The position numbers were made by a program, and so were the translations under genes. Source: Pseudoxanthobacter soli DSM 19599 (GTDB lineage Bacteria > Pseudomonadota > Alphaproteobacteria > Rhizobiales > Segnochrobactraceae). Taken from it: 64,000 nt of DNA. Each line of letters starts with the position of its first letter. Position 1 is the stretch's first letter. The notes under the pieces are model-generated. The model was not told the DNA's origin and ran no database searches. It saw only the letters and a program-made list of their open reading frames with translations. The stretch is from positions 892,414 through 956,413 of the forward strand of contig NZ_FRXO01000001.1 in assembly GCF_900148505.1 (NCBI RefSeq). The letters are read 5' to 3'. Below, piece after piece: positions 1 through 64,000 of this stretch.

Positions 1-485
1 ATCGAACAGAAGATCACGCCGGCCTTGGCGAGCTCCGCCTTGAAGGTCGTGACAACCGAAACCGAATCGAACACCGCGTCGACCGCGACGCGCGCGCCCT
101 CCACGCCCGCCAGCACCGCCTGCTCCTTCAGCGGAATGCCGAGCTTGGCATAGGTCGCGAGCAGCTCCGGGTCGACCTCATCGAGGCTCTTCGGTCCGGA
201 CGTCGACTTCGGCGCGGAATAATAATGCAGGTCCTGGAAGTCGATCGGGGGATAATCCACCCGCGCCCACGTGGGCTCGGTCATGGTCTTCCAGCGCCGA
301 AAGGCTTCAAGGCGCCACTCGAGCATCCATGCCGGTTCGGCCTTCTTGGCCGAGATGAACCGCACGATCTCCTCGTCGAGACCCTTGCGGACCTTTTCCG
401 ACTCGATGTCGGTCACGAAGCCATATTTGTACTGATCGACGTCGATCGCCTTGACGCGATCGATCGTCTCCTGGACTGCCGGCAT
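1..485 (-). CDS. sufB: Fe-S cluster assembly scaffold protein SufB (N-terminal part)
   Basis: The reverse strand from the ATG at 485 reads [11 protein letters not shown], followed by a tract that matches the N-terminal region of SufB (WRLEAFRRW, then [14 protein letters not shown]). SufB is the scaffold subunit of the cytosolic SufBCD complex, which builds Fe-S clusters from sulfur supplied by a cysteine desulfurase. Only about 160 of roughly 490 residues are inside the window; the C-terminus lies off the left edge. It lies 93 bases downstream of a cysteine desulfurase gene on the same strand, the usual alphaproteobacterial suf order. Family assignment is firm; the rest of the operon is not visible. 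Confidence 0.93.
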
Positions 486-578
486 TGCTCTCTCCATCCA
501 CAGCGGTTTCAAGGACCGCGGGTTGCAGAAGCCATTCGAACTCGGACGCTCGATCCAACTTCACGCACTTGATTGAAC

Positions 579-1853
579 TTAGACTAATTCGCGCGGGTTT
601 GCAGCAACCCTTGTCGACGGCCCGCCCTTCGCCAGGAACCGGCCGATGATGCCGCGCCACGCCGCCACGAACCGCTCGACGTCTTCCCGCGTGCTCCCGG
701 CCCCGAGGCTGATGCGCAGCGCGGCCTTCGCCAGAGCCGCATCGACACCCATCGCGAGAAGCACGTGGGACGGCGCCACCTTGCCAGACGAGCACGCCGC
801 ACCGGAGGAGACTGCGATGCCCGCCAGATCGAGCGCGATCATCGCCGTTTCCGCGGCCATCCCCCGGATGGCGAAACACGTCGTACCCGGCAGACGTTCC
901 CCCGTCGAGGAGAACACCACCGTCCCGCCATAGATAAGGACGAGTTCCCGTTCCAGCCAGTCCCGGAGCGCGCGAATGTGATCGATCTTGACGTGATCGG
1001 CCTGGGCCGCCAAAGCGGCTGCGCCGAAGCCGGCGATGGCGGGAACGGCCTCGGTTCCGGCGCGGCGCCGGAACTCCTGGCCACCGCCGGTGATCAGCGG
1101 GGCAGGATCGAGATCCGAACGGGCCACGACAAGCGCGCCGACGCCCTTCGGCCCGCCGATCTTGTGAGCCGACAGGCTGACGAGATCCGCTCCGAAGGCG
1201 CCGGCCTCCGTCTTCATCCGTCCCGCGGCCTGCACGGCATCGACATGGAGCAGTCCGCCGCGGGCGTGGACCAGCCGAGCGGCCTCGACGACGGGCTGGA
1301 TGATGCCGGTCTCGTTGTTAGCCGCCATCAGCGACACCATCACCCGGCCGCCCGCCGCCGTTTCCGCCGCGATCATCGCCTCCAGCCGGGCAAGATCGAT
1401 GCGGCCCGCACCGTCGACCGGCGCGACCGAGACCCGTTCCGGCGGAAACCGACCACCGGCCATCACCGAGGGGTGCTCGACCGCCGAGATGATCAGCCGG
1501 GTGGTCCCCGCCGGGCGGCCCTCGATGCGGTGGTCCGGCGACAGCGCAGCGACGTTCGCTTCCGTGCCGCCGGAGGTGAACACGATACGGGCCGGCTCCA
1601 CGCCCGCCAGCGCACCGACGCGGGCGCGGGCCTCCTCGACCACGGCCCTGGCCGCACGCCCCTCGCGGTGGACGGACGAGGCATTGCCGACCAGGTCGAA
1701 GGCGGCGATCATGGCCTCGCGCGCATCGGGATGGAGCGGCGCGCAGGCATTCCAGTCGAGATAGACGCGTTCGGAGGTTCCGCCTGCGACGGCTCCGCCT
1801 GGCGCGATACCCATCGGCCGCATCCCATGCTCGTTTCCGCCGGTGTCGGACAT
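579..1853 (-). CDS. Cysteine desulfurase (NifS/IscS-type, PLP-dependent)
   Basis: Converts L-cysteine to L-alanine and hands the sulfur to the SUF scaffold. The PLP lysine lies in SLSAHKIGGPKG and the catalytic cysteine in VSSGAACSSGKV, the signature of class V aminotransferase-fold desulfurases of group I. The frame is open up to 1949, but the ATG at 1853 (MSDTGGNEHG) has a GGAG about 10 bases upstream and gives 424 residues; a later Met (MRPMGIAP) is also possible. It reads toward sufB, 93 bases away, so it is probably the sulfur donor of that operon. The call could be IscS-like or a SufS variant; the motif set favours IscS/NifS. Confidence 0.93.
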   Translation of the reverse strand: MSDTGGNEHGMRPMGIAPGGAVAGGTSERVYLDWNACAPLHPDAREAMIAAFDLVGNASSVHREGRAARAVVEEARARVGALAGVEPARIVFTSGGTEANVAALSPDHRIEGRPAGTTRLIISAVEHPSVMAGGRFPPERVSVAPVDGAGRIDLARLEAMIAAETAAGGRVMVSLMAANNETGIIQPVVEAARLVHARGGLLHVDAVQAAGRMKTEAGAFGADLVSLSAHKIGGPKGVGALVVARSDLDPAPLITGGGQEFRRRAGTEAVPAIAGFGAAALAAQADHVKIDHIRALRDWLERELVLIYGGTVVFSSTGERLPGTTCFAIRGMAAETAMIALDLAGIAVSSGAACSSGKVAPSHVLLAMGVDAALAKAALRISLGAGSTREDVERFVAAWRGIIGRFLAKGGPSTRVAANPRELV

Positions 1854-2136
1854 TTCCCGCTCCGTTGACGCGCCCCGACCGGACGCCCGTGACCGATCTG
1901 CCCCCCGATCCGTTCGGGCATCCGGCCGACAACCTGAATTTTCGTCCATAGTGCACGATCCAGCGCCGCCGCAGAAGTCGGGCCGTCGCGCGGCTGCCGG
2001 GCGATTGAGGCATGGCCTCGCGGACGCACGGTGACGCGAGACGCGGTTCGAGGACCGGAACGGACCGCCTCGCCGTCGCCGCGGAAGCGTCCTAAGGTTC
2101 GTCCGCTACATCGTCCCGTCCCCGAGGGAGCCCGCA

Positions 2137-2604
2137 ATGGCGCCGTTTCCGTCCTTCCGCCCGATCCATGCTCTGCAGTCCGGTCTCCTGTCGGCGGCCT
2201 TCGCGCTTTGCATCGCCGCCACGCCGGCGCTGGCGCAGATCCACATTTCGGACGGCGATATCGACAAGCCCTACCTGTTCGACGTGGTGAAGACGGAGCC
2301 AGCGGTGAAGACGGCACTGGCACGGCTTTTCAAGGCCGAGAAAGGCCTGCCGAAATGGGTGACCGGCATTCCGGCCGGCGGCCCCTATGTCGCGAGCGCT
2401 CCGCAGGCCGTCACCGGCTCGGCGGGCCGCTTCACGCTTTACAACGCCTGCAAGCAGCACGATTGCGGAGACAATCAGCTCTACATCCTCGTTGCACCGG
2501 ACGGCTCGCAGGCGTGGGGTCTGCTCGACGAGCGCGGCAAGGTCCGCTTTCTGGGCCAGCCGGATGCGGCCAGGCGCGAGGTTCTTTCGGCCGCAAGCCG
2601 CTGA
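2137..2604 (+). CDS. Ivy-family C-type lysozyme inhibitor, periplasmic
   Basis: A 155-residue protein with a signal peptide (about residues 1-34, hydrophobic core LLSAAFALCIAAT, cleavage near ALA-Q). The mature part holds CKQHDCGDNQLYIL, which matches the CKPHDC loop by which Ivy proteins plug the lysozyme active site, and it ends with a GLLDERGKVRFLGQPD tail as in the family. Ivy inhibits C-type lysozymes in the periplasm and protects peptidoglycan. It diverges from the cysteine desulfurase gene and is otherwise alone. The Pro to Gln change in the loop is unusual. The family call rests on this motif, the size and the export signal. Confidence 0.85.
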   Translation: MAPFPSFRPIHALQSGLLSAAFALCIAATPALAQIHISDGDIDKPYLFDVVKTEPAVKTALARLFKAEKGLPKWVTGIPAGGPYVASAPQAVTGSAGRFTLYNACKQHDCGDNQLYILVAPDGSQAWGLLDERGKVRFLGQPDAARREVLSAASR

Positions 2605-2858
2605 AACCCGGCCGTCCGAAGAAGACGATTCGCTTGAAGTGCGGTACCCCAACCGCTTGAAGCAAGCCGTCATTCTACATTTCCGTGGAAATCGCTCCCG
2701 ATTCTATGCCATGTGGTCGCCCTCCGGCGTGTTTCGGCTCGCGCAATAGCGGCCGAAGCGCGCTAGCGGCGGCCGTGACATGGCCGGCGGGCGCAGGCCC
2801 GACCGGCCTCCACGAACCGCCGTAAGGTTCGCACTCTCCAAGGAGTCCTTTGCCGCCC

Positions 2859-3512
2859 ATGCCCGAGGTCATCTTCAACGGCCCGGCCGGACGCATCGAA
2901 GGCCGCTTCCAGCCGGCCAAGAAGCGCAACGCCCCGATCGCCCTGGTGCTTCATCCCCACCCGCAGTTCGGCGGCACGATGAACAATCAGGTCGTCTATC
3001 AACTGTTCTACATGTTCGCGAAGCGCGGCTTCGCGGTGCTGCGCTTCAATTTCCGCGGCGTCGGCCGCAGCCAGGGCTCGTTCGACCACGGCCAGGGCGA
3101 GCTTTCGGATGCGGCGGCCGCGCTCGACTGGGCCCAGAGCGCCCACCCGGACGCGCGCTTCTGCTGGATCGCCGGGTTCTCGTTCGGCGCCTGGATCGGG
3201 ATGCAGCTCCTGATGCGCCGCCCCGAGGTCGAGGGCTTCATCTCCATCGCCCCGCCGGCGAACCTGTACGATTTCTCGTTCCTCGCGCCCTGCCCGGCCT
3301 CCGGCCTGATCATCCACGGCGACGTCGACAAGGTCGCGCCGCTGAAGGACGCTCAGACGCTGGTCGACAAGCTCAAGACGCAGAAGGGCATCGTCATCGA
3401 GCAGAAGGTCGTGTCCGGCGCGAACCACTTCTTCGAAGACCACACCGACGTGCTGATCGAGGAATGCTCCGAATATCTCGACCGACGCCTCGCTGCCATC
3501 AGCCCGATCTGA
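2859..3512 (+). CDS. Alpha/beta hydrolase of the rhizobial MPEVIFNGPAGR type
   Basis: A cytosolic alpha/beta hydrolase of 217 residues. HPHPQFGGTMNN forms the oxyanion strand, the nucleophile elbow is GFSFGAW (Ser), the acid lies in the IIHGDVDKVAP strand and the base is probably the His of GANHFFEDH. Homologues in this order start MPEVIFNGPAGR, so I use the ATG at 2859. A TTG at 2850 in the same frame lies closer to the AAGGAG (2840-2845) and cannot be excluded. The substrate is unknown. A strong hairpin follows the gene. Confidence 0.85.
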   Translation: MPEVIFNGPAGRIEGRFQPAKKRNAPIALVLHPHPQFGGTMNNQVVYQLFYMFAKRGFAVLRFNFRGVGRSQGSFDHGQGELSDAAAALDWAQSAHPDARFCWIAGFSFGAWIGMQLLMRRPEVEGFISIAPPANLYDFSFLAPCPASGLIIHGDVDKVAPLKDAQTLVDKLKTQKGIVIEQKVVSGANHFFEDHTDVLIEECSEYLDRRLAAISPI

Positions 3513-3542
3513 TCGCGGCCACGCAGTCCTTTCAGACGATTC

Positions 3543-3568
3543 GAATGGGCGCCCGCGGGCGCCCATTC
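3543..3568 (+). terminator. Hairpin terminator after the alpha/beta hydrolase gene
   Basis: A perfect 12-base stem (3543-3554 with 3557-3568, GAATGGGCGCCC and its complement) around two bases, followed by TCGTTTCC. The T-run is weak, but the position 30 bases after the stop codon fits an intrinsic terminator. It may also stop readthrough from the convergent anmK gene. Confidence 0.6.
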
Positions 3569-3580
3569 TCGTTTCCTGAC

Positions 3581-3628
3581 CATATCCTTGTCGTTCAGAT
3601 CGGCTCAATCTGAACGGAATATGCTCTA
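3581..3628. repeat. Palindromic intergenic repeat, module A copy 1
   Basis: The core CGTTCAGAT (3592-3600) pairs with ATCTGAACG (3608-3616), and the outer arms CATAT/ATATG pair as well. The element ends in GCTCTAG. On the reverse strand its edge reads CTAGAGCATAT, and that TAG is the stop codon of anmK. The same module recurs at 25015, 36281, 44698 and 61826. Confidence 0.85.
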
Positions 3629-4735
3629 GCGCGGGCGCACCAATACCCCGCCGCGGGTCGGCAGTTCGACGCCGGTGGTCCCCGGAAAGGTCAGCGGGAG
3701 CCCCCGCCTGGAGCGCACCGCGAGATAGGCGAACGCTTCGGCCTCCACCGAATCCGCCGACCAGCCGAACTCCTCGGCCGTCGACACCTTGACGCCCGCA
3801 CGCTCCTGAAGCGCGGAAAGGAGCGTCGGATTTCTGGCGCCGCCGCCACACACCACAAGACGGCCGGGTTGCGCCGGCAGCAGCCGAAGCGCCGCCGTGA
3901 TGGAAGCGGCGGTGAAGGCGGTGAGAGTCGCCGCCGCATCCGCGGTCGACAGAGATGAAACGGCGGACCTTGAAAAAGCGTTCCGATCCAGCGACTTCGG
4001 ATAGCTTTCCTCGAAATATGGATGAGACATCAGCGCTGCGAGCGCGCGCTCGTCCACCCGCCCCTCGGCGGCAAGGCGGCCGTCCTTGTCGAGGGCGGCA
4101 CCGGTGCGCTCGCGCATCAGGTCATCGATCAGCGCATTTCCCGGTCCTGTGTCGAAGGCGACCGGATCGCCGTCGCGTCCGATGAAGGTCACATTGGCGA
4201 CCCCGCCGATATTGAGAACGGCGACCGGCAGCGGCAGCTCGCTCGATCGCACCAGCGCACGATGATAGGCCGGCACGAACGGTGCACCCTGCCCGCCGGC
4301 GGCCACATCGGCCGCGCGAAAATCATAGACAACGGGAATGCCGATCTCGTCGGCAAGCCGCTGGCCGTCGCCGATCTGGATCGTCAGGCCCCTTCCGGGG
4401 GCGTGGAACACCGTCTGGCCGTGGAAGCCGACGATATCGATCATGTCAGGCGTCATCTGCCGCGCGCCGAGGAAGTCCGCCACCACCTGGATGTGGGCGG
4501 TGGTGACCACCGCTTCGGCCTCGGCAAGCGCAGGCGGACGGGCATCACGGTCCGAAAGCGTGGCGGCTTCTTCGAGGGCGCGGCGCAGAATGGCGCGCTC
4601 GTCCTCGTGATAGGGTCGAAAGGCCGCCGTCACCGGACGGACGATCTCCTCCCCGTCGGTCTCCAGAAGGGCGAGATCGACCCCGTCCATCGACGTGCCG
4701 CTCATCAGCCCGATCGCCCGCATCGTTTCCGCCAT
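3626..4735 (-). CDS. anmK: Anhydro-N-acetylmuramic acid kinase
   Basis: Phosphorylates 1,6-anhydro-MurNAc, with hydrolysis of the anhydro bond, to give MurNAc-6-phosphate for peptidoglycan recycling in the cytosol. The start region MAETMRAIGLMSGTSMDGVD carries the family signature GLMSGTSMDGVD. Further in are GFHGQTVFH, VLNIGGVANVTF, FDTGPGNALIDD and the ATPase motif VVCGGGARNP. I start at the ATG at 4735 (GAGGAACCC just upstream), giving 369 residues, the family's normal length; the frame is open to 4783. It diverges from tyrS across 123 bases. Its TAG stop lies inside a dispersed palindrome. Confidence 0.96.
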   Translation of the reverse strand: MAETMRAIGLMSGTSMDGVDLALLETDGEEIVRPVTAAFRPYHEDERAILRRALEEAATLSDRDARPPALAEAEAVVTTAHIQVVADFLGARQMTPDMIDIVGFHGQTVFHAPGRGLTIQIGDGQRLADEIGIPVVYDFRAADVAAGGQGAPFVPAYHRALVRSSELPLPVAVLNIGGVANVTFIGRDGDPVAFDTGPGNALIDDLMRERTGAALDKDGRLAAEGRVDERALAALMSHPYFEESYPKSLDRNAFSRSAVSSLSTADAAATLTAFTAASITAALRLLPAQPGRLVVCGGGARNPTLLSALQERAGVKVSTAEEFGWSADSVEAEAFAYLAVRSRRGLPLTFPGTTGVELPTRGGVLVRPR

Positions 4736-4858
4736 GGGTTCCTCGCCCTTCCGCGCCGCCCGAAAGATGGCGGTCGGCGCCATTCCACGCTATAGAGCCG
4801 CCGAACGACCAGCCGGAGCCCGCACGCGGCCGCTTCGGCGTATCGGGATCGAGATCGC

Positions 4859-6112
4859 ATGACGACGTTTAAGTCCGAGTTTCTGAACACCCTGTCCGAA
4901 CGGGGCTACATTCACCAGTGCTCCGACCTCGAAGGGCTGGACGCGAAGGCCGCGGCGGGCCCGATCACGGCCTATATCGGGTTCGACGCCACCGGTTCGA
5001 GCCTGCATGTCGGCCATCTCATCTCGATCATGATGCTGCGCGTGCTCCAGCAGACCGGCCACCGGCCGATCACGCTGATGGGCGGCGGCACCACCAAGAT
5101 CGGCGACCCTTCCGGCAAGGACGAGGCGCGCAAGCTCCTCTCCAACGACGAGATCGGGGCCAATATCCTCGGCATCCGCAAGGCGTTCGACCGCTTCCTC
5201 GCCTATGGCAGCGGTCCGTCTGACGCCATCATGGCGAACAATGCCGACTGGCTGGACGAGCTGAAATATATCCCGCTGCTGCGTGAGGTCGGCCGGCACT
5301 TCACCATCAACCGAATGCTGACTTTCGATTCGGTCAAGCTGCGGCTCGACCGTGAGCAGCCGCTGACCTTCCTCGAATTCAACTACATGATCCTGCAGGC
5401 CTACGACTTCGTGGAACTGCACAAGCGCACCGGCTGCGTGCTGCAGATGGGTGGCTCCGACCAGTGGGGCAACATCGTCAACGGGATCGAACTCGGCCGT
5501 CGCATGATCGACGCCTCGCTGTTCGGCCTGACGACCCCGCTGCTGACCACCGCCTCCGGCGCCAAGATGGGCAAGACCGCCGCCGGCGCCGTGTGGCTGA
5601 ACGCGGACCTGCTGTCGCCCTACGACTACTGGCAGTTCTGGCGCAACACCGCCGACGCGGACGTCGAGCGCTTCCTGAAGCTCTTCACCGAACTGCCGCT
5701 GGCGGAGATCGCCAAGCTCGCCGCTCTCGGCGGCCAGGAACTCAATGAGGCCAAGAAGATCCTCGCGACCGAGGCGACCGCGATGATCCACGGCCGCGAG
5801 GCCGCTGAAGCGTCGGCCGAGACCGCGCGGCGCACCTTCGAGGAAGGCGCGCTCGTCGCCGGCCTCCCGACGGTCGAGGTGCCCGCCGCCGAGCTTGCCG
5901 CCGGCATCGGCCTTCTGAGCGCCGTCGTCAGGGCGGGCCTCGCAGCCTCCAACGGCGAAGTGCGCCGTCACGTCCAGGGCGGCGGCATCCGCATCAACGA
6001 TGTCGTGGCAACCGACGACCGCGCCGTGCTGACGGAGGCGAGCCTCACGCCCGAGGGCGTGGTGAAGCTGTCGGTCGGCCGAAAGAAGCATGTGCTGCTG
6101 AAGCCGGTCTGA
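4859..6112 (+). CDS. tyrS: Tyrosyl-tRNA synthetase
   Basis: Charges tRNA-Tyr with tyrosine; cytosolic class I synthetase of 417 residues. The HIGH motif appears as HVGH ([12 protein letters not shown]) and the KMSKS motif as KMGKT ([13 protein letters not shown]). The tyrosine pocket includes YIGFDATG and the [10 protein letters not shown] stretch. The C-terminal S4-like RNA-binding domain ([16 protein letters not shown]) is complete. The gene diverges from anmK, as is common in this order, and is followed after 4 bases by a GTG-started gene, suggesting translational linkage. Confidence 0.97.
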
Positions 6113-6116
6113 TCAG

Positions 6117-7148
6117 GTGGCTGTCGATCTTCCCTCCGCGCCGCGAACGGCGTGGTCGCTCACGCCCGGCAGCGCCGGGCACGAGGTGCAGTGCCGCGGC
6201 ATCATCGAGGCGCTCGGCATCGAGCCGGTGCTAAAGCGGGTGTCGCCGTCGCCGCCTTGGTCGTGGCTAGCGCCATGGGGGCCGGCGCAGCCGAACGCGT
6301 CGATCGCGCCGCCGTGGCCGGATCTCGTCGTCGTATCGGGCCGGCAGGCGATCCCCTATGCACGGCACATTCGCCGCGCTTCGCGTGCGCGGACCTTCGT
6401 GCTCGCCCTGCAGAACCCGGTGGTGTCTCCGTCGCAGTTCGATCTCGTCTGGGTCAACGAGCACGACGGCATATCCGGCCCGAACGTCGTCCGCACGCTG
6501 ACGTCGCCGAACACCCTCACGCCCACGCGCCTCGTCGAAGGCGCCGCGCGGTTCTCGCCGCTGTGGCAGTCCCTGCCGCGGCCGTGGATCGGGGTGATCG
6601 TCGGCGGCGCGAGCGGTGCCTACCGGTTCGAAGCGGCCGATGCGGACCGTCTTGGAAAGACGCTGGCCGCCATTGCCCGCACGACCGGCGGCAGCCTGAT
6701 CGTCACGCCGTCCCGGCGCACGGGTGCCGCGCCGCTCGCCGCGCTCAAGACGGCGCTCGGCGCCACGCCATCCTGGGTGTGGGATCTGGAGACTGGCGAG
6801 AACCCCTATTTCGGCATCCTCGGCGCGGCCGATCGCTTCATCGTCACCTGCGATTCGGTCAACATGCTCGGCGAGGCGGCGTTCACCGGAAAGCCGATCC
6901 ATGCGTGGAAGCTCGAAGGCGGCTCTTCCAAGTTCAATGCCTTCCACGAGGGGATGATTGCTTCCGGCGCGATGCGCTGGCTCGACTGGCCTCCCACCGG
7001 CGCATCTGAAAGCGCTTCGCAAGAGCAATCGGCATCAGTCGCCCTTGCGGCTTGGACCTACCATCCCTTAAATGCGAATGCTGTCGTCGTCGACGCGGTG
7101 CGCCGGGCTTTCGCCGAACGCGCCGGACGGCGCGGCGCCGCGGCCTGA
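6117..7148 (+). CDS. ELM1/GtrOC1-family protein (DUF1022), putative glycosyltransferase-like
   Basis: A 343-residue protein of the family annotated as mitochondrial fission ELM1 in plants, common in alphaproteobacteria. Recognisable parts are WSLTPGSAGHEVQCRG near the N-terminus, DLVVVSGRQAIPYAR, VLALQNPVVSPSQFDLVW and the C-terminal TCDSVNMLGEAAFTGKPI, which resembles the nucleotide-sugar pocket of GT-B glycosyltransferases. The bacterial function is not established. It starts with GTG four bases after the tyrS stop. The neighbouring oxygenase and HAD genes may act with it, but this is only inferred from position. Confidence 0.8.
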   Translation: MAVDLPSAPRTAWSLTPGSAGHEVQCRGIIEALGIEPVLKRVSPSPPWSWLAPWGPAQPNASIAPPWPDLVVVSGRQAIPYARHIRRASRARTFVLALQNPVVSPSQFDLVWVNEHDGISGPNVVRTLTSPNTLTPTRLVEGAARFSPLWQSLPRPWIGVIVGGASGAYRFEAADADRLGKTLAAIARTTGGSLIVTPSRRTGAAPLAALKTALGATPSWVWDLETGENPYFGILGAADRFIVTCDSVNMLGEAAFTGKPIHAWKLEGGSSKFNAFHEGMIASGAMRWLDWPPTGASESASQEQSASVALAAWTYHPLNANAVVVDAVRRAFAERAGRRGAAA

Positions 7149-7265
7149 AGTCCGCCGGTCCCGTCGGTTGCCAACGAACGGCATCCGGGCGGCCTGCGAA
7201 CCGCCCTTCGGCCGGCTTGCGGCTCCTCCAACGGGAGGCGCGGCAGAACGAGCCGCGCGACGCAC

Positions 7266-7898
7266 ATGAGCTATCTCGATTACGACGCGCTGGCCGCGAC
7301 TCCGCTGCAGAAAGATCCCTACGACTTTCTCGTCGTGCCGAACTTCGTGCAGGCGGATCAGCTTCAGGGCGTGATCGCCGACTATCCGGAAGTGCCCGGC
7401 CCCGGGTCGCATCCGCCGTCCGAGCTGGAAATCCGCGGCAACTTCGCCGCGCTGATGAAGGAGCTCGACGGTCCGCGCTTTCGCGAACTCATCGAGCAGA
7501 AGTTCGATCTCGACCTGTCGGACAGGCCGACGATGTACACGGTCCGCGGCTACTGCCGCCGCACCGACGGCAAGATCCACACCGATTCCACCACGAAGGT
7601 CATCACGGTCCTCGTGTACATGAACCAGGCGTGGGATTCCGACGGCGGCCGGCTGCGGATCCTGCGGTCCGGCGACAATCTCGATGACTATGTCGCCGAA
7701 GTTCCGCCCCATGGCGGCACGCTGCTGGTGTTCCGCCGGGCCGAGAACTCCTGGCATGGCCACGAGCCGTTCGAGGGCCGCCGCCGCGCCATCCAGATGA
7801 ACTGGGTGACCGACGCCGACGTGGTCGCCCACGAGCAGCGCCGTCACCGCATCTCGACGGCCGTGAAGAAGCTCAACCCCTTCCGCAAGGCCGGCTGA
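7266..7898 (+). CDS. 2-oxoglutarate/Fe(II)-dependent oxygenase-like protein
   Basis: A 210-residue protein with a double-stranded beta-helix oxygenase signature: the HxD pair is in KIHTDSTTKVIT, the distal iron-ligand His in SWHGHEPF, and the Arg for 2-oxoglutarate in GRRRAIQMNW. Enzymes of this superfamily hydroxylate proteins or small molecules; the substrate here is unknown. A second member of the same superfamily lies at 9534 on the other strand, with SWHGFERRP in the same place. Separated by 117 bases from the ELM1-like gene and 146 bases from the HAD gene. Confidence 0.82.
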   Translation: MSYLDYDALAATPLQKDPYDFLVVPNFVQADQLQGVIADYPEVPGPGSHPPSELEIRGNFAALMKELDGPRFRELIEQKFDLDLSDRPTMYTVRGYCRRTDGKIHTDSTTKVITVLVYMNQAWDSDGGRLRILRSGDNLDDYVAEVPPHGGTLLVFRRAENSWHGHEPFEGRRRAIQMNWVTDADVVAHEQRRHRISTAVKKLNPFRKAG

Positions 7899-8044
7899 GT
7901 CGCTTCTCATTCCGCCGCGTTCAGGCACGCCGCACGGACCGATGGCATCGGGACGGGCGGCGTCTTATTGTCGGGATATCGGCCGCGATCCCCATCTCCC
8001 CGTGGCCGGACCGCCCTCGACACCCTCCCGCGACCGGAACCGCG

Positions 8045-9283
8045 ATGCCGACCACAGCGATCGATGCCTCACCGCCGCGACAGGATGTCGGCGCCGGGCT
8101 TGCCATCACTCTCAGTCCGTTGAAATGGGCGCCGGCGACCCGCGCCGCGCTCCACCGCGTCATTGCCGCCCACGGCGTCGCAAGCCCGGGCTACGACGCC
8201 GCGCGCGCGCCTTATGCCGTGTTCGACTGGGATAACACGTGCATCATGGGCGACGCAGAGGAGACGCTGCTGCGCTACATGGTGGACCGCTTCGCGCTGC
8301 GGATGACGCCGGCGGCATTCTCGCGCGCCATCCGGAACCGCGTACCGCCCGGCCCGCTCCACGGCCTTCGTCGCGACGGCGCCGCCGGACCGGTCGAGTT
8401 CGACGACCTCGCGGCCGATCTCGACGACGATTATGCAGAGCTCGCCGGCTGCTACGGCATCCCGGCACCGCCGGAGAGCTGGGCCCGGCTCGGCAACGAT
8501 CCGGCCTTCCTCTCCTTCCGCGCCAAGCTGCTTGCTACCTACGACGCCATCAACGACACCTACGGCGAGACGCTCGGCTACCGCTGGATCGTGTGGCTGT
8601 TCGCCGGGCACACCCCGGAAAGCCTGGCGGCCCTTGCCCACGCTTCCAACGCCTGGCACCTCGGCGCGGCCATCGCCGAGGTTGGAATGGAGACCCCGGC
8701 GAGCCGTCCCGGCCGCGCCGGTCTGGTGCGTCATACGGCATTCCAGTGCCTGCGGCTGACGCCGGAAATGGCGGATCTGCACCGCGTGCTGATGGCCAAC
8801 GGCATCGAGGTCCACGTCTGTTCCGCCTCCATCGAGGAACTGATCGCGGCCTTCGCCACCGATCGGGCTTATGGCTATGGACTGCCGCGGGAAAACATCA
8901 TCGGCGTGCGCACCGCGATGGTGGAAGGCGCCTACAGCATCGAGGACCGGGGAGACTGGCCGCTGACCTATGCAGCCGGCAAGGTGGAGGCGCTGAACCG
9001 CACTCTGGTGGCGCGCAAGGGTTTCGGTCCGCTCATGGTGTTCGGCGACAGCAACGGCGATTACGACATGATGTCGGCCTTCGCCGACACCCGGCTGTCG
9101 CTCTTCGTCAATCGCCTGCCGGGCGGCAACGCCGGACGGCTCTGCCGAGAGGCTGCCGAGACGATCGGCACAGAGGCGCCGCGATATGTGCTGCAGGGGC
9201 GTCACGAGGCGACCGGAGAATGGCGCCCCCACGAGGAAACCATCGTGTTCGGCGACCGGGAGCCACGGCTGACAGGGAAATAG
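8045..9283 (+). CDS. HAD-superfamily hydrolase, phosphoserine-phosphatase-like
   Basis: A 412-residue HAD enzyme. Motif I is VFDWDNTC (Asp61 and Asp63, nucleophile and acid), motif II is VCSASIEEL, and motif IV is FGDSNGDYDMM near residues 333-341. A long insert between motifs I and II (about residues 70-250) forms the cap. The C-terminus carries a WRPHEETIVFGDRE tail. There is no clear signal peptide. This subgroup is usually annotated as haloacid dehalogenase-like or phosphoserine-phosphatase-like; the substrate is unknown. It lies between two oxygenase-like genes. Confidence 0.82.
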   Translation: MPTTAIDASPPRQDVGAGLAITLSPLKWAPATRAALHRVIAAHGVASPGYDAARAPYAVFDWDNTCIMGDAEETLLRYMVDRFALRMTPAAFSRAIRNRVPPGPLHGLRRDGAAGPVEFDDLAADLDDDYAELAGCYGIPAPPESWARLGNDPAFLSFRAKLLATYDAINDTYGETLGYRWIVWLFAGHTPESLAALAHASNAWHLGAAIAEVGMETPASRPGRAGLVRHTAFQCLRLTPEMADLHRVLMANGIEVHVCSASIEELIAAFATDRAYGYGLPRENIIGVRTAMVEGAYSIEDRGDWPLTYAAGKVEALNRTLVARKGFGPLMVFGDSNGDYDMMSAFADTRLSLFVNRLPGGNAGRLCREAAETIGTEAPRYVLQGRHEATGEWRPHEETIVFGDREPRLTGK

Positions 9284-9440
9284 GGTTACCCACCGCCGAA
9301 ATCAGGGGTTCCGGCGGCGGGTGCCCTGCGTACGATGGGGGGAACTCGTACACCCGCCCATAACGTCCGCCGCGCTCGTTGGTTCCCGCCTTTTTGGGTT
9401 CAGGCCCTGTTTTTTGCCCCAACGAGACGAAAAAGTCCGT

Positions 9441-9476
9441 TGAACGAAAAAGGCGGGTCCGAGGGGGACCCGCCTT
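9441..9476 (-). terminator. Intrinsic terminator of the 2OG-oxygenase gene (reverse strand)
   Basis: The stem AAGGCGGGTCC (9450-9460) pairs with GGACCCGCCTT (9466-9476) around GAGGG. The A-run to its left reads as a T-run on the reverse strand, just where transcripts of the gene ending at 9534 would stop. The forward HAD gene ends at 9283 and may share the region. Confidence 0.8.
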
Positions 9477-9533
9477 CGAGATTTCTCGCCGGATAAAGGC
9501 GACATCCGGTGCCGGCGTAAGCCCGGCGCCTTA

Positions 9534-10214
9534 TCACGCGCTGTGGACGGTGGCCTCGGGGAAACTCAGCTGCTCACGGGCGCGCCAGTCAGTCGTGACG
9601 TAGTTGATGATCAGCGACTTGCGCACGCCCTTGATCGGCCGACGCTCGAAGCCGTGCCAGCTGTTGTTGGACGGCACGAAGATCATCGCCTTGTTCGGCG
9701 CGAAGGGTGAACGGCCGACCCAGGTCTGGGCGTCGGCATAGATGTCCGTGCCAAGGTCTTCCTGGCCGGCTTCGCCGGACAGATAGATCAGCATGGTGAA
9801 GCGCTTGACGCCGATGTCGGTGTGCGGCTGGAGCCAGAAGCCTTCGACGTCCTGGGCGTATTCGATGCGCAGATAGGTATTGTCGAGATCGCAGCCGCAC
9901 CCCTTCTCGATGGCGCCGACCACTTCCGGATCCTGGAACGCCACCGCGACCGCATCGCAAACGGGATGCTCCGCCCGGTTCTTCACGTCGAAATAGACGC
10001 GGGTCGCGTTGTGCACTTCACGAGTACCCGAGACGCCATCCAGCGAGGGCGCGGGGAACGGCAGTTCCTGCAGCGCCGTGACCGCCTCGCCCGGGAAAAG
10101 ACCGTCGAGCAGCCAGTGGCGATAAGGCGAGTCGTTGGGGTCCGTGCCGCCGAGCGCGGAGAGGAAGGTCGCCTTGACCTCATTCGCGCTCGAAAGGGGC
10201 TGGTGGATGGTCAT
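9534..10214 (-). CDS. 2-oxoglutarate/Fe(II)-dependent oxygenase-like protein, second copy
   Basis: A 226-residue protein with HxD in LQPHTDIGVKRFTML, the distal His in SWHGFERRPIKG, and the basic residues of KGVRKSLIINYVT near the 2-oxoglutarate site. It differs strongly in sequence from the copy at 7266, so this is not a recent duplication. The start at 10214 has GGAAG about 10 bases upstream. It has its own terminator at 9441-9476, so it is a single-gene unit facing the HAD gene. Substrate unknown. Confidence 0.82.
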   Translation of the reverse strand: MTIHQPLSSANEVKATFLSALGGTDPNDSPYRHWLLDGLFPGEAVTALQELPFPAPSLDGVSGTREVHNATRVYFDVKNRAEHPVCDAVAVAFQDPEVVGAIEKGCGCDLDNTYLRIEYAQDVEGFWLQPHTDIGVKRFTMLIYLSGEAGQEDLGTDIYADAQTWVGRSPFAPNKAMIFVPSNNSWHGFERRPIKGVRKSLIINYVTTDWRAREQLSFPEATVHSA

Positions 10215-11590
<1,376 letters not shown>

Positions 11591-11779
11591 ACGCCGGCGC
11601 CGGCCCCCGTGGCCGGTGCCGACACCATCGTTCCGGACGCTGCTGGCGCCCGGGACGCAACGAAAACCGGCCGGGAGCAAGGGCCGGATATTCACATGCA
11701 CGGCAACGGCCGGCACAACCAGAGACCACCGGGCTCCGCGCCCGCGGGAACAGGGCGTGACAGGGGCGCCGCAGGGCCA

Positions 11780-12670
11780 ATGGACTGGGACAAGTTGCGG
11801 ATCTTCCACGCTGCGGCGCAGGCCGGCAGCTTCACCCACGCCGGCGAGATGCTGAACATGAGCCAGTCGGCCGTGAGCCGGCAGGTCGGCGCGCTTGAAA
11901 TGGAACTCGGCATTCCGCTGTTCCATCGCCACGCGCGCGGGCTCCTGCTCACGGAGCAGGGCGATCTCCTGTTCCGCACCGCCCGCGACGTGATGATGAA
12001 GCTCGATGCCGTGCAGGCGCGCCTCGCCGATTCCCGCGAGAAGCCGTCCGGCGTGCTGCGCGTCACCACCACGGTCGGCCTCGGCACATCGTGGCTCACC
12101 TCGCGGCTGCACGAGTTCCTGGAACTCTATCCGGACGTCGAACTCCAGGTCATCCTGGACGACAGCGAGCTCGACCTTTCGATGCGGCAGGCGGACGTCG
12201 CCATCCGCCTGCGACAGCCGGTTCAGCCGGACCTGATCCAGCGGCGGCTGTTCACCGTCCACTTCCATCTCTATGCCTCGCCGGCCTATCTGCGCCGCTA
12301 CGGCAGCCCTTCGGCGGTGGCCGATCTCGACCACCACCGCCTCATCACCTTCGGCGAGCAGGGCGCGACCTACCTGCGCGAGATGAACTGGGCGGAAACG
12401 GCGGGCCGCTCCCCCGATCAGCCGCGCCGGCCGACGCTGAAGATCAACAGCGTCGTCGCCATCAAGCGCGCCGTGCAGCGCGGCATCGGCATCGCGCTCC
12501 TGCCGGACTATCTCGTCGAGCCGGAAGCCGGCCTCGTGCAGCTCATTCCCGAGGCGGACCTGCCCGAGTACCACACCTATTTCGTCTACCCGGCCGAGCT
12601 GAAGAGCACGGCCCGCGTCCGCGCTTTCCGCGACTTCATCGTCGCCAAGTCCGAGGAATGGACGCACTGA
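11780..12670 (+). CDS. LysR-family transcriptional regulator
   Basis: A 296-residue regulator. The winged HTH occupies residues 1-60 (MDWDKLRIFHAAAQAGSF, then SQSAVSRQVGALE) and a type 2 periplasmic-binding-protein-like effector domain follows from about residue 90 (VLRVTTTVGLG to the C-terminus). The frame is open from 11609, but the ATG at 11780 opens the HTH as in relatives. It lies 189 bases after trxB on the same strand. The conserved adjacency suggests co-expression, but its targets and ligand are unknown. Confidence 0.92.
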   Translation: MDWDKLRIFHAAAQAGSFTHAGEMLNMSQSAVSRQVGALEMELGIPLFHRHARGLLLTEQGDLLFRTARDVMMKLDAVQARLADSREKPSGVLRVTTTVGLGTSWLTSRLHEFLELYPDVELQVILDDSELDLSMRQADVAIRLRQPVQPDLIQRRLFTVHFHLYASPAYLRRYGSPSAVADLDHHRLITFGEQGATYLREMNWAETAGRSPDQPRRPTLKINSVVAIKRAVQRGIGIALLPDYLVEPEAGLVQLIPEADLPEYHTYFVYPAELKSTARVRAFRDFIVAKSEEWTH

Positions 12671-12695
12671 CCGGCGGCGGCTGTCGCCGGCCGGT
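12670..12695 (+). terminator. Possible hairpin after the LysR gene
   Basis: ACCGGCGGCG pairs with CGCCGGCCGGT with one bulged base, starting at the last base of the stop codon. There is no T-run, so it may be a Rho-assisted stop or simply GC-rich structure. Confidence 0.3.
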
Positions 12696-12938
12696 TCCCC
12701 GCTGCCCCCGAGGGGTGGGTGCCGCCATGAGGCGGCTATCCACCGTCGTGTTGCGCCACGTCATGGCACCGTAATGCGGGCCGTCTAGCTTCGCGGTCTG
12801 GTTTGAAAGCGCGCGCAGCACGCGCGAAGCCGCCTGCGCGGAATTTGGCTTTCGAACCAGTGGGATGCACCAGCGATCGGGCCCTGGATATCGGCCGGTC
12901 GGGCGCCCCGCAATGGACACGACCGCCGAGGACGACCC

Positions 12939-14465
12939 ATGACGATCTCCGACGACGCGCTCCCGCTGCCTTCGGCCGCGGAGGCGTTCGAGGCCATCCC
13001 GTTCGGTGAGGAGCCGCTCACCGCCGACGTGCTGATGCAGGCCGTGCTGCTGCTGCGGACGGCCGTTACCGGAGACGCGAAGAGGATTGCCGCGCATATC
13101 GGCGCGACGCCGGACGATGCCGCGATCGCCAACCTCGCCCACTATCTCGCCTTGCGCCATCACGACCTGCGCCCGCTGCAGCGCGAGCTGATGTGGCGGG
13201 GGCTGTCATCGCTCGGCCGGCTGGAGAGCCGCGTCCTCCCCACCCTCGATGCCGTCGCGGCAACACTCGGCGCCGTGACCGGCCATCCCTCGCCCTTCCC
13301 TGCCCCCGATAAGACCGCGTTCTTCGCCGGCGAGGCCCGGTTGACGGCCGCGACCGATGCCATGTTCGGTCCGGCGCCGGCAATGCGCCGCACCCGCATC
13401 ATGGTGACGCTGCCGTCGGAGGCCGCAGGCGATCCGGCGCTCGTTCTCGACCTCGCCCGGCGCGGCATGGACATCGCGCGCATCAACTGCGCCCATGACG
13501 GCAACATCGCCTGGCGCGGGATGGCGACCAATGTGCGCACGGCCGCCACGGTCGTCGGCCGCGACATCAAGGTGCTGATGGATATCGCCGGGCCGAAGAT
13601 CCGCACGGAGGCGGTGACGGCTCCCAAGAAGGCGAAGCTCCAGCCCGGCGACCGGCTGCGCCTCGTCGCGGGCGGCGAGCCGAGGGCCTGCGAGGCCGTC
13701 CCGTTCTCCGCCGCCGTGTCGCTGCCGGAAATGGTGACGCGCCTCACCCCCGGCGACCGCGTGCGCTACGACGACGGCAAGCTCGAAGGCGTGGTGGAGA
13801 GCGTCGCGGATGGCGAAGCGGTGGTGCGCGTGACCACCGTCAAGGCAGGCGGCACCAAGCTGCGACCCGAGAAGGGCCTCAACCTGCCCGACACGGCGCT
13901 CGGGCTGTCGCCGCTGACCGCCAAGGATGAGGACGACCTCACCACCGTCATCGAATGCGCCGACATGATCGGCTACTCGTTCGTCAGCCGGCCGGACGAT
14001 ATCGACCTGCTCGAGGCCGCGCTCGCCCGCCATGGCACGCGTGAACGCCCGCTCGGCCTCGTCGCCAAGATCGAGCGGCCGGAGGCGGTGACCAATCTGC
14101 CGGCGCTGATGGCCCGCGCGCTGCGTGCCCGGCCGTTCGCCGTGATGATCGCACGCGGCGACCTCGCCGCCGAGATCGGATTCGAGCGGCTGGCCGAGAT
14201 GCAGGAGGAACTGCTGTGGCTCTGCGAGGCTGCCGCGGTGCCCGCGATCTGGGCGACGCAGGTGCTGGAAGATCTCGTGAAGGACGGCGTTCCCTCACGC
14301 GGCGAGATGACGGATGCCGCGATGGCCGCCCGCGCCGAATGCGTGATGCTCAACAAGGGCCCGGCGGTCGGCACCGCCATCGAACTGCTCGACCACCTCC
14401 TCGGCCGCATGGACAGCCATGCGTTCAAGAAGACGGCGCAGTTGCGCGCGCTGAGGTCGTGGTGA
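12939..14465 (+). CDS. Pyruvate-kinase-like protein with N-terminal extension and no C-terminal domain
   Basis: A 508-residue protein whose residues from about 150 onward match the pyruvate kinase barrel: MDIARINCAHDG, LMDIAGPKIRTE, KGLNLPDTALGLSPLT, VAKIERPEAV (catalytic Lys), MIARGDLAAEIG (metal-binding region) and PAIWATQVLEDLVKDG. The first 140 residues are an extra domain with no motif I know. The chain stops soon after CVMLNKGPAVG, so the usual C-terminal regulatory domain of about 120 residues is missing. The Ser of the canonical RLNFSH motif is Ala here, and the usual MLSGET is MLNKGP. Kinase activity is plausible but unproven. It stands alone. Confidence 0.78.
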   Translation: MTISDDALPLPSAAEAFEAIPFGEEPLTADVLMQAVLLLRTAVTGDAKRIAAHIGATPDDAAIANLAHYLALRHHDLRPLQRELMWRGLSSLGRLESRVLPTLDAVAATLGAVTGHPSPFPAPDKTAFFAGEARLTAATDAMFGPAPAMRRTRIMVTLPSEAAGDPALVLDLARRGMDIARINCAHDGNIAWRGMATNVRTAATVVGRDIKVLMDIAGPKIRTEAVTAPKKAKLQPGDRLRLVAGGEPRACEAVPFSAAVSLPEMVTRLTPGDRVRYDDGKLEGVVESVADGEAVVRVTTVKAGGTKLRPEKGLNLPDTALGLSPLTAKDEDDLTTVIECADMIGYSFVSRPDDIDLLEAALARHGTRERPLGLVAKIERPEAVTNLPALMARALRARPFAVMIARGDLAAEIGFERLAEMQEELLWLCEAAAVPAIWATQVLEDLVKDGVPSRGEMTDAAMAARAECVMLNKGPAVGTAIELLDHLLGRMDSHAFKKTAQLRALRSW

Positions 14466-14467
14466 CC

Positions 14468-15406
14468 TCATTCATCAACAAGATCGGGACGCAGCTTCCT
14501 GGTTATAGAAAAGCTACCCTCGGAGGCAACCACAAAATATTCTTGTCCGCAGCCGATGACATAATCTCCGTGGCGCCAGCATGAAGACGGATTATGAAGA
14601 ACAGCGAAATTCTTAGAGACGTCTTCAAAATCTAGCAAATCTGGATTTGCGTACGCAATCGCATTTACTTTTGGAAAATTTCCGCTAACGAAAGCATCTC
14701 TTCTCACATCAGCGCGCAAATCTCGTTTTATAGTATCAGAGTACGAATAATTCGCACGGTTCTCATTTAAATCCGGCAAACCACCGACTAATGGTATGTA
14801 GTAATACCGCTTCCCTATTGGAAGAAAAGCCTCCGCAAAATCGGGCGGATTCCCCCAATACCCCAAAGACCAGCCGCCTTCGACTCTTACTCTAAGGCCA
14901 CTTATCCCGATAATTCTGTAATCATTTTCATCAATATAATTTTTAGAAATGGCCTCTTCAATAATCTTGTATTTCGAATAGAATGCTGATGTTAGCCTCA
15001 ACAGGGCCTTTTCCCTGTGACTTCCATCCCACTCTCGTGAAATCATCCCATTCGGCAAGGCGGTCACGTGACCCTGCCCATCAACAAGCTCAGGTGTAAC
15101 GACTTCTACAACCAGATCCCTGCTACCGCCACGCTGAAATCGGAAATCTATCCGTCTTGACGGCATGACGGGATCCCATCCCGCCGAGACAAACGCCTGC
15201 ATAAAAAACATCTCCGAGAATCTGGCCGGCGTCTCCATTGGAAATCTCAATTTGAAATCTTTATCAAAATACTTACAGAATTTCCGATAAACTTCACTGC
15301 AGAAATTCCGACACCTCTCCGCATCCTCCGATTTTGGATTCTTCATATTATTGAAGAATTCATGAGATTTATCGTTAATATTTTGGTCAAATAGATCTCT
15401 CTCCAT
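14468..15406 (-). CDS. Low-GC orphan protein of unknown function
   Basis: The ATG at 15406 opens a 312-residue protein (MERDLFDQNINDKSHEFF) that I do not recognise. Its DNA is visibly AT-rich and uses ATA, AGA and TTA codons that neighbours avoid, a sign of transfer. The N-terminal 60 residues are charged and helical; the middle has PSRRIDFRF, then DLVVEVVTPELV, which loosely resembles a nuclease core but lacks the usual K or Q after the Glu. There is no signal peptide or membrane segment. It starts six bases after the GNAT stop and ends three bases from the convergent pyruvate-kinase-like gene. The longer frame to 15694 overlaps the GNAT gene and is not credible. Confidence 0.75.
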   Translation of the reverse strand: MERDLFDQNINDKSHEFFNNMKNPKSEDAERCRNFCSEVYRKFCKYFDKDFKLRFPMETPARFSEMFFMQAFVSAGWDPVMPSRRIDFRFQRGGSRDLVVEVVTPELVDGQGHVTALPNGMISREWDGSHREKALLRLTSAFYSKYKIIEEAISKNYIDENDYRIIGISGLRVRVEGGWSLGYWGNPPDFAEAFLPIGKRYYYIPLVGGLPDLNENRANYSYSDTIKRDLRADVRRDAFVSGNFPKVNAIAYANPDLLDFEDVSKNFAVLHNPSSCWRHGDYVIGCGQEYFVVASEGSFSITRKLRPDLVDE

Positions 15407-15411
15407 AATTT

Positions 15412-16263
15412 TTACCCCAGCTCGAACGTCGTGATGCCGAATATCCGCGCGGAATCGATGGCGGGTGCTGGACCGCGATACATCCGCGCTGTTTCGAAAA
15501 CCGGGCGGAGGCCGCGTTCTTCCGCGAGCGCGATCGCGGCGGGATTGGTACCCGGCGGATCGAGGATCACCGTCCCGCCGGGCACCGTCGCCGCCAGGGC
15601 GTCGAACAGCAACGTTGCAGCAGCGGCATCGTCGGCGAACAGCGGACCGATCTTGTGGCCGTCGAACGTCCTGCGAATGACGCCATAGCCGCACACGCCG
15701 CGCTGGCCGACGAGTGCCATCGCGGTTCGCGGCGGCGACAGCCAGGATCGCAGGAAGGTGGCGCGGTCTGCCGGAAACAGCGGCCTGTCATAGCCCACGA
15801 TCGTCTCGACGAGATCGGGAAGGACGGGCGTGAGGTGGAGACCGGAGGCATCGCCCGGTGCACCAGCCCGAGCGACGGGCACACCGGCAAAACGCACATT
15901 GCGGTGGGCATAGACGAAGCCGGACCGGCGATAATTGTCCTGCTGCGCAACGACGCCATCGAGACCGGTGGTGCGGCCGTCCAGGCGGGCAAGAGCCGCC
16001 TGCCAGATGCGCCAACCGTGCCCCTGCCCCCGCAGGTCCGGCCGGACGATGTAGAAGCCGATGAACCCGAAGGTGTCGCCGTAGACGACCGCGGAGATGC
16101 AGGCCGCGAGACCGCGACGGTCGGTCGAAACGAGGAAGCCATCCGGGTCGGCGACCCGGAACGCGGCGGCGTCGCCGATGCCGGGGTTCCACCCCTCGGC
16201 GGCGGCCCAGCCCACCATCTCCTCGACTTCCGCCGCCGTTGCGGCGCGTATCTCGCCCATCAT
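15412..16263 (-). CDS. GNAT-family N-acetyltransferase with YitH/HolE-like C-terminal domain
   Basis: Probably transfers an acetyl group from acetyl-CoA to an unknown amine. The N-terminal half is a GNAT fold, with the acetyl-CoA loop in VRPDLRGQGHGWRIW and YRRSGFVYAHRN after it. The C-terminal half (about residues 140-280: YDRPLFPADRATFLRSWL, then DPPGTNPAAIALAEERGL) matches the second acetyltransferase-like domain of YitH/HolE proteins. I start at the double Met at 16263/16260; a Met at 16296 has no visible ribosome binding site. A low-GC orphan gene follows almost without a gap. Confidence 0.85.
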   Translation of the reverse strand: MMGEIRAATAAEVEEMVGWAAAEGWNPGIGDAAAFRVADPDGFLVSTDRRGLAACISAVVYGDTFGFIGFYIVRPDLRGQGHGWRIWQAALARLDGRTTGLDGVVAQQDNYRRSGFVYAHRNVRFAGVPVARAGAPGDASGLHLTPVLPDLVETIVGYDRPLFPADRATFLRSWLSPPRTAMALVGQRGVCGYGVIRRTFDGHKIGPLFADDAAAATLLFDALAATVPGGTVILDPPGTNPAAIALAEERGLRPVFETARMYRGPAPAIDSARIFGITTFELG

Positions 16264-16331
16264 GATCCCGATCCGCCTCGCGCCGAAGTTGAGCATGAGT
16301 CGGTGACAGCGAGAATGGCCAAACGCAAACG

Positions 16332-16366
16332 CGCCGGCCTGCCGCTGTCAGGCGAACGGGCCGGCG
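16332..16366. terminator. Hairpin between fsr-like and GNAT genes
   Basis: CGCCGGCC (16332-16339) pairs with GGCCGGCG (16359-16366) around a 19-base loop, in the gap after the transporter gene on the reverse strand. There is no T-run, so terminator function is tentative. Confidence 0.35.
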
Positions 16367-16393
16367 TACCGATTGCGTTAGCCGCCTTGCGCC

Positions 16394-17638
16394 TCAGGCC
16401 GCCTTGGCGCGCGGCCCCTCGATGTTCGGCAGGAACACGGTGAGGATGCCGATCGCCGGCAGGAAGGCGCAGACGTGATAGACGAACTCAACGGAGGTCG
16501 CATCCGCGAGTTCGCCGAGGCCGGCGGCACCGATGCCGCCGAGGCCGAAGGCGAGACCGAAGAACAGGCCCGCGACCATGCCGACCTTGCCGGGCAGCAG
16601 TTCCTGCGCGAACACGATGATGGCCGAGAACGCCGAGGCCAGAATCGCGCCGATCAGAACCGACAGGACGGCTGTCCAGAACAGGCTGGCATAAGGCAGC
16701 GCCAGCGAGAACGGCAGCACGCCGAGGATCGAGCACCAGATCACCTTCTTGCGCCCCATGCGGTCGCCGATGGGCCCGCCGATGACGGTGCCCGCGGCGA
16801 CGGCGCCGAGGAAGATGAAGAGATAGATCTGCGATTCCTCCACCGAGACCCCGAAGCGATGGATCAGGTAGAAGGTGTAGTAGCTCGACAGGCTGGCCAT
16901 GTAGATGAACTTGGAGAACACCAGCGCGATCAGGATCGTGATGGCCAGGATCACCGTGCGGCGCGGCAGCGTCACCGCGTTGCCGCGGCGGCGATAGGCC
17001 TTCATCCGGCTCATGCCGTGGTTCTTGTACCACCGGCCGACCACCGCAAGGATGATGATCGCGACCATCGCGGCGAGCGAGAACCAGGCGACACTGCCCT
17101 GCCCGCGCGGCACGATGATGAAGGCCGCCGCGAGCGGACCGACAGCGGAACCGAAATTGCCGCCGACCTGGAACAGCGCCTGCGCCAGACCCGGACGGCC
17201 GCCGGACGCCATGCGCGCCACGCGCGACGATTCCGGATGGAACACCGCCGAGCCAAGGCCGACGAGGCAGGCCGCGAACAGGATGGCCGGAAAGCTTTCC
17301 GCCCGCGCGATCAGCACCAGGCCGACCAGCGTCGAACCCATGCCGACCGCCAGGGAGAACGGCATCGGGCGCTTGTCGGCATAGAGACCGATGGCCGGCT
17401 GCAGCAGCGACGCGGTCATCTGGAACGCGAGCGTGATCAGGCCGATCTGCGCGAAATCGAGGCCGTAGCTCTCCTTGAAAATCGGATAGAGCGCGGCGAG
17501 CAGCGACTGCATCATGTCGTTCAGCATGTGGCAGAAGCTGATGGCGAACAGGATCGCGAACACCGTTCCTTCGGTGTTGCTGCTATCGGCGGCAACGCGG
17601 TCGGCGGACCGGCCAGCGGCGGGGGCGGCGTTACTCAT
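16394..17638 (-). CDS. MFS transporter of the fosmidomycin resistance (Fsr) family
   Basis: A 12-helix inner-membrane efflux protein of 414 residues. FCHMLNDMMQSLLAALYPIF is the first helix and the most typical Fsr stretch; GSAVFHPESSRVARM follows, as in the family. A hydrophilic central loop separates the two six-helix halves. The ATG at 17638 starts a short polar tail before helix 1; the frame is open to 17755 but the extra residues look non-coding. Fsr proteins export fosmidomycin and other compounds; the native substrate is unknown. Confidence 0.9.
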   Translation of the reverse strand: MSNAAPAAGRSADRVAADSSNTEGTVFAILFAISFCHMLNDMMQSLLAALYPIFKESYGLDFAQIGLITLAFQMTASLLQPAIGLYADKRPMPFSLAVGMGSTLVGLVLIARAESFPAILFAACLVGLGSAVFHPESSRVARMASGGRPGLAQALFQVGGNFGSAVGPLAAAFIIVPRGQGSVAWFSLAAMVAIIILAVVGRWYKNHGMSRMKAYRRRGNAVTLPRRTVILAITILIALVFSKFIYMASLSSYYTFYLIHRFGVSVEESQIYLFIFLGAVAAGTVIGGPIGDRMGRKKVIWCSILGVLPFSLALPYASLFWTAVLSVLIGAILASAFSAIIVFAQELLPGKVGMVAGLFFGLAFGLGGIGAAGLGELADATSVEFVYHVCAFLPAIGILTVFLPNIEGPRAKAA

Positions 17639-17982
17639 GGGGATCGGGGCTCCGGCGTTTCCCGGTTCGTCGTTCGGCGTCTTCTGCGCCGCCTGAATGC
17701 ATGACGCACTGATCGTCTGTAAAGCAAGCGACATTCTCGCCGGTCGGCCATGCAATTGCGGCTGAGCCGATGGGTGATTGAGTCCATCTCGCCGATTCGC
17801 GCGAAAGGCGAGGCCCTCAGCAACAGCCGATTGGGGAGGCCGGCCTCGTCAAAGCCTCGGTTTTGTGAGCATCCTCCGCTGCCGCCGGCCGTTCGCGGCG
17901 CTGCCGGCGCTCGGCCGGAAGGCGTCGGCGGAACGTCCGCCCTGCCAGGAACCGGCGCGAGAGTTCAGTCGAGGAGAATGCC
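17639..17982. other. Divergent intergenic region between the fsr-like and SDR genes
   Basis: 344 bases with no supported gene. It carries start signals for both flanking genes, including GAGGAG just before the SDR start at 17983. I see no clear operator or terminator. Confidence 0.5.
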
Positions 17983-18861
17983 ATGTCAGCCACCCCGTCC
18001 TACGTGCCGTCCCATCCCGCCTTCGGACCGGGCCGTGTCGCGGTCATCACGGGCGCGGCCTCGGGCATCGGCCTCGCGGCCGCCAAGGCCTATGCCGCGC
18101 TCGGCATGAAGGTGGCGCTTGCCGACCTGCCGGGCGAGACGCTGGACGGTGCCGCCGCCGCGGTCGCCGCGCTTGCCGCCGGCGGAGGCGGCGACGTTCT
18201 TGCCGTTCCCGTCGACATCACCGACAAGGACGGCCCGTCGCGGCTCGACGCGGCCGTGGTGGGCGCCTTCGGCGGCATCAACGTGCTGATGAACAACGCA
18301 GGCGTGCAGCCGGGATCCAGCCTCTTCGGCCCTGAGGAGAACTGGCAGTGGGTGCTTGCCGTCAATCTCGGCGGCGTCATCCGCGGCACCCGCGCCATCG
18401 TCCCCGGCATGATCGAACGCGGCGAGCCGGGGCTCGTGATCAATACCGGTTCGAAGCAGGGCATCACCACCCCTCCCGGCGATCCCGCCTACAATGTGTC
18501 GAAGGCCGGCGTGAAGGTGTTCACCGAGGCATTGGAGCACGAACTGCGCAACGGTCCGGCCGCCGGGCGGGTCCGGGCACACCTGTTCATCCCCGGTTTC
18601 GTGTTCACGCCGCTCGCCGCCAACGGCCGCACCGAGAAGCCGGCCGGAGCGTGGACGCCGGAACAGACGGTTGCCTTCATGCTGGAACACGTCGACGCGG
18701 GCGATTTCTACGTGCTGTGCCCGGACGGGGATGTCGACCGGGCAACGGACGAAAAGCGCATCGCCTGGGCAGCGGGCGACATCGTGGAAAACCGGCCGCC
18801 GCTGTCGCGCTGGCACCCGGACTATGCCGACCGCTTCAAAGCCTATCTGGACGGGCGATGA
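17983..18861 (+). CDS. SDR-family NAD(P)-dependent oxidoreductase
   Basis: A 292-residue short-chain dehydrogenase. The Rossmann motif TGAASGIG lies near residue 24, NNAG in the middle (VLMNNAGVQ), the active-site Ser in INTGSKQGI and the Tyr-Lys pair in YNVSKAGVK. The C-terminus is longer than in minimal SDRs, ending WHPDYADRFKAYL. A GGAG precedes the ATG. It is followed on the same strand by a second, unrelated SDR. The substrate cannot be told from sequence. Confidence 0.9.
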   Translation: MSATPSYVPSHPAFGPGRVAVITGAASGIGLAAAKAYAALGMKVALADLPGETLDGAAAAVAALAAGGGGDVLAVPVDITDKDGPSRLDAAVVGAFGGINVLMNNAGVQPGSSLFGPEENWQWVLAVNLGGVIRGTRAIVPGMIERGEPGLVINTGSKQGITTPPGDPAYNVSKAGVKVFTEALEHELRNGPAAGRVRAHLFIPGFVFTPLAANGRTEKPAGAWTPEQTVAFMLEHVDAGDFYVLCPDGDVDRATDEKRIAWAAGDIVENRPPLSRWHPDYADRFKAYLDGR

Positions 18862-18998
18862 GTTCGGCGGCCCGCCTCACCGGGGAGCCATCCTCTCTGC
18901 CCGCCTGAAGCGGCGGCTTGAAGACGTCGCGCCTGCACGGAACAATGCCAACTGCCCGTTACGCGGCGGTTCCGGACCAAGGCGACCACACCATGGAA

Positions 18999-19040
18999 GC
19001 GAAACCATGGACGCGAAACCTCGGGAGCGAAACCATGGGA
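18999..19040 (+). repeat. Three tandem 14-base repeats with degenerate flanks
   Basis: The units GCGAAACCATGGAC (18999-19012), GCGAAACCTCGGGA (19013-19026) and GCGAAACCATGGGA (19027-19040) follow without spacing. Weaker copies appear before (from 18982) and after (from 19041). The array lies between two SDR genes, just upstream of the TTG start at 19062, and is not translated in that frame because a TGA lies at 19050-19052. Confidence 0.75.
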
Positions 19041-19061
19041 GCCAGACGATGAAGGTGCGCA

Positions 19062-19847
19062 TTGCCGTCCGTTAGCAAGACCATCCCTGCGCTGTTCAAC
19101 CTCACCGGCAAGCGCGCCCTCGTCACCGGGTCTTCCCGCGGACTGGGGCTCGCGTTCGCCCGTGCCCTCGGCGGCGCTGGCGCCGACGTGATCCTCAACG
19201 CCCGCGACGCGGGGAAGGCAGCGCAGGCCGCGGCCGTCCTGCAAGAAGACGGCATCTCGGCAACCGTCAGCGCGTTCGACGTCGCCGACAGCGCCGGCGT
19301 GGCGGCGGCTGTCGCGGATATCGAGCGCGATGTCGGCCCGATCGACATCCTCGTCAACAATGCCGGCATCCAGCATCGTGCACCGCTAGAGAGCTTCACC
19401 GACGCCGACTGGCGCCGGCTGATGAGCATCAATCTCGACGGGGTCTTCGTCGTCAGCCGTGCCGTTGTCGCCGGGATGATCGCCCGCCGCTCGGGAACGA
19501 TCATCAATATCGCCTCGGTGCAAAGCGAACTTGCCCGGCCCTCCATCGCGCCCTATGCGGCCTCGAAAGGCGCGATCAAGATGCTGACCAAGGCGATGGC
19601 GGGGGATTGGGGCAAGTACGGCATCCGCGTCAATGCGATCGGACCGGGCTATTTCCGCACCGAGCTGAACGAGGCACTGGTGAACGACAAGACGTTCTCC
19701 GAATGGCTCGAAAAACGCACCCCGCTTGGGCGATGGGGCGATCCTGCGGAACTCGGCGGCGCGGTGGTGTTCCTCGCCTCCGACGCGGCGAGCTTCATGA
19801 CCGGCCAGACCATCTATATCGACGGCGGCATAACGAGCGTGCTCTGA
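19062..19847 (+). CDS. SDR oxidoreductase, gluconate 5-dehydrogenase-like
   Basis: A 261-residue SDR with TGSSRGLGL, LVNNAGIQHRAP, the Ser of NIASVQSE and YAASKGAIKML. The C-terminal half (NAIGPGYFRTELNEALV, EKRTPLGRWGDPAELGG, GQTIYIDGGITSVL) closely follows gluconate 5-dehydrogenases, which interconvert gluconate and 5-keto-gluconate. The only usable start is TTG at 19062, with AAGG seven bases upstream; the frame before it closes with TGA. The exact sugar acid is uncertain because this SDR group is broad. Confidence 0.88.
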   Translation: MPSVSKTIPALFNLTGKRALVTGSSRGLGLAFARALGGAGADVILNARDAGKAAQAAAVLQEDGISATVSAFDVADSAGVAAAVADIERDVGPIDILVNNAGIQHRAPLESFTDADWRRLMSINLDGVFVVSRAVVAGMIARRSGTIINIASVQSELARPSIAPYAASKGAIKMLTKAMAGDWGKYGIRVNAIGPGYFRTELNEALVNDKTFSEWLEKRTPLGRWGDPAELGGAVVFLASDAASFMTGQTIYIDGGITSVL

Positions 19848-19901
19848 CGCATGCCCTCTGGTCACCGCGCCTGGAATGCTGACGAGTTTGGGGACGACGA
19901 C

Positions 19902-21221
19902 ATGACATGCCGGCTGCGGCAACCTCCACGGCCACGCGCGATTACCCAAACGCCGCCGCATGGTCCACTGTCAGTACGCCGGATTGGTCGGACATCCATC
20001 GTGGCGGCGATCATTGCGGCCGTAACCGTGCTCGTCCTCATCGTTTTTCCATTGGATGGAGCATTCGCACAGCCGGCGGCATCATCAAGTCCACAGGCCA
20101 TGCCCGCGCAAGGCGCTGGGCAAGCTGCACCCCCGCAGCCCGCGCCCTCCGGGATCGCACCCGCCGAACCCGCACTCCCGCAGCCGTCGCCGACGCCCGC
20201 CTCTCCGACCGCGCAGCAATCGCGGGTCTTGAACGTCGGCCTCTATGTCAGCCCGCCCTTCGTGCAGGTGCGGCCGGATGGCGGCTATTCCGGCATGGCG
20301 ATCGACCTGTGGGAGGATGTTGCCCTGCATGGCGGGCTCGCCTTCAAGTACGAGCGCTACTCCACGCTCCGCGATCTCGTGGACGCGACGCGAACCGGCC
20401 GCATCGACGTGGCGGTGACGAACCTGACGATCACCCATCGTCGCGCCGAGCTGATCGAGTTCACACAACCCTGGTACGACGCGGGCCTGCGCATCATGGT
20501 CGCCGACGACGGCGAGCGCGGCTTCTGGGGCCTCGTCACCGGCTTGCGCGACGCCGGGCACCTCAGGGCCTATGCGTGGCTTGCCTTCGTGATCGGCGTC
20601 GCAACAGTGGCGCTGACGATCTTCGACCGCAGGTTCGACCCGGCCTTTCCGAAACGCTGGCACGAAGGCATCGCCGAGAGCCTGTTCCATGTCGTCTCAA
20701 TCGCCACGTCGGGCAAGACGGCGCGAAAGAACCTGTTCGGCTGGAAGGGGCGCATCTGGTCGGCATTCTGGATGGTGTGCGGTGTGGCCACGATCGCCTA
20801 CGTCACCTCGTCGGTGACGAGCGTCATGACGGCGGTTTCGCTTAATCAGGGGATCTCGTCCCTCGCCGACCTGCCCGGCAAGACGGTCGGCGTCTTCACC
20901 GGCAGCGTGTCGGAAGAATATGTCGGGGAACTCGGCATCGCGTCGCGATCCTACCCCAGCATCGACGAAGCCGTCGTCGCGCTCAAGAACGGCAGCGTCG
21001 ACGCGATCGTCGGCGATGCACCCATTCTGGAATATTACGCGCACAACAACCCGGCACAGAAGCTCACCGTCGTCGGCAACATCTTCCATCCCGACAAGTA
21101 TGGCTTCGGCCTGCCTCGTGGCAGCCGACTCGAGGCGCCGATCACACTCCAGATTCTGGCTCTTCGGGAGAACGGCACCCTGGAGAAGCTGCGTCTCGGC
21201 TATTTCGGCAGTTCATTCTGA
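19902..21221 (+). CDS. Prokaryotic ionotropic-glutamate-receptor-like protein (ligand-gated channel architecture)
   Basis: A 439-residue inner-membrane protein. A signal or anchor helix lies at about 28-52 and a Pro/Ala-rich linker at 53-106. The first half of an amino-acid binding domain (S1) follows at 107-215, with LTITHRRAELIEFTQPWY. Then come a membrane helix (about 223-245), a pore-like re-entrant segment (about 259-280, SLFHVVSIATSG), a third helix (about 283-310, ending YVTSSVTSVMTA), and the second binding half (S2, 315-439). This order matches GluR0-type receptors. The pore lacks the K+-channel TVGYG signature. An ATG at 19851 is an alternative start. Probably senses an amino acid; not proven. 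Confidence 0.82.
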   Translation: MTCRLRQPPRPRAITQTPPHGPLSVRRIGRTSIVAAIIAAVTVLVLIVFPLDGAFAQPAASSSPQAMPAQGAGQAAPPQPAPSGIAPAEPALPQPSPTPASPTAQQSRVLNVGLYVSPPFVQVRPDGGYSGMAIDLWEDVALHGGLAFKYERYSTLRDLVDATRTGRIDVAVTNLTITHRRAELIEFTQPWYDAGLRIMVADDGERGFWGLVTGLRDAGHLRAYAWLAFVIGVATVALTIFDRRFDPAFPKRWHEGIAESLFHVVSIATSGKTARKNLFGWKGRIWSAFWMVCGVATIAYVTSSVTSVMTAVSLNQGISSLADLPGKTVGVFTGSVSEEYVGELGIASRSYPSIDEAVVALKNGSVDAIVGDAPILEYYAHNNPAQKLTVVGNIFHPDKYGFGLPRGSRLEAPITLQILALRENGTLEKLRLGYFGSSF

Positions 21222-21423
21222 AGAAACCAGCTCGCCCGGGTCTCAGGTCAAGGAATATTGCGCCTTCCACAAATGCGACCCTTCCGTTCGCATCTCCACC
21301 TCAGATTGCCGAAAACCCGACGGATGCTGGCAATCTTTGCCAGCTCTATTTCACGGGAGTGTCTTTGTCGGACGGCATCGACCGTGATATGCAACAGGTG
21401 GGGCGCCTATGGGGGAATAGATT

Positions 21424-24400
21424 ATGACCGTTCTGACCGTCAATCTGAGCACACAGCTTCAAACCCAGCTGAGCCAGACGGGTATCTGGGCCTATGCGGT
21501 CTATTTCAGCGGCGGCGTCGCGAACTGGACGACGATCGCCGACAACGGCACCCTGACAGGTGGAACGGGCGCGGCTTCCATCACGCTCCCCTATCCGGAC
21601 AACGGCGGCAAGGTCTACTTCCTGATCCAGAGCGCGGACACGGCGCACTACACCGACCTGACGACAGCGATCAGCGAAGAAAGCGACATCAACTGGAACA
21701 ACGCGGCGGCAAAAGACTTCCGCTATGACAGTTTCGAGGTGAGCCTGCTGGACCAGCCGGGTGATGCCGGCAACCTGACGTCCGTCAACGGTTTCGGAAT
21801 TCCGATGCAGGCGAGCGTCACCTACAGTGACGGCTCCACCACAACGCGTGGCTACGGCGTCAGCGGCAGCACCATCTTCTCCGACATCGCGGCGATCAAC
21901 ACAAAGGCCGGCTACGTCTATACCTATGACTATACATCAGGACCGCTCGCGAACACTGTGAGGGCGGCGATCTCGCCGACCCTCGCAGTCACACCCTACA
22001 CGACGACCAGCGGGACATCGTTCAGCGAGTCCGACTGGACGAGCTATCTGACGACACTTGTGACGGACAATGTGATTCCGACCGTCAAGACCGTCGGCGA
22101 AATCGGGGCGGAGGCCGCGACGCAGACCCGGCCCGATATCGTCGTCACGGGATTCTTCGACGGCACCGCGGACGCCAGCAACGTCTGGCACAATGCGGCC
22201 TTTTTCTCATACGTGGTCGAATGGGACGGTTCGAACTTCTGGCTCGCGCCCACGGAGCAGAGTCAGGTGAAGGGCTACATCAAGATCTCCCAAAGCGATC
22301 TTGAGGAAAGCATCTATTCGACGCTCGGCACGGCTGAAATCTACAACAAGCCGACGGACGCCACGCCCTATATGACGATGAATACGGGCGAGAACAACCA
22401 GTGGGGTGCCGTCTTCACGCAGTTTCTGACCGGATTCACCGGCGGCTATTACGGCGTCAAGGGCGCGCAGAACAATAGCAGCGTCGCCGGCACGATCGAT
22501 CTCGACAAGACCTGGAACTGGGATCCGACATACGCCTTCGGCAACAATCTGTCGGGCTCCGCTCCAACCTACTTCGATCACTATTCCGAAGTCTTCTACA
22601 AGCACAGCAACTCTTACGGCTCAGGTTATTCGGATAACCTGATGCAGCATTATTCCACCGGCGGCCCCCTGATTCCGGTGTACGACAGCGGAACGGGCCA
22701 GAACGTCACGAATATCGGCCTGACGCTCTATGCGGACTCCGAGACCCCGGCCGGCTATGTCGACCCGACGATCTACAACTATATCGCGCCTGCTGCCGGT
22801 GGTTACGAGGCGACCAGCCAGAACACGCTCAATACCAACATCACGCTGAACTTCGCCACCCAGTACATGGTGCTGAAGGCGGACACGCCGATCACGATCT
22901 CCTTCATGGGCACCAATCCCAGCGGCCAGCAGGCGTGGTATTCGGTGACCATCAAGGGAAATCTCTGGCAGAACTGGACCCTCACCTACAATGCCGCGAC
23001 GGACAGCTACAGCGCCGCCGCGGCTCCGGGCACGGAGCAGACCTACGGCTCGATGGTCGTTTCGAACCTGCCGACGGCGGACAGCGGCGTCTCCTGGTAC
23101 AAGATCACCGTCGGCGACGACATCTCGAAGACCTACAATCTCTACACCACAACGACCGGTTCCCTGTTCCAGAACCCGGCCTATTCGGGTCAGGAGGGTG
23201 CGCTCGCAATCGATGGGCTCGCGACGATCACGCCAAGCGAGTCGAGCGCGGCGACGATCAACACCTTCACGGTGAATTTCCTCTACAGCACGACGACGTC
23301 GCTCGATCCGCAGCTGCTCACGGAGAATACCAACGCGACATTCCTGTCCACGCTCGCCACGCCCGACGCTCCCGTCGTCGGCAAGGGCGCCGGGGCGAAC
23401 TTCACGGCCCTCGCCGGTCAGGATTCCGCGACTACCAACACCGTCACGGCCACGACGGGCGCCTTGTTCTTCGCCTGGACAGGCAAGAACAACAGCACCG
23501 TCGATACGTCATCGTGGATTTCGGCCTATACGAACAAGATCGGCGCGCTGGACGTCGCCAAGGTCTCTTTCGCCACGTCTGGCGGCGGCACGCACTACCA
23601 GCCAGTGACCGCAGTCGCGGACCTCGACGGCGCATGGCAGACGGCGAAGGCTGCGGCGCTCGGCAACGGCACCTACACCGTGACGATGACCGAATACGCC
23701 CCTGACGGAAGCACCGTCGTCGGCAAGACGAGCAGTGCCCTGGCACTGACCGTCTCGCTCGACAAGCTCGGCCTGCACGCCGGCAGCGACGGCTCCTCGC
23801 TCGTGCTCGACCAGGGCAGTTCGTCGACGGACGGCAACTGGATCCACTTCTCCTCCGCCGGGATCACGGGCCTGCACGGCGCGACACTGCTGCTCTATGC
23901 GGTCGATTCCAGCGGCAACCTCATCGGGCGCGACGGCCAGGTCGGTGGCGGCGTGACCATCCAGGACGCAACCATCGCCTCGATCGGCGGTGTCGTCTCC
24001 GACAGCGGCGATGCCCTGCTCGACACGGCCCAGTCCGCTTACCTTCCCGTTGGCCAGCAGCTGCGCTTCGCCGTGCTGAGCGGCGGGCAGGTCATCGACT
24101 CGTCGGCGAGTGTCAATATCGGCGAGGCGGCGAATGGCACTCTCAACATCGATGTCGGAGGTGTGCAGGTCACGGCCCAGGTTGAAAATACCCTCGGCAG
24201 CGCGGCGGAACTCGCCGGTACGCAGCGCAACCTCAACGAGGCTCTCGTCTACCTGAACCACGGGGAATCGCTCCAACTGGAGGTGACCGGCAGCAGTGCG
24301 ATGACCAACCAGTTGGGTTTCGTCCACATGGAGGCCGACCCCACCACCGGTCAGTGGAGCGTCGGCGGCGTTGACTATGGCAACACCACTGCGTTCACGG

Positions 24401-24696
24401 ATGCGGTGCGCAGCCATCTCGTCGGCGAGGTCACCGTGTCCGGCGGCGGCAGCCACTTTACCGACACGCTGCAGTGGACCGTCCAGGGCGACACCGGGTA
24501 CTACGCGCCGGTCCTGCTGACGGAGAACGGCGATGTGTTCGTCATCGGCAGCGCCAACAGCGACGGACAGGAACACATCCGCCTGTTCGGTGAGAATACC
24601 TTCGGCTTCGAGGATCTCACCGCCTCGCAGAATTCCGACTTCGATTACAACGACATGGTGGTGAAGGTCGTCCCCTCGCACGATCTTCTCGTCTGA
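21424..24696 (+). CDS. Large extracellular-type protein with C-terminal DUF4114 domain
   Basis: A 1090-residue protein rich in Thr, Ser, Gly, Asn and Asp and almost free of Cys, typical of secreted beta-rich proteins. The last 90 residues form a DUF4114 domain (IRLFGENTFGFEDL, then DFDYNDMVVKV, probably calcium-binding). The N-terminal half has features reminiscent of GH64/thaumatin-like glucanases (VNGFGIPMQASVTY, AVFTQFLTGFTGGYYG, SNSYGSGYSDNLM), but this is a guess from short similarities. There is no N-terminal signal peptide, so type I secretion is likely. It follows the receptor-like gene after 202 bases and has its own terminator. Confidence 0.75.
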   Translation: MTVLTVNLSTQLQTQLSQTGIWAYAVYFSGGVANWTTIADNGTLTGGTGAASITLPYPDNGGKVYFLIQSADTAHYTDLTTAISEESDINWNNAAAKDFRYDSFEVSLLDQPGDAGNLTSVNGFGIPMQASVTYSDGSTTTRGYGVSGSTIFSDIAAINTKAGYVYTYDYTSGPLANTVRAAISPTLAVTPYTTTSGTSFSESDWTSYLTTLVTDNVIPTVKTVGEIGAEAATQTRPDIVVTGFFDGTADASNVWHNAAFFSYVVEWDGSNFWLAPTEQSQVKGYIKISQSDLEESIYSTLGTAEIYNKPTDATPYMTMNTGENNQWGAVFTQFLTGFTGGYYGVKGAQNNSSVAGTIDLDKTWNWDPTYAFGNNLSGSAPTYFDHYSEVFYKHSNSYGSGYSDNLMQHYSTGGPLIPVYDSGTGQNVTNIGLTLYADSETPAGYVDPTIYNYIAPAAGGYEATSQNTLNTNITLNFATQYMVLKADTPITISFMGTNPSGQQAWYSVTIKGNLWQNWTLTYNAATDSYSAAAAPGTEQTYGSMVVSNLPTADSGVSWYKITVGDDISKTYNLYTTTTGSLFQNPAYSGQEGALAIDGLATITPSESSAATINTFTVNFLYSTTTSLDPQLLTENTNATFLSTLATPDAPVVGKGAGANFTALAGQDSATTNTVTATTGALFFAWTGKNNSTVDTSSWISAYTNKIGALDVAKVSFATSGGGTHYQPVTAVADLDGAWQTAKAAALGNGTYTVTMTEYAPDGSTVVGKTSSALALTVSLDKLGLHAGSDGSSLVLDQGSSSTDGNWIHFSSAGITGLHGATLLLYAVDSSGNLIGRDGQVGGGVTIQDATIASIGGVVSDSGDALLDTAQSAYLPVGQQLRFAVLSGGQVIDSSASVNIGEAANGTLNIDVGGVQVTAQVENTLGSAAELAGTQRNLNEALVYLNHGESLQLEVTGSSAMTNQLGFVHMEADPTTGQWSVGGVDYGNTTAFTDAVRSHLVGEVTVSGGGSHFTDTLQWTVQGDTGYYAPVLLTENGDVFVIGSANSDGQEHIRLFGENTFGFEDLTASQNSDFDYNDMVVKVVPSHDLLV

Positions 24697-24779
24697 CTGC
24701 CAGATCGCCCGGCGAACGACGCATGCCTGAGGTCGGCAGGTCTGGATCAAGACGGAGATCGAGGACAGGGTAATATCGA

Positions 24780-24814
24780 GGCCCGGCGCCATCCGCCGGG
24801 CCTTTTCTCGTTTT
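24780..24814 (+). terminator. Intrinsic terminator of the DUF4114 protein gene
   Basis: A perfect nine-base stem GGCCCGGCG (24780-24788) / CGCCGGGCC (24794-24802) around CCATC, followed directly by TTTTCTCGTTTT. A textbook intrinsic terminator 84 bases after the stop codon. Confidence 0.9.
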
Positions 24815-24882
24815 GGAGCGCTTTCCGATCCACAGCAGGGGGCCAAAGCCTTCCTCCGACAGCCGCCCCCCCCCACTCCATG

Positions 24883-24915
24883 AAAAAGCCCGCCCCCGCA
24901 TGGCGGGGACGGGCT
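24883..24915 (-). terminator. Intrinsic terminator of the cyo operon (reverse strand)
   Basis: AGCCCGCCCCCGC (24887-24899) pairs with GCGGGGACGGGCT (24903-24915) with one mismatch; on the reverse strand it is followed by a run of five T. It lies about 155 bases past the cyoD stop, with a palindromic repeat between. Confidence 0.8.
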
Positions 24916-24938
24916 GAACGTACTTGCGGCGGAGCGGG

Positions 24939-25055
24939 CTAGAGCGCTTTCCGATCTGATGGAATCATCCGATCGACAAGAAATCGCTCCCGATTCAAAA
25001 CCTTGAGCATATCCTTGTCGTTCAGATCGGCTCGATCTGAACGGGTTGTGCTCTA
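24939..25055. repeat. Composite palindromic repeat, module B followed by module A
   Basis: Module B (24939-24990) starts CTAGAGCGCTTTCCGATC and ends AAATCGCTC. Module A (25015-25055) starts GAGCATATCCTTGTCG, has the CAGATC/GATCTG core and ends GTGCTCTA. The order B then A matches the mosaic build of the copy at 44698. A remnant of module B (GGAGCGCTTTCCGATC) lies at 24816-24831, just after the forward terminator. Confidence 0.85.
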
Positions 25056-25069
25056 AGGACCCGCACCGA

Positions 25070-25426
25070 TCACTCGGCCGGCATCATGCCGGGCATCATG
25101 TTCATGTCGAGATGCGCCATGATCCACAGCGAACCGACCACGGTGATCGCCACGATGATCAGCGTGAACACGAACGCCGCGACGTTCCACATCTGGCTCG
25201 ACGAGGTGTTCATATGCAGGAAGTAGATCAGGTGGATCACGATCTGGATCACCCCGAGGATCAGGATGATCGGGATCGAGGTCGAGGCCGGCAGGGCACC
25301 CGACATGATCAGACCGAAGGGAATCGCGGTCAGGATCACCGACAGGATGAAGCCGGTCATGTACGACTTCACGGTGCCGTGTGCGGCTCCGTCTTCGTGA
25401 TGAGCGGAGGCGTGCTCGTGAGCCAT
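25070..25426 (-). CDS. cyoD: Cytochrome bo3 ubiquinol oxidase subunit IV
   Basis: A 118-residue inner-membrane subunit with three predicted helices (SYMTGFILSVILTAIPFGLI, IPIILILGVIQIVIHLIYFL, and VAAFVFTLIIVAITVVGS). CyoD helps copper-site assembly in subunit I. Its ATG overlaps the cyoC stop by one base (TGATG), and a His-rich N-terminus ([12 protein letters not shown]) precedes the first helix. It ends the cyoABCD operon. Confidence 0.95.
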   Translation of the reverse strand: MAHEHASAHHEDGAAHGTVKSYMTGFILSVILTAIPFGLIMSGALPASTSIPIILILGVIQIVIHLIYFLHMNTSSSQMWNVAAFVFTLIIVAITVVGSLWIMAHLDMNMMPGMMPAE

Positions 25427-26031
25427 CAGGCGACTCCCATCAGGTAGACGATCGTGAAGACGCCGATCCACACGATGTCGAGAAAATGCCAGAACAGGCT
25501 GAGGCACATCAGGCGCGTGCGATTGGCCGAGGTGAGACCGTCACGCAGGAGATGCGCGACGAGCACCACCATCCACACGAGGCCCGACAGCACGTGGAAG
25601 CCGTGGGTTCCGACCAGCGTGAAGAACGCGGACAGGAACGCGGAGCGATCCGGTCCCGCGCCTTCCTCGATCATCTTGTGGAACTCGTAGACTTCCATGG
25701 CGAGGAAGCCGGCGCCGAGCAGGAAGGTGATGCCGAGCCAGCGCATAACCGCAGCGCGCCGGTTGCCGTCGGCCGCGACCATCGCCATGCCATAGGTCAC
25801 GCTCGAGAGCAGCAGCAGCGCCGTTTCCACGGCCACGAACGGCAGTTCGAACAGCTCCTGTCCGGTCGGCCCGCCATCGACATTGTTGCGCAGCACCGCG
25901 AACGCCGCGAACACGGACGCGAACAGCACGCAGTCGCTCATCAGGTAGATCCAGAACCCCAGCGTGGTCTTGGATCCGTCGTCGTGATGCTCGTCGTGCG
26001 CGTCGGAGATGATGGACGAATGTGTGCTCAT
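25426..26031 (-). CDS. cyoC: Cytochrome bo3 ubiquinol oxidase subunit III
   Basis: A 201-residue, five-helix inner-membrane subunit of the haem-copper oxidase III family ([20 protein letters not shown] at the first helix, [16 protein letters not shown] near the fourth). It does not carry redox centres. A His/Asp-rich start ([10 protein letters not shown]) is typical. It begins one base after the cyoB stop and overlaps cyoD. Confidence 0.96.
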
Positions 26032-26032
26032 G

Positions 26033-28012
26033 TCAGGCGGCCTTCGACGCGATGTGCTTGAAATACTCGCCCTCGATCTCCGCCACCTCGGACGCCGGGA
26101 CGTAATAGTCGCGGTCCCTGTTGAAGGTGTGGCCGATGCCGACGACGAACATGACGACGAGGGTGAGGATCGCCAGCCACCAGATGTGCCAGATCATCGC
26201 GAAGCCGAAGCCGACGCTGACGATACCGATGATGAAGCCCGTGCCGGTGTTGCGCGGCATGTGGATCTTCTCATAGACCGCCAGCGGCTTGTGGGCCTCA
26301 CCCTTCTGCTTCATCTCCCAGAAGCTGTCGCGACCGTCGATCACCGGCGTCTTGGCGAAGTTGTAGAACGCCGGCGGCGAGGACGTGGCCCACTCCAGCG
26401 TGCGGCCGTTCCACGGATCGCCGGTGACGTCGCGCAGCTTGTCGCGATTGATGATGCTCACGGCGATCTGGGCGATCTGGGCGCCGATGCCGACGAGGAT
26501 GACGACGGCACCGATGAAGGCGACGATCAGGTAGACGTGCCACACCGGGTTGTCGACGTGGTTCAGACGACGGGTCATGCCCATCAGGCCGAGCACGTAG
26601 AGCGGCATGAAGGCGAGATAGAAGCCGACGAACCAGCACCAGAACGAGATGCGGCCGAGCCGCGGCTCGAGCTTGAAGCCGAACGCCTTCGGGAACCAGT
26701 AATTGAAGCCCGCCATGCAGCCGAACACCACGCCGCCGATGATGGCGTTGTGGAAGTGGGCGATCAGGAACAGGCTGTTGTGGAGCACGAAGGACACCGG
26801 CGGCACCGCCATCAGCACGCCGGTCATACCGCCGATCGTGAAGGTGATGATGAAGCCGATGGTCCACAGCACCGCAGGCTCGAAGCGAACCCGGCCGCGA
26901 TACATCGTGAACAGCCAGTTGAAGATCTTCACGCCCGTCGGGATCGAGATGATCATCGTCGTGATGCCGAAGAAGGCGTTCACGCTGGCGCCGGAGCCCA
27001 TGGTGAAGAAGTGATGCACCCACACCATGAACGACAGGATGGTGATCGCGAAGGTCGCGTAGACCATCGACTTGTAGCCGAACAGCCTCTTGCCCGAGAA
27101 CGTCGCGATCACTTCCGAGAACACGCCGAACGCAGGCAGGATGAGGATGTAGACCTCAGGATGGCCCCAGGCCCAGATGAGGTTGACATACATCATCGGG
27201 TTACCGCCGCCAGCCACCGTGAAGAAGTGGAAGCCGAGATAGCGGTCGAGCAGCAGCATCGCCAGCGTCGCCGTCAGGATCGGGAACGCGGCCACGATCA
27301 GCATGTTGGCGCAGAGGGTGGTCCAGGTGAAGATCGGCATCCGCATCAGGAACATGCCCGGCGCGCGCATCTTCAGGATTGTCGTGATGAAATTCACGCC
27401 GGCCAGCAGGGTGCCGATGCCGGAGATCTGCAGGCTCCAGAGATAGTAGTCCATGCCGACGTCGGGGCTGTATTCCGAGCCCGACAGCGGCGGATAGGCG
27501 AGCCAGCCGGTGCGGGCGAACTCGCCCACGCCGAGCGACAGGTTGACGAGAATCGCGCCCGACACCGTGAGCCAGAAGCTCAGCGAGTTGAGGTACGGGA
27601 ACGCGACGTCGCGGGCGCCGATCTGCAGCGGCACCACGACGTTCATCAAGCCGATCACATAGGGCATCGCCATGAAGAAGATCATGATGACGCCATGGGC
27701 GGTGAACACCTGGTCGTAGTGCTCGGGCGGCAGGTAGCCGGCGCCGCCGTTGGAGGCCAGCATCAGCTGGGAGCGCATCATGATGGCATCGGCGAAGCCG
27801 CGCAGCAGCATGATGGTAGCCAGGATGATGTACATCACGCCGATCTTCTTGTGATCGACGGAGGTCAGCCACTCGTCCCAGAGCCACTTCCAGCGGCCGA
27901 GATAGGTGATCGTGCCGAGCACCAGAAGGGCGCCGAGCACCATGAAGCCGACCGCCCCCATGATGATCGGCTCATGGTAAGGGATCGCCTCAAGCGTCAA
28001 CTTGCCGAACAT
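26033..28012 (-). CDS. cyoB: Cytochrome bo3 ubiquinol oxidase subunit I
   Basis: Catalytic subunit of the terminal quinol oxidase; reduces O2 to water and pumps protons. 659 residues and about 15 helices. The haem-copper motifs are visible: [17 protein letters not shown] (Cu-B His with the cross-linked Tyr), a VHHFFTMG stretch (Cu-B His pair) and HFHNAIIGG (haem ligands). The ATG at 28012 gives [15 protein letters not shown], as in relatives; the frame stays open to 28123 inside cyoA. The gene starts two bases after the cyoA stop. Confidence 0.97.
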
Positions 28013-28014
28013 CG

Positions 28015-29025
28015 TCACAGACCCTTCGGATTTTCGGGAGTGCACAGCGGGCCGCCGGAGCCGAGCTCCTTGGCCATCGCCATGTTCATGGCCGCGTCCG
28101 TGCAGACGGACCCGTCGGTGCACTTATTCAGGATGTCGTGGAACATCGAGGGGGCGACCGAGGCGTAGAACGTCACCGGGTTGTTCTCGCTCGGCTTCAC
28201 CAGCTGCTGATACGTCGCGAGATCGAGCTTGCCCTGGCTAGACCGGACGTCCTCGATCCATTTGTCGAAGTCGGCCGCGTCGAGAACCTTGGTCTCGAAG
28301 TGCATGCCCGAGAAGCCGGCGCCGCTGTAGTTCGCCGAGATGCCGCGATAGGTGCCGACCTCGTCCGCCAGCAGGCTGAGCTGGGTGTTCATGCCCGCCA
28401 TGCTGTAGATCATGCTGCCGAGGTCGGGGATGAAGAACGCGTTCATCACGCCCGAGGAGGTGATGTTGAAATGCACCGGCCGGTTCACCGGCATCGCCAG
28501 TTCGTTGACCGTCGCGACGCCCTGCTCCGGATAGATGAACAGCCATTTCCAGTCGAGGGAGACGACCTGAACCTCGAGCGGCTTCTCGCTGGAGGCGATC
28601 GGCCGGTAGGGATCGAGCCGGTGGCTGTAGATCCAGGTGAGCGTGCCGAGCGCAATGATGATCATGCAGGGCACGAGCCAGACGACGAGCTCGATGCGCG
28701 TCGAATGCTCCCAGTTCGGGCGATAGGTCGCCGCGGTGTTCGAGGCGCGGTAGCGCCAGGCGAACCACAGCGTCATCAGGATCACCGGGATCACGACGAT
28801 CAGCATCAGGCCGGTCGCCACCAGCATCAGCCACTTTTCGTCATCGCCGATCGGACCCTTGGGGTCGAGCAGCGCGACCTGACACCCTGCCAGAAGCGGC
28901 ATCAGCGCCAGCAATGCCAAAGTGGAGGCCGCACGCATTCTATTGCGACGCAGCAATCCATTCCCAAGCATCGGTTCGCGCACAGCTTTCGCGACGCGCG
29001 AAAGGAGGCCCCGGATCAAACTCAT
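28015..29025 (-). CDS. cyoA: Cytochrome bo3 ubiquinol oxidase subunit II (lipoprotein)
   Basis: A 336-residue membrane-anchored subunit. A lipobox LLAGC (Cys about residue 48) follows a hydrophobic stretch; two helices come next (about 65-85 and 110-130), then the cupredoxin-fold periplasmic domain. The Cu-A cysteines of cytochrome c oxidases are absent, as expected for a quinol oxidase. GAGG lies eight bases before the ATG at 29025. The lipoprotein signal is preceded by about 30 basic residues, longer than usual; Met19 or Met30 could be the true start. First gene of the operon; no cyoE is adjacent. Confidence 0.94.
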
Positions 29026-29516
29026 CGATCACCTCTCATGCGGACGTGCCGGCAGGAAAACCGTTATCCTTAAGCCCGCCAAGATATTACCTCAGGTTCT
29101 GCTCGCTTTTTCTTCGACAGACCCTAAGACACTGTAAGCACTCAGACAAACGCTCAGGATTGTAGTCTGGAGTTGTTTAAACTCAGGCGCACCGAATAGC
29201 GGTCGCATACATTCCTAACCGAATTTACACCTCTTAGGCGCACGGCCCGGGAAAGGGCAATGCGTAAGACTGCCACAGTGGCGCAAACGCCTCACCGCCT
29301 ACGCAGGCGCGATAGATGTGAGGCAAAATGCCTCGTCATGAGGGAAATGCGGTGCGCGCCGCACAAACCCCTCGCGACGCGGGAAAAGCCCGGGAAGGAC
29401 CGCGTGATGGCGCCGCGTATTGTTGCCCGATTTGCAGGTCCTGATGCCCGCCGAACCATCTGCGTCCGTGCCCCATGCCGGCCGCAACGGCTTTTGCCTG
29501 CTTCAGGAGACCCCCA
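29026..29516. other. Intergenic region between cyoA and the SIMPL gene
   Basis: 491 bases, locally AT-richer than its surroundings, which must hold the cyo promoter. The short word CTCAG(G) occurs at 29091, 29141, 29153 and 29182 without even spacing, and a small hairpin GAGGCA-AAA-TGCCTC lies at 29320-29334. No gene is supported. No FNR-type or ArcA-type site was recognised by eye. Confidence 0.45.
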
Positions 29517-30260
29517 ATGCGCATCCCCGCCACGTTCGCCTGCCTCGGCCTTCTGATGTTGCCGCCCGTCGCCCTCTCCACCACGGCGGCGCTCGCCCAG
29601 CCTGCGCCGGCCCCGGCCACCATCACGGTCAGCGGCGAAGGCACCGCGAGCGCCCCGCCCGACATGGCGGTGCTGACCACCGGTGTCGTGAGTCAGGCCG
29701 ACGATGCCGCGGCCGCCCTGAAGGCCAATTCCACGACCATGGAGGCGCTGGTCGCCGCAGTCCGGGGAGCCGGAATCGCCGGCAACGACATCTCGACGTC
29801 CGGTTTCTCGGTGCAGCCGCGCTACACCTATCCAGGCCAGAACAACAATGGTGGGGAGCAGCAGGCACCGAAGATCGTCGGCTACGAGGTGCGCAATGCG
29901 GTAACGATCAAGGTGCGGGACATGAAGGCGCTCGGCCCGCTGCTCGACAGCGTGGTCGCCGCCGGCGCGAACGACGTCGGAAACCTTTCCATGACGCTCG
30001 CCGACACTGCACCGCTCGCCGACAAGGCCCGCCGCGCCGCGATCGCCGATGCTCGCAAGAAGGCGGAAGCCTATGCGGAGGCGGCAGGCGTGAAGCTCGG
30101 CCGGGTGCTCCGCATCGCGGAACAGGGGGCTATGTCGCCGCGTGCGTTCGCCATGCCGGTGTCGCCGGACAGTGCCAAGATGATGTCCTCCGTCCCTGTC
30201 GAGGCCGGGGAACTCGATATCCGCGCCACGGTGGATGTCGCCTGGGAACTCGTGCCCTGA
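29517..30260 (+). CDS. SIMPL domain-containing periplasmic protein (DUF541)
   Basis: A 247-residue exported protein with a signal peptide (about 1-27, ending TTAALA-QPA). The mature part is a SIMPL/DUF541 domain: ITVSGEGTASAPPDMAVL at the start, TSGFSVQPRYTY, a KVRDMKALGPLLDSVVAAGAN stretch and ARKKAEAYAEAAGVKLGRVL. The molecular role of this family is not well defined (linked to oxidative stress tolerance for E. coli YggE). The ATG at 29517 has a well-placed GGAG; the frame opens earlier at 29475. Confidence 0.9.
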   Translation: MRIPATFACLGLLMLPPVALSTTAALAQPAPAPATITVSGEGTASAPPDMAVLTTGVVSQADDAAAALKANSTTMEALVAAVRGAGIAGNDISTSGFSVQPRYTYPGQNNNGGEQQAPKIVGYEVRNAVTIKVRDMKALGPLLDSVVAAGANDVGNLSMTLADTAPLADKARRAAIADARKKAEAYAEAAGVKLGRVLRIAEQGAMSPRAFAMPVSPDSAKMMSSVPVEAGELDIRATVDVAWELVP

Positions 30261-30431
30261 GGACAGGCCGTCCCGCCGACAACCGTCCTTCCGTGCGCCC
30301 GGCGCGGGGGGACGGTCTGGGACCGAAATGGCAAGATCCTGAAATAACATCTGTTTTCTAAATCGTTTTTGATTCTCGCACGCGTGCGTTACGCTGACGG
30401 ATCTGAGGTCGGCCAAAGGCATGCAGTGCAC

Positions 30432-31262
30432 ATGGCCTTAAGCGAACCCCATCTCCACGGCGTCTCGCGAACCCTGCTCGTCACGCTTGCGGCGCGGGCG
30501 AGAGGGGCGGCGCTGTTTCCTCACCTTGGCTTCCAAGACCCGGCAGCAGAAGCGGTGTGCGATGCGCTCGGCATTGATCCAGCGCAATTTGCGCGCACCG
30601 CGGAGTGCGTTTACGGCGTCGTGCGTCGGTCGATGGTGATCGACGACATTGTCGCGCGCTTCGCAGACGAGCACGGCGCCGCGACTGTCCTGAATCTCGC
30701 GGCCGGGCTTTCGACCACGTTCGAGCGTGCCGGTCGCGCGGACCTCGCCTGGTTCGACCTCGACCTCGCCGAGCCGGCGGCGCTGCATCGCGCGCTGATT
30801 GCCCCGGATCCCGCCCGCCGCCTCGTCGTCGGCGATATCGGCCGGCCGGGGTGGACCAGAGGTCTGTCGCTCCCTCCGGGTCCGCTCCTGGTGATCGCGG
30901 AGGGCATCATGCCCTACCTCACGTGGGACTGCGTCGCCGGCCTCCTCGATGAACTCGCGGTGGGCTTCGCCGACAGGCCCCTGCGCCTTGCCTACGACAC
31001 CTTCGCCTTTCCGATGGTCGGCATGGCGCGGCTGCACCCGTCGATCGGCCCCCTCGCCCGCACGGATCCCTCGATCGAGTTCCGGTCGGGCGTCCGCTCG
31101 ATGTCGGATTACGCCGTCGGCAGACCGGAGTGGCCGCTGCAGGATGTGATGCCGGTCATGGAGGGTATGGGACCACTGCACAGCCTCGCCTGCTTCGGCT
31201 TCTCGGCGGCCTTCGGCGTGCCGTTCTACGCCGTCGCCGTGCTGGATCATCATCACGGCTGA
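30432..31262 (+). CDS. Class I SAM-dependent methyltransferase, LCMT/TcmP-like
   Basis: A 276-residue protein of the leucine carboxyl methyltransferase-like family. SAM motif I is VLNLAAGLSTTFER; WFDLDLAEP follows, and the late motif VIAEGIMPYL matches the family's E-G-L-x-x-Y-L. The substrate may be a small carboxylate or polyketide-like compound, but context does not help. I use the ATG at 30432; the frame is open to 30369. It precedes kdsA without obvious linkage. Confidence 0.8.
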   Translation: MALSEPHLHGVSRTLLVTLAARARGAALFPHLGFQDPAAEAVCDALGIDPAQFARTAECVYGVVRRSMVIDDIVARFADEHGAATVLNLAAGLSTTFERAGRADLAWFDLDLAEPAALHRALIAPDPARRLVVGDIGRPGWTRGLSLPPGPLLVIAEGIMPYLTWDCVAGLLDELAVGFADRPLRLAYDTFAFPMVGMARLHPSIGPLARTDPSIEFRSGVRSMSDYAVGRPEWPLQDVMPVMEGMGPLHSLACFGFSAAFGVPFYAVAVLDHHHG

Positions 31263-31452
31263 TGAGAGGCCCACGGACGGGTGCAGCGGCGCGCACCGAT
31301 GGAATGACGGCCATTCGCGGCCCGGCCTTGCCGTAGCCGCCGTTCCGGCGCATGACAGCGCGACCACGCGCGCCGCGCGACCACGCGCCTTGCAGGCATT
31401 GCGCCGTCGCAGGAACGGATCGCGGCGCGGAAAGCCAGTCGAGGACCATGCC

Positions 31453-32301
31453 GTGACCGCCTCTGCCACCGTCACCCCGGCCACCACCGTCGAAATCGGC
31501 TCCGCTCGCTTCGGCAACGCCTTGCCGCTCGCGGTGATCGCCGGCCCCTGCCAGCTCGAAAGCCGCGACCACGCTCTTGAAGTGGCGTTCGCGCTGAAGG
31601 AGATCGCAGAGCGGCGCGGCTTCGGTCTCGTGTTCAAGACCTCGTTCGACAAGGCGAATCGCACCAGCCTTTCCAGCGAGCGCGGCATCGGCCTCAAGGA
31701 GGCACTGCCGATCTTCGCCGAGATCCGCGCGCGCACCGGGCTGCCTGTTCTGACCGACGTTCACGAGCGCGAGCAGTGCGCGCCGGTGGCGGAGGTGGTG
31801 GACGTGCTGCAGATCCCGGCCTTCCTGTGCCGGCAGACCGATCTTCTCGTCGCCGCCGCCGAGACCGGGCGGGCGGTGAACGTGAAGAAAGGCCAGTTTC
31901 TGGCGCCTTGGGACATGAAGAACGTCGTCGCCAAGCTCACCGGCGCTGGCAATTCGCGCGTGCTGACGACCGAGCGCGGCGTCAGCTTCGGCTACAACAC
32001 GCTCGTCTCCGACATGCGCGCGCTCCCGATCATGGCTGAGATCGGCGCGCCCGTGATTTTCGACGCGACGCATTCGGTGCAGCAGCCGGGCGGCCGCGGC
32101 GGCACGTCGGGCGGCGAGCGCCGCTTCGTGGAAACGCTGGCGCGCGCTGCGGTCGCGGTCGGCGTCGCGGGCGTCTTCATCGAGACCCATCCCGATCCGG
32201 ACCACGCCCCCTCCGACGGCCCGAACATGGTGCCGCTGAAGGATTTCGAGCGCCTTGTCGCGACGCTCCAGGCGTTCGACGCGGTCGCGAAGGCGGCATA
32301 A
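31453..32301 (+). CDS. kdsA: 3-deoxy-8-phosphooctulonate synthase (KDO-8-P synthase)
   Basis: Condenses PEP with arabinose-5-phosphate to make KDO-8-phosphate for the LPS inner core. The PEP/A5P site motifs are all present: IAGPCQLES, FKTSFDKANRTS, TDVHE, IPAFLCRQTDLL, NVKKGQFLAPWDM and FDATHSVQQPG. GTG at 31453 has GAGG eight bases upstream and yields 282 residues, the normal length; the frame extends to 31390 with a basic, unsupported N-terminus. Confidence 0.96.
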   Translation: MTASATVTPATTVEIGSARFGNALPLAVIAGPCQLESRDHALEVAFALKEIAERRGFGLVFKTSFDKANRTSLSSERGIGLKEALPIFAEIRARTGLPVLTDVHEREQCAPVAEVVDVLQIPAFLCRQTDLLVAAAETGRAVNVKKGQFLAPWDMKNVVAKLTGAGNSRVLTTERGVSFGYNTLVSDMRALPIMAEIGAPVIFDATHSVQQPGGRGGTSGGERRFVETLARAAVAVGVAGVFIETHPDPDHAPSDGPNMVPLKDFERLVATLQAFDAVAKAA

Positions 32302-32413
32302 CCGCCCTCATCCCCAGTTCCGGCGGCGCGATCCGCCGGCATCGCCCTTCAAAGGTTGACGGCGGGACGGAAACCCACTACCCGAAACCCGTCGTCGTCC
32401 CTCGGGGCACGAT

Positions 32414-32489
32414 GAGCCCGTAGCTCAGCCGGTAGAGCACGTGACTTTTAATCATGGGGTCATGGGTTCGAATCCCATCGGGCTCACCA
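32414..32489 (+). tRNA. tRNA-Lys, anticodon TTT
   Basis: A complete cloverleaf with acceptor arms GAGCCCG and CGGGCTC, D arm GCTCAGCCGGTAGAGC, the anticodon stem closing CTTTTAA (anticodon TTT at 32447-32449), the T arm with GGTTCGAATCC, and an encoded CCA at 32487-32489. It reads lysine codons AAA and AAG. Confidence 0.97.
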
Positions 32490-32662
32490 TTTTCTCGAGC
32501 GCAAACCCGACGCCAATATCGGCGAGACCGGCGCGGGTGCGGGCCTCCACGCCACTTCTTCTCCGTCATTCGGCTCCTGGTGCTTTCGGACAAGCGCAAT
32601 GAAGACCGTAGGGAGAGTGCGGGCCGCCTCCGCCGGAGCGGAGACGGCGATGCTGCCGGAGC

Positions 32663-34948
32663 TCAGGACCCGGCTTGGGCTACGTGGGCGCGCAGCCTGA
32701 CCGGGATCGATTTGTAGGCTGGCGTGCCGCACTCGCGGTCGTAGTCGGCGGCGGCCACCAGCACGTTCGCTTCCGGATAATAGGCGCCCACCACACCCTT
32801 CGCGATCGGATAGGCGACCGCCGTCACCCCCGCGAGCACGCGCTCGTCCGGGGTGACGAGGTCGACCTTGCTACCCTCAGCGAATCCGAGCGCGGCGAGG
32901 TCCTCGGCATTCATGAAGATCACGTCGCGCCGGCCGGTGACACCACGGTAGCGATCGTTCAGCCCGTAGATCGTGGTGTTGTACTGATCGTGGCTACGCA
33001 GCGTCGTGCAGATCAGCGTGCCCTCGTCGCGGCCGTCATCTTCCGCGATGCCCGGCGCCACCAGGAAGTGCGCCTTTCCATCCGGGGTGTCCCACTTGCG
33101 GTTCGAGGCATCGACACGCAGGCGGAAGCCGCCGGGCTGGCGGATGCGCGCATTGAAATCGAAGAAATCGGGAAAGACCTCCTCGATCTTGTCGCGGATC
33201 CGGTCGTAATCGGCGGTCATGCCCTCCCAGTCGACCGGGCTGTCGGGGAAGGTCGCCCGCGCGATGCCCGCGACGATGGCGACCTCGGAACGCAGGTTTT
33301 CCGATGCCGGCTTCAACCCGCCGCGCGAGGCGTGGACCATCGACATCGAATCCTCGACCGTCACCGCCTGCCGGACGCCGTTCTGCATGTCGCGCTCGGT
33401 ACGGCCGAGACACGGCAGGATGTAGGAGTGTTTGGCGACGAGCAGCGCTGTGCGGTTCAGCTTGGTGATGATCTGGACGTTGAGGTCGAGCTTGCGGAAC
33501 GCGGCGAACGCCACCTCCGGGTCCGGCATCGCGACGGCGAAGTTGCCGCCGAGGCCGATGAAGGCACGCGACGAGCCCTCGGCCATGGCCGCAAGCGCCT
33601 CGACCGCGTTGTGGCCGTGCTTGCGCGGCGCGGCGATGCCGAACGCCTTGTCGAGTCGCGCCAGGAACGGCTCGGCCGGAATTTCGGTGATGCCGACGGT
33701 GCGGTCGCCCTGCACGTTGCTATGGCCGCGCAGCGGGCAGATGCCGGCACCCGGCTTGCCGATATTACCGCGCAGCATCAGCAGGTTGGCGATCTGCCGG
33801 ACGTTCTCGGTGCCGTGCCGATGCTGGGTGATGCCCATCCCGTAGCAGACGATCACGCGTTCCGCAGACCAGTAGGTCCGCGCCATCTCCTCGATGGCAT
33901 CGCGCGCGAGCCCCGCGCGGCGGACGATGGCATCCCAGGAAATCGCATCGAGATCGGCGACCAAGCCGTCGAAGCCGACCGTGTGCTCGGCGATGAAGGC
34001 ACGGTCGAGCAGGCCCGCGCCACCGGCCGCGATGTCCGCCGCGTCAGCCGCGAGCAGCGCCTTCATCATGCCCTTCAACACCGCGACGTCGCCGCCGACC
34101 TTCACCTGGTGATAGGCGGACGCCAGCGGCGTCGACGACAGGGTCAGCATCGTCTCCGGGCTTTGCGGGGCGGCGAAGCGCTCCAGACCACGCTCCCGCA
34201 GGGGGTTCAGAACGACGATCGGCTTGCCGCGAAGCGAGACCTCGCGCAGCGTCGTCAGCATCCGCGGATGGTTGGTGCCGGGATTGTGGCCGATGCAGAA
34301 CACCGCGTCGGCCTGGTCGAAATCTTCCAGCATCACGGTGCCCTTGCCGACGCCGATGGATTGCGGCAGGCCGACGCTGGTCGGCTCATGGCACATGTTC
34401 GAGCAATCGGGAAAATTGTTGGTACCGAACGTGCGCGCGAGAAGCTGGTAGAGAAACGCCGATTCGTTGGATGACCGGCCGGAGGTGTAGAACTCCGCCT
34501 GATCGGGATGGTCGAGCGCGTGCAGGCGCGCGGCGATGCCGGCGAAGGCCTCGTCCCAGGTCACCGGCACCAGCCGGTCCGTCTCGGCGTCGTAGCGCAT
34601 CGGCTCCGTCAGGCGCCCGGCGTCCTCGATCTCGTAGTCGGACCAGCCGCGGAGTTCGGAAACCGTGTGCTCGGCGAAGAACTCCCGCGTCACCCGCTTC
34701 CAGGTCGCCTCCCAGGTGACGGCCTTGGCGCCGTTCTCGCAGAACTCGAACGACGACGTGTGCTTGGGATCGGGCCAGGCGCATCCCGGGCAATCGAACC
34801 CGTCGGGCTGGTTCATTTCGAGGAGCGCACGGGTGTTGGCGCTCGCGCCCATCTCCTTGCGCACCGCATTGGCAACGGCCTGAAGCGCGCCCCAGCCGCC
34901 GGCCGGGCCACCATAGGGCGCAACGCCCTTGATCGGGGAATCAGCCAC
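32663..34948 (-). CDS. FdhF/YdeP-family molybdopterin oxidoreductase
   Basis: A 761-residue bis-MGD enzyme of the formate-dehydrogenase-alpha-like YdeP group (E. coli YdeP is about the same length). The N-terminus has the family's CPGCAWPDP, then GWSDYEIEDAGRLTEP; the Mo domain shows TSGRSSNESAFLYQLLAR and DCSNMCHEPTS. There is no selenocysteine and no N-terminal four-Cys Fe-S motif of the classic type. GTG at 34948 has a strong GGAGAGGGAGAG upstream. YdeP aids acid resistance in E. coli; the electron partner and substrate are unknown. No fdhD or other Mo gene is adjacent. Confidence 0.9.
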   Translation of the reverse strand: MADSPIKGVAPYGGPAGGWGALQAVANAVRKEMGASANTRALLEMNQPDGFDCPGCAWPDPKHTSSFEFCENGAKAVTWEATWKRVTREFFAEHTVSELRGWSDYEIEDAGRLTEPMRYDAETDRLVPVTWDEAFAGIAARLHALDHPDQAEFYTSGRSSNESAFLYQLLARTFGTNNFPDCSNMCHEPTSVGLPQSIGVGKGTVMLEDFDQADAVFCIGHNPGTNHPRMLTTLREVSLRGKPIVVLNPLRERGLERFAAPQSPETMLTLSSTPLASAYHQVKVGGDVAVLKGMMKALLAADAADIAAGGAGLLDRAFIAEHTVGFDGLVADLDAISWDAIVRRAGLARDAIEEMARTYWSAERVIVCYGMGITQHRHGTENVRQIANLLMLRGNIGKPGAGICPLRGHSNVQGDRTVGITEIPAEPFLARLDKAFGIAAPRKHGHNAVEALAAMAEGSSRAFIGLGGNFAVAMPDPEVAFAAFRKLDLNVQIITKLNRTALLVAKHSYILPCLGRTERDMQNGVRQAVTVEDSMSMVHASRGGLKPASENLRSEVAIVAGIARATFPDSPVDWEGMTADYDRIRDKIEEVFPDFFDFNARIRQPGGFRLRVDASNRKWDTPDGKAHFLVAPGIAEDDGRDEGTLICTTLRSHDQYNTTIYGLNDRYRGVTGRRDVIFMNAEDLAALGFAEGSKVDLVTPDERVLAGVTAVAYPIAKGVVGAYYPEANVLVAAADYDRECGTPAYKSIPVRLRAHVAQAGS

Positions 34949-35254
34949 GAAATCTCTCCCTCTCCATCGGTCTGGCCGGCCCTGCGGATTGGCAGCGGGC
35001 GGGACAGGACGTTGCGTCCGACATCGGCGTGACGAAATCAGGCGATCCGGCGATGCCGGCCATATGGTTCGCCCCACATTCGATCAGCCTAGAGTGCTTT
35101 CAGGCAGGATGGAACAATTCCGGCATGCGCTAAATCCGCAAAATCATCAGGGACTTGCACACATTATTGTTCCTCCCGGCAAAATGCCCGCACGGGTGCG
35201 GACTGATCGCGGGCGGAGCCGGCCGCACCAGGGGTGCAGCCGGCGTTCGCGTGC
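34949..35254. other. Intergenic region with a decayed palindrome remnant
   Basis: About 306 bases with the fdhF-like start signal. At 35089-35140 it reads CTAGAGTGCTTTCAGGCAGG and then GGAACAATTCCGGCA, which looks like a mutated module B. A hairpin GCCGGC...GCCGGC lies at about 35220-35245, just past the stop of the convergently oriented hydrolase gene, and may end its transcript. Confidence 0.45.
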
Positions 35255-36091
35255 TCAGCTCCGGACGAAGGCGAGCAGGTCAGGATTGATGACGTCGGCA
35301 TGGGTCGTGAGCATGCCGTGCGGATAGCCCGGATAGGTCTTCAGCGTGCCGTTTTGCACGAGCTTCACCGAGAGCCGGCCGGCCGCATCGATCGGCACCA
35401 CCTGGTCGTCCTCGCCGTGCAGCACCAGAACCGGCACGCTGATCGCCTTCAGGTCCTCGGTCTGGTCGGTTTCGGAGAAGGCCTTGATGCCCTCGTAGTG
35501 CGCCTTGGCACTGCCGGTCACGCCCTGCCGCCACCAGTTCTGGATGATACCCTGCGACACAGCCGCGCCCGGACGATTGAAGCCGTAGAAGGGGCCGGAG
35601 GCGACATCGAGGAAGAACTGCGAGCGGTTGGCGGCAAGCGCCGACCGGAAGCCGTCGAACACTTCGATAGGCGTACCCGCGGGATTCGAGGCGGTCTTGA
35701 GCATCAGCGGCGGAACGGCGCTCACGAGCACGGCCTTGGCAACGCGGCCGGCCGGCTGGCCGTGCCTGGCCACATACCGCGCGACCTCACCACCGCCGGT
35801 GGAATGGCCGATATGAACGGCATTCCGCAGGTCGAGATGCTCGGCCACAGCCGCTGCGTCGGCGGCGTAGTGGTCCATGTCGTGCCCTTCGCTCACCTGC
35901 GCAGAGCGGCCGTGGCCGCGGCGATCGTGAGCGACGACGCGATAGCCGTGGCCCAGGAAGAACAGCAGCTGCGCATCCCAGTCGTCGGAGGAGAGCGGCC
36001 AGCCGTGGTGGAACACGATCGGCTGCGCATCCTTCGGACCCCAGTCCTTGTAGAAGATGTCGACGCCGTCCTTGGTGGTGACGAAGGGCAT
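35255..36091 (-). CDS. Alpha/beta hydrolase, non-haem chloroperoxidase-like
   Basis: A 278-residue alpha/beta hydrolase. [19 protein letters not shown] and [13 protein letters not shown] open the fold, the nucleophile lies in [19 protein letters not shown] (Ser of GHSTGG), the acid is in [11 protein letters not shown] and the His in [10 protein letters not shown]. This set is typical of proteins annotated as cofactor-free haloperoxidases or aryl esterases. GGAG precedes the ATG at 36091. The true substrate is unknown. Confidence 0.88.
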
Positions 36092-36280
36092 GATTTGTCT
36101 CCGTGTTTTCAGAAGGTTGAAGCTGTCTTCCGGAGACCATTCTTGCCGGATGGCCGCCCTTCGACAATTCATCCCCACGGTCCGATGCCTATTGCATCGG
36201 GGTGCATGCCCTAAACGTTCGTATGATTGCGAAGCGTGAATCCGTCCCGCTCGCGCATGCCCCGGTCAGACCAAACCCGT

Positions 36281-36350
36281 CTAGAACATAGCCGTTCAGA
36301 TCGAACCGATCTGAACGGGCCATGCTCAAGGTTTTAGATCTTGAGCGCTC
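36281..36350. repeat. Palindromic intergenic repeat, module A copy with a short tail
   Basis: It begins CTAGAACATAGCCG, has the arms CGTTCAGATCG and CGATCTGAACG around AAC, then GGCCATGCTCAAGG and a second small inverted pair ending TTGAGCGCTC. It lies between a hydrolase start and the end of the convergently placed transporter gene on the reverse strand. Confidence 0.8.
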
Positions 36351-36386
36351 ACCACGCTGCGCGGTGAGGCCGGCGGCGGGCTGATC

Positions 36387-37724
36387 TCAGGCGCCCGTCT
36401 CGGCTCTGATCTCGCGCCGTTCGCGGTTGAGCAATCCCTTGGCGACGCGGATCATCGCCCAGGTCGCCGCAGCGGCCATCGCCGCCTGAACGCCGAAATA
36501 GAGCGCATCGCTGATCCGGCCGAAAAGCTGGTCGAACAGCGCGCCGAAGCTGTCGCCGAAGAACGATGTCAGCAGGAAGAGCGCCGTGATCTGCGATTTC
36601 ATCGACATCGGCGCCACCATGAAGGACAGTTGCAAGCCGACGACGGAGATACAGAGTTCCGCGATGGTGATGCACACGGTTGCCGCAACCAGCCACCAGA
36701 TCGAGACCTTGCCGTCACCCGCCAGAAGACCGGCGGTCGCCATCACGGCGAGCGCGATCACGGTGAGCACGAAGCCGATGACCATCTTGTCCGTCGGCAT
36801 CAGCGGCCGCCCGCGCGCGGCATCGAGCCTGCGCCAGCCCCAGGCCAGGACGGGCGTCATGCAGATGATGATCAGCGGGTTGAGGCCCTGCGTCTGGGCG
36901 GCGGTAATCGACACGCCGAACGGCCAGAGATCCAGATTCATGCTGTCCTGCGCCATGAAAACCCAGGTCGACGTCGCCTGGTCCGCCAGGAACCAGTAGA
37001 CGGCAACGAGCGCGAAGATGCCGATCAGCCGGCTGAGGACGGCGCGCTCCTCCTTCTTCTGCAGGGCGCTCTTCTTCTCGACGCTGCGCCACCCGATGGT
37101 CTCCGGCGGAAAGTGCCGGCGGCCGGTCATGAACACGAGCATCGACACGGCGATCAGAAGCGCCGGAATCATCAGCGCGACCTCGTAGCCGTAATAGACC
37201 TGCACCAGCGGCAGGCCGAGCGAGGCCATGGTCGAGCCGATATTGATGGCCGCGTAATAATAGGCGAAGGCGTCGTCGAGCAGATGCCCCTTGCCGAGGC
37301 GTTCGTACATCAGCCCCATCAGCGTGGAGGTGTTGGGCTTGATGGTGCCGGAGCCGAGCGCGAGCAGGCCGAGCGCCAGGAACAGGAACGATTCCTGACG
37401 GAAATAGCCGAGGATCAGGTGCCCGGCGATGTAGGGAATGCAGAACCACACGATGGTGCGGTAGCGGCCGAGGAAATGATCGGCGATGAAGCCGCCCAGC
37501 AGCGGCGTCAGATAGCAGGCTGCCGTGAAGAGCTGGACGATGGAGCCCGAATCGTCCTCCCGGAACTGGAAGACATTGACGAGATAGAGCGCGAGCAGCA
37601 CCCGCATGCCATAGAAGCTCGCGCGTTCCGCGAGCTCGGCCCAGAAGACGTACCAGAAGCCGGCCGGATGTCCGGACAATAGCCATCCCCGGCCGCTGTC
37701 GGCCGCCGCAGTTGCCTCGCTCAT
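36387..37724 (-). CDS. POT/PTR-family proton-coupled peptide transporter
   Basis: A 445-residue MFS-fold inner-membrane importer of di- and tripeptides. The POT signature GGFIADHFLGRYRTI is present early, and ELAERASFYGMRVLLALYL in helix 1 contains the ExxERFxYY-like motif (ERASFYG). FGDSFGALFDQLF lies near the C-terminus. The ATG at 37724 starts just before a short polar tail; the open frame to 37895 is not supported. Ligand range is inferred from the family. Confidence 0.9.
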   Translation of the reverse strand: MSEATAAADSGRGWLLSGHPAGFWYVFWAELAERASFYGMRVLLALYLVNVFQFREDDSGSIVQLFTAACYLTPLLGGFIADHFLGRYRTIVWFCIPYIAGHLILGYFRQESFLFLALGLLALGSGTIKPNTSTLMGLMYERLGKGHLLDDAFAYYYAAINIGSTMASLGLPLVQVYYGYEVALMIPALLIAVSMLVFMTGRRHFPPETIGWRSVEKKSALQKKEERAVLSRLIGIFALVAVYWFLADQATSTWVFMAQDSMNLDLWPFGVSITAAQTQGLNPLIIICMTPVLAWGWRRLDAARGRPLMPTDKMVIGFVLTVIALAVMATAGLLAGDGKVSIWWLVAATVCITIAELCISVVGLQLSFMVAPMSMKSQITALFLLTSFFGDSFGALFDQLFGRISDALYFGVQAAMAAAATWAMIRVAKGLLNRERREIRAETGA

Positions 37725-38006
37725 GCGTTTGTCTACCCCCAATGGCGGCACCGCGGATCGGCGGTGCGCGCGACGTTCAGCCCCGGCGAAACCGTAGCCG
37801 GCTCCGCCCGTGATGGGGAAGTGCCGAGCGGGGACAATCGGGAAAAGCATGCCGCCAAAACGCCATAATCCGGCGAAGTGCGGCCCGGCGAGCACGGTCG
37901 AGCGGCTGAACCCGGTTCAGGCCGGGTACCGCCTCGAAGCGGCGAAGAAGCAGGTCGCCGGCTGGCATGGGCAGAGGGGTTCTATCCGGTCAGGGAGGAC
38001 GAAGCC

Positions 38007-38990
38007 TCAACTGGCGATGCGAACCACGCAGCGACCGCGCAACCGCCCCGCCAGAAGATCGTCCGCAGCCGCCACGGCCTCCGCGAGCGCGATTTCGCGT
38101 GTGATCAAAGCGAGCTTCGCCGGATCGAGGTCACGCGCCAGCCGCGACCACGCCTCGATGCGATCGGCTTGCGGGCGGTAGACGCTATCGATGCCGGCGA
38201 GGGTGACGCCGCGCAGGATGAACGGCGCGACCGTCGCGGGAAAATCCATCCCCTGCGCGAGCCCGCATGCGGCAACGATGCCGCGATAGCACATAGTGGC
38301 ACAGACATTCGCGAGCGTGTGGCTGCCGACGCTATCGATCGCCGCGGCCCATCTCTGGCTGCCGAGCGGCTTCGACGGCGCGGAAAACTGCGCGCGGTCG
38401 ACGATCTCCGCCGCCCCCAGGCGGGTGAGGAAATCCGCCTCCTGCGGCCTGCCCGTGGAGGCGACCACCCGAAAGCCGAGCGTGCTGAGGAGGGCGACGG
38501 CGATGGAACCGACCCCGCCGCTGGCGCCAGTGACGAGTATGTCGCCCGATGTCGGCTCCACGCCGTGGCGCTCGATCGCAAGCACCGCCAGCATGGCGGT
38601 ATAACCGGCGGTGCCGATCGCCATGGCCTGAGCGGGCGTGAAGGCGGCCGGTAGCGGTACCAGCCATTCGCCCTGGACGCGGGCCTTCTCCCCAAGGCCG
38701 CCCCAGCGGCTCTCACCGAGACCCCAGCCGTTCAGCACGACCCGGTCTCCCGGCCGGAAGGCTTCCGACGCGCTGTCGACGACCGTGCCGGCGAAGTCGA
38801 TGCCCGGGATCATCGGGTAGCTGCGCACCACCGGCCCGCGGCCGGTGATGGCAAGCGCATCCTTGTAGTTCAGCGTGGAGTGGGAAACGGCGACGGTCAC
38901 ATCACCGGGCGGCAAAGCGTCTTCTTCAAGCCGCGTCAAGCCGGCCCTGCGGCCCTCAGGTCCGTTCTCGATGAGAATGGCCTCGAACAT
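38007..38990 (-). CDS. acuI: MDR-family NADPH-dependent acryloyl-CoA reductase-like (AcuI/YhdH)
   Basis: A 327-residue medium-chain dehydrogenase without structural zinc. LNYKDALAITGRGPVVRSYP, PGIDFAGTV, LNGWGLGESRWGG and TGASGGVGSIAVALL (NADPH site) together match AcuI/YhdH. AcuI reduces acryloyl-CoA to propionyl-CoA and protects cells from that electrophile. GGAGG lies six bases before the ATG at 38990. It is followed at once by a DnaJ-like gene on the same strand upstream; no other acrylate genes are near. Confidence 0.87.
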   Translation of the reverse strand: MFEAILIENGPEGRRAGLTRLEEDALPPGDVTVAVSHSTLNYKDALAITGRGPVVRSYPMIPGIDFAGTVVDSASEAFRPGDRVVLNGWGLGESRWGGLGEKARVQGEWLVPLPAAFTPAQAMAIGTAGYTAMLAVLAIERHGVEPTSGDILVTGASGGVGSIAVALLSTLGFRVVASTGRPQEADFLTRLGAAEIVDRAQFSAPSKPLGSQRWAAAIDSVGSHTLANVCATMCYRGIVAACGLAQGMDFPATVAPFILRGVTLAGIDSVYRPQADRIEAWSRLARDLDPAKLALITREIALAEAVAAADDLLAGRLRGRCVVRIAS

Positions 38991-39019
38991 CGCCGCCCTC
39001 CGCGCCATGCTGCAACCGA

Positions 39020-39997
39020 TCAGCCCCCGAAGGCCGGCCCTCTCACAGTGTAGGGCTTGGTCTCGCGCCAGCGCCGCATCAGCGCGGACAGTTCGGGATC
39101 GTCCTCAGCCGGCAGCACGATGCGCAGCGACACCATGAGATCGCCATGGCCGCCCGACTTGATCGGCAGGCCCTTGCCGCGCAGGCGCAGCGTGCGGCCG
39201 GAACTGGAGCCCGGGCGCACTGTCAGATCCACCGCGCCCGACAGCGTCGGCACGCGGACCTTGCCGCCCAGCACCGCCTCGTCGAGCGTGATCGGCAGTT
39301 CGAGAAGGAGATTGCCGCCCTCCTCCGCCTTGAACAGCGGATGCGGCGCGAACTCGACCGTCACGATGGCGTCGCCCGCCGGTCCGCCGAACGCGCTCTG
39401 CTCGCCCTGCCCCTTCAGCCTGATCTTCTCGCCCGGCTGAACGCCGGCCGGCAGCGAGACGTTGAGCGTCTTGCCCGTCGGCAGGGTCACACGCACCTTG
39501 TTGCCGGCGGCGACATCTTCGAGGCTGACGGGAACGGTGACGGCGAGGTCCTCGCCGGCAGGCGCCGGCTCGGCGGATGTCCGCGCCCGGGCGCCGCTGC
39601 GCCCGCGGCCGCCGAGCATGTCGTTCAGGATGGAGTCGATATCGACCTCTTCCCGCGCACCGCGGCCACCGCCACGGAAATTGAACCCCGAGAACCCACC
39701 GGTGCTGCCGCCACGGAAGCCGCCGGATGCAGCCCTGGGATCGAAGCCGAAGCCTTCGAAATTCGGCGCGCGCGGCTTGCCGTCGGCATCGATCTCGCCG
39801 CGGTCGAACTGGCCCCGCTTCTCGCTGTCGCCGACGATCTCATAGGCAGAGCTGATCTCGGAAAAACGCTCCTGCGCCTTGGGATCGTCCTTGTTTCGAT
39901 CCGGATGGTAGCGCTTGGCGAGCTTGCGATAGGCAGACTTGATGTCGCCTTCGCTCGCATCCTTCGCCACACCCAGAACCTGATACGGATCCCGCAT
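39020..39997 (-). CDS. DnaJ-class (CbpA-like) co-chaperone
   Basis: A 325-residue type II Hsp40. The J domain fills residues 1-70 (YQVLGVAKDASEGDIKSAYR, HPDRNKDD with the HPD motif), a Gly/Phe-rich linker follows (about 85-140: GFGFDPRAASGGFRGGSTGG), then two beta-barrel client domains (VTVPVSLEDVAAG and beyond). There are no zinc fingers, so it is CbpA-like rather than DnaJ. It stimulates DnaK ATPase in the cytosol. GGGAG precedes the ATG at 39997. I saw no ROSE-type thermosensor upstream. Confidence 0.93.
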   Translation of the reverse strand: MRDPYQVLGVAKDASEGDIKSAYRKLAKRYHPDRNKDDPKAQERFSEISSAYEIVGDSEKRGQFDRGEIDADGKPRAPNFEGFGFDPRAASGGFRGGSTGGFSGFNFRGGGRGAREEVDIDSILNDMLGGRGRSGARARTSAEPAPAGEDLAVTVPVSLEDVAAGNKVRVTLPTGKTLNVSLPAGVQPGEKIRLKGQGEQSAFGGPAGDAIVTVEFAPHPLFKAEEGGNLLLELPITLDEAVLGGKVRVPTLSGAVDLTVRPGSSSGRTLRLRGKGLPIKSGGHGDLMVSLRIVLPAEDDPELSALMRRWRETKPYTVRGPAFGG

Positions 39998-40290
39998 GAA
40001 ACACTCCCGACAAGGCGACCTATCCGGCCGCCCGTAACGTCCCGCCGCACGGCCGGAACGCTGATAACATCCCCGCGTTGTCCTCCGGTTTGTTGCGCGG
40101 CCAAGGCCCGGATGCAAGCCACATCCCGACGCCTGCGCATCCGGCAGATGCAGCGAAACGGGGAAATCGGGGGATGGCGGCATCACGGCCCTGACGGCGC
40201 TTCACCAGAAGGCAAAGCTCGTTGCCGTATGTAGGAAGCGTAGGAATAAATGCCAGACGTCGCGGCACGGATTTGTGGCCGAATTGACCC

Positions 40291-40812
40291 TCAAAGCGTG
40301 GATGTCTCATCCCCGGTTGCGGCGGAGCCGGGGCTTTGCACCGCCTTCCCCACCGGCGCCAGTCCGTCGACAGTCCATGCTCCGTCCGCGCGGCGGCAGG
40401 CAATGCCGTGCATGGCGCGCAAGCCGTCGACCGCATTGATGGTCGTGTCGAACGAGCGGCACGGCGTGCCGTCCGGATCGGAGATCGAGGCGACGTTGGT
40501 CACGCGCCCCTGGGCGCCACTTTGCGGGTTGGACCACATCAGCGGCCCTTCGACGCCAAGGCCGAGCGCGCTGCCGATGGACGCGAGATCGCCCGGCGTC
40601 AGCCCCGAATCGCGGGCCGTGGCGGCACCGACCGGCGATCCCATAGTGGATGCGGTGTCGAGATCGCCGTCGGGGCCGAGCGGCAGACCGAGCGAAGCGG
40701 TGCAGCCGGCGAGACATATCGACACGACAACCGGCACACAGAAGCGAGAGACGCGCGACGCATGCCGCAAGCCCGTGGCGATATGGCCACGATCGAAGGC
40801 GCACGCCGGCAT
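40291..40812 (-). CDS. Surface-antigen-like lipoprotein (RT0821/Lpp0805 type)
   Basis: A predicted lipoprotein with lipobox LAGC (Cys about residue 37 from the start used). The C-terminal half has [16 protein letters not shown], then [11 protein letters not shown] and [11 protein letters not shown], the pattern of the 17-kDa surface antigen family of alphaproteobacteria. These sit in the outer membrane; function unknown. The start is uncertain: Mets at 40878, 40824 and 40812 are in frame, and 40812 gives the most ordinary signal peptide. It diverges from pdxH, and its longer form would nearly touch it. Confidence 0.75.
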
Positions 40813-40893
40813 CAATTCCAGCATCGCGTGCTGGCCCTGCCGGGAGGACCGGGAGTATGTACGGGCAAACGCAAGCACCTGAGACCCGCCATC

Positions 40894-41532
40894 ATGTCCA
40901 ACGAGTTCGAGCGTCCCATGCCCGAGTTAATGAGTGGTGACTTCTCGGCCGCAGACGAGCCTTTCGCCCTGTTCGCCGAGTGGCTCGCCGATGCCACGGC
41001 CTCCGAGCCCAACGATCCGAACGCCATGGCACTGGCCACGGTGGACAACGATGGTTTGCCGGATGTGCGGATGGTGCTTTTGAAGCATGCCGACGTGGAA
41101 GGATTCGTGTTCTACACGAATTATGAAAGCGCCAAGGGCCGGGAGATCCTCGGGCATCCCAAGGCGGCGCTGTGCTTCCACTGGAAGAGCCTGCGCCGCC
41201 AGGTGCGTGTGCGGGGGCCGGTGACGCCCGTCGACGGCGCGGAGGCGGACGCCTATTTCGCGTCGCGCCCTCGCGGAAGCCGCATCGGCGCGTGGGCCTC
41301 GAAGCAGTCGCAGCCGCTCGAAAGCCGGTTCGCGCTCGAGAAGGAGGTCGCGCGCTACACGGCGAAGTTCGGCCTGGGCACGATCCCGCGCCCGCCGCAC
41401 TGGTCCGGGTTCCGCATCGCGCCGGTCGCCATCGAATTCTGGCACGACCGCCCATTCCGCCTGCACGACCGCATCAGCTTCACACGCCCGCATCCCGGCG
41501 CGGCCTGGGATAAGGCGCGGCTCTACCCGTGA
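40894..41532 (+). CDS. pdxH: Pyridoxamine 5'-phosphate oxidase
   Basis: Oxidises PNP and PMP to pyridoxal 5'-phosphate with FMN and O2. The 212-residue chain has [47 protein letters not shown], the [20 protein letters not shown] loop and the closing [12 protein letters not shown], then ARLYP, all family hallmarks. The ATG at 40894 (MSNEFERP) is the family start; the same frame is open to 40336 but overlaps the lipoprotein gene. PLP made here would serve the desulfurase and the aminotransferase in the window. Confidence 0.96.
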
Positions 41533-41611
41533 GGCCGCGGGATTCCCGCGGCGGCCTCTTGGAACGGCCCGATTCGCCGGGCCGTTGGTAAGCCGGCGTA
41601 GTCGAGGCGCC

Positions 41612-41818
41612 TCAGTGGTGAGAATCGCTTTCGAAGCGCCCGATAATGGCGGAGTGTCCATCCGCGCGCTTGGCAGCGGGCTTCGTCTTTACCGTGTCAA
41701 CCGCGTTCAGCACCGGAATGCCGATCGGCTTATACTTGTTCGCCAGATCGGATTGGCTGGCGGGCGATTGACTCATCTGGTGCTCGGCCCGTCGGGGCTT
41801 GTCGTGATCGTGTTTCAT
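41612..41818 (-). CDS. Small His-rich hypothetical protein, 68 residues
   Basis: The ATG at 41818 is preceded by a strong GGAGG. The product starts MKHDHDKPRRAEHQ and ends GRFESDSHH; it is polar, His-rich at both ends and has no membrane helix. I do not recognise it. The strong ribosome binding site and the short inverted repeat upstream at 41891 argue that it is real. Confidence 0.55.
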   Translation of the reverse strand: MKHDHDKPRRAEHQMSQSPASQSDLANKYKPIGIPVLNAVDTVKTKPAAKRADGHSAIIGRFESDSHH

Positions 41819-41890
41819 CGCTCGTTTTCCCTCCGGTAAAACGCACCGGAGCCTCCTTGCCGTTTTGGAAGACCATGGTCGAATCCACTC

Positions 41891-41911
41891 GGGAACGACC
41901 AAAGAGTTCCC
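41891..41911. promoter_or_regulatory. Inverted repeat upstream of the small His-rich gene
   Basis: GGGAAC (41891-41896), nine bases, then GTTCCC (41906-41911): a perfect 6-9-6 inverted repeat about 73 bases before the start of the small gene. It could be an operator. The surrounding 41819-42207 region (389 bases) is otherwise AT-richer than its flanks and shows no other gene. Confidence 0.35.
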
Positions 41912-42207
41912 TTTTCTCGTTAGAAACCTCGATTGCGGCAAGATATTGGAAAATCGAAGCTGCGGAACTGCAGCGCTGATCACGATCTATAACGCCTTGA
42001 AACAATCCACATGCGATGGGAATGCACGGGGCGTTTACCATTTACCTCCCCATGGCGACCCATGACATCGACTGGCCTGACCGTTTTTATGCAATGAAGC
42101 CTGATCGTCAGGATCTACTATCAATTCTGGCGCCGCAGGGCCGAAGCGCGCCGCCGACCATACGGCGAGCCTCACCACGCCTCCCCGAGGATGCGGGCTG
42201 CTGTCAC

Positions 42208-43122
42208 TCAGGCTGCCGGCAGAAACCGGGACGTGAGGCCAATTCCCCCCTCCGCCAGCACGAGCCCGCGGGCGGCGAGATCCTCCACATGAGCGAGCAC
42301 GGACAGCGCAGCCGCAGGCCTCAGCGCCGGGTCGAGCCCCACATAGACCTCTGCGACGATCTCATCGGCAGTGCCATGCCCGGCGCCGATGCTGTCGAGG
42401 ATCGACCGCTCGCGTTCGAGCCGGTGCTGCTTCAGCGCACGGACATAGGCGGCCGGATCGGTGACGGGGTTGCCGTGACCGGGTAGGTAAAGTCGATCGG
42501 AACGGGCGGCGAGCCGGTCGAGCGACGCCATATAGTCGCTCATGGCGCCGTCGGGAGGCGCGACGATCGAGGTCGACCAGGCCATCACGTGGTCGCCGGA
42601 AAACAGCACCCCGGATGGGCCTGCGAGCGAGAACCCGAGGTGGTTGGCGGCATGGCCGGGCGTGGCAACGGCCGTGAGCCGCCACCCGGCGCCTTCGACG
42701 GCGCCGTTGTCGCCGACCACGATATCGGGCCGGAAGGCGAGATCGCCGGAGGCATCCAGCCTGGCGGCCTCATCGCCGGCCTTGAGCGGCCGCGCCGGGC
42801 GATGCGGCCCCTCCCCCACCGTCGGCGCCCCCGTCAGCGCCTTGAGCCGCGCTGCGCCGGGCGAATGGTCACGATGGGTATGGGTGACGAGAATCGCCGT
42901 GATGCGCGCGCGGCCCGCTGAGGCGAGAATCGCAGCGATATGGTCCGGATCATCCGGACCGGGATCGATCACGGCGATCTCACCGTCGCCGACGAGATAG
43001 GTGTTGGTGCCATGAAACGTGAACGGACCCGGATTGCGGGCCGTGATGCGCCGGATGCCGCCGCCAAGGACGACGGGCTGCCCATAGGCCGGATCGAACG
43101 AACGGTCGTGAACGAGAGCCAT
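42208..43122 (-). CDS. MBL-fold metallo-hydrolase, LACTB2-like
   Basis: A 304-residue beta-lactamase-fold hydrolase. The zinc motif THTHRDHSPGAARL (HxHxDH) lies near residue 80; later ligands are in ATPGHAANHLG, LFSGDHVMAW and LPGHGNPV. A C-terminal winged-helix-like segment (about 240-300) matches the LACTB2-type group, some of which are RNases. The ATG at 43122 has GAGG upstream; the frame continues for hundreds of bases through the tRNA-Pro region and that extension is not coding. Substrate unknown. Confidence 0.88.
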   Translation of the reverse strand: MALVHDRSFDPAYGQPVVLGGGIRRITARNPGPFTFHGTNTYLVGDGEIAVIDPGPDDPDHIAAILASAGRARITAILVTHTHRDHSPGAARLKALTGAPTVGEGPHRPARPLKAGDEAARLDASGDLAFRPDIVVGDNGAVEGAGWRLTAVATPGHAANHLGFSLAGPSGVLFSGDHVMAWSTSIVAPPDGAMSDYMASLDRLAARSDRLYLPGHGNPVTDPAAYVRALKQHRLERERSILDSIGAGHGTADEIVAEVYVGLDPALRPAAALSVLAHVEDLAARGLVLAEGGIGLTSRFLPAA

Positions 43123-43273
43123 GGCGCGCCTCAAACCGGAACCGGCGAACGCGCTCGCAGCAGACCCGCCGCAGCGGACTAGCATCCTGAGATGATCGTC
43201 GGAGGAGAACGGCCACATGCGGCCGTCCAGTTGCCGCGCCATTTCGGGACTGGCGCCAAGCACTTGATAATAT

Positions 43274-43350
43274 TGGTCGGAGTGGCAGGATTTGAACCTG
43301 CGACCCCCTCGTCCCGAACGAGGTGCGCTACCAGGCTGCGCTACACTCCG
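43274..43350 (-). tRNA. tRNA-Pro, anticodon CGG
   Basis: The reverse strand gives acceptor CGGAGTG, D arm GCGCAGCCTGGTAGCGC, anticodon loop TTCGGGA (anticodon CGG at 43314-43316), T arm GGTTCAAATCC and an encoded CCA. It reads CCG codons, which are abundant in this GC-rich genome. Confidence 0.97.
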
Positions 43351-43622
43351 TCCCGCGGTGTTTGCCGCGCCGGTCTTATAGCGAGGGGCGCCGACGGCTG
43401 CAAGCGCCATCGGCACGGAATTCACAGCCCTTGTTGCGCGCCGCGATTTTCCTGTTCGAAGCGTTGGGAAGCCGCGGAATTCCAAAGCCGGCAACGCTCC
43501 CAGAGGCGCTTTCCGGGCCGTTTGATACGTTTGGAACCGCCGATCAGTATGATTTTTGCTGCTACGCACAAAATGCATGGCAGGGATGCCGACATTTGGC
43601 TGGCCTCCAATGCTGCATCGCG

Positions 43623-43700
43623 GTATCAAGAACACGCCCTCTTTGGGCGTTTCCTCCCTAGACTTAAGACCGCGCGCTCGTTCGCTGCGGTCTTTTTTTT
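43623..43700 (+). ncRNA. mmgR: MmgR-like small RNA (alpha-r8 family)
   Basis: A 78-base unit built of a hairpin (ACGCCC 43634-43639 / GGGCGT 43645-43650), the unpaired decamer TTTCCTCCCT (43650-43659), and an intrinsic terminator (AAGACCGC 43666-43673 / GCGGTCTT 43687-43694 with a T-run to 43700). This order, the decamer and the length of about 77 bases are, from memory, the defining features of the rhizobial Hfq-binding sRNA MmgR, which limits polyhydroxybutyrate granules in Sinorhizobium. The 5' end is set by family length only. No coding gene precedes the terminator on this strand. The 43351-43622 stretch should hold its promoter; I could not assign one. Confidence 0.72.
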
Positions 43701-43784
43701 GTCTGCATTGCAGCGTCGTGCGCCTTTCGCCCTTCCGCCGCCGCCGCTTCACAGCCCCTCTGGCCCGTGCTCTATCATCTCCCG

Positions 43785-44624
43785 ATGTTCGAATCGCTCG
43801 CCGAACGCGGCTTCCAGATCGCGTTCCTGTCCCATGCCAAGGCCATTCTCGGGGTCGATTTCCCCGACGCGCTGGCGGAGCTCGAGGCCGCGCTCGCGGG
43901 GCTGTCGATTCCGATTGCGGAGATCGTCGGGTCGGGCGGCGGCGAGGCCAAGGGCACGCGGCGGCTGCGAGAGGCACTGGCCGCGAGCCACTGGGTGAAG
44001 ACCAAGTTCACCATCGAGAAGCGCATCAACGGCGTCCCGCGCGAATCCATCAGCCACGAGGTCGACCACGTCCGAACCTTCCCGGACGGGCGGGTCGTCG
44101 CACTTGAGATCGAATGGAACAACAAGGATCCGTTCTTCGACCGCGACTTGGAGAACTTCAAGCGGCTGCACGCCGAGGGCGCCATTTCGGTCGGCATCAT
44201 CGTCACCCGAGGCGCGTCGCTGCAGGATGAACTACCCACGCTCGTTCGCCGCTTCGCCCGCGAGCAGGGCCTGGAGACGCTCGACCAGATTCGCGCACTC
44301 GGCCTCAACCCGACGCCGCGCCAGAGCGCGGACATCGTCCGTCGCGCCTCAGCGTCTGGTGGATCGTTCGTCGATGCGTGGGCGTCGGTGTTCTGCGCCG
44401 ACAAGTATGGCGCCGCCACGACGCACTGGCGCAAGCTGGAGGACCGTGTGAAGCGCGGCGTGGGCAATCCCTGCCCGCTGCTTCTGATCGGCCTGCCCGC
44501 CGCTATCGTATCCTTCGACGCGCCGCTCGCCGGCGACGATCCCGATCAGTTGTCCCTGACCGACCTCTTGCCCGAACTCGATCGGACGGGCGCAGTGGCC
44601 CGGGGCGAGGCCGAGAGAGCATAG
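43785..44624 (+). CDS. BglII-family type II restriction endonuclease
   Basis: A 279-residue protein resembling the BglII restriction endonuclease family (PF09195). The core SHEVDHVRTF...VALEIEWNNKDPFFDRDLE gives D-x13-E-x-E, like the D-E-x-E/Q active sites of BamHI and BglII; SVGIIVTRG follows, as in the family. No methylase overlaps it, but an MT-A70 methylase lies 660 bases on. Start is uncertain: ATG 43785 or GTG 43767, neither with a good ribosome binding site. The cut sequence cannot be told by eye. Confidence 0.75.
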   Translation: MFESLAERGFQIAFLSHAKAILGVDFPDALAELEAALAGLSIPIAEIVGSGGGEAKGTRRLREALAASHWVKTKFTIEKRINGVPRESISHEVDHVRTFPDGRVVALEIEWNNKDPFFDRDLENFKRLHAEGAISVGIIVTRGASLQDELPTLVRRFAREQGLETLDQIRALGLNPTPRQSADIVRRASASGGSFVDAWASVFCADKYGAATTHWRKLEDRVKRGVGNPCPLLLIGLPAAIVSFDAPLAGDDPDQLSLTDLLPELDRTGAVARGEAERA

Positions 44625-44697
44625 ACCCGCCTGCCCTCAAGCGCGACGGGCCGCCACACATGCCCGGCGATTCGAATGCCCGCAGGCTAATGCTGCT

Positions 44698-44817
44698 TAG
44701 AGCATATCCTTGTCGTTCAGATCGGATCGATCTGAACGACAAGGATATGCTCAAGCTTTTGAATCTGGAGCGATTTCTTTCCGATCTGAAGAGTCCATCA
44801 GATCGGAAAGCGCTCTA
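44698..44817. repeat. Composite palindromic repeat, perfect module A plus module B
   Basis: Module A has a perfect 24-base stem (44700-44723 with 44729-44752) around GGATC. Module B follows: CTTTCCGATCTGA (44777-44789) pairs with TCAGATCGGAAAG (44798-44810), with outer GAGCG/CGCTC. This is the best-preserved copy of the family. Its right edge CGCTCTAG supplies the TAG stop of the TM2 gene on the reverse strand. Confidence 0.93.
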
Positions 44818-45126
44818 GCCGTATTTCGCCGCAAAAGCTTCGTCGCTCATCGTCAAGTAGATGATGAACTCGATGAAAGCCAAGATGGCCGGAATAAACG
44901 TCCAGCAGAACAAAAGATAGAGCAAGCCTGTCCAAGGCCGGCCGAGATAGAAGCGATGGACGCCGAAGCCGCCGAGGAAAAAGGCGAGCAACGCGGCCGT
45001 AACGCGGCTCTTGCGGCCTATGGCACCCGGTTGTACCGCGCCGCAATGCGGGCACGCCCGGGCGGAAGCGTGCAACAGTTGCCCGCATCCCACGCAATAT
45101 TTCTGATCGACGATCGTCTGCGACAT
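44815..45126 (-). CDS. TM2 domain-containing membrane protein with zinc ribbon
   Basis: A 103-residue protein. Residues 10-30 hold two CxxC knuckles (YCVGCGQ and CPHCGAV), a zinc-ribbon. Residues 42-95 are a TM2 domain: two helices flanking GGFGVHRFYLGRPWTGLLY, whose motif is characteristic. Localises to the inner membrane; function unknown. It lies between the restriction nuclease and the methylase. Its stop codon is inside the palindromic repeat, so the last residues may have been reset by it. Confidence 0.88.
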   Translation of the reverse strand: MSQTIVDQKYCVGCGQLLHASARACPHCGAVQPGAIGRKSRVTAALLAFFLGGFGVHRFYLGRPWTGLLYLLFCWTFIPAILAFIEFIIYLTMSDEAFAAKYG

Positions 45127-45283
45127 CGCCGTCCCCCTCCCCAGCTCATCCGCAACGCCGTGTACTCAACTGGACGCGAGCGCGATGCCGTATCCTTAGG
45201 TTCCGCGTCACCCCGTCCCGAAAACCTGATCAGCCCAGCAATCCAGTCTCGGCTTTCGGCAACGCAAGTCAAACGTTATCGGA

Positions 45284-46069
45284 TCATTCCGCAGCGTCGG
45301 CGCGCGTGGTTGCGGAATTGTGGGCGTAGGTATCCCAAGTCGGTTCGTAGCTCTCGTCGGCCTGATTGCCCCAGGTCGCCCAGCCCTTGCGCACGCCTCG
45401 GCCGAACATCTCGAGATAGGGACCGGGCGAGCACGACTCGATGATGCCGTATTGCTCGTCCGGCTTGCGCGAATGCTCGCGCTTGCGCGTCGCTAAATAG
45501 TTCACCTGGGTACGGCCGGGATCCAGGGTCCGGGCATTGCGGCCGCGGGTGCCGAACAGGATGAGCTCGGTCACGTTGCGGAAATAGAAGCCGACGCCAC
45601 GGCCGTCGCTGCCGCCGTCCTTGCGCACCTTGTGCCAGACGATGTTGGACTTGTAGGTGAAGCCCCATGCCTTCAGCACCTGCAGCCCCTCGGGCAACAG
45701 CGCATTCGGAACCCAGAGATAGAGGTGAGCGGTGGGTGCGGCCACATCCGCCACCGGCAACCCCGCGATCTCCGGCAGCGAGAGGGTGCCGTAACGCGAC
45801 AGCCGGCGATGCTCCGGCGCGACCTTTCCCGTGCGATTGACGAACTGCCACGGCGGATCGGCCATCACGGTGGCGAACCGCCGGCCGGCAGCGAACCGCA
45901 GCAGATCCTGTCCGGGCGACTCCTGCACCACTGACTCCTGCCTCTGTGATTCCTGCCCCGCCGCTTCCGGCACGGCGGCAACATGCGCGGTCGAATCCTG
46001 CATGGACCCGGGCTTACGGGCGCGCAGCCGGACAGCAGCAGATTTCGCGGCGTCGTTGCGAGCCGGCAT
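45284..46069 (-). CDS. MT-A70-family N6-adenine methyltransferase
   Basis: A 261-residue methylase with ATVMADPPWQF (the catalytic DPPW), then AHLYLWVPNALL, GFTYKSNIVWHKVRK and FRNVTELILFGTRG, typical of the MT-A70 group that methylates adenine in DNA or RNA. The start at 46069 has GGAG upstream and a Gln/Glu-rich tail of about 60 residues precedes the catalytic domain. Beside a BglII-family nuclease it is probably the protective methylase; alone it could be a solitary regulator. Confidence 0.88.
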   Translation of the reverse strand: MPARNDAAKSAAVRLRARKPGSMQDSTAHVAAVPEAAGQESQRQESVVQESPGQDLLRFAAGRRFATVMADPPWQFVNRTGKVAPEHRRLSRYGTLSLPEIAGLPVADVAAPTAHLYLWVPNALLPEGLQVLKAWGFTYKSNIVWHKVRKDGGSDGRGVGFYFRNVTELILFGTRGRNARTLDPGRTQVNYLATRKREHSRKPDEQYGIIESCSPGPYLEMFGRGVRKGWATWGNQADESYEPTWDTYAHNSATTRADAAE

Positions 46070-46281
46070 TCCAGTCTCCAGGCAGTCCCGAACGCACGGG
46101 CGAATCGAAACGGGGCGGGCTCGAATCCCCCGCACGGACGGCACCAGCCTAGCGGTCCCGTTCGAAATCCGCGACCGGATTTGCGCGAGACCTGTCGCGC
46201 AATGCGCGCGCGAAACGCACATGGCGGCAGGTTGCCCCGCCGCCATGGCCGCAATGCGTCAGTCTCGCGCGACCGGAGCCG

Positions 46282-49200
46282 CTATTCACCGGCGACCGAA
46301 TGGTGGTCGCCGGATGTGCCGTGCGCAGTGACCTCTTCCTTCGGCTTCGGCGCCTTCCATGCGATCAGCCGATAGAACATCGGAATGAAGAAGATCGCGA
46401 TGAAGGTCGCCGCGAGCATGCCGCCGACGACGCCCGTGCCGATCGAGTGGCGGCTGGCTGAGCCCGCGCCGGTCGATAGCGCCAACGGCAGCACGCCGAG
46501 GATGAAGGCGAGCGACGTCATCACGATCGGCCGGAAGCGAAGCCGGGCGGCATCGAGCGCCGCCTCCGCTGCCGAAAGCCCCTCACGCCGTCTCAGCACC
46601 GCGAACTCCACGATCAGAATGGCGTTCTTGGCCGCGAGACCGATCAAGGTGACGAGGCCGATCTGGAAATAGACGTCGTTGTTGATGCCCCTGAGATAGA
46701 CCGCAACCAGCGCGCCGAACAAGGCAAACGGCACGGCGAGGATGACGGCGAACGGCAGCGACCAGCGCTCGTACTGGGCGGCCAGGATCAGGAACACCAT
46801 GATGATGCCGAAGATGAACGCCTGGGAGCCGCTGCCGCCGCTCTGGATTTCCTGGAAGGCCTCGCCTGTCCAAGCGATCTGATAGCCCTGCGGCAGCACC
46901 TCGGCAGCGAGTTGGCGCATCGCCTCGATCGCCTGCCCGGACGAGTAGCCCGGCGCCGGTCCGCCCATCACCTTGGCGGCGGTGAAGGCGTTGAAGCGGT
47001 CGATCTGGTCCGGGCCGATGATGCGCTCGACATTGAGCAGCGTCGAGATCGGGATCATGTTGCCGCTGTCGGAGCGGACATAGACCTGCTTCAGGTCGTC
47101 GGGTTTCGAACGGAAGCCCGATTCCGATTGCAGCGTCACCTGATAATTTCGGCCGTAGAGCGTGAAATCATTGACATAAAGGCTGCCGAAGGTCGCCTGC
47201 ATGGTCGAGAAGATCGAGCCGATCGGCACGCCGAGCGCCTTCGCCTTCTCCCGGTCGACCTCGATCTTGTACTGCGGAACGTCCGCACTGAAGGTCGAGC
47301 GCACGCCTGCAAGTTCAGCGCGCTTCGCCGCGGCCTGTACCAGCGCGTCGGTCGCCTTCAGCAGGTCGGCGATGGAGCCGCCGGAACGATCCTGCACGAA
47401 CGCCTCGAAGCCACCCGTCGTGCTCATGCCCATGATCGGCGGCGGGTTGAAGAACAGCACCAGCGCGTCCTGGATGCCGGCGTTCATGCCCATGAAGGTC
47501 ATCGGCAGGGCACGGGCATCGAGGGACGGGTCGCGGCGCTGCGCCCAGTCGGACAGCGTGATGAACGCCACGCCAGCCGAGGTCTTGGCGGCGCCCGACA
47601 GGAGGTCGTAGCCAGCGAAGCTCGTCACCGTCTGCACGGCCGGGTGGGTGCGCAGATTCTTGGAAACCTGATCCATCACCGCCGCGGTGCGGTCGAGCGA
47701 AGCGGCCGGCGGAAGGATGGCCACCGCGAACAGAATGCCCTGGTCCTCGTCCGGCACGAGGCCGCCCGGCACGCGCTCGAACAGCATGTAGGTCACGCCG
47801 AGCATGGCGGCGACCAGCACGAGGCCGACGATGACGCGCTTCAGGAAGAAGCGCACGCCGGCGGTGTAGCCGACCGTGACGGCGTCAAAGAAGCGATTGA
47901 ACAGGCGGAACGGCAGCCACGGCCGGCTGTGTCCCGGCTTTAGGATCACCGCGCAGAGCGCCGGCGTCAGCGTCAGCGCGACGATGCCGGAGATCGCGAC
48001 CGAGACCGCGATGGTAACGGCGAACTGGCGATACATCTCGCCGGCGAGACCGCCCATGAACGCCACGGGCACGAACACCGCAATCAGCACCAGCACGATG
48101 GCGATCACGGGTCCGGTGACTTCCTTCATCGCCTTGATGGCCGCTGCCTTCGGCGGCAGCTTCTCCTGAGACATGATGCGCTCGACGTTCTCGAGCACCA
48201 CGATGGCGTCGTCGACGACGATACCGATGGCGAGCACGAGGCCGAACAGCGTCAGGAGGTTGATGGAGAAGCCGAGCACCAGCATGCCGGCGAAGGTGCC
48301 GATGATCGAGACCGGCACGGCGATGAGCGGAATGAGCGTCGCCCGCCAGTTCTGCAGGAACACGAACACGACGCAGACGACGAGCACCATCGCCTCGATG
48401 AAGGTGTGGATCACCTCTTCGATGGAAACCTGCACGAAGCGGGTCGTGTCGAACGGGATGTCGTACTTGATGCCCTGCGGGAACTGATGCGCGAGTTCGT
48501 CCATCCGCGCGCGCACCGCCTCGACGGTCGCGAGCGCGTTGGCGCCAGGCTGCAGATAGATGCCGATCGGAACCGTCGTCTCGCCGTTCTGGGTGGCGAC
48601 GAAATTATAGTCCTGGGCGCCGAGTTCGACGCGCGCGACGTCCTTCAGCCGCAGCGTCGCCGCGTTGGCGTTGGACCGCAAGATGATGTTCTCGAACGCC
48701 GCGGCATCCGGCAGCCGGCCCTCCGTCGTCACCGAGTAGGTGAAGGCCCGGTGCTCGTCGAGCGGAGGGTTGCCGAAGCGGCCGGCGGCGAACTGCGCGT
48801 TCTGCTCGCGGATCGCAGCATCGACGTCTGCCGGCGTCAGGTCGAACTGTGCGAGCTTGTCCGGATCGAGCCAGACGCGCATCGAGTAGTCCTTGGCGCC
48901 GAACAGCGAGGCGTTGCCGATGCCCGGCACGCGTTTCAGTTCGTCGATGACATTCAGCAGCGCATAGTTCGACACGAAGATCGCGTCATATTGCGGGTTC
49001 TCGGAGGTCATGGTGATGACCGCCAGGATCGAACTCGCCTGCTTGTCGACCTTCACGCCCTGCCGCTGCACTTCCTGCGGCAGGGTCGACAACGCACGCT
49101 GCACGCGATTGTTGACGTTGATGGTCGCCTGATCGGGGTTGGTGCCGATCTGGAACGTGACGGTGAGCGTCATCGTGCCCGCGGCGGAGTTGGACGACTG

Positions 49201-49437
49201 CATGTAGAGCATGCCGTCCACACCGTTGATCTGCTGTTCGAGCGGCGCCGCGACGGTCTGCGCGACCACCTCGGCGCTTGCGCCCGGATAGGTGGCGTTG
49301 ACCACCACCTGCGGCGGCACGATCTCGGGATATTGGGCGATCGGAAGAACGCGCATCGCGGCAAGGCCGGCGAGCACGATCACGATCGAGATGACCGATG
49401 CGAAGACCGGCCGTTCGATGAAGAAACGCGAGCCCAT
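46282..49437 (-). CDS. RND multidrug efflux permease (HAE1, AcrB-like)
   Basis: A 1051-residue inner-membrane proton-driven pump with 12 helices. [20 protein letters not shown] opens helix 1; [18 protein letters not shown] in helix 4 carries the proton-relay Asp pair (DD), followed by [16 protein letters not shown]; the C-terminal half repeats the layout. Its ATG overlaps the adaptor stop by one base. No outer-membrane factor gene is linked, so it likely uses a TolC encoded elsewhere. Confidence 0.96.
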
Positions 49438-50621
49438 CAGTCGGCCTTGGCAACGGAGGAAACGGGGGTCGAGGACGCTGCGGTCGCGACCGTGACGGGG
49501 CTGCCGGGGCGCACCTTCATGACACCCTGGGTGATCACGCGGTCGCCAGGTTCAAGCCCGGAGCGAACGATCCAGCCGTCTCCCAGTTCGCGACCGAGTT
49601 CGATCGGCTTCATCTGCGCGTCGGATTCGCCGTCCACCACATAGACGAAGGTGCCTTGCGGCCCCTGCATCACGGCTTCCTGCGGAATGACGACCGCGTC
49701 CTTCAGCGTGATGCCGCTGATGGTGGCGCGCACGAACTGGCCGGGCAGCAGAAGCCCGTCGGGGTTGGCGAACTCCGCCCGCGCCCGCACGGTGCCGGTC
49801 TGCAGGTCGACATTGCGGTCGGTGAAGTCGACGATGCCCTCGGTCGGATAGGTTTCGCCGTTGGCCAGCTTGAGTTTCACGCTGAGCCGGCCGTTGTTGG
49901 CGACAATCACGCGCCCGGAACTGATGAGGCGGCGGATTTCGGCGGCTTCCGCGTCCGTGAACGAGAAGTTCACATAGACCGGATTGAGCTGGGTGATCCG
50001 CGTCAGCAGGCTGTCGTTGGAGCCCGTGCCGACGAGACCGCCCTCCGGCACCACCTTGAGGCTCGTCACGCCGGTGATCGGCGCGCGAACAGTGGTATAG
50101 CCGAGATTGATTTCGGCGGTCTTGAGCTGCGCCTGAGCAACAGCAAGGTCGGCTTTCGCCGTCTCGACGGCGGATGCGGCGTCGTCGCGCGCCTTCTCGG
50201 TGCCGAACTTGCGGTCGAAGAGCGCCGAGGCACGGCCGCTGTCGTTCTCGGCCTGCTTCAGGGCGGCCTCAGCACGCTGCACCTGCGCGGAGGCGCGGGC
50301 GACCTCGGCCTCGTAGGTGGCCGGATCGATGCGGAACAGCACGTCGCCTTCCTTGACGGTCGCGCCCTCCGTGAAGTTGCGGGACATCAGGATGCCGGCG
50401 ACGCGCGCGCGCACCTCCACCTCGCGAAATGCCGACACGCGGCCGGCATATTCGTAGGAAAGCGGCACGTTCTTGCGTTCCACGGTGGCAATGGTGACGG
50501 CCGGCGGCGGAGGAGCACCCTGAGCGAACACAGGCGCAGGAGAGAGCAGACCGGACACGGCAACAGGAGCCAGTCCAAGAAGCGCCGCGCCGACGGCCAA
50601 AACCAGCGACTTCGTCCTCAT
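49437..50621 (-). CDS. RND efflux periplasmic adaptor (AcrA/MexA-like)
   Basis: A 394-residue membrane-fusion protein with a cleavable signal (about 1-34, ending PVFAQ). The lipoyl-like half ([18 protein letters not shown]), a long coiled-coil hairpin (about 105-165, rich in Ala/Glu/Lys), the second half ([20 protein letters not shown]) and a beta-barrel follow in order. It has no lipobox Cys, unlike AcrA. First gene of the two-gene efflux operon, repressed most likely by the divergent TetR protein. Confidence 0.95.
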
Positions 50622-50841
50622 CTCTCTGTCCTTTGCAAACCATCACCGGCGGCCCGCAATCAGGCACCGCTCGGTCTCGTTTTCATGCAAGCGCGTGGAT
50701 GCCGCCGGTCTGACGGACGCACCCGCCCCTTCGGGTCGTTCCGCCCCTTCGGCCCACGCAGAACCGGAAAACGGCGAAACAGGCGGACGCGGCGGCTCGG
50801 GAGGGAAAACCGGACTCGACGGCACCACGACCCGAGCTATA

Positions 50842-50861
50842 TACATTCACGATCGTATGTA
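50842..50861. promoter_or_regulatory. Probable AcrR/TetR operator
   Basis: TACAT (50842-50846), ten bases, ATGTA (50857-50861): an inverted repeat in the shared promoter region of the efflux operon and its TetR regulator. It resembles the known AcrR operator of E. coli, which also has TACAT/ATGTA ends. It lies 49 bases before the regulator start. Confidence 0.65.
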
Positions 50862-50910
50862 AGCAAGCCACGAAACCGGGCGAACGGAACCCGGACGGCG
50901 CGAAGGACCC

Positions 50911-51603
50911 ATGGCGCGTAGAACGAAAGCAGAAGCCGAGCAGACCCGCAACGACCTGCTCGATGCCGCGGAAGCCTTGTTTTTCGAGCGTGGCGTATCG
51001 GGCACATCGCTCGACGATATCGCGCGGGCTGCAGGCGTCACACGCGGCGCCGTCTATTGGCACTTCAAGAACAAGCTCGATCTGTTCTGCGCCATGGAGC
51101 ACCGCGTCCGGTTACCCCACGAGGAACTGCTCGAACGGACGATGTCCAGGAAGGACGCCGAGCCGCTGGATGTCATCGAGGAGTCGGTGGTCGCCTCGCT
51201 CTCATCCCTCTTCCAGGACGAGCAGAAGCAGCGCGTGCTCTCGATCCTGTTTCACCGCTGCGAGTATGTCGGCGACATGGCCGAAGCACTCGCCCGACTC
51301 GAGGAAGCCAAGAGCCGGCTCTGGGTGATGTTTCTGGATGCATTTCGAGAGGCTTCCCGGCGCGGCCAGCTCGCGGCGGCCTGGACGCCCGAGGTGGCAT
51401 GCTTGACGCTGCGCGCCTGCATGACGGGGCTTCTGGACGAGTGGATGCGAGACCCGCTCAATCCCGGCGAGTGCAATGCGAGCTGCGCCTGCATCGGCAG
51501 TCTGTTCAGCAGCTTCCGCAGGGGCTCGCCCGCCGACCTGCCCCCGCATCCCCTGCTCGAAGAAGTGCTGCAGGAGGCCAAAAAGCAAAACGGCCGGGAG
51601 TGA
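50911..51603 (+). CDS. TetR/AcrR-family repressor of the RND pump
   Basis: A 230-residue regulator. The HTH covers residues 10-56 (DLLDAAEALFFERGVSGTSL, DDIARAAGVTRGAVYWHFKN); the ligand domain follows and resembles AcrR/TtgR-type C-terminal domains (HEELLERTM, LDEWMRDP). It diverges from the pump operon across 289 bases with a palindromic operator between. Drug-like ligands probably release it from DNA; no effector can be named. Confidence 0.93.
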   Translation: MARRTKAEAEQTRNDLLDAAEALFFERGVSGTSLDDIARAAGVTRGAVYWHFKNKLDLFCAMEHRVRLPHEELLERTMSRKDAEPLDVIEESVVASLSSLFQDEQKQRVLSILFHRCEYVGDMAEALARLEEAKSRLWVMFLDAFREASRRGQLAAAWTPEVACLTLRACMTGLLDEWMRDPLNPGECNASCACIGSLFSSFRRGSPADLPPHPLLEEVLQEAKKQNGRE

Positions 51604-51638
51604 CCCGGCCGCTCGATCCTTGAAAGCCGTTGCGGCGA

Positions 51639-52121
51639 TCAGGCCTCGTTGGCGGGCGCGGCCTGAAGCTGGCCGTACTTCTGCACGCCGATCGACTCGA
51701 GCAGCTGAAGCTGGGTCTCGATGAAATCGATATGGCTTTCCTCGTCCTCGAGCAGGTCCTCGAAAAGCTCCATCGTCACATAGTCGCCCTTGTCGCGGCA
51801 GAGCTCGCGGGCCTGCTTGTAGAGCGCACGGGCGGAATATTCGGCCGCGAGATCACACTCGAGAACTTCCTTGATGTTCTCGCCGATTCGCAGCGTATCG
51901 AGCGTCTGGAGGTTGGGATGGCCTTCGAGGAAAATGATGCGCGTCACCAGCTTGTCAGCGTGGTGCATTTCCTCAATCGATTCCTCGCGCTCTTTCTTTG
52001 CAAGAAGCGTGAAACCCCAATCGTCGAGGAGGCGATAGTGCAGCCAATACTGATTGATCGCAGCAAGCTCATGCTTGAGCGACTTGTTCAGTATCTCCAG
52101 AACTTCTGGATCGCCCTTCAT
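51639..52121 (-). CDS. bfr: Bacterioferritin
   Basis: A 160-residue iron-storage subunit that forms 24-mers. In the E. coli numbering, ferroxidase residues Glu18, Tyr25, Glu51 and His54 and the haem ligand Met52 are all in place ([23 protein letters not shown]); the far-half Glu/His pair lies in [15 protein letters not shown] and [16 protein letters not shown] precedes the ATG at 52121. It pairs with a Bfd-like gene 131 bases upstream. Confidence 0.97.
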
Positions 52122-52252
52122 CGTCTTCTCCTCGGCACACACGCATCGCGCCCGCTGTCTGGCCGGACGGTGCATGAGTTTTAATCATTCCAATTCCGGG
52201 AGCGCAATAGGGGAAGATCCATAGAGGCCCCGACATCTGTCGGAGCATCAAC

Positions 52253-52834
52253 TCACGCCGTGCGGCGGAAGGCTAGATCGGGAATGGTCGCAGCCCCATC
52301 TGGAGCATTCGAATCCGCAACGCCCCGGCGACCATCAGCCGCCTGCACCTCCGCGGCTTCGGCCTGCGCGGCGCCATCCGCGTGCGCCACGGCCGCGAGG
52401 GCGAGCGTGATGACGACGCCACCGCTCGACGTTGCAGCGGTCGCCTTGTCCATCTCAGACTCGGCGACAGGCGCGTGAACGGCCGGCAAACTCCGCACGT
52501 CATCGTGATCATGCGAGGACTGACAGCCGCAAGCCGCCTCCGCGGGCTTGGCGGTCCCCTCAAGGCCGAGTGCCGTCGCCAGCCTCGGAGCAAGAAGGAT
52601 GCGGCCGCTTCGGGTGGTGCGCTCCAGCCTGACGTCGGCGATCTCCGCCTCGACGGCAGCACGGTGGATCACGTCGACCACGAGGGGGAAGCAACCGCCG
52701 CATTCGGGGCGGCAGCCGAGCGACTTGAATACGGCGCCGGGGGTGATGATGCCGCGATCGGGCTCCGAAGCGATCTCGGCCGCCGCCTTCGCGAGCGTCC
52801 GGTGGGAAAGCCGGTTACACGAACAAACGATCAT
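52253..52834 (-). CDS. Bacterioferritin-associated ferredoxin-like protein with long C-terminal tail
   Basis: A 193-residue protein. Residues 1-55 match Bfd: MIVCSCNRLS and CRPECGGCFP provide the four Cys (CxC ... CxxxxCxxC-like) for a 2Fe-2S cluster. Bfd reduces ferric iron stored in bacterioferritin. The remaining 130 residues are not part of Bfd: a CGCQSSHDHDD stretch with more Cys and His, then Ala-rich low complexity. Start at 52834. Downstream is bfr on the same strand. Confidence 0.8.
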   Translation of the reverse strand: MIVCSCNRLSHRTLAKAAAEIASEPDRGIITPGAVFKSLGCRPECGGCFPLVVDVIHRAAVEAEIADVRLERTTRSGRILLAPRLATALGLEGTAKPAEAACGCQSSHDHDDVRSLPAVHAPVAESEMDKATAATSSGGVVITLALAAVAHADGAAQAEAAEVQAADGRRGVADSNAPDGAATIPDLAFRRTA

Positions 52835-53190
52835 CTGTCCCGTGGGTCCTTCGCGAGCCTGAGGCGCACATGGCGCGCATCACGAGGACATTGCGGGCCG
52901 TCGACACAATTGGGCTTTTGCGAGCCATATGCAAGTGTTTCAAATGCAAAAGAGCCAGAACGCAGGCGCATAACGCCCTGCAATTTCAATAGAATAAGAA
53001 CAATCCTAAACTACGACGGCAAGCGATGGTGCGGCCATCGCTCGGTTGCGCCGGAGTGCGCATGAGCATGGGCGGCAAACAGTGGCGCCGCTTCTCGGCC
53101 CACAGGCCGCAACGCAAAACGGGCGGCGCCTTCCGGCCCCGCCCGCTGATCGTCACGTCATGCCATTCCCGGCCCGGCCGGAGCCGGTGC
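52835..53190. other. Intergenic region between the Bfd-like gene and glpX
   Basis: 356 bases. An AT-rich stretch at 52975-53012 includes AATAGAATAAGAACAATCC, a possible promoter or iron-response site for the divergent Bfd-like gene; I cannot match it to a named box. The rest holds no supported gene. Confidence 0.4.
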
Positions 53191-54186
53191 TCATTCGGTG
53201 CGGAACTTCTCCACCAGCGGATGCACGGCCTTGATCCACCGCTTGGTGCGGGTCGCCGAGCGCATCACGAGGGTCTCTGTCGAGACACCATGGCGGCCGA
53301 AGCGCACGCCCGAAAGCAGGCTGCCATCGGTGACACCGGTCGCGGCGAAGTAGACGTCGCCAGAGGCGAGTTCGTGCATCTCGTACTTCTTGTCGGCCTC
53401 AGCTATCCCCATGCGCTTGGCACGGGCGCGCTTTTCCTCGGTGTCAAGAATCAGCCGGCCCTGCATCTGGCCGCCGATGCAGCGCAGCGCGGCTGCGGCC
53501 AGCACACCCTCCGGTGCACCGCCGATGCCGAGATAGATGTCGACGCCGGTCTCTTCCGGCTCGGTCGTGTGGATCACGCCCGCGACGTCGCCGTCGGAGA
53601 TCAGCTGCACCGCAGCGCCGGTGGCGCGCACAGCCTCGATCAGTGCGGCGTGGCGCGGCCGGTCCATGATGAGCGCAGTGATGTCCTCGGGCGCGACGCC
53701 CTTGGCCTTGGCGAGGGCCTTGATGTTCTCAGCCGGGGTGGCGTCGAGATCGACGACACCCTTGGGGTAGCCCGGCCCGATGGCGATCTTGTCCATGTAC
53801 ACGTCGGGTGCGTTCAGGAGGCCGCCGCGCTCGGCGATCGCCAGCACCGCCAGCGAATTCGGCTGGTTCTTGGCGCACAGCGTGGTGCCTTCGAGCGGAT
53901 CGAGGGCGATATCGACCTTCACGCCGCCACCCGTCCCGACCGTCTCGCCGATATAGAGCATCGGCGCCTCGTCGCGCTCGCCCTCGCCGATCACCACGAC
54001 ACCGTCGATGGGCAGAACATTGAGCTCGCGCCGCATGGCGTCGACCGCGGCCTGATCGGCGGCCTTTTCGTCGCCGCGGCCACGCAAGCGGGCGGCGGCG
54101 ACAGCAGCGCGTTCGGTCACGCGCACCACCTCGAGGGTGAGGATGCGCTCAAGCACGGCGCTGCGCGGCTTTTCAATCGTGGACAT
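53191..54186 (-). CDS. glpX: Class II fructose-1,6-bisphosphatase
   Basis: Hydrolyses fructose-1,6-bisphosphate to fructose-6-phosphate in gluconeogenesis; may also act on sedoheptulose-1,7-bisphosphate. The 331-residue chain has GEGERDEAPMLYIGE, ALDPLEGTT and ISDGDVAGVI, the metal- and substrate-binding signatures of GlpX. GAGAGG precedes the ATG at 54186. It follows hom by 41 bases, the usual alphaproteobacterial order. Confidence 0.96.
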   Translation of the reverse strand: MSTIEKPRSAVLERILTLEVVRVTERAAVAAARLRGRGDEKAADQAAVDAMRRELNVLPIDGVVVIGEGERDEAPMLYIGETVGTGGGVKVDIALDPLEGTTLCAKNQPNSLAVLAIAERGGLLNAPDVYMDKIAIGPGYPKGVVDLDATPAENIKALAKAKGVAPEDITALIMDRPRHAALIEAVRATGAAVQLISDGDVAGVIHTTEPEETGVDIYLGIGGAPEGVLAAAALRCIGGQMQGRLILDTEEKRARAKRMGIAEADKKYEMHELASGDVYFAATGVTDGSLLSGVRFGRHGVSTETLVMRSATRTKRWIKAVHPLVEKFRTE

Positions 54187-54227
54187 GTGGGCCTCTCGGT
54201 CAATCGCGCGGGCCGGCCTGGCCGGCA

Positions 54228-55559
54228 TCACGCGAGCTTTTCGATTCGGATCATCTTCGGGGGGCCGGCAACGACGCTCTCGGCCGCTATCGCGCCGATC
54301 GCGGCCCGGACGGCCTCTTCGGTGGTCTCGTAGGTGATGAGCACGATCGGCTGCACCACCGAGGGCACGGCCGCGCCGGGCGCATCGGCGCGCGGCGCGC
54401 GGCGGCGCTGCACGATCGACTCGAGCGAGATGCCGTGGTCGGCCATGTGCCGGGCGATGGTTGCGAGCGCTCCCGGCCGGTCCTCAATCAGGAGCCGGAG
54501 ATAATATCCCCCTGCATGGCGGGCGATCCGGGCGGCACTATAGGGCTGCATCGCCGAGGCCGGGCGGCCGAAGGTCGGGATATGGCGGCCGGTCGCCACG
54601 TCCATAAGGTCCGCGATGACCGAGGACGCCGTAGCCTCGCCGCCGGCGCCGGGACCGACCAGAACGATCTCTCCCAGCGCATCGCTGTCGACGGCGACGG
54701 CGTTGAGAACGCCGTCGATGCGGGCGATGGCCGAGGACTTCGGCACCATCGTCGGATGCACGCGCTGCTCGATGCCGTCGCCGGCACGGCTGGCGACACC
54801 GAGCAGCTTGATCCGGTATCCGAGTTCGTCGGCCGCCGCGATGTCTTCCGGCGTGATGGCGGAGATGCCCTCAATCAGGATAGCGTCGGCATCGACCTCG
54901 GTGCCGAAGGCCAGTCCGGTCAGAAGCGCAAGCTTGTGGGCGGTGTCGTAGCCCTCGATGTCGAAGGTCGGATCGGCCTCCGCGTAGCCGAGCCGCTGCG
55001 CCTCCGCGAGACAGGTGGCGAAGTCGAGGCCTTCGCGCTCCATCCGGGTGAGGATGTAGTTGCAGGTGCCGTTCAGGATGCCGTAGACGCGGCTGATCGC
55101 GTTGCCCGGCAGCGCCTCGCGCAGCGTGCGCACGATGGGAATGCCGCCGGCGACCGCCGCCTCGAACCCGATGCCGATGCCGGTGTCGTGGGCCTCGGCC
55201 GCGCGGGCGAGTGCGTTGCCATGGCGCGCGAGCAGCGCCTTGTTGGCAGTCACGACCGGCAGCCCCCGGGCGATGGCCGCTTCGACAGCACGCCGCGCAG
55301 GTCCGTCCTCGCCGCCGATGACCTCCACGAAAACATCGATGGAATTGTCGTGGGCGAGATCGGCGGGATCGTCGTACCAGGTGACGTCGGAAAGATCGAC
55401 GCCGCGGTCCTTGCCGCGCGAGCGCGCGCTCACGGCGGACACCACGATCGGCCGGCCGCAGCGCGCTTCCAGATCCGCCCGGCGGCGCTCGAGCAAACGG
55501 AGGACCGCGATGCCGACGGTTCCGAGGCCGGCAAGGCCAACGCGCAGGGGTTCAACCAT
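54228..55559 (-). CDS. hom: Homoserine dehydrogenase
   Basis: Reduces aspartate semialdehyde to homoserine for Thr, Met and Ile synthesis. The 443-residue chain opens with GLAGLGTVGIAVLRLL (NAD site), has VVTANKALLARHG, FEAAVAGGIPI, GILNGTCNYILTRME and AYAEADPTFD-like GYAEADPTFDIEGYD catalytic stretches, and ends with an ACT domain (LLIEDRPGALATIARHM) for threonine feedback. The ATG at 55559 is used; the frame runs on to 56048 inside the aminotransferase gene and is not real. Confidence 0.96.
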   Translation of the reverse strand: MVEPLRVGLAGLGTVGIAVLRLLERRRADLEARCGRPIVVSAVSARSRGKDRGVDLSDVTWYDDPADLAHDNSIDVFVEVIGGEDGPARRAVEAAIARGLPVVTANKALLARHGNALARAAEAHDTGIGIGFEAAVAGGIPIVRTLREALPGNAISRVYGILNGTCNYILTRMEREGLDFATCLAEAQRLGYAEADPTFDIEGYDTAHKLALLTGLAFGTEVDADAILIEGISAITPEDIAAADELGYRIKLLGVASRAGDGIEQRVHPTMVPKSSAIARIDGVLNAVAVDSDALGEIVLVGPGAGGEATASSVIADLMDVATGRHIPTFGRPASAMQPYSAARIARHAGGYYLRLLIEDRPGALATIARHMADHGISLESIVQRRRAPRADAPGAAVPSVVQPIVLITYETTEEAVRAAIGAIAAESVVAGPPKMIRIEKLA

Positions 55560-55758
55560 CGGGACAGCGGATCCTATCGCGATCACGCGACCGGCAGCCT
55601 GGGGACCGGTCGCGAGACCTTCGAGAAAACACAACGCGCGCGACGCGGTCGGCCGCGGCATCCCGCGAACCGCCGCGTCGCGGCGAACACGACGCATCAT
55701 CCCCGTCAGGCTGCGGTGCGATCGACGGATCGAGTGCCGCGCACCGGGCGGGAAGCGA

Positions 55759-56976
55759 TCAGCGGTGGGCGCTGATCGGGATGACGTTGTGCAACGTTTC
55801 CTCGGACGTTTCAAGGAAGCGGCGCAGGTTGCGGGCAGCCTGGCGAATGCGTTGCTCGTTCTCCACGAGCGCGATACGCACGAAGCTGTCGCCGTGCTCG
55901 CCGAAGCCGATGCCCGGCGAAACCGCCACGTCCGCCTTCTCCAGCAACAGCTTGGAGAACTCCAGGCTGCCGAGCGCGCGGTAGGGCTCCGGGATCGGCG
56001 CCCAGGCGAACATCGAGGCGCGCGGGGACGGAACCTCCCAACCCGCACGGCCGAACGAATCCACCAGGATGTCGCGGCGCTTGCGGTAGACGTCGCGCAC
56101 TTCCTGGATCGCGGCGTCGCCGCCGTTGAGTGCGGCGGTGGCGGCGACCTGGATCGGCGTGAACGCGCCGTAATCGAGATAGGACTTCACCCGTGTCAGG
56201 GCTGCGATCAGGCGCTCGTTGCCGACCGCGAAGCCCATGCGCCAGCCGGGCATGGAAAAGGTCTTCGACATCGAGGTGAACTCGACCGCGATGTCGTTGG
56301 CGCCCGGAACCTGCAGGATCGAAGGCGGCGGCGGGCCGTCGAAATAGATTTCCGAATAGGCGAGGTCCGACAGCACGAAGATCTCGTGCTTGCGGGCGAA
56401 CGCCACCACATCGCGGTAGAAGTCGAGATCGGCCACGGCGGCGGTCGGATTTGCCGGGTAGCACAGCACGACCGCGATCGGCTTCGGGATCGAATGCACC
56501 ACGGCGCGTTCCAGCGCCTGGAACAGTTCGGGCCCGGGATCGGACGGCACCGAGCGCACCACGCCGCCGGCCATCAGGAAGCCGAAGGCATGGATCGGGT
56601 AGCTCGGGTTCGGCACCAGCACCACATCGCCCGGCGCGGTGATCGCCTGGGCCATGTTGGCGAAGCCTTCCTTGGAACCCAGCGTCGCCACCACCTGGGT
56701 GTCGGGATTGAGCTTCACGCCGAACCGGCGGTCGTAATAGGCCGCCTGTGCGCGGCGCAGGCCGGGGATACCCTTCGACGAGGAATAACGGTGGGTGCGC
56801 GGATGCTGCACCGCCTCGCAAAGCTTGTCGACGATGTATTGCGGCGTCGGCAGGTCGGGATTGCCCATGCCGAGGTCGATGATGTCGGCGCCCGAAGCTC
56901 GCGCGCTCGCCTTCAGCCGATTGACCTGCTCGAAGACATAGGGCGGCAAGCGCCGGATTTTATGGAACTCGTCCAT
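55759..56976 (-). CDS. PLP-dependent class I/II aminotransferase (AlaC / LL-DAP aminotransferase-like)
   Basis: A 405-residue fold-type I aminotransferase. DEFHKIRRLPPYVFEQVN, DLGMGNPDLPTP, YPANPTAAVADLDFY and the PLP-lysine stretch SMSKTFSMPGWRMGF are as in the AlaC group (alanine-synthesising transaminases; many are misnamed as LL-diaminopimelate aminotransferases). GAGG lies near the ATG at 56976. It lies 199 bases upstream of hom on the same strand; the order aminotransferase-hom-glpX recurs in this class, which suggests an amino-acid operon. Confidence 0.92.
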   Translation of the reverse strand: MDEFHKIRRLPPYVFEQVNRLKASARASGADIIDLGMGNPDLPTPQYIVDKLCEAVQHPRTHRYSSSKGIPGLRRAQAAYYDRRFGVKLNPDTQVVATLGSKEGFANMAQAITAPGDVVLVPNPSYPIHAFGFLMAGGVVRSVPSDPGPELFQALERAVVHSIPKPIAVVLCYPANPTAAVADLDFYRDVVAFARKHEIFVLSDLAYSEIYFDGPPPPSILQVPGANDIAVEFTSMSKTFSMPGWRMGFAVGNERLIAALTRVKSYLDYGAFTPIQVAATAALNGGDAAIQEVRDVYRKRRDILVDSFGRAGWEVPSPRASMFAWAPIPEPYRALGSLEFSKLLLEKADVAVSPGIGFGEHGDSFVRIALVENEQRIRQAARNLRRFLETSEETLHNVIPISAHR

Positions 56977-57127
56977 CGCCTCAACCTCAATCCATGTTTG
57001 TTCCGGCGGCTGCATTCCCTGTCAATGCCGCCGGGCCGCGGATATCGCTCTTCTCCCTCCCGCGCCAGAATGAACGGACGCGGCAGTTTCCCTGCTCGGG
57101 ATGGATGCCGTGATCGGCGCCGATTAC

Positions 57128-57203
57128 GGCGCCCTTTGGGCGCCCAGCCGGCCTCAAGCACTTTCCGATCGCAAGAAATCTTCGGATCGGAAAGAAATCG
57201 CTC
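57128..57203. repeat. Hairpin plus palindromic repeat module B
   Basis: GGCGCCC (57128-57134) and GGGCGCC (57138-57144) form a tight hairpin. Then a module B copy reads AGCACTTTCCGATC (from 57157), GATCGGAAAG (57185-57194) and ends AAATCGCTCAG. It lies between the lipoprotein stop at 57262 and the aminotransferase start, so it could stop lipoprotein transcripts. Confidence 0.75.
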
Positions 57204-57261
57204 AGCCGTCAGTTTGCAGGCGCGACTCTATCACCGTTTGCAGAACGGCGCACGCCGCACG

Positions 57262-57735
57262 TCAGTTGGTGGCACCGGCGTCGGCGTCCGGTTCGGCGCC
57301 CTCGGCGGGCTTCGTGCCGCTCTCGATGATCTTGCGCGCGTCCTCGGCGTGGGTCGCGCCGAGCGCGGTCAGTTCCGCTGTCGTGTCCTGATGGGAAGCC
57401 AGTGCCGTCGCCTTGCCCGTCTCGGCATCGAGCGTCTTCTGCAGGTCCCCCTGATAAATCTGCTGCTCGCCCTGGGTCATCATCACCGGATGGGTGGTGA
57501 CGGCCTTGTAGGCGAGATTGGGGAAGCCGTTCTTCTGGGTTTCCGGCACCGTTGTGCCGGGCGGAACCGTGCCGTGCGTCATCGTATACGGAATGACGCG
57601 CGAGGTCGGATCGTCGCTGCAGCCGGCGAGCACGAACGCCAGCGACGCGGCGGCAAGGGCCGAAGCTGCGCTTGCCAGCCGGCGCGAAGCGGAGGGTGCG
57701 GCCTTGCCGGCCGGACGAAGACGCACGATCTGCAT
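57262..57735 (-). CDS. Predicted lipoprotein of unknown function
   Basis: A 157-residue product from the ATG at 57735 with a lipoprotein signal ending FVLAGC (Cys about residue 40). The mature part (TSRVIPYTMTHGTVPPGTTV, FPNLAYKAVTTHP, QQIYQGDLQKTLDAE) has no domain I know and ends with an acidic Ala/Gly-rich tail. Such proteins are scattered in this order as hypotheticals. It probably sits in the inner or outer membrane periplasmic face. Confidence 0.78.
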   Translation of the reverse strand: MQIVRLRPAGKAAPSASRRLASAASALAAASLAFVLAGCSDDPTSRVIPYTMTHGTVPPGTTVPETQKNGFPNLAYKAVTTHPVMMTQGEQQIYQGDLQKTLDAETGKATALASHQDTTAELTALGATHAEDARKIIESGTKPAEGAEPDADAGATN

Positions 57736-57965
57736 GTCGCTCGTTATCCAAATACGGTTTTCGGCACACCGACGGCCCCGGGCGACCGGGCAGCGGAGAT
57801 GCGCGGGACCATACGCTGCCGGAACGCCGGAGCAAAGCATGTCATCCTCCGGTTAGCCGTTTCACAACGCGGCGCGGAAAAGATGCCGCCCTCGATAAAG
57901 CCGTGCGATTCGGGGTGCGGTTGCGGTCCGGCGCGCCCTGCCCGCTCCACCTCCGACCGACGCCG

Positions 57966-59558
57966 TCATCCACCGAGCCGGATCGTCCGTTCGATGCTGA
58001 TGGCCTCAAGGAAGGCCGGATCGTGGCTGACCACCAGCAGCGCGCCATCGAATGCCTTCAGCGCGGCTTCCAGCACCTCGACGGAATCGAGATCGAGATG
58101 ATTGGTCGGCTCGTCGAGAACGAGAAGCCAGGGCGGACGGTCGCCCGCCAGCGCACATGCCAATCCGGCCCGCAGGCGCTCGCCGCCGGAAAGTACGCCG
58201 ACCGGGCGGAGCGCATCGCGATTGCGGAACGCGAAGCGCGCGCACGCCGCATGGGCCGCCTCGCTGTCGAGCGCCGGATTGAGCCGGCGGACATTGGCGA
58301 GGATGCTGGTGGCGCTGTCGAGCAGCCCGACATGCTGGTCGAGCATGGCGATACGCCCCTCAGCCCGCCGCAACGTTCCACCCGCGGGCGAGACGATGCC
58401 GGTCGCGACCTTCAGCAGGCTCGTCTTGCCGACGCCGTTCGCGCCGGAGACCGCCACCCGTTCCGGGCCACGGATGTGAAGGGTCCACGGACCGAGCACG
58501 CGCTCCTCCACCGCAACCGTCACCGCCTCCATCGTCAGCAGTTCAGTGCCGGACGGCAGGCCGCTCGGCGGCAGGACTATCTTCAGGGGGGTAGCGATCT
58601 CGACCTTCGAGCGGGCTTCCTCCGCCCGCGCCGAAGCCGCGTCCATCAGCCGCCTGTCGACGCGCCCGCCCCTGGCGCCGGTGTTCTCGGCCCGCTCGGC
58701 CTGGGCACCGAGCAGGAGCCTCGGCTCCGAGCCCCGCGCGGCGAAGGCGCGCCCGGCGGCGTCACGCCGCTCGCGGGCCTCCCGCCGGCGCTGGGCCGCG
58801 TCCTTTGCCTCGCGGAGGCCTGCAGCGGCACGCTCGAGTTCCCCGGCCGCGTCCGCACGCCGTGCATCCCGTGCCTCGGCGAACGCGGACCAGCCGCCAC
58901 CCACGACGGCGATGCCGATGGGCGAAAGTTCGACGATGCGATCCATTCCCTCAAGCAACGCCCGGTCGTGGCTCGCGACGAGAACGCCGCCCCGCCAGTT
59001 GGCGACGAGGGCGTGGACGGCTGCGCGCCCGGCCGCATCGAGGTTGTTGGTCGGTTCGTCCAGCAGGAGAAGATCCGGCGCCTCGACGGCGAGCCGCGCG
59101 AGACCCACGCGGGTGCGCTCACCACCGCTCAACGTCCCCATCGCCCGGTCGAGCGGTAGCCCAGCGAGGCCAACCTCCGCCAGCGCTGCTGCGACGCAGG
59201 GCTCGATGCTCCAGTCCGCCAGTTCGAAATCGTTGGCACGACCCTCGCCGGCCAACACGCGCGCGATCGCGGCCATTGCCCGTTCGATCCCGAGCGCCTC
59301 GGCAACGCTCTCGTCGGCCCGCCATTCCTGGACGAGGGTTCCGGTGGCGCCGGAAAGCGTCACGCTGCCGGAGGCCGCCTCGGCGGTGCCGGCCACGATA
59401 CGCAACAGGGTCGACTTGCCGCACCCGTTGCGGCCGACGAGCCCGACGCGCTCGCGCCCGATGGAGAGGGTGAGGCCGCTGAAGAGAGGCCTGCGGTCAG
59501 GCGTCGCCGCACAGACCGACGTCAGCGTGAGAAGGGCGGCAGAAGGAGATGAAGACAT
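57966..59558 (-). CDS. ABC-F family ATPase
   Basis: A 530-residue soluble protein with two ATPase cassettes and no membrane segment. Walker A motifs are GRNGCGKST and GANGVGKTS; signatures LSGGERTRVGLARL and LSGGERLRAGLACAL; Walker B LLLLDEPTNNLD and LLVLDEPTNHLD. The linker (about 230-320) is charged and Arg/Ala-rich. ABC-F proteins bind ribosomes or protect them from antibiotics; the subgroup here is unclear. Confidence 0.92.
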   Translation of the reverse strand: MSSSPSAALLTLTSVCAATPDRRPLFSGLTLSIGRERVGLVGRNGCGKSTLLRIVAGTAEAASGSVTLSGATGTLVQEWRADESVAEALGIERAMAAIARVLAGEGRANDFELADWSIEPCVAAALAEVGLAGLPLDRAMGTLSGGERTRVGLARLAVEAPDLLLLDEPTNNLDAAGRAAVHALVANWRGGVLVASHDRALLEGMDRIVELSPIGIAVVGGGWSAFAEARDARRADAAGELERAAAGLREAKDAAQRRREARERRDAAGRAFAARGSEPRLLLGAQAERAENTGARGGRVDRRLMDAASARAEEARSKVEIATPLKIVLPPSGLPSGTELLTMEAVTVAVEERVLGPWTLHIRGPERVAVSGANGVGKTSLLKVATGIVSPAGGTLRRAEGRIAMLDQHVGLLDSATSILANVRRLNPALDSEAAHAACARFAFRNRDALRPVGVLSGGERLRAGLACALAGDRPPWLLVLDEPTNHLDLDSVEVLEAALKAFDGALLVVSHDPAFLEAISIERTIRLGG

Positions 59559-59944
59559 GGCAAACCGTGCAGGCGGACGAAAACAGGCGACGCGCGTTTT
59601 TCATCCGGCTATCCACGGGACCATCTCCTTCTCGATCGGAGCCCCGACCTGACGTGCCCCCTCGTCCGGGGACAGCGTCTGAGCGGCAGGAAACCCTGCC
59701 GGATTCAAGGGCTTGAGCCTATTATAGTCGGTCGGACCATTCCGACTCCACTACAATTTCCCCAGAAACCTGGCGATGCGAAGGCAGGAAGCGTCGCAAT
59801 CTTGACCCTGTTCGCGGTTGTGACATGGCGCGACGGTTGTCAGGACAGCGTCATGCGGCACTATATGATGGCGAAGGCGGGCCGGTTGCGGCGCGCGGCG
59901 GACGCCGTCCGCCGTCGGGCCCGGCGATTGAGGAGCGGCGAGCG
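59559..59944. promoter_or_regulatory. Divergent region upstream of phaC with an inverted repeat
   Basis: 386 bases between the ABC-F gene and phaC. At 59731-59746, GTCGGA-CCAT-TCCGAC is a perfect 6-4-6 inverted repeat, and TATTATAG just before it (59720-59727) resembles a -10 box. Both could control phaC, about 200 bases downstream. No gene is supported here. Confidence 0.4.
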
Positions 59945-61750
59945 ATGAACGAGCGGAACGACAATCCGCTGTACAAATATATCGTGCAGGATCCGGAGGC
60001 GTTCGCCCAGAACCTGGCACGGTTCATCGAGGAGGGCGGCAAGGCTGTCGCCGCCTATATCGAGCCGCGCGAGAAAGGCGAAGCCCGGACCCGCGTCGCG
60101 GACGACATCGCCGAGGTGATGAAGACCATCGGCCAGATCAGCGAATATTGGCTGTCGGATCCGCAGCGCGCGGTGGAGGCTCAGGCGCGGCTCTGGTCGG
60201 GCTACATGGATCTCTGGGACCAGTCGCTGAGGCGGATGATGGGCGAGCGCTCGCGCCCCGCCGCCGAACCGGATCAGCGCGACCGGCGGTTCCGCGATCC
60301 GGAGTGGAGCGAGAACCAGTTCTTCGACTTCCTGAAGCAGGCCTATCTCATCACCACCCGGTGGGCCGATTCCCTCGTCGAGGGCGCAGACGGGCTGGAC
60401 GGCCACACCCGCCAGAAGGCCGCGTTCTATATCCGCCAGATCGCCAACGCGATCTCGCCGTCGAACTTCGTGCTGACCAACCCCGAACTCCTCCGAGAGA
60501 CCGTTTCGAGCAACGGCGAGAACCTCGTGCGCGGCATGAAGATGCTCGCCGAGGACATCCGGGAGGGCAAGGGCGACCTGAAGCTACGCCAGACCGATAC
60601 GACCAAGTTCAAGGTCGGCGAGAACCTCGCCGTGACCCCAGGCAAGGTGATCGCGGAGAACGCGCTGCGACAGCTCATCCAATATTCGCCGACGACGGAG
60701 ACGGTGCGGAAGCGTCCACTGCTGATCGTGCCGCCCTGGATCAACAAATATTATATTCTCGACCTCAATCCAGAGAAGTCGCTCGTCAAATGGCTCGTCG
60801 ACCAGGGACACACCGTGTTCATGGTGTCATGGGTCGATCCGGGGGCCGAACTCGCCGAGAAGACCTTCGAGGACTACATGCGCGAGGGCATCCTCGCGTC
60901 CCTGGACGACATCGAGAAGGCAACCGGGGAGAGCGGCGTCGATGTCACCGGCTACTGCGTCGGCGGCACGCTGCTCGCCGTCGCTCTGGCACACATGGCC
61001 AATGCCGGCGACAGCCGCATCAAGACCGCCTCGTTCCTGACGGCCCAGACCGATTTCTCCCATGCCGGCGATCTCAAGGTGTTCGTCGACGATCGCCAGC
61101 TTGAGATTCTCGAGACGCGCATCAACGAGCGCGGCTATCTGGACGGCAGCGTGATGGCGCGCACCTTCAACATGCTGCGCTCCAACGACCTGCTGTGGCC
61201 CTACGTCATCAACAACTACATGCGCGGCAAGGAGCCGTTTCCGTTCGACCTCTTGTTCTGGAACTCCGATTCCACGCGCATGCCGGCGGCGAACCACATC
61301 TTCTACATGCGCCGCTTCTATCTGGAGAACGCGTTCGCCAAGGGCCAGCTCTCCATCGACGGCGAACCGCTGCGGCTCAAGAAGATCCGGGTGCCCGCCT
61401 ATCATCTCGCGACCCGCGAGGATCACATCGCGCCGGCAAAGTCCGTGTTCACCGGCGCTGCGATGTTCGGCGGACCGGTGCGTATGGTCGTCGCCGGTTC
61501 GGGCCACATCGCCGGCGTGTGCAACGCCCCGGTGCTCGGCAAGTACCAGTACTGGACCGGTCCCGCCCCGTCCGGCGCGTTCGAGGACTGGATCGCCAAT
61601 GCCAAGGAGCATCCCGGGTCATGGTGGCCGGACTGGGATGCCTGGCTAAAGAAGCACGATTCCGAGATGGTCCCGGCACGCGTTCCGGGCGAGCGCGTGG
61701 GCGTCATCGAGGACGCGCCCGGCCGCTATGTCATGACCAAGGCGGCCTGA
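59945..61750 (+). CDS. phaC: Class I poly(3-hydroxyalkanoate) synthase
   Basis: Polymerises (R)-3-hydroxyacyl-CoA into PHA granules. The 601-residue chain has the PhaC box GYCVGGT with the catalytic Cys, [22 protein letters not shown], the Asp in REDHIAP and the His in GSGHIAG; class I size. The ATG at 59945 ([16 protein letters not shown]) has AGGAG upstream; the open frame to 59825 is not supported. No phaA, phaB or phaZ is adjacent. An MmgR-like sRNA elsewhere in the window may tune granule formation. Confidence 0.96.
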
Positions 61751-61767
61751 ACCGATTGGCGCATAGT

Positions 61768-61801
61768 CCCCTCGGTCGGACGCACTCATCCGACCGAGGG
61801 G
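61768..61801. terminator. Hairpin between phaC and the cyanophycinase gene
   Basis: A perfect 12-base stem (CCCCTCGGTCGG 61768-61779 with 61790-61801) around ten bases, 17 bases after the phaC stop. It lacks a T-run, but its position between convergent genes fits termination of both. Confidence 0.6.
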
Positions 61802-61825
61802 AAATCGCTGAAAATTCAAGCCTTT

Positions 61826-61870
61826 GATCGTATCCGTTCAGACCGGTTCGATCTGAACGGATATTCACTA
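61826..61870. repeat. Palindromic intergenic repeat, module A copy
   Basis: TATCCGTTCAGA (61831-61842) pairs with TCTGAACGGATA (61852-61863). The right edge ATTCACTAG provides the TAG stop of the cyanophycinase gene on the reverse strand. A module-B-like fragment AAATCGCTG at 61802 precedes it. Confidence 0.85.
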
Positions 61871-64000
61871 GGAGCGGTCGTCGCGGGCGCTTTCCACGTC
61901 GAGCAGCGCCGTGCCGTCGCCGGACGCGACGAAGCCCATCACGATCGCCTTGTTGCGCAGGTGATCGGTCGAGCCGTCCACGCCGCGCAGCGCGCCGCAT
62001 TCGGCAGCAAGTTCATTGATCAGCCGCTCCAGCGCCGCCGATGCCGCTTCCGGTGGCGAATTGCGCTGGATGGTTCCACTGGCGATGTCGATGCGGTCGC
62101 CCGGCCGCGCGAACGACAGCTTGATGCCGCGCGCGACGAAGCTGTCGCTCTGGAGCACGAGATTGGCGTGGTCGATCTCGATGAGAACGACGCCATGACG
62201 GCCTGCCACCTCGATCGGCGCGTTGTCACCGGTCGCGATCAGCAGCGTGTCCTCGCAGATGCCGAATCCGTAGCGCACGCCCTCCTCCGCGCACGCCACG
62301 ATCAGGCGCCCGAGCCGGCGGGAGGAAAACAGGTTCTGGTCAATGATGCCGGCGCCGAACAGCCCGACGCCTTCCTGGATGACGAGACCGCCGTGACCGG
62401 TATCCGACGAGACACCGTAGCGGAACGCCTCGTAGGACGAGCCGCCCGCGATCATGAAGCCGGACAGTGCCGACGCGGCGCCGCTCGCCGCGATCACGGT
62501 CGCGCCGGCCGCGTGGGCCCGCGCGATCGCCAGCAGCACCGCCGTTTCCTCTCCCCGGTGCAGGAGCGTCTCGACGAGGCGGATCTGGTTTCCACCCGGA
62601 ATGAGGATCGTCTTCAGCGCCGCAATCTGTTCGACCACCTCCTTGTCGCGCGAGATACGCTCGACATTGTCGATGGTAATGCCGAAATCGATGCCCTCGA
62701 TACCGTGCTCCCGCAGTGCGGCGATGTGGCTTTCCGCGGTGTTGTGCGGCTCCGCAGAGGCCGAGGCGATCACGCCGACCGGCCCCTGGGCATGACGGAC
62801 GATCTCGGCCATCAGCGACGGGTCGCCCTGCAGCGGCGACGAGCCGAGCAGCATCAGCCGCGATTGCGGTCCCGGCTTCACGCCGTAATCGCGCGACAGC
62901 TTCGTGGCACGGTTGGCGAGCCGCGCCGCACTGAGCCGCTCGCTCATCACCGTCGCGCGGAAGTTCACCGCCGTCATCCTGAGGCCGGATTCCTGGATGG
63001 CGATCAGCGTGCGCGATATTCCGCGCAGCCGCTCCAGTTCGACCGTCACCGCCATGCCCGTCTTCGGCTCGACCGCGGTGGCGCGGTCGGTGGTGTAGGT
63101 CAGCGGATCGCCCAGAACGAGGCGTGCGAGCAGATCATAGAGCGTATAGGCGCCGAAGACATTGCGTTGCGAGCGCGCGGGCGCGCGATAGGCGATCTCG
63201 CTCAGGCGCACGCGCCGCTTATGGGGGCCGGGCACGACGCGGAAACGAGAGAGGTCGAACGCGTCGCCATCATCGAGATAGCTGATCCTGACGTTCTCGA
63301 ACGTTCGTCCGCGACCGTCGCTCTCCGCCCCGGTCATGTCGACATAGAAGGCACCATATTCGCCGATGACGCGGGCGCGCTTGCCGTCGACGAACAGCGC
63401 CGTGTTCTCGTCGATGCCAAAGCCGCGCTGAACGCCCGTTGCCGCCATCGCGACGATCAGACGGCCCAGCCGGCCGCGCTTGATGAAATGCTGGTCGACG
63501 ATGCCCCAGTTGAAGAAGCCGAGACCCTTGCCGATCAGCATTCCCGGTTGTTCGGGATCGTCGGTGACGCCGAACACGGTGGCGTCGAGCGAGGTGCCGC
63601 CGACGATCATCTCGCTCGACATCATCGCTGCGCCGGCACTCGACCCCGCGACGAGCCCGCCGGCCTCGTTGACCGCACGGATGGCGGCGAGAACGGGCGT
63701 CTCGACGCCGCCGGGCGCCAGTGCATTGATGATGTGGGCCTGATTGCCGCCGGTGAAGTAGACGCTGCCATACTGGCGCACGAGTTCGACCGTCGCCGGG
63801 TCGTTGGCGGCGGCAACCGCCCCCGCCCCGTGGACCGGCGAAAGCTCCGCCTCGAAGCCGTAGGCCCGGAACACCTGAACGGTCTCCGGCCCGACGGCCT
63901 CCGGTTCGGACGACGCGGTCGGGAACACCAGAATGCGGCCCGCGGCGAGACGGTGCATCTCACCGTAGATCGCCGCATTGCCGTCTTCCAGGCGTCCGCC
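61868..64000 (-). CDS. Tandem-domain cyanophycinase (peptidase S51), N-terminus off the right edge
   Basis: Cleaves cyanophycin (Asp-Arg polymer) to dipeptides. At least 710 codons; the frame reads GGRLEDGNAAIYGEM from the edge, so only a few residues are missing. Two S51-like units follow in tandem. The first (63958 to about 62960) has the nucleophile motif GSSAGA (near 63635) and DQHFIKRGRLGRL (near 63495) with the catalytic His. The second (about 62880-61868) has AASGAAS (near 62490) and DQNLFSSRRLGRL (near 62340), where the His is Asn. So only the first unit looks catalytically complete. Convergent with phaC. Confidence 0.85.
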   Translation of the reverse strand, partial: GGRLEDGNAAIYGEMHRLAAGRILVFPTASSEPEAVGPETVQVFRAYGFEAELSPVHGAGAVAAANDPATVELVRQYGSVYFTGGNQAHIINALAPGGVETPVLAAIRAVNEAGGLVAGSSAGAAMMSSEMIVGGTSLDATVFGVTDDPEQPGMLIGKGLGFFNWGIVDQHFIKRGRLGRLIVAMAATGVQRGFGIDENTALFVDGKRARVIGEYGAFYVDMTGAESDGRGRTFENVRISYLDDGDAFDLSRFRVVPGPHKRRVRLSEIAYRAPARSQRNVFGAYTLYDLLARLVLGDPLTYTTDRATAVEPKTGMAVTVELERLRGISRTLIAIQESGLRMTAVNFRATVMSERLSAARLANRATKLSRDYGVKPGPQSRLMLLGSSPLQGDPSLMAEIVRHAQGPVGVIASASAEPHNTAESHIAALREHGIEGIDFGITIDNVERISRDKEVVEQIAALKTILIPGGNQIRLVETLLHRGEETAVLLAIARAHAAGATVIAASGAASALSGFMIAGGSSYEAFRYGVSSDTGHGGLVIQEGVGLFGAGIIDQNLFSSRRLGRLIVACAEEGVRYGFGICEDTLLIATGDNAPIEVAGRHGVVLIEIDHANLVLQSDSFVARGIKLSFARPGDRIDIASGTIQRNSPPEAASAALERLINELAAECGALRGVDGSTDHLRNKAIVMGFVASGDGTALLDVESARDDRS

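Follow-up and report, generated by a model that had tools for sequence, protein, structure and literature searches.

The small RNA gene and its neighbourhood

The DNA analysed here (the window) is a 64,000-nucleotide stretch of the Pseudoxanthobacter soli DSM 19599 genome. Its features are listed in Table 1, together with the related RNAs found elsewhere in the genome. A covariance search matched a segment of the forward strand to the Rfam family RF00519 (suhB/mmgR) with 67.6 bits (E 8.5e-12), the curated gathering threshold of the family being 41 bits. The initial annotation had named this RNA alpha-r8/MmgR by its motifs, and the covariance search bears the name out. The hairpin, decamer and strong Rho-independent terminator that it had described are present in that order. 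In the predicted fold, the decamer UUUCCUCCCU is single-stranded after the short hairpin, with its first U closing the hairpin. The RNA folds better than all of its dinucleotide shuffles (200/200, z -4.05). The feature is a genuine member of the alpha-r8/MmgR family, which is well described. It resembles MmgR (sm8, SmelC689) of S. meliloti, also of RF00519, an RNA of ~77 nt with a hairpin, a UUUCCUCCCUAGACUU core and a terminator. On the other hand, the window copy has a different upstream region and is not linked to a gene for N-formylglutamate amidohydrolase, a neighbour that is usual in the family but not obligatory. A C-rich anti-Shine-Dalgarno motif is also found in the CCUCCUCCC-loop aSD RNAs SmelA075 and SmelA099, which belong to a different family and repeat the motif in several hairpin loops (PMC3927594).

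Table 1 Features of the window and related RNAs of the genome
Feature	Position	Strand	Basis or remark
Pyridoxamine-oxidase-type gene	40921-41532	+	Nearest plausible upstream gene on this strand
tRNA gene	43277..43350	-	Upstream, antisense to the RNA
Upstream block common to copies C1:978715 and C1:978955	43545..43628	+	Duplicated promoter region, TGC-rich boxes
Alpha-r8/MmgR-family small RNA gene	43629..43707	+	RF00519 covariance match
5' hairpin ACGCCC-TCTTT-GGGCGT	43634..43650	+	Sequence and folding
Family core decamer TTTCCTCCCT, anti-Shine-Dalgarno	43650..43659	+	Sequence; same as the alphaR8 core in PMC12559287
Segment predicted to pair with alpha-r9	43651..43677	+	8 + 6 + 8 pairs, one U.U mismatch, one bulged A, plus end pairs; -39.2 kcal/mol
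Rho-independent terminator	43666..43700	+	Sequence and folding; stem ~43666-43693, then eight T (T-run to 43700)
BglII-type restriction endonuclease gene	43788..44624	+	PF09195, E 5.6e-24; neighbour only
TM2-domain protein gene	44815-45126	-
phaC, PHB synthase	59945..61750	+	PF07167 (PhaC_N), E 2.5e-78; start codon is the analyst's choice
Alpha-r8 tandem pair	C1:978715, C1:978955		RF00519
Alpha-r8 tandem triple	C10:141646, 141893, 142276		RF00519
Alpha-r9 RNA beside proS	C5:303792-303991	-	RF02343

Concerning the surroundings of the gene, the upstream forward strand had been described as free of coding genes, and no plausible gene was identified between position 41532 and the RNA. A simple scan found no consensus sigma-70 promoter for the window copy. 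A sigma-54 promoter was also considered and discarded, as -24/-12 elements sought by eye had unsuitable spacing. The gene adjacent to the RNA is a restriction gene, as had been noted, and encodes a BglII-type endonuclease, but adjacency is as far as the relation goes. The small RNA was found at none of 80 loci with BglII-type relatives (0/80), and a same-family genome (G002) has neither at its syntenic position; the endonuclease gene is therefore a chance neighbour. In G002, the pyridoxamine-oxidase gene, a metallo-hydrolase gene and, beside the latter, the syntenic tRNA, there a tRNA-Pro (CGG), are conserved together. No BglII-type, TM2 or MT-A70 protein was found in this syntenic stretch, and the RF00519 matches of that genome sit on other contigs. 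In the window, an MT-A70-type methyltransferase gene (45284-46084, -) lies near the endonuclease gene, and the two are a possible restriction-modification pair. The phaC gene reported in the same window was also located, 16 kb from the RNA.

Copies of alpha-r8 and candidate mRNA targets

The covariance search revealed six RF00519 matches in the 5.16-Mb genome, all above the threshold: the window copy, a tandem pair 43 kb from it, and a tandem triple. In contrast, MmgR is single-copy in S. meliloti (PMC12559287), where its gene adjoins that for N-formylglutamate amidohydrolase. The triple also adjoins a gene for this enzyme and, as this is the usual position of the family (PMC12559287), is likely the orthologous locus. 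Dispersed extra alphaR8 copies are known for the family (PMC12559287). At least one RF00519 match was present in 272 of the 297 genomes searched within the order, and we rejected the notion that six copies might be a record, as other genomes of the order reach ten. Inspection by eye indicated that many of the copies beside N-formylglutamate amidohydrolase genes have promoters of the form TTGAC, a TGCGCTGCA-type dyad and CATATT. Those copies also carry an extra inverted repeat (for example GCGGTA...TACCGC) just before the start of the Rfam model, and copies of the window type do not.

The window copy and the tandem pair have in common the sequence of the terminator stem and ~85 bases upstream. 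The window copy is a lineage-specific paralogue related to the pair. It might be an inert duplicate of the pair (C1:9787xx), considering that a consensus sigma-70 promoter was not found and that the locus is not conserved in two same-family genomes. We regard this as unlikely, since the core, hairpin, terminator and upstream block have been kept between the copies while the DNA farther upstream can no longer be aligned.

In order to evaluate targets, the exposed 17-nt core of alpha-r8 was paired with gene leaders, using as a background random 60-mers of the window, 5% of which reach -12.8 kcal/mol. The initial annotation had suggested that the RNA would place phaC under post-transcriptional control. 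The genome does contain hfq, a PhaR gene and three phasin genes. However, the duplexes predicted for the core have energies of -11.0 kcal/mol with the leader of phaC, -7.7 to -9.2 kcal/mol with those of the three phasin genes and -11.3 kcal/mol with that of phaR. The values for phaC and the phasins are weaker than those of the best 5% of random 60-mers; their leaders display no special complementarity, and we did not retain this proposal. Taking into account that MmgR limits PHB and phasin proteins in S. meliloti (PMC8401924) and that phaC, phasins and PhaR exist here, the window RNA might still be a plain MmgR-like regulator of PHB storage that represses phasins or phaC, its match to alpha-r9 (see below) having no regulatory role. 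We find this very unlikely. Besides the weak pairing of all these leaders, even in S. meliloti no mRNA is known to pair directly with MmgR (PMC12559287), whose effect on PHB and phasins may be indirect there, and the conserved 20-bp complementarity between alpha-r8 and alpha-r9 would be left unexplained.

Among the leaders of the window, that of the TM2-domain gene was the best, its Shine-Dalgarno region pairing with the core at -22.1 kcal/mol with many G-U pairs. This candidate was set aside, as 61 genomes offered no good orthologue with which conservation could be tested. In the whole genome there are 8 perfect AGGGAGGAAA sites, three of them on the strand opposite alpha-r8 copies; the reversed pattern has 4, and 13-mer sites are not in excess (25 vs 33). 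An exact decamer complement precedes the start codon closely in genes for a periplasmic sugar-binding-type protein (C6), an SMP-30/gluconolactonase-type protein (C4) and a polyketide-cyclase-type protein (C7). These would fit a role in carbon use, though the sites are few and show no statistical excess. Near-exact complements of the core occur just before the start codons of two genes for ABC-type substrate-binding proteins, C8:59160 (assigned by eye) and C6:259759 (assigned with Pfam).

Complementarity between alpha-r8 and alpha-r9

The best non-self site similar to the core complement belongs to an intergenic RNA with a terminator of its own (C5:303918, -) rather than to an mRNA leader. The covariance search assigned this RNA to RF02343, alpha-r9 (SmrC9, also sra32 and SmelC289), with a borderline score of 45.6 bits against a threshold of 45; scores in relatives are higher, reaching 137 bits. 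Alpha-r9 has been known since 2007, and the open literature searched assigns it no function or partner. It consists of about five hairpins and generally lies beside proS in Rhizobiales (PMC3927594). With the Rfam model it was detected in 15 of 61 same-order genomes, and proS-like sequence was found near all 15 loci. A second match in one of these genomes (G014) is weak and does not contain the conserved block. When the 15 alpha-r9 RNAs were aligned, GTCTTGGGAGG did not vary and the GCGGTC in front of it hardly did, at a mean column identity of 51%. One genome (G045) has an alpha-r9 with the block and no detected alpha-r8, and many genomes without a detected alpha-r9 have an alpha-r8 that keeps its core and flank. 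In S. meliloti, replicon CP090106 carries both RNAs: alpha-r9 (141.8 bits) adjoining the gene for proline-tRNA ligase, and mmgR (61.3 bits) adjoining that for N-formylglutamate amidohydrolase. This PLSDB entry (CP090106.1), labelled as pSymB of S. meliloti, has a length of 3.72 Mb and includes proS, hisN and mmgR; it looks like a mislabelled chromosome.

The alpha-r8 segment UUUCCUCCCUAGACUURGGCCGC is predicted to pair with the alpha-r9 block GCGGUCURAGUCUUGGGAGGA through ~20 pairs. The predicted pattern is one of 7-9 pairs, usually one U.U mismatch, and then mostly 12 or 13 more pairs, at times interrupted, which extend to the 5' arm of the terminator of alpha-r8. Cognate pairs were examined in 14 same-order genomes that carry both RNAs and in S. 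meliloti, and in all 15 the duplexes had energies of -32.9 to -43.8 kcal/mol. MmgR and alpha-r9 of S. meliloti form 7 + 13 pairs around one U.U mismatch, with a joint-fold gain of -24.6. For the window copy (-39.2 kcal/mol), 1000 shuffled alpha-r9 sequences gave a mean duplex energy of -21.8 kcal/mol; their minimum of -35.2 comes near the observed value because the segment is G+C-rich. Its joint-fold gain was -20.5, compared with -4.9 ± 2.6 for shuffles, and on the two strands of 464 kb no other site was better than -34.6 kcal/mol. In terms of simple matches, alpha-r9 agrees with the complement of the 17-nt core at 15 of 17 positions, and no other site in 400 kb exceeds 13 of 17. In addition, TAAGTCTTGGGAGGAA of alpha-r9 complements 16 nt within the alpha-r8 copy C10:142276 without a mismatch. 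Cognate pairs had a mean of -38.96 kcal/mol and permuted pairs one of -38.01, and 0.85% of 20,000 permutations were as good. The advantage is small (~1 kcal/mol) and represents a modest sign of co-evolution.

We considered whether chance accounts for the complementarity: alpha-r9 might have kept a G-rich purine block for its own fold or for another partner, and this block might merely happen to match the anti-Shine-Dalgarno core. GGGAGG is indeed Shine-Dalgarno-like, and the Rfam model places a small hairpin and a CGCG helix at the block, the CGCG part of which is also needed for the fold of alpha-r9 itself. Nevertheless, the complementarity continues through AGACUU and the terminator arm, beyond what likeness to a Shine-Dalgarno sequence would account for. 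In the alpha-r9 sequences inspected, the block does not stand directly before a start codon, and the shuffle, background and permutation tests all disagree with a chance match, which makes this explanation quite improbable. On the side against a functional pairing, the alpha-r9 site is only partly unpaired in the predicted folds (mean 0.2-0.6), and pairing requires the terminator stem of alpha-r8 to be opened.

Alpha-r9 as a proposed sponge of alpha-r8

In Caulobacter crescentus, the alphaR8 RNAs SisA-D are inactivated under carbon starvation by the RNA CrfA, which pairs with their core (PMC12559287). The situation here is similar in that there are several alphaR8 siblings with the same core, and in that alpha-r9, with its G/A-rich site, is predicted to pair with this core. 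It differs in that the candidate sponge is alpha-r9 (RF02343), whose predicted pairing is longer and reaches the alpha-r8 terminator stem. Rfam did not detect alpha-r9 in a Caulobacter control genome. With a probability of roughly 0.65, we infer that the window RNA, as one of six paralogues, is a trans-acting small RNA that represses mRNAs via Hfq and is itself controlled by alpha-r9 as a sponge. As expected from the family, alpha-r8 would act with Hfq, and its single-stranded decamer would pair with Shine-Dalgarno regions and lower translation, the targets probably being mRNAs for sugar uptake or carbon use rather than phaC. By analogy with CrfA and SisA-D, the alpha-r9 beside proS would set the activity of alpha-r8, its block pairing with the core and the 5' arm of the terminator. 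This would mask the core, and the opening of the terminator stem may expose alpha-r8 to RNases and decay.

Complementarity does not tell direction, and alpha-r9 might be the regulated partner, removed by alpha-r8 and having its real targets elsewhere; with its five or so hairpins it could have other partners (PMC3927594). We give this possibility a small chance. In the one tested case, CrfA and SisA, it is the G/A-rich RNA that sponges the C-rich alphaR8 (PMC12559287). Furthermore, in one genome (G012) alpha-r9 carries a second hairpin with a loop, AGGGAGGAAA, that complements the decamer exactly, as expected of a sponge. In terms of expression, SmrC9 binds Hfq, as assayed in log phase, its phase of highest abundance (PMC2848018), and MmgR builds up as cells enter stationary phase (PMC7143759). 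These patterns are compatible with antagonism and do not prove it.

That alpha-r9 is a conserved antisense sponge of alpha-r8/MmgR across the order, to which S. meliloti appears to belong together with this genome, acting through ~20 bp over the core and terminator arm, seems to us slightly better than an even bet. The open-access papers searched do not state such a role for alpha-r9. If true, two orphan rhizobial small RNAs would share a function through this complementarity, and alpha-r8 would be subject to sponge control in two orders, by sponges that are different or have strongly diverged. The idea can be tested in S. meliloti, and bears on what switches MmgR and on why the conserved segment of this RNA is longer than pairing with a Shine-Dalgarno sequence needs.
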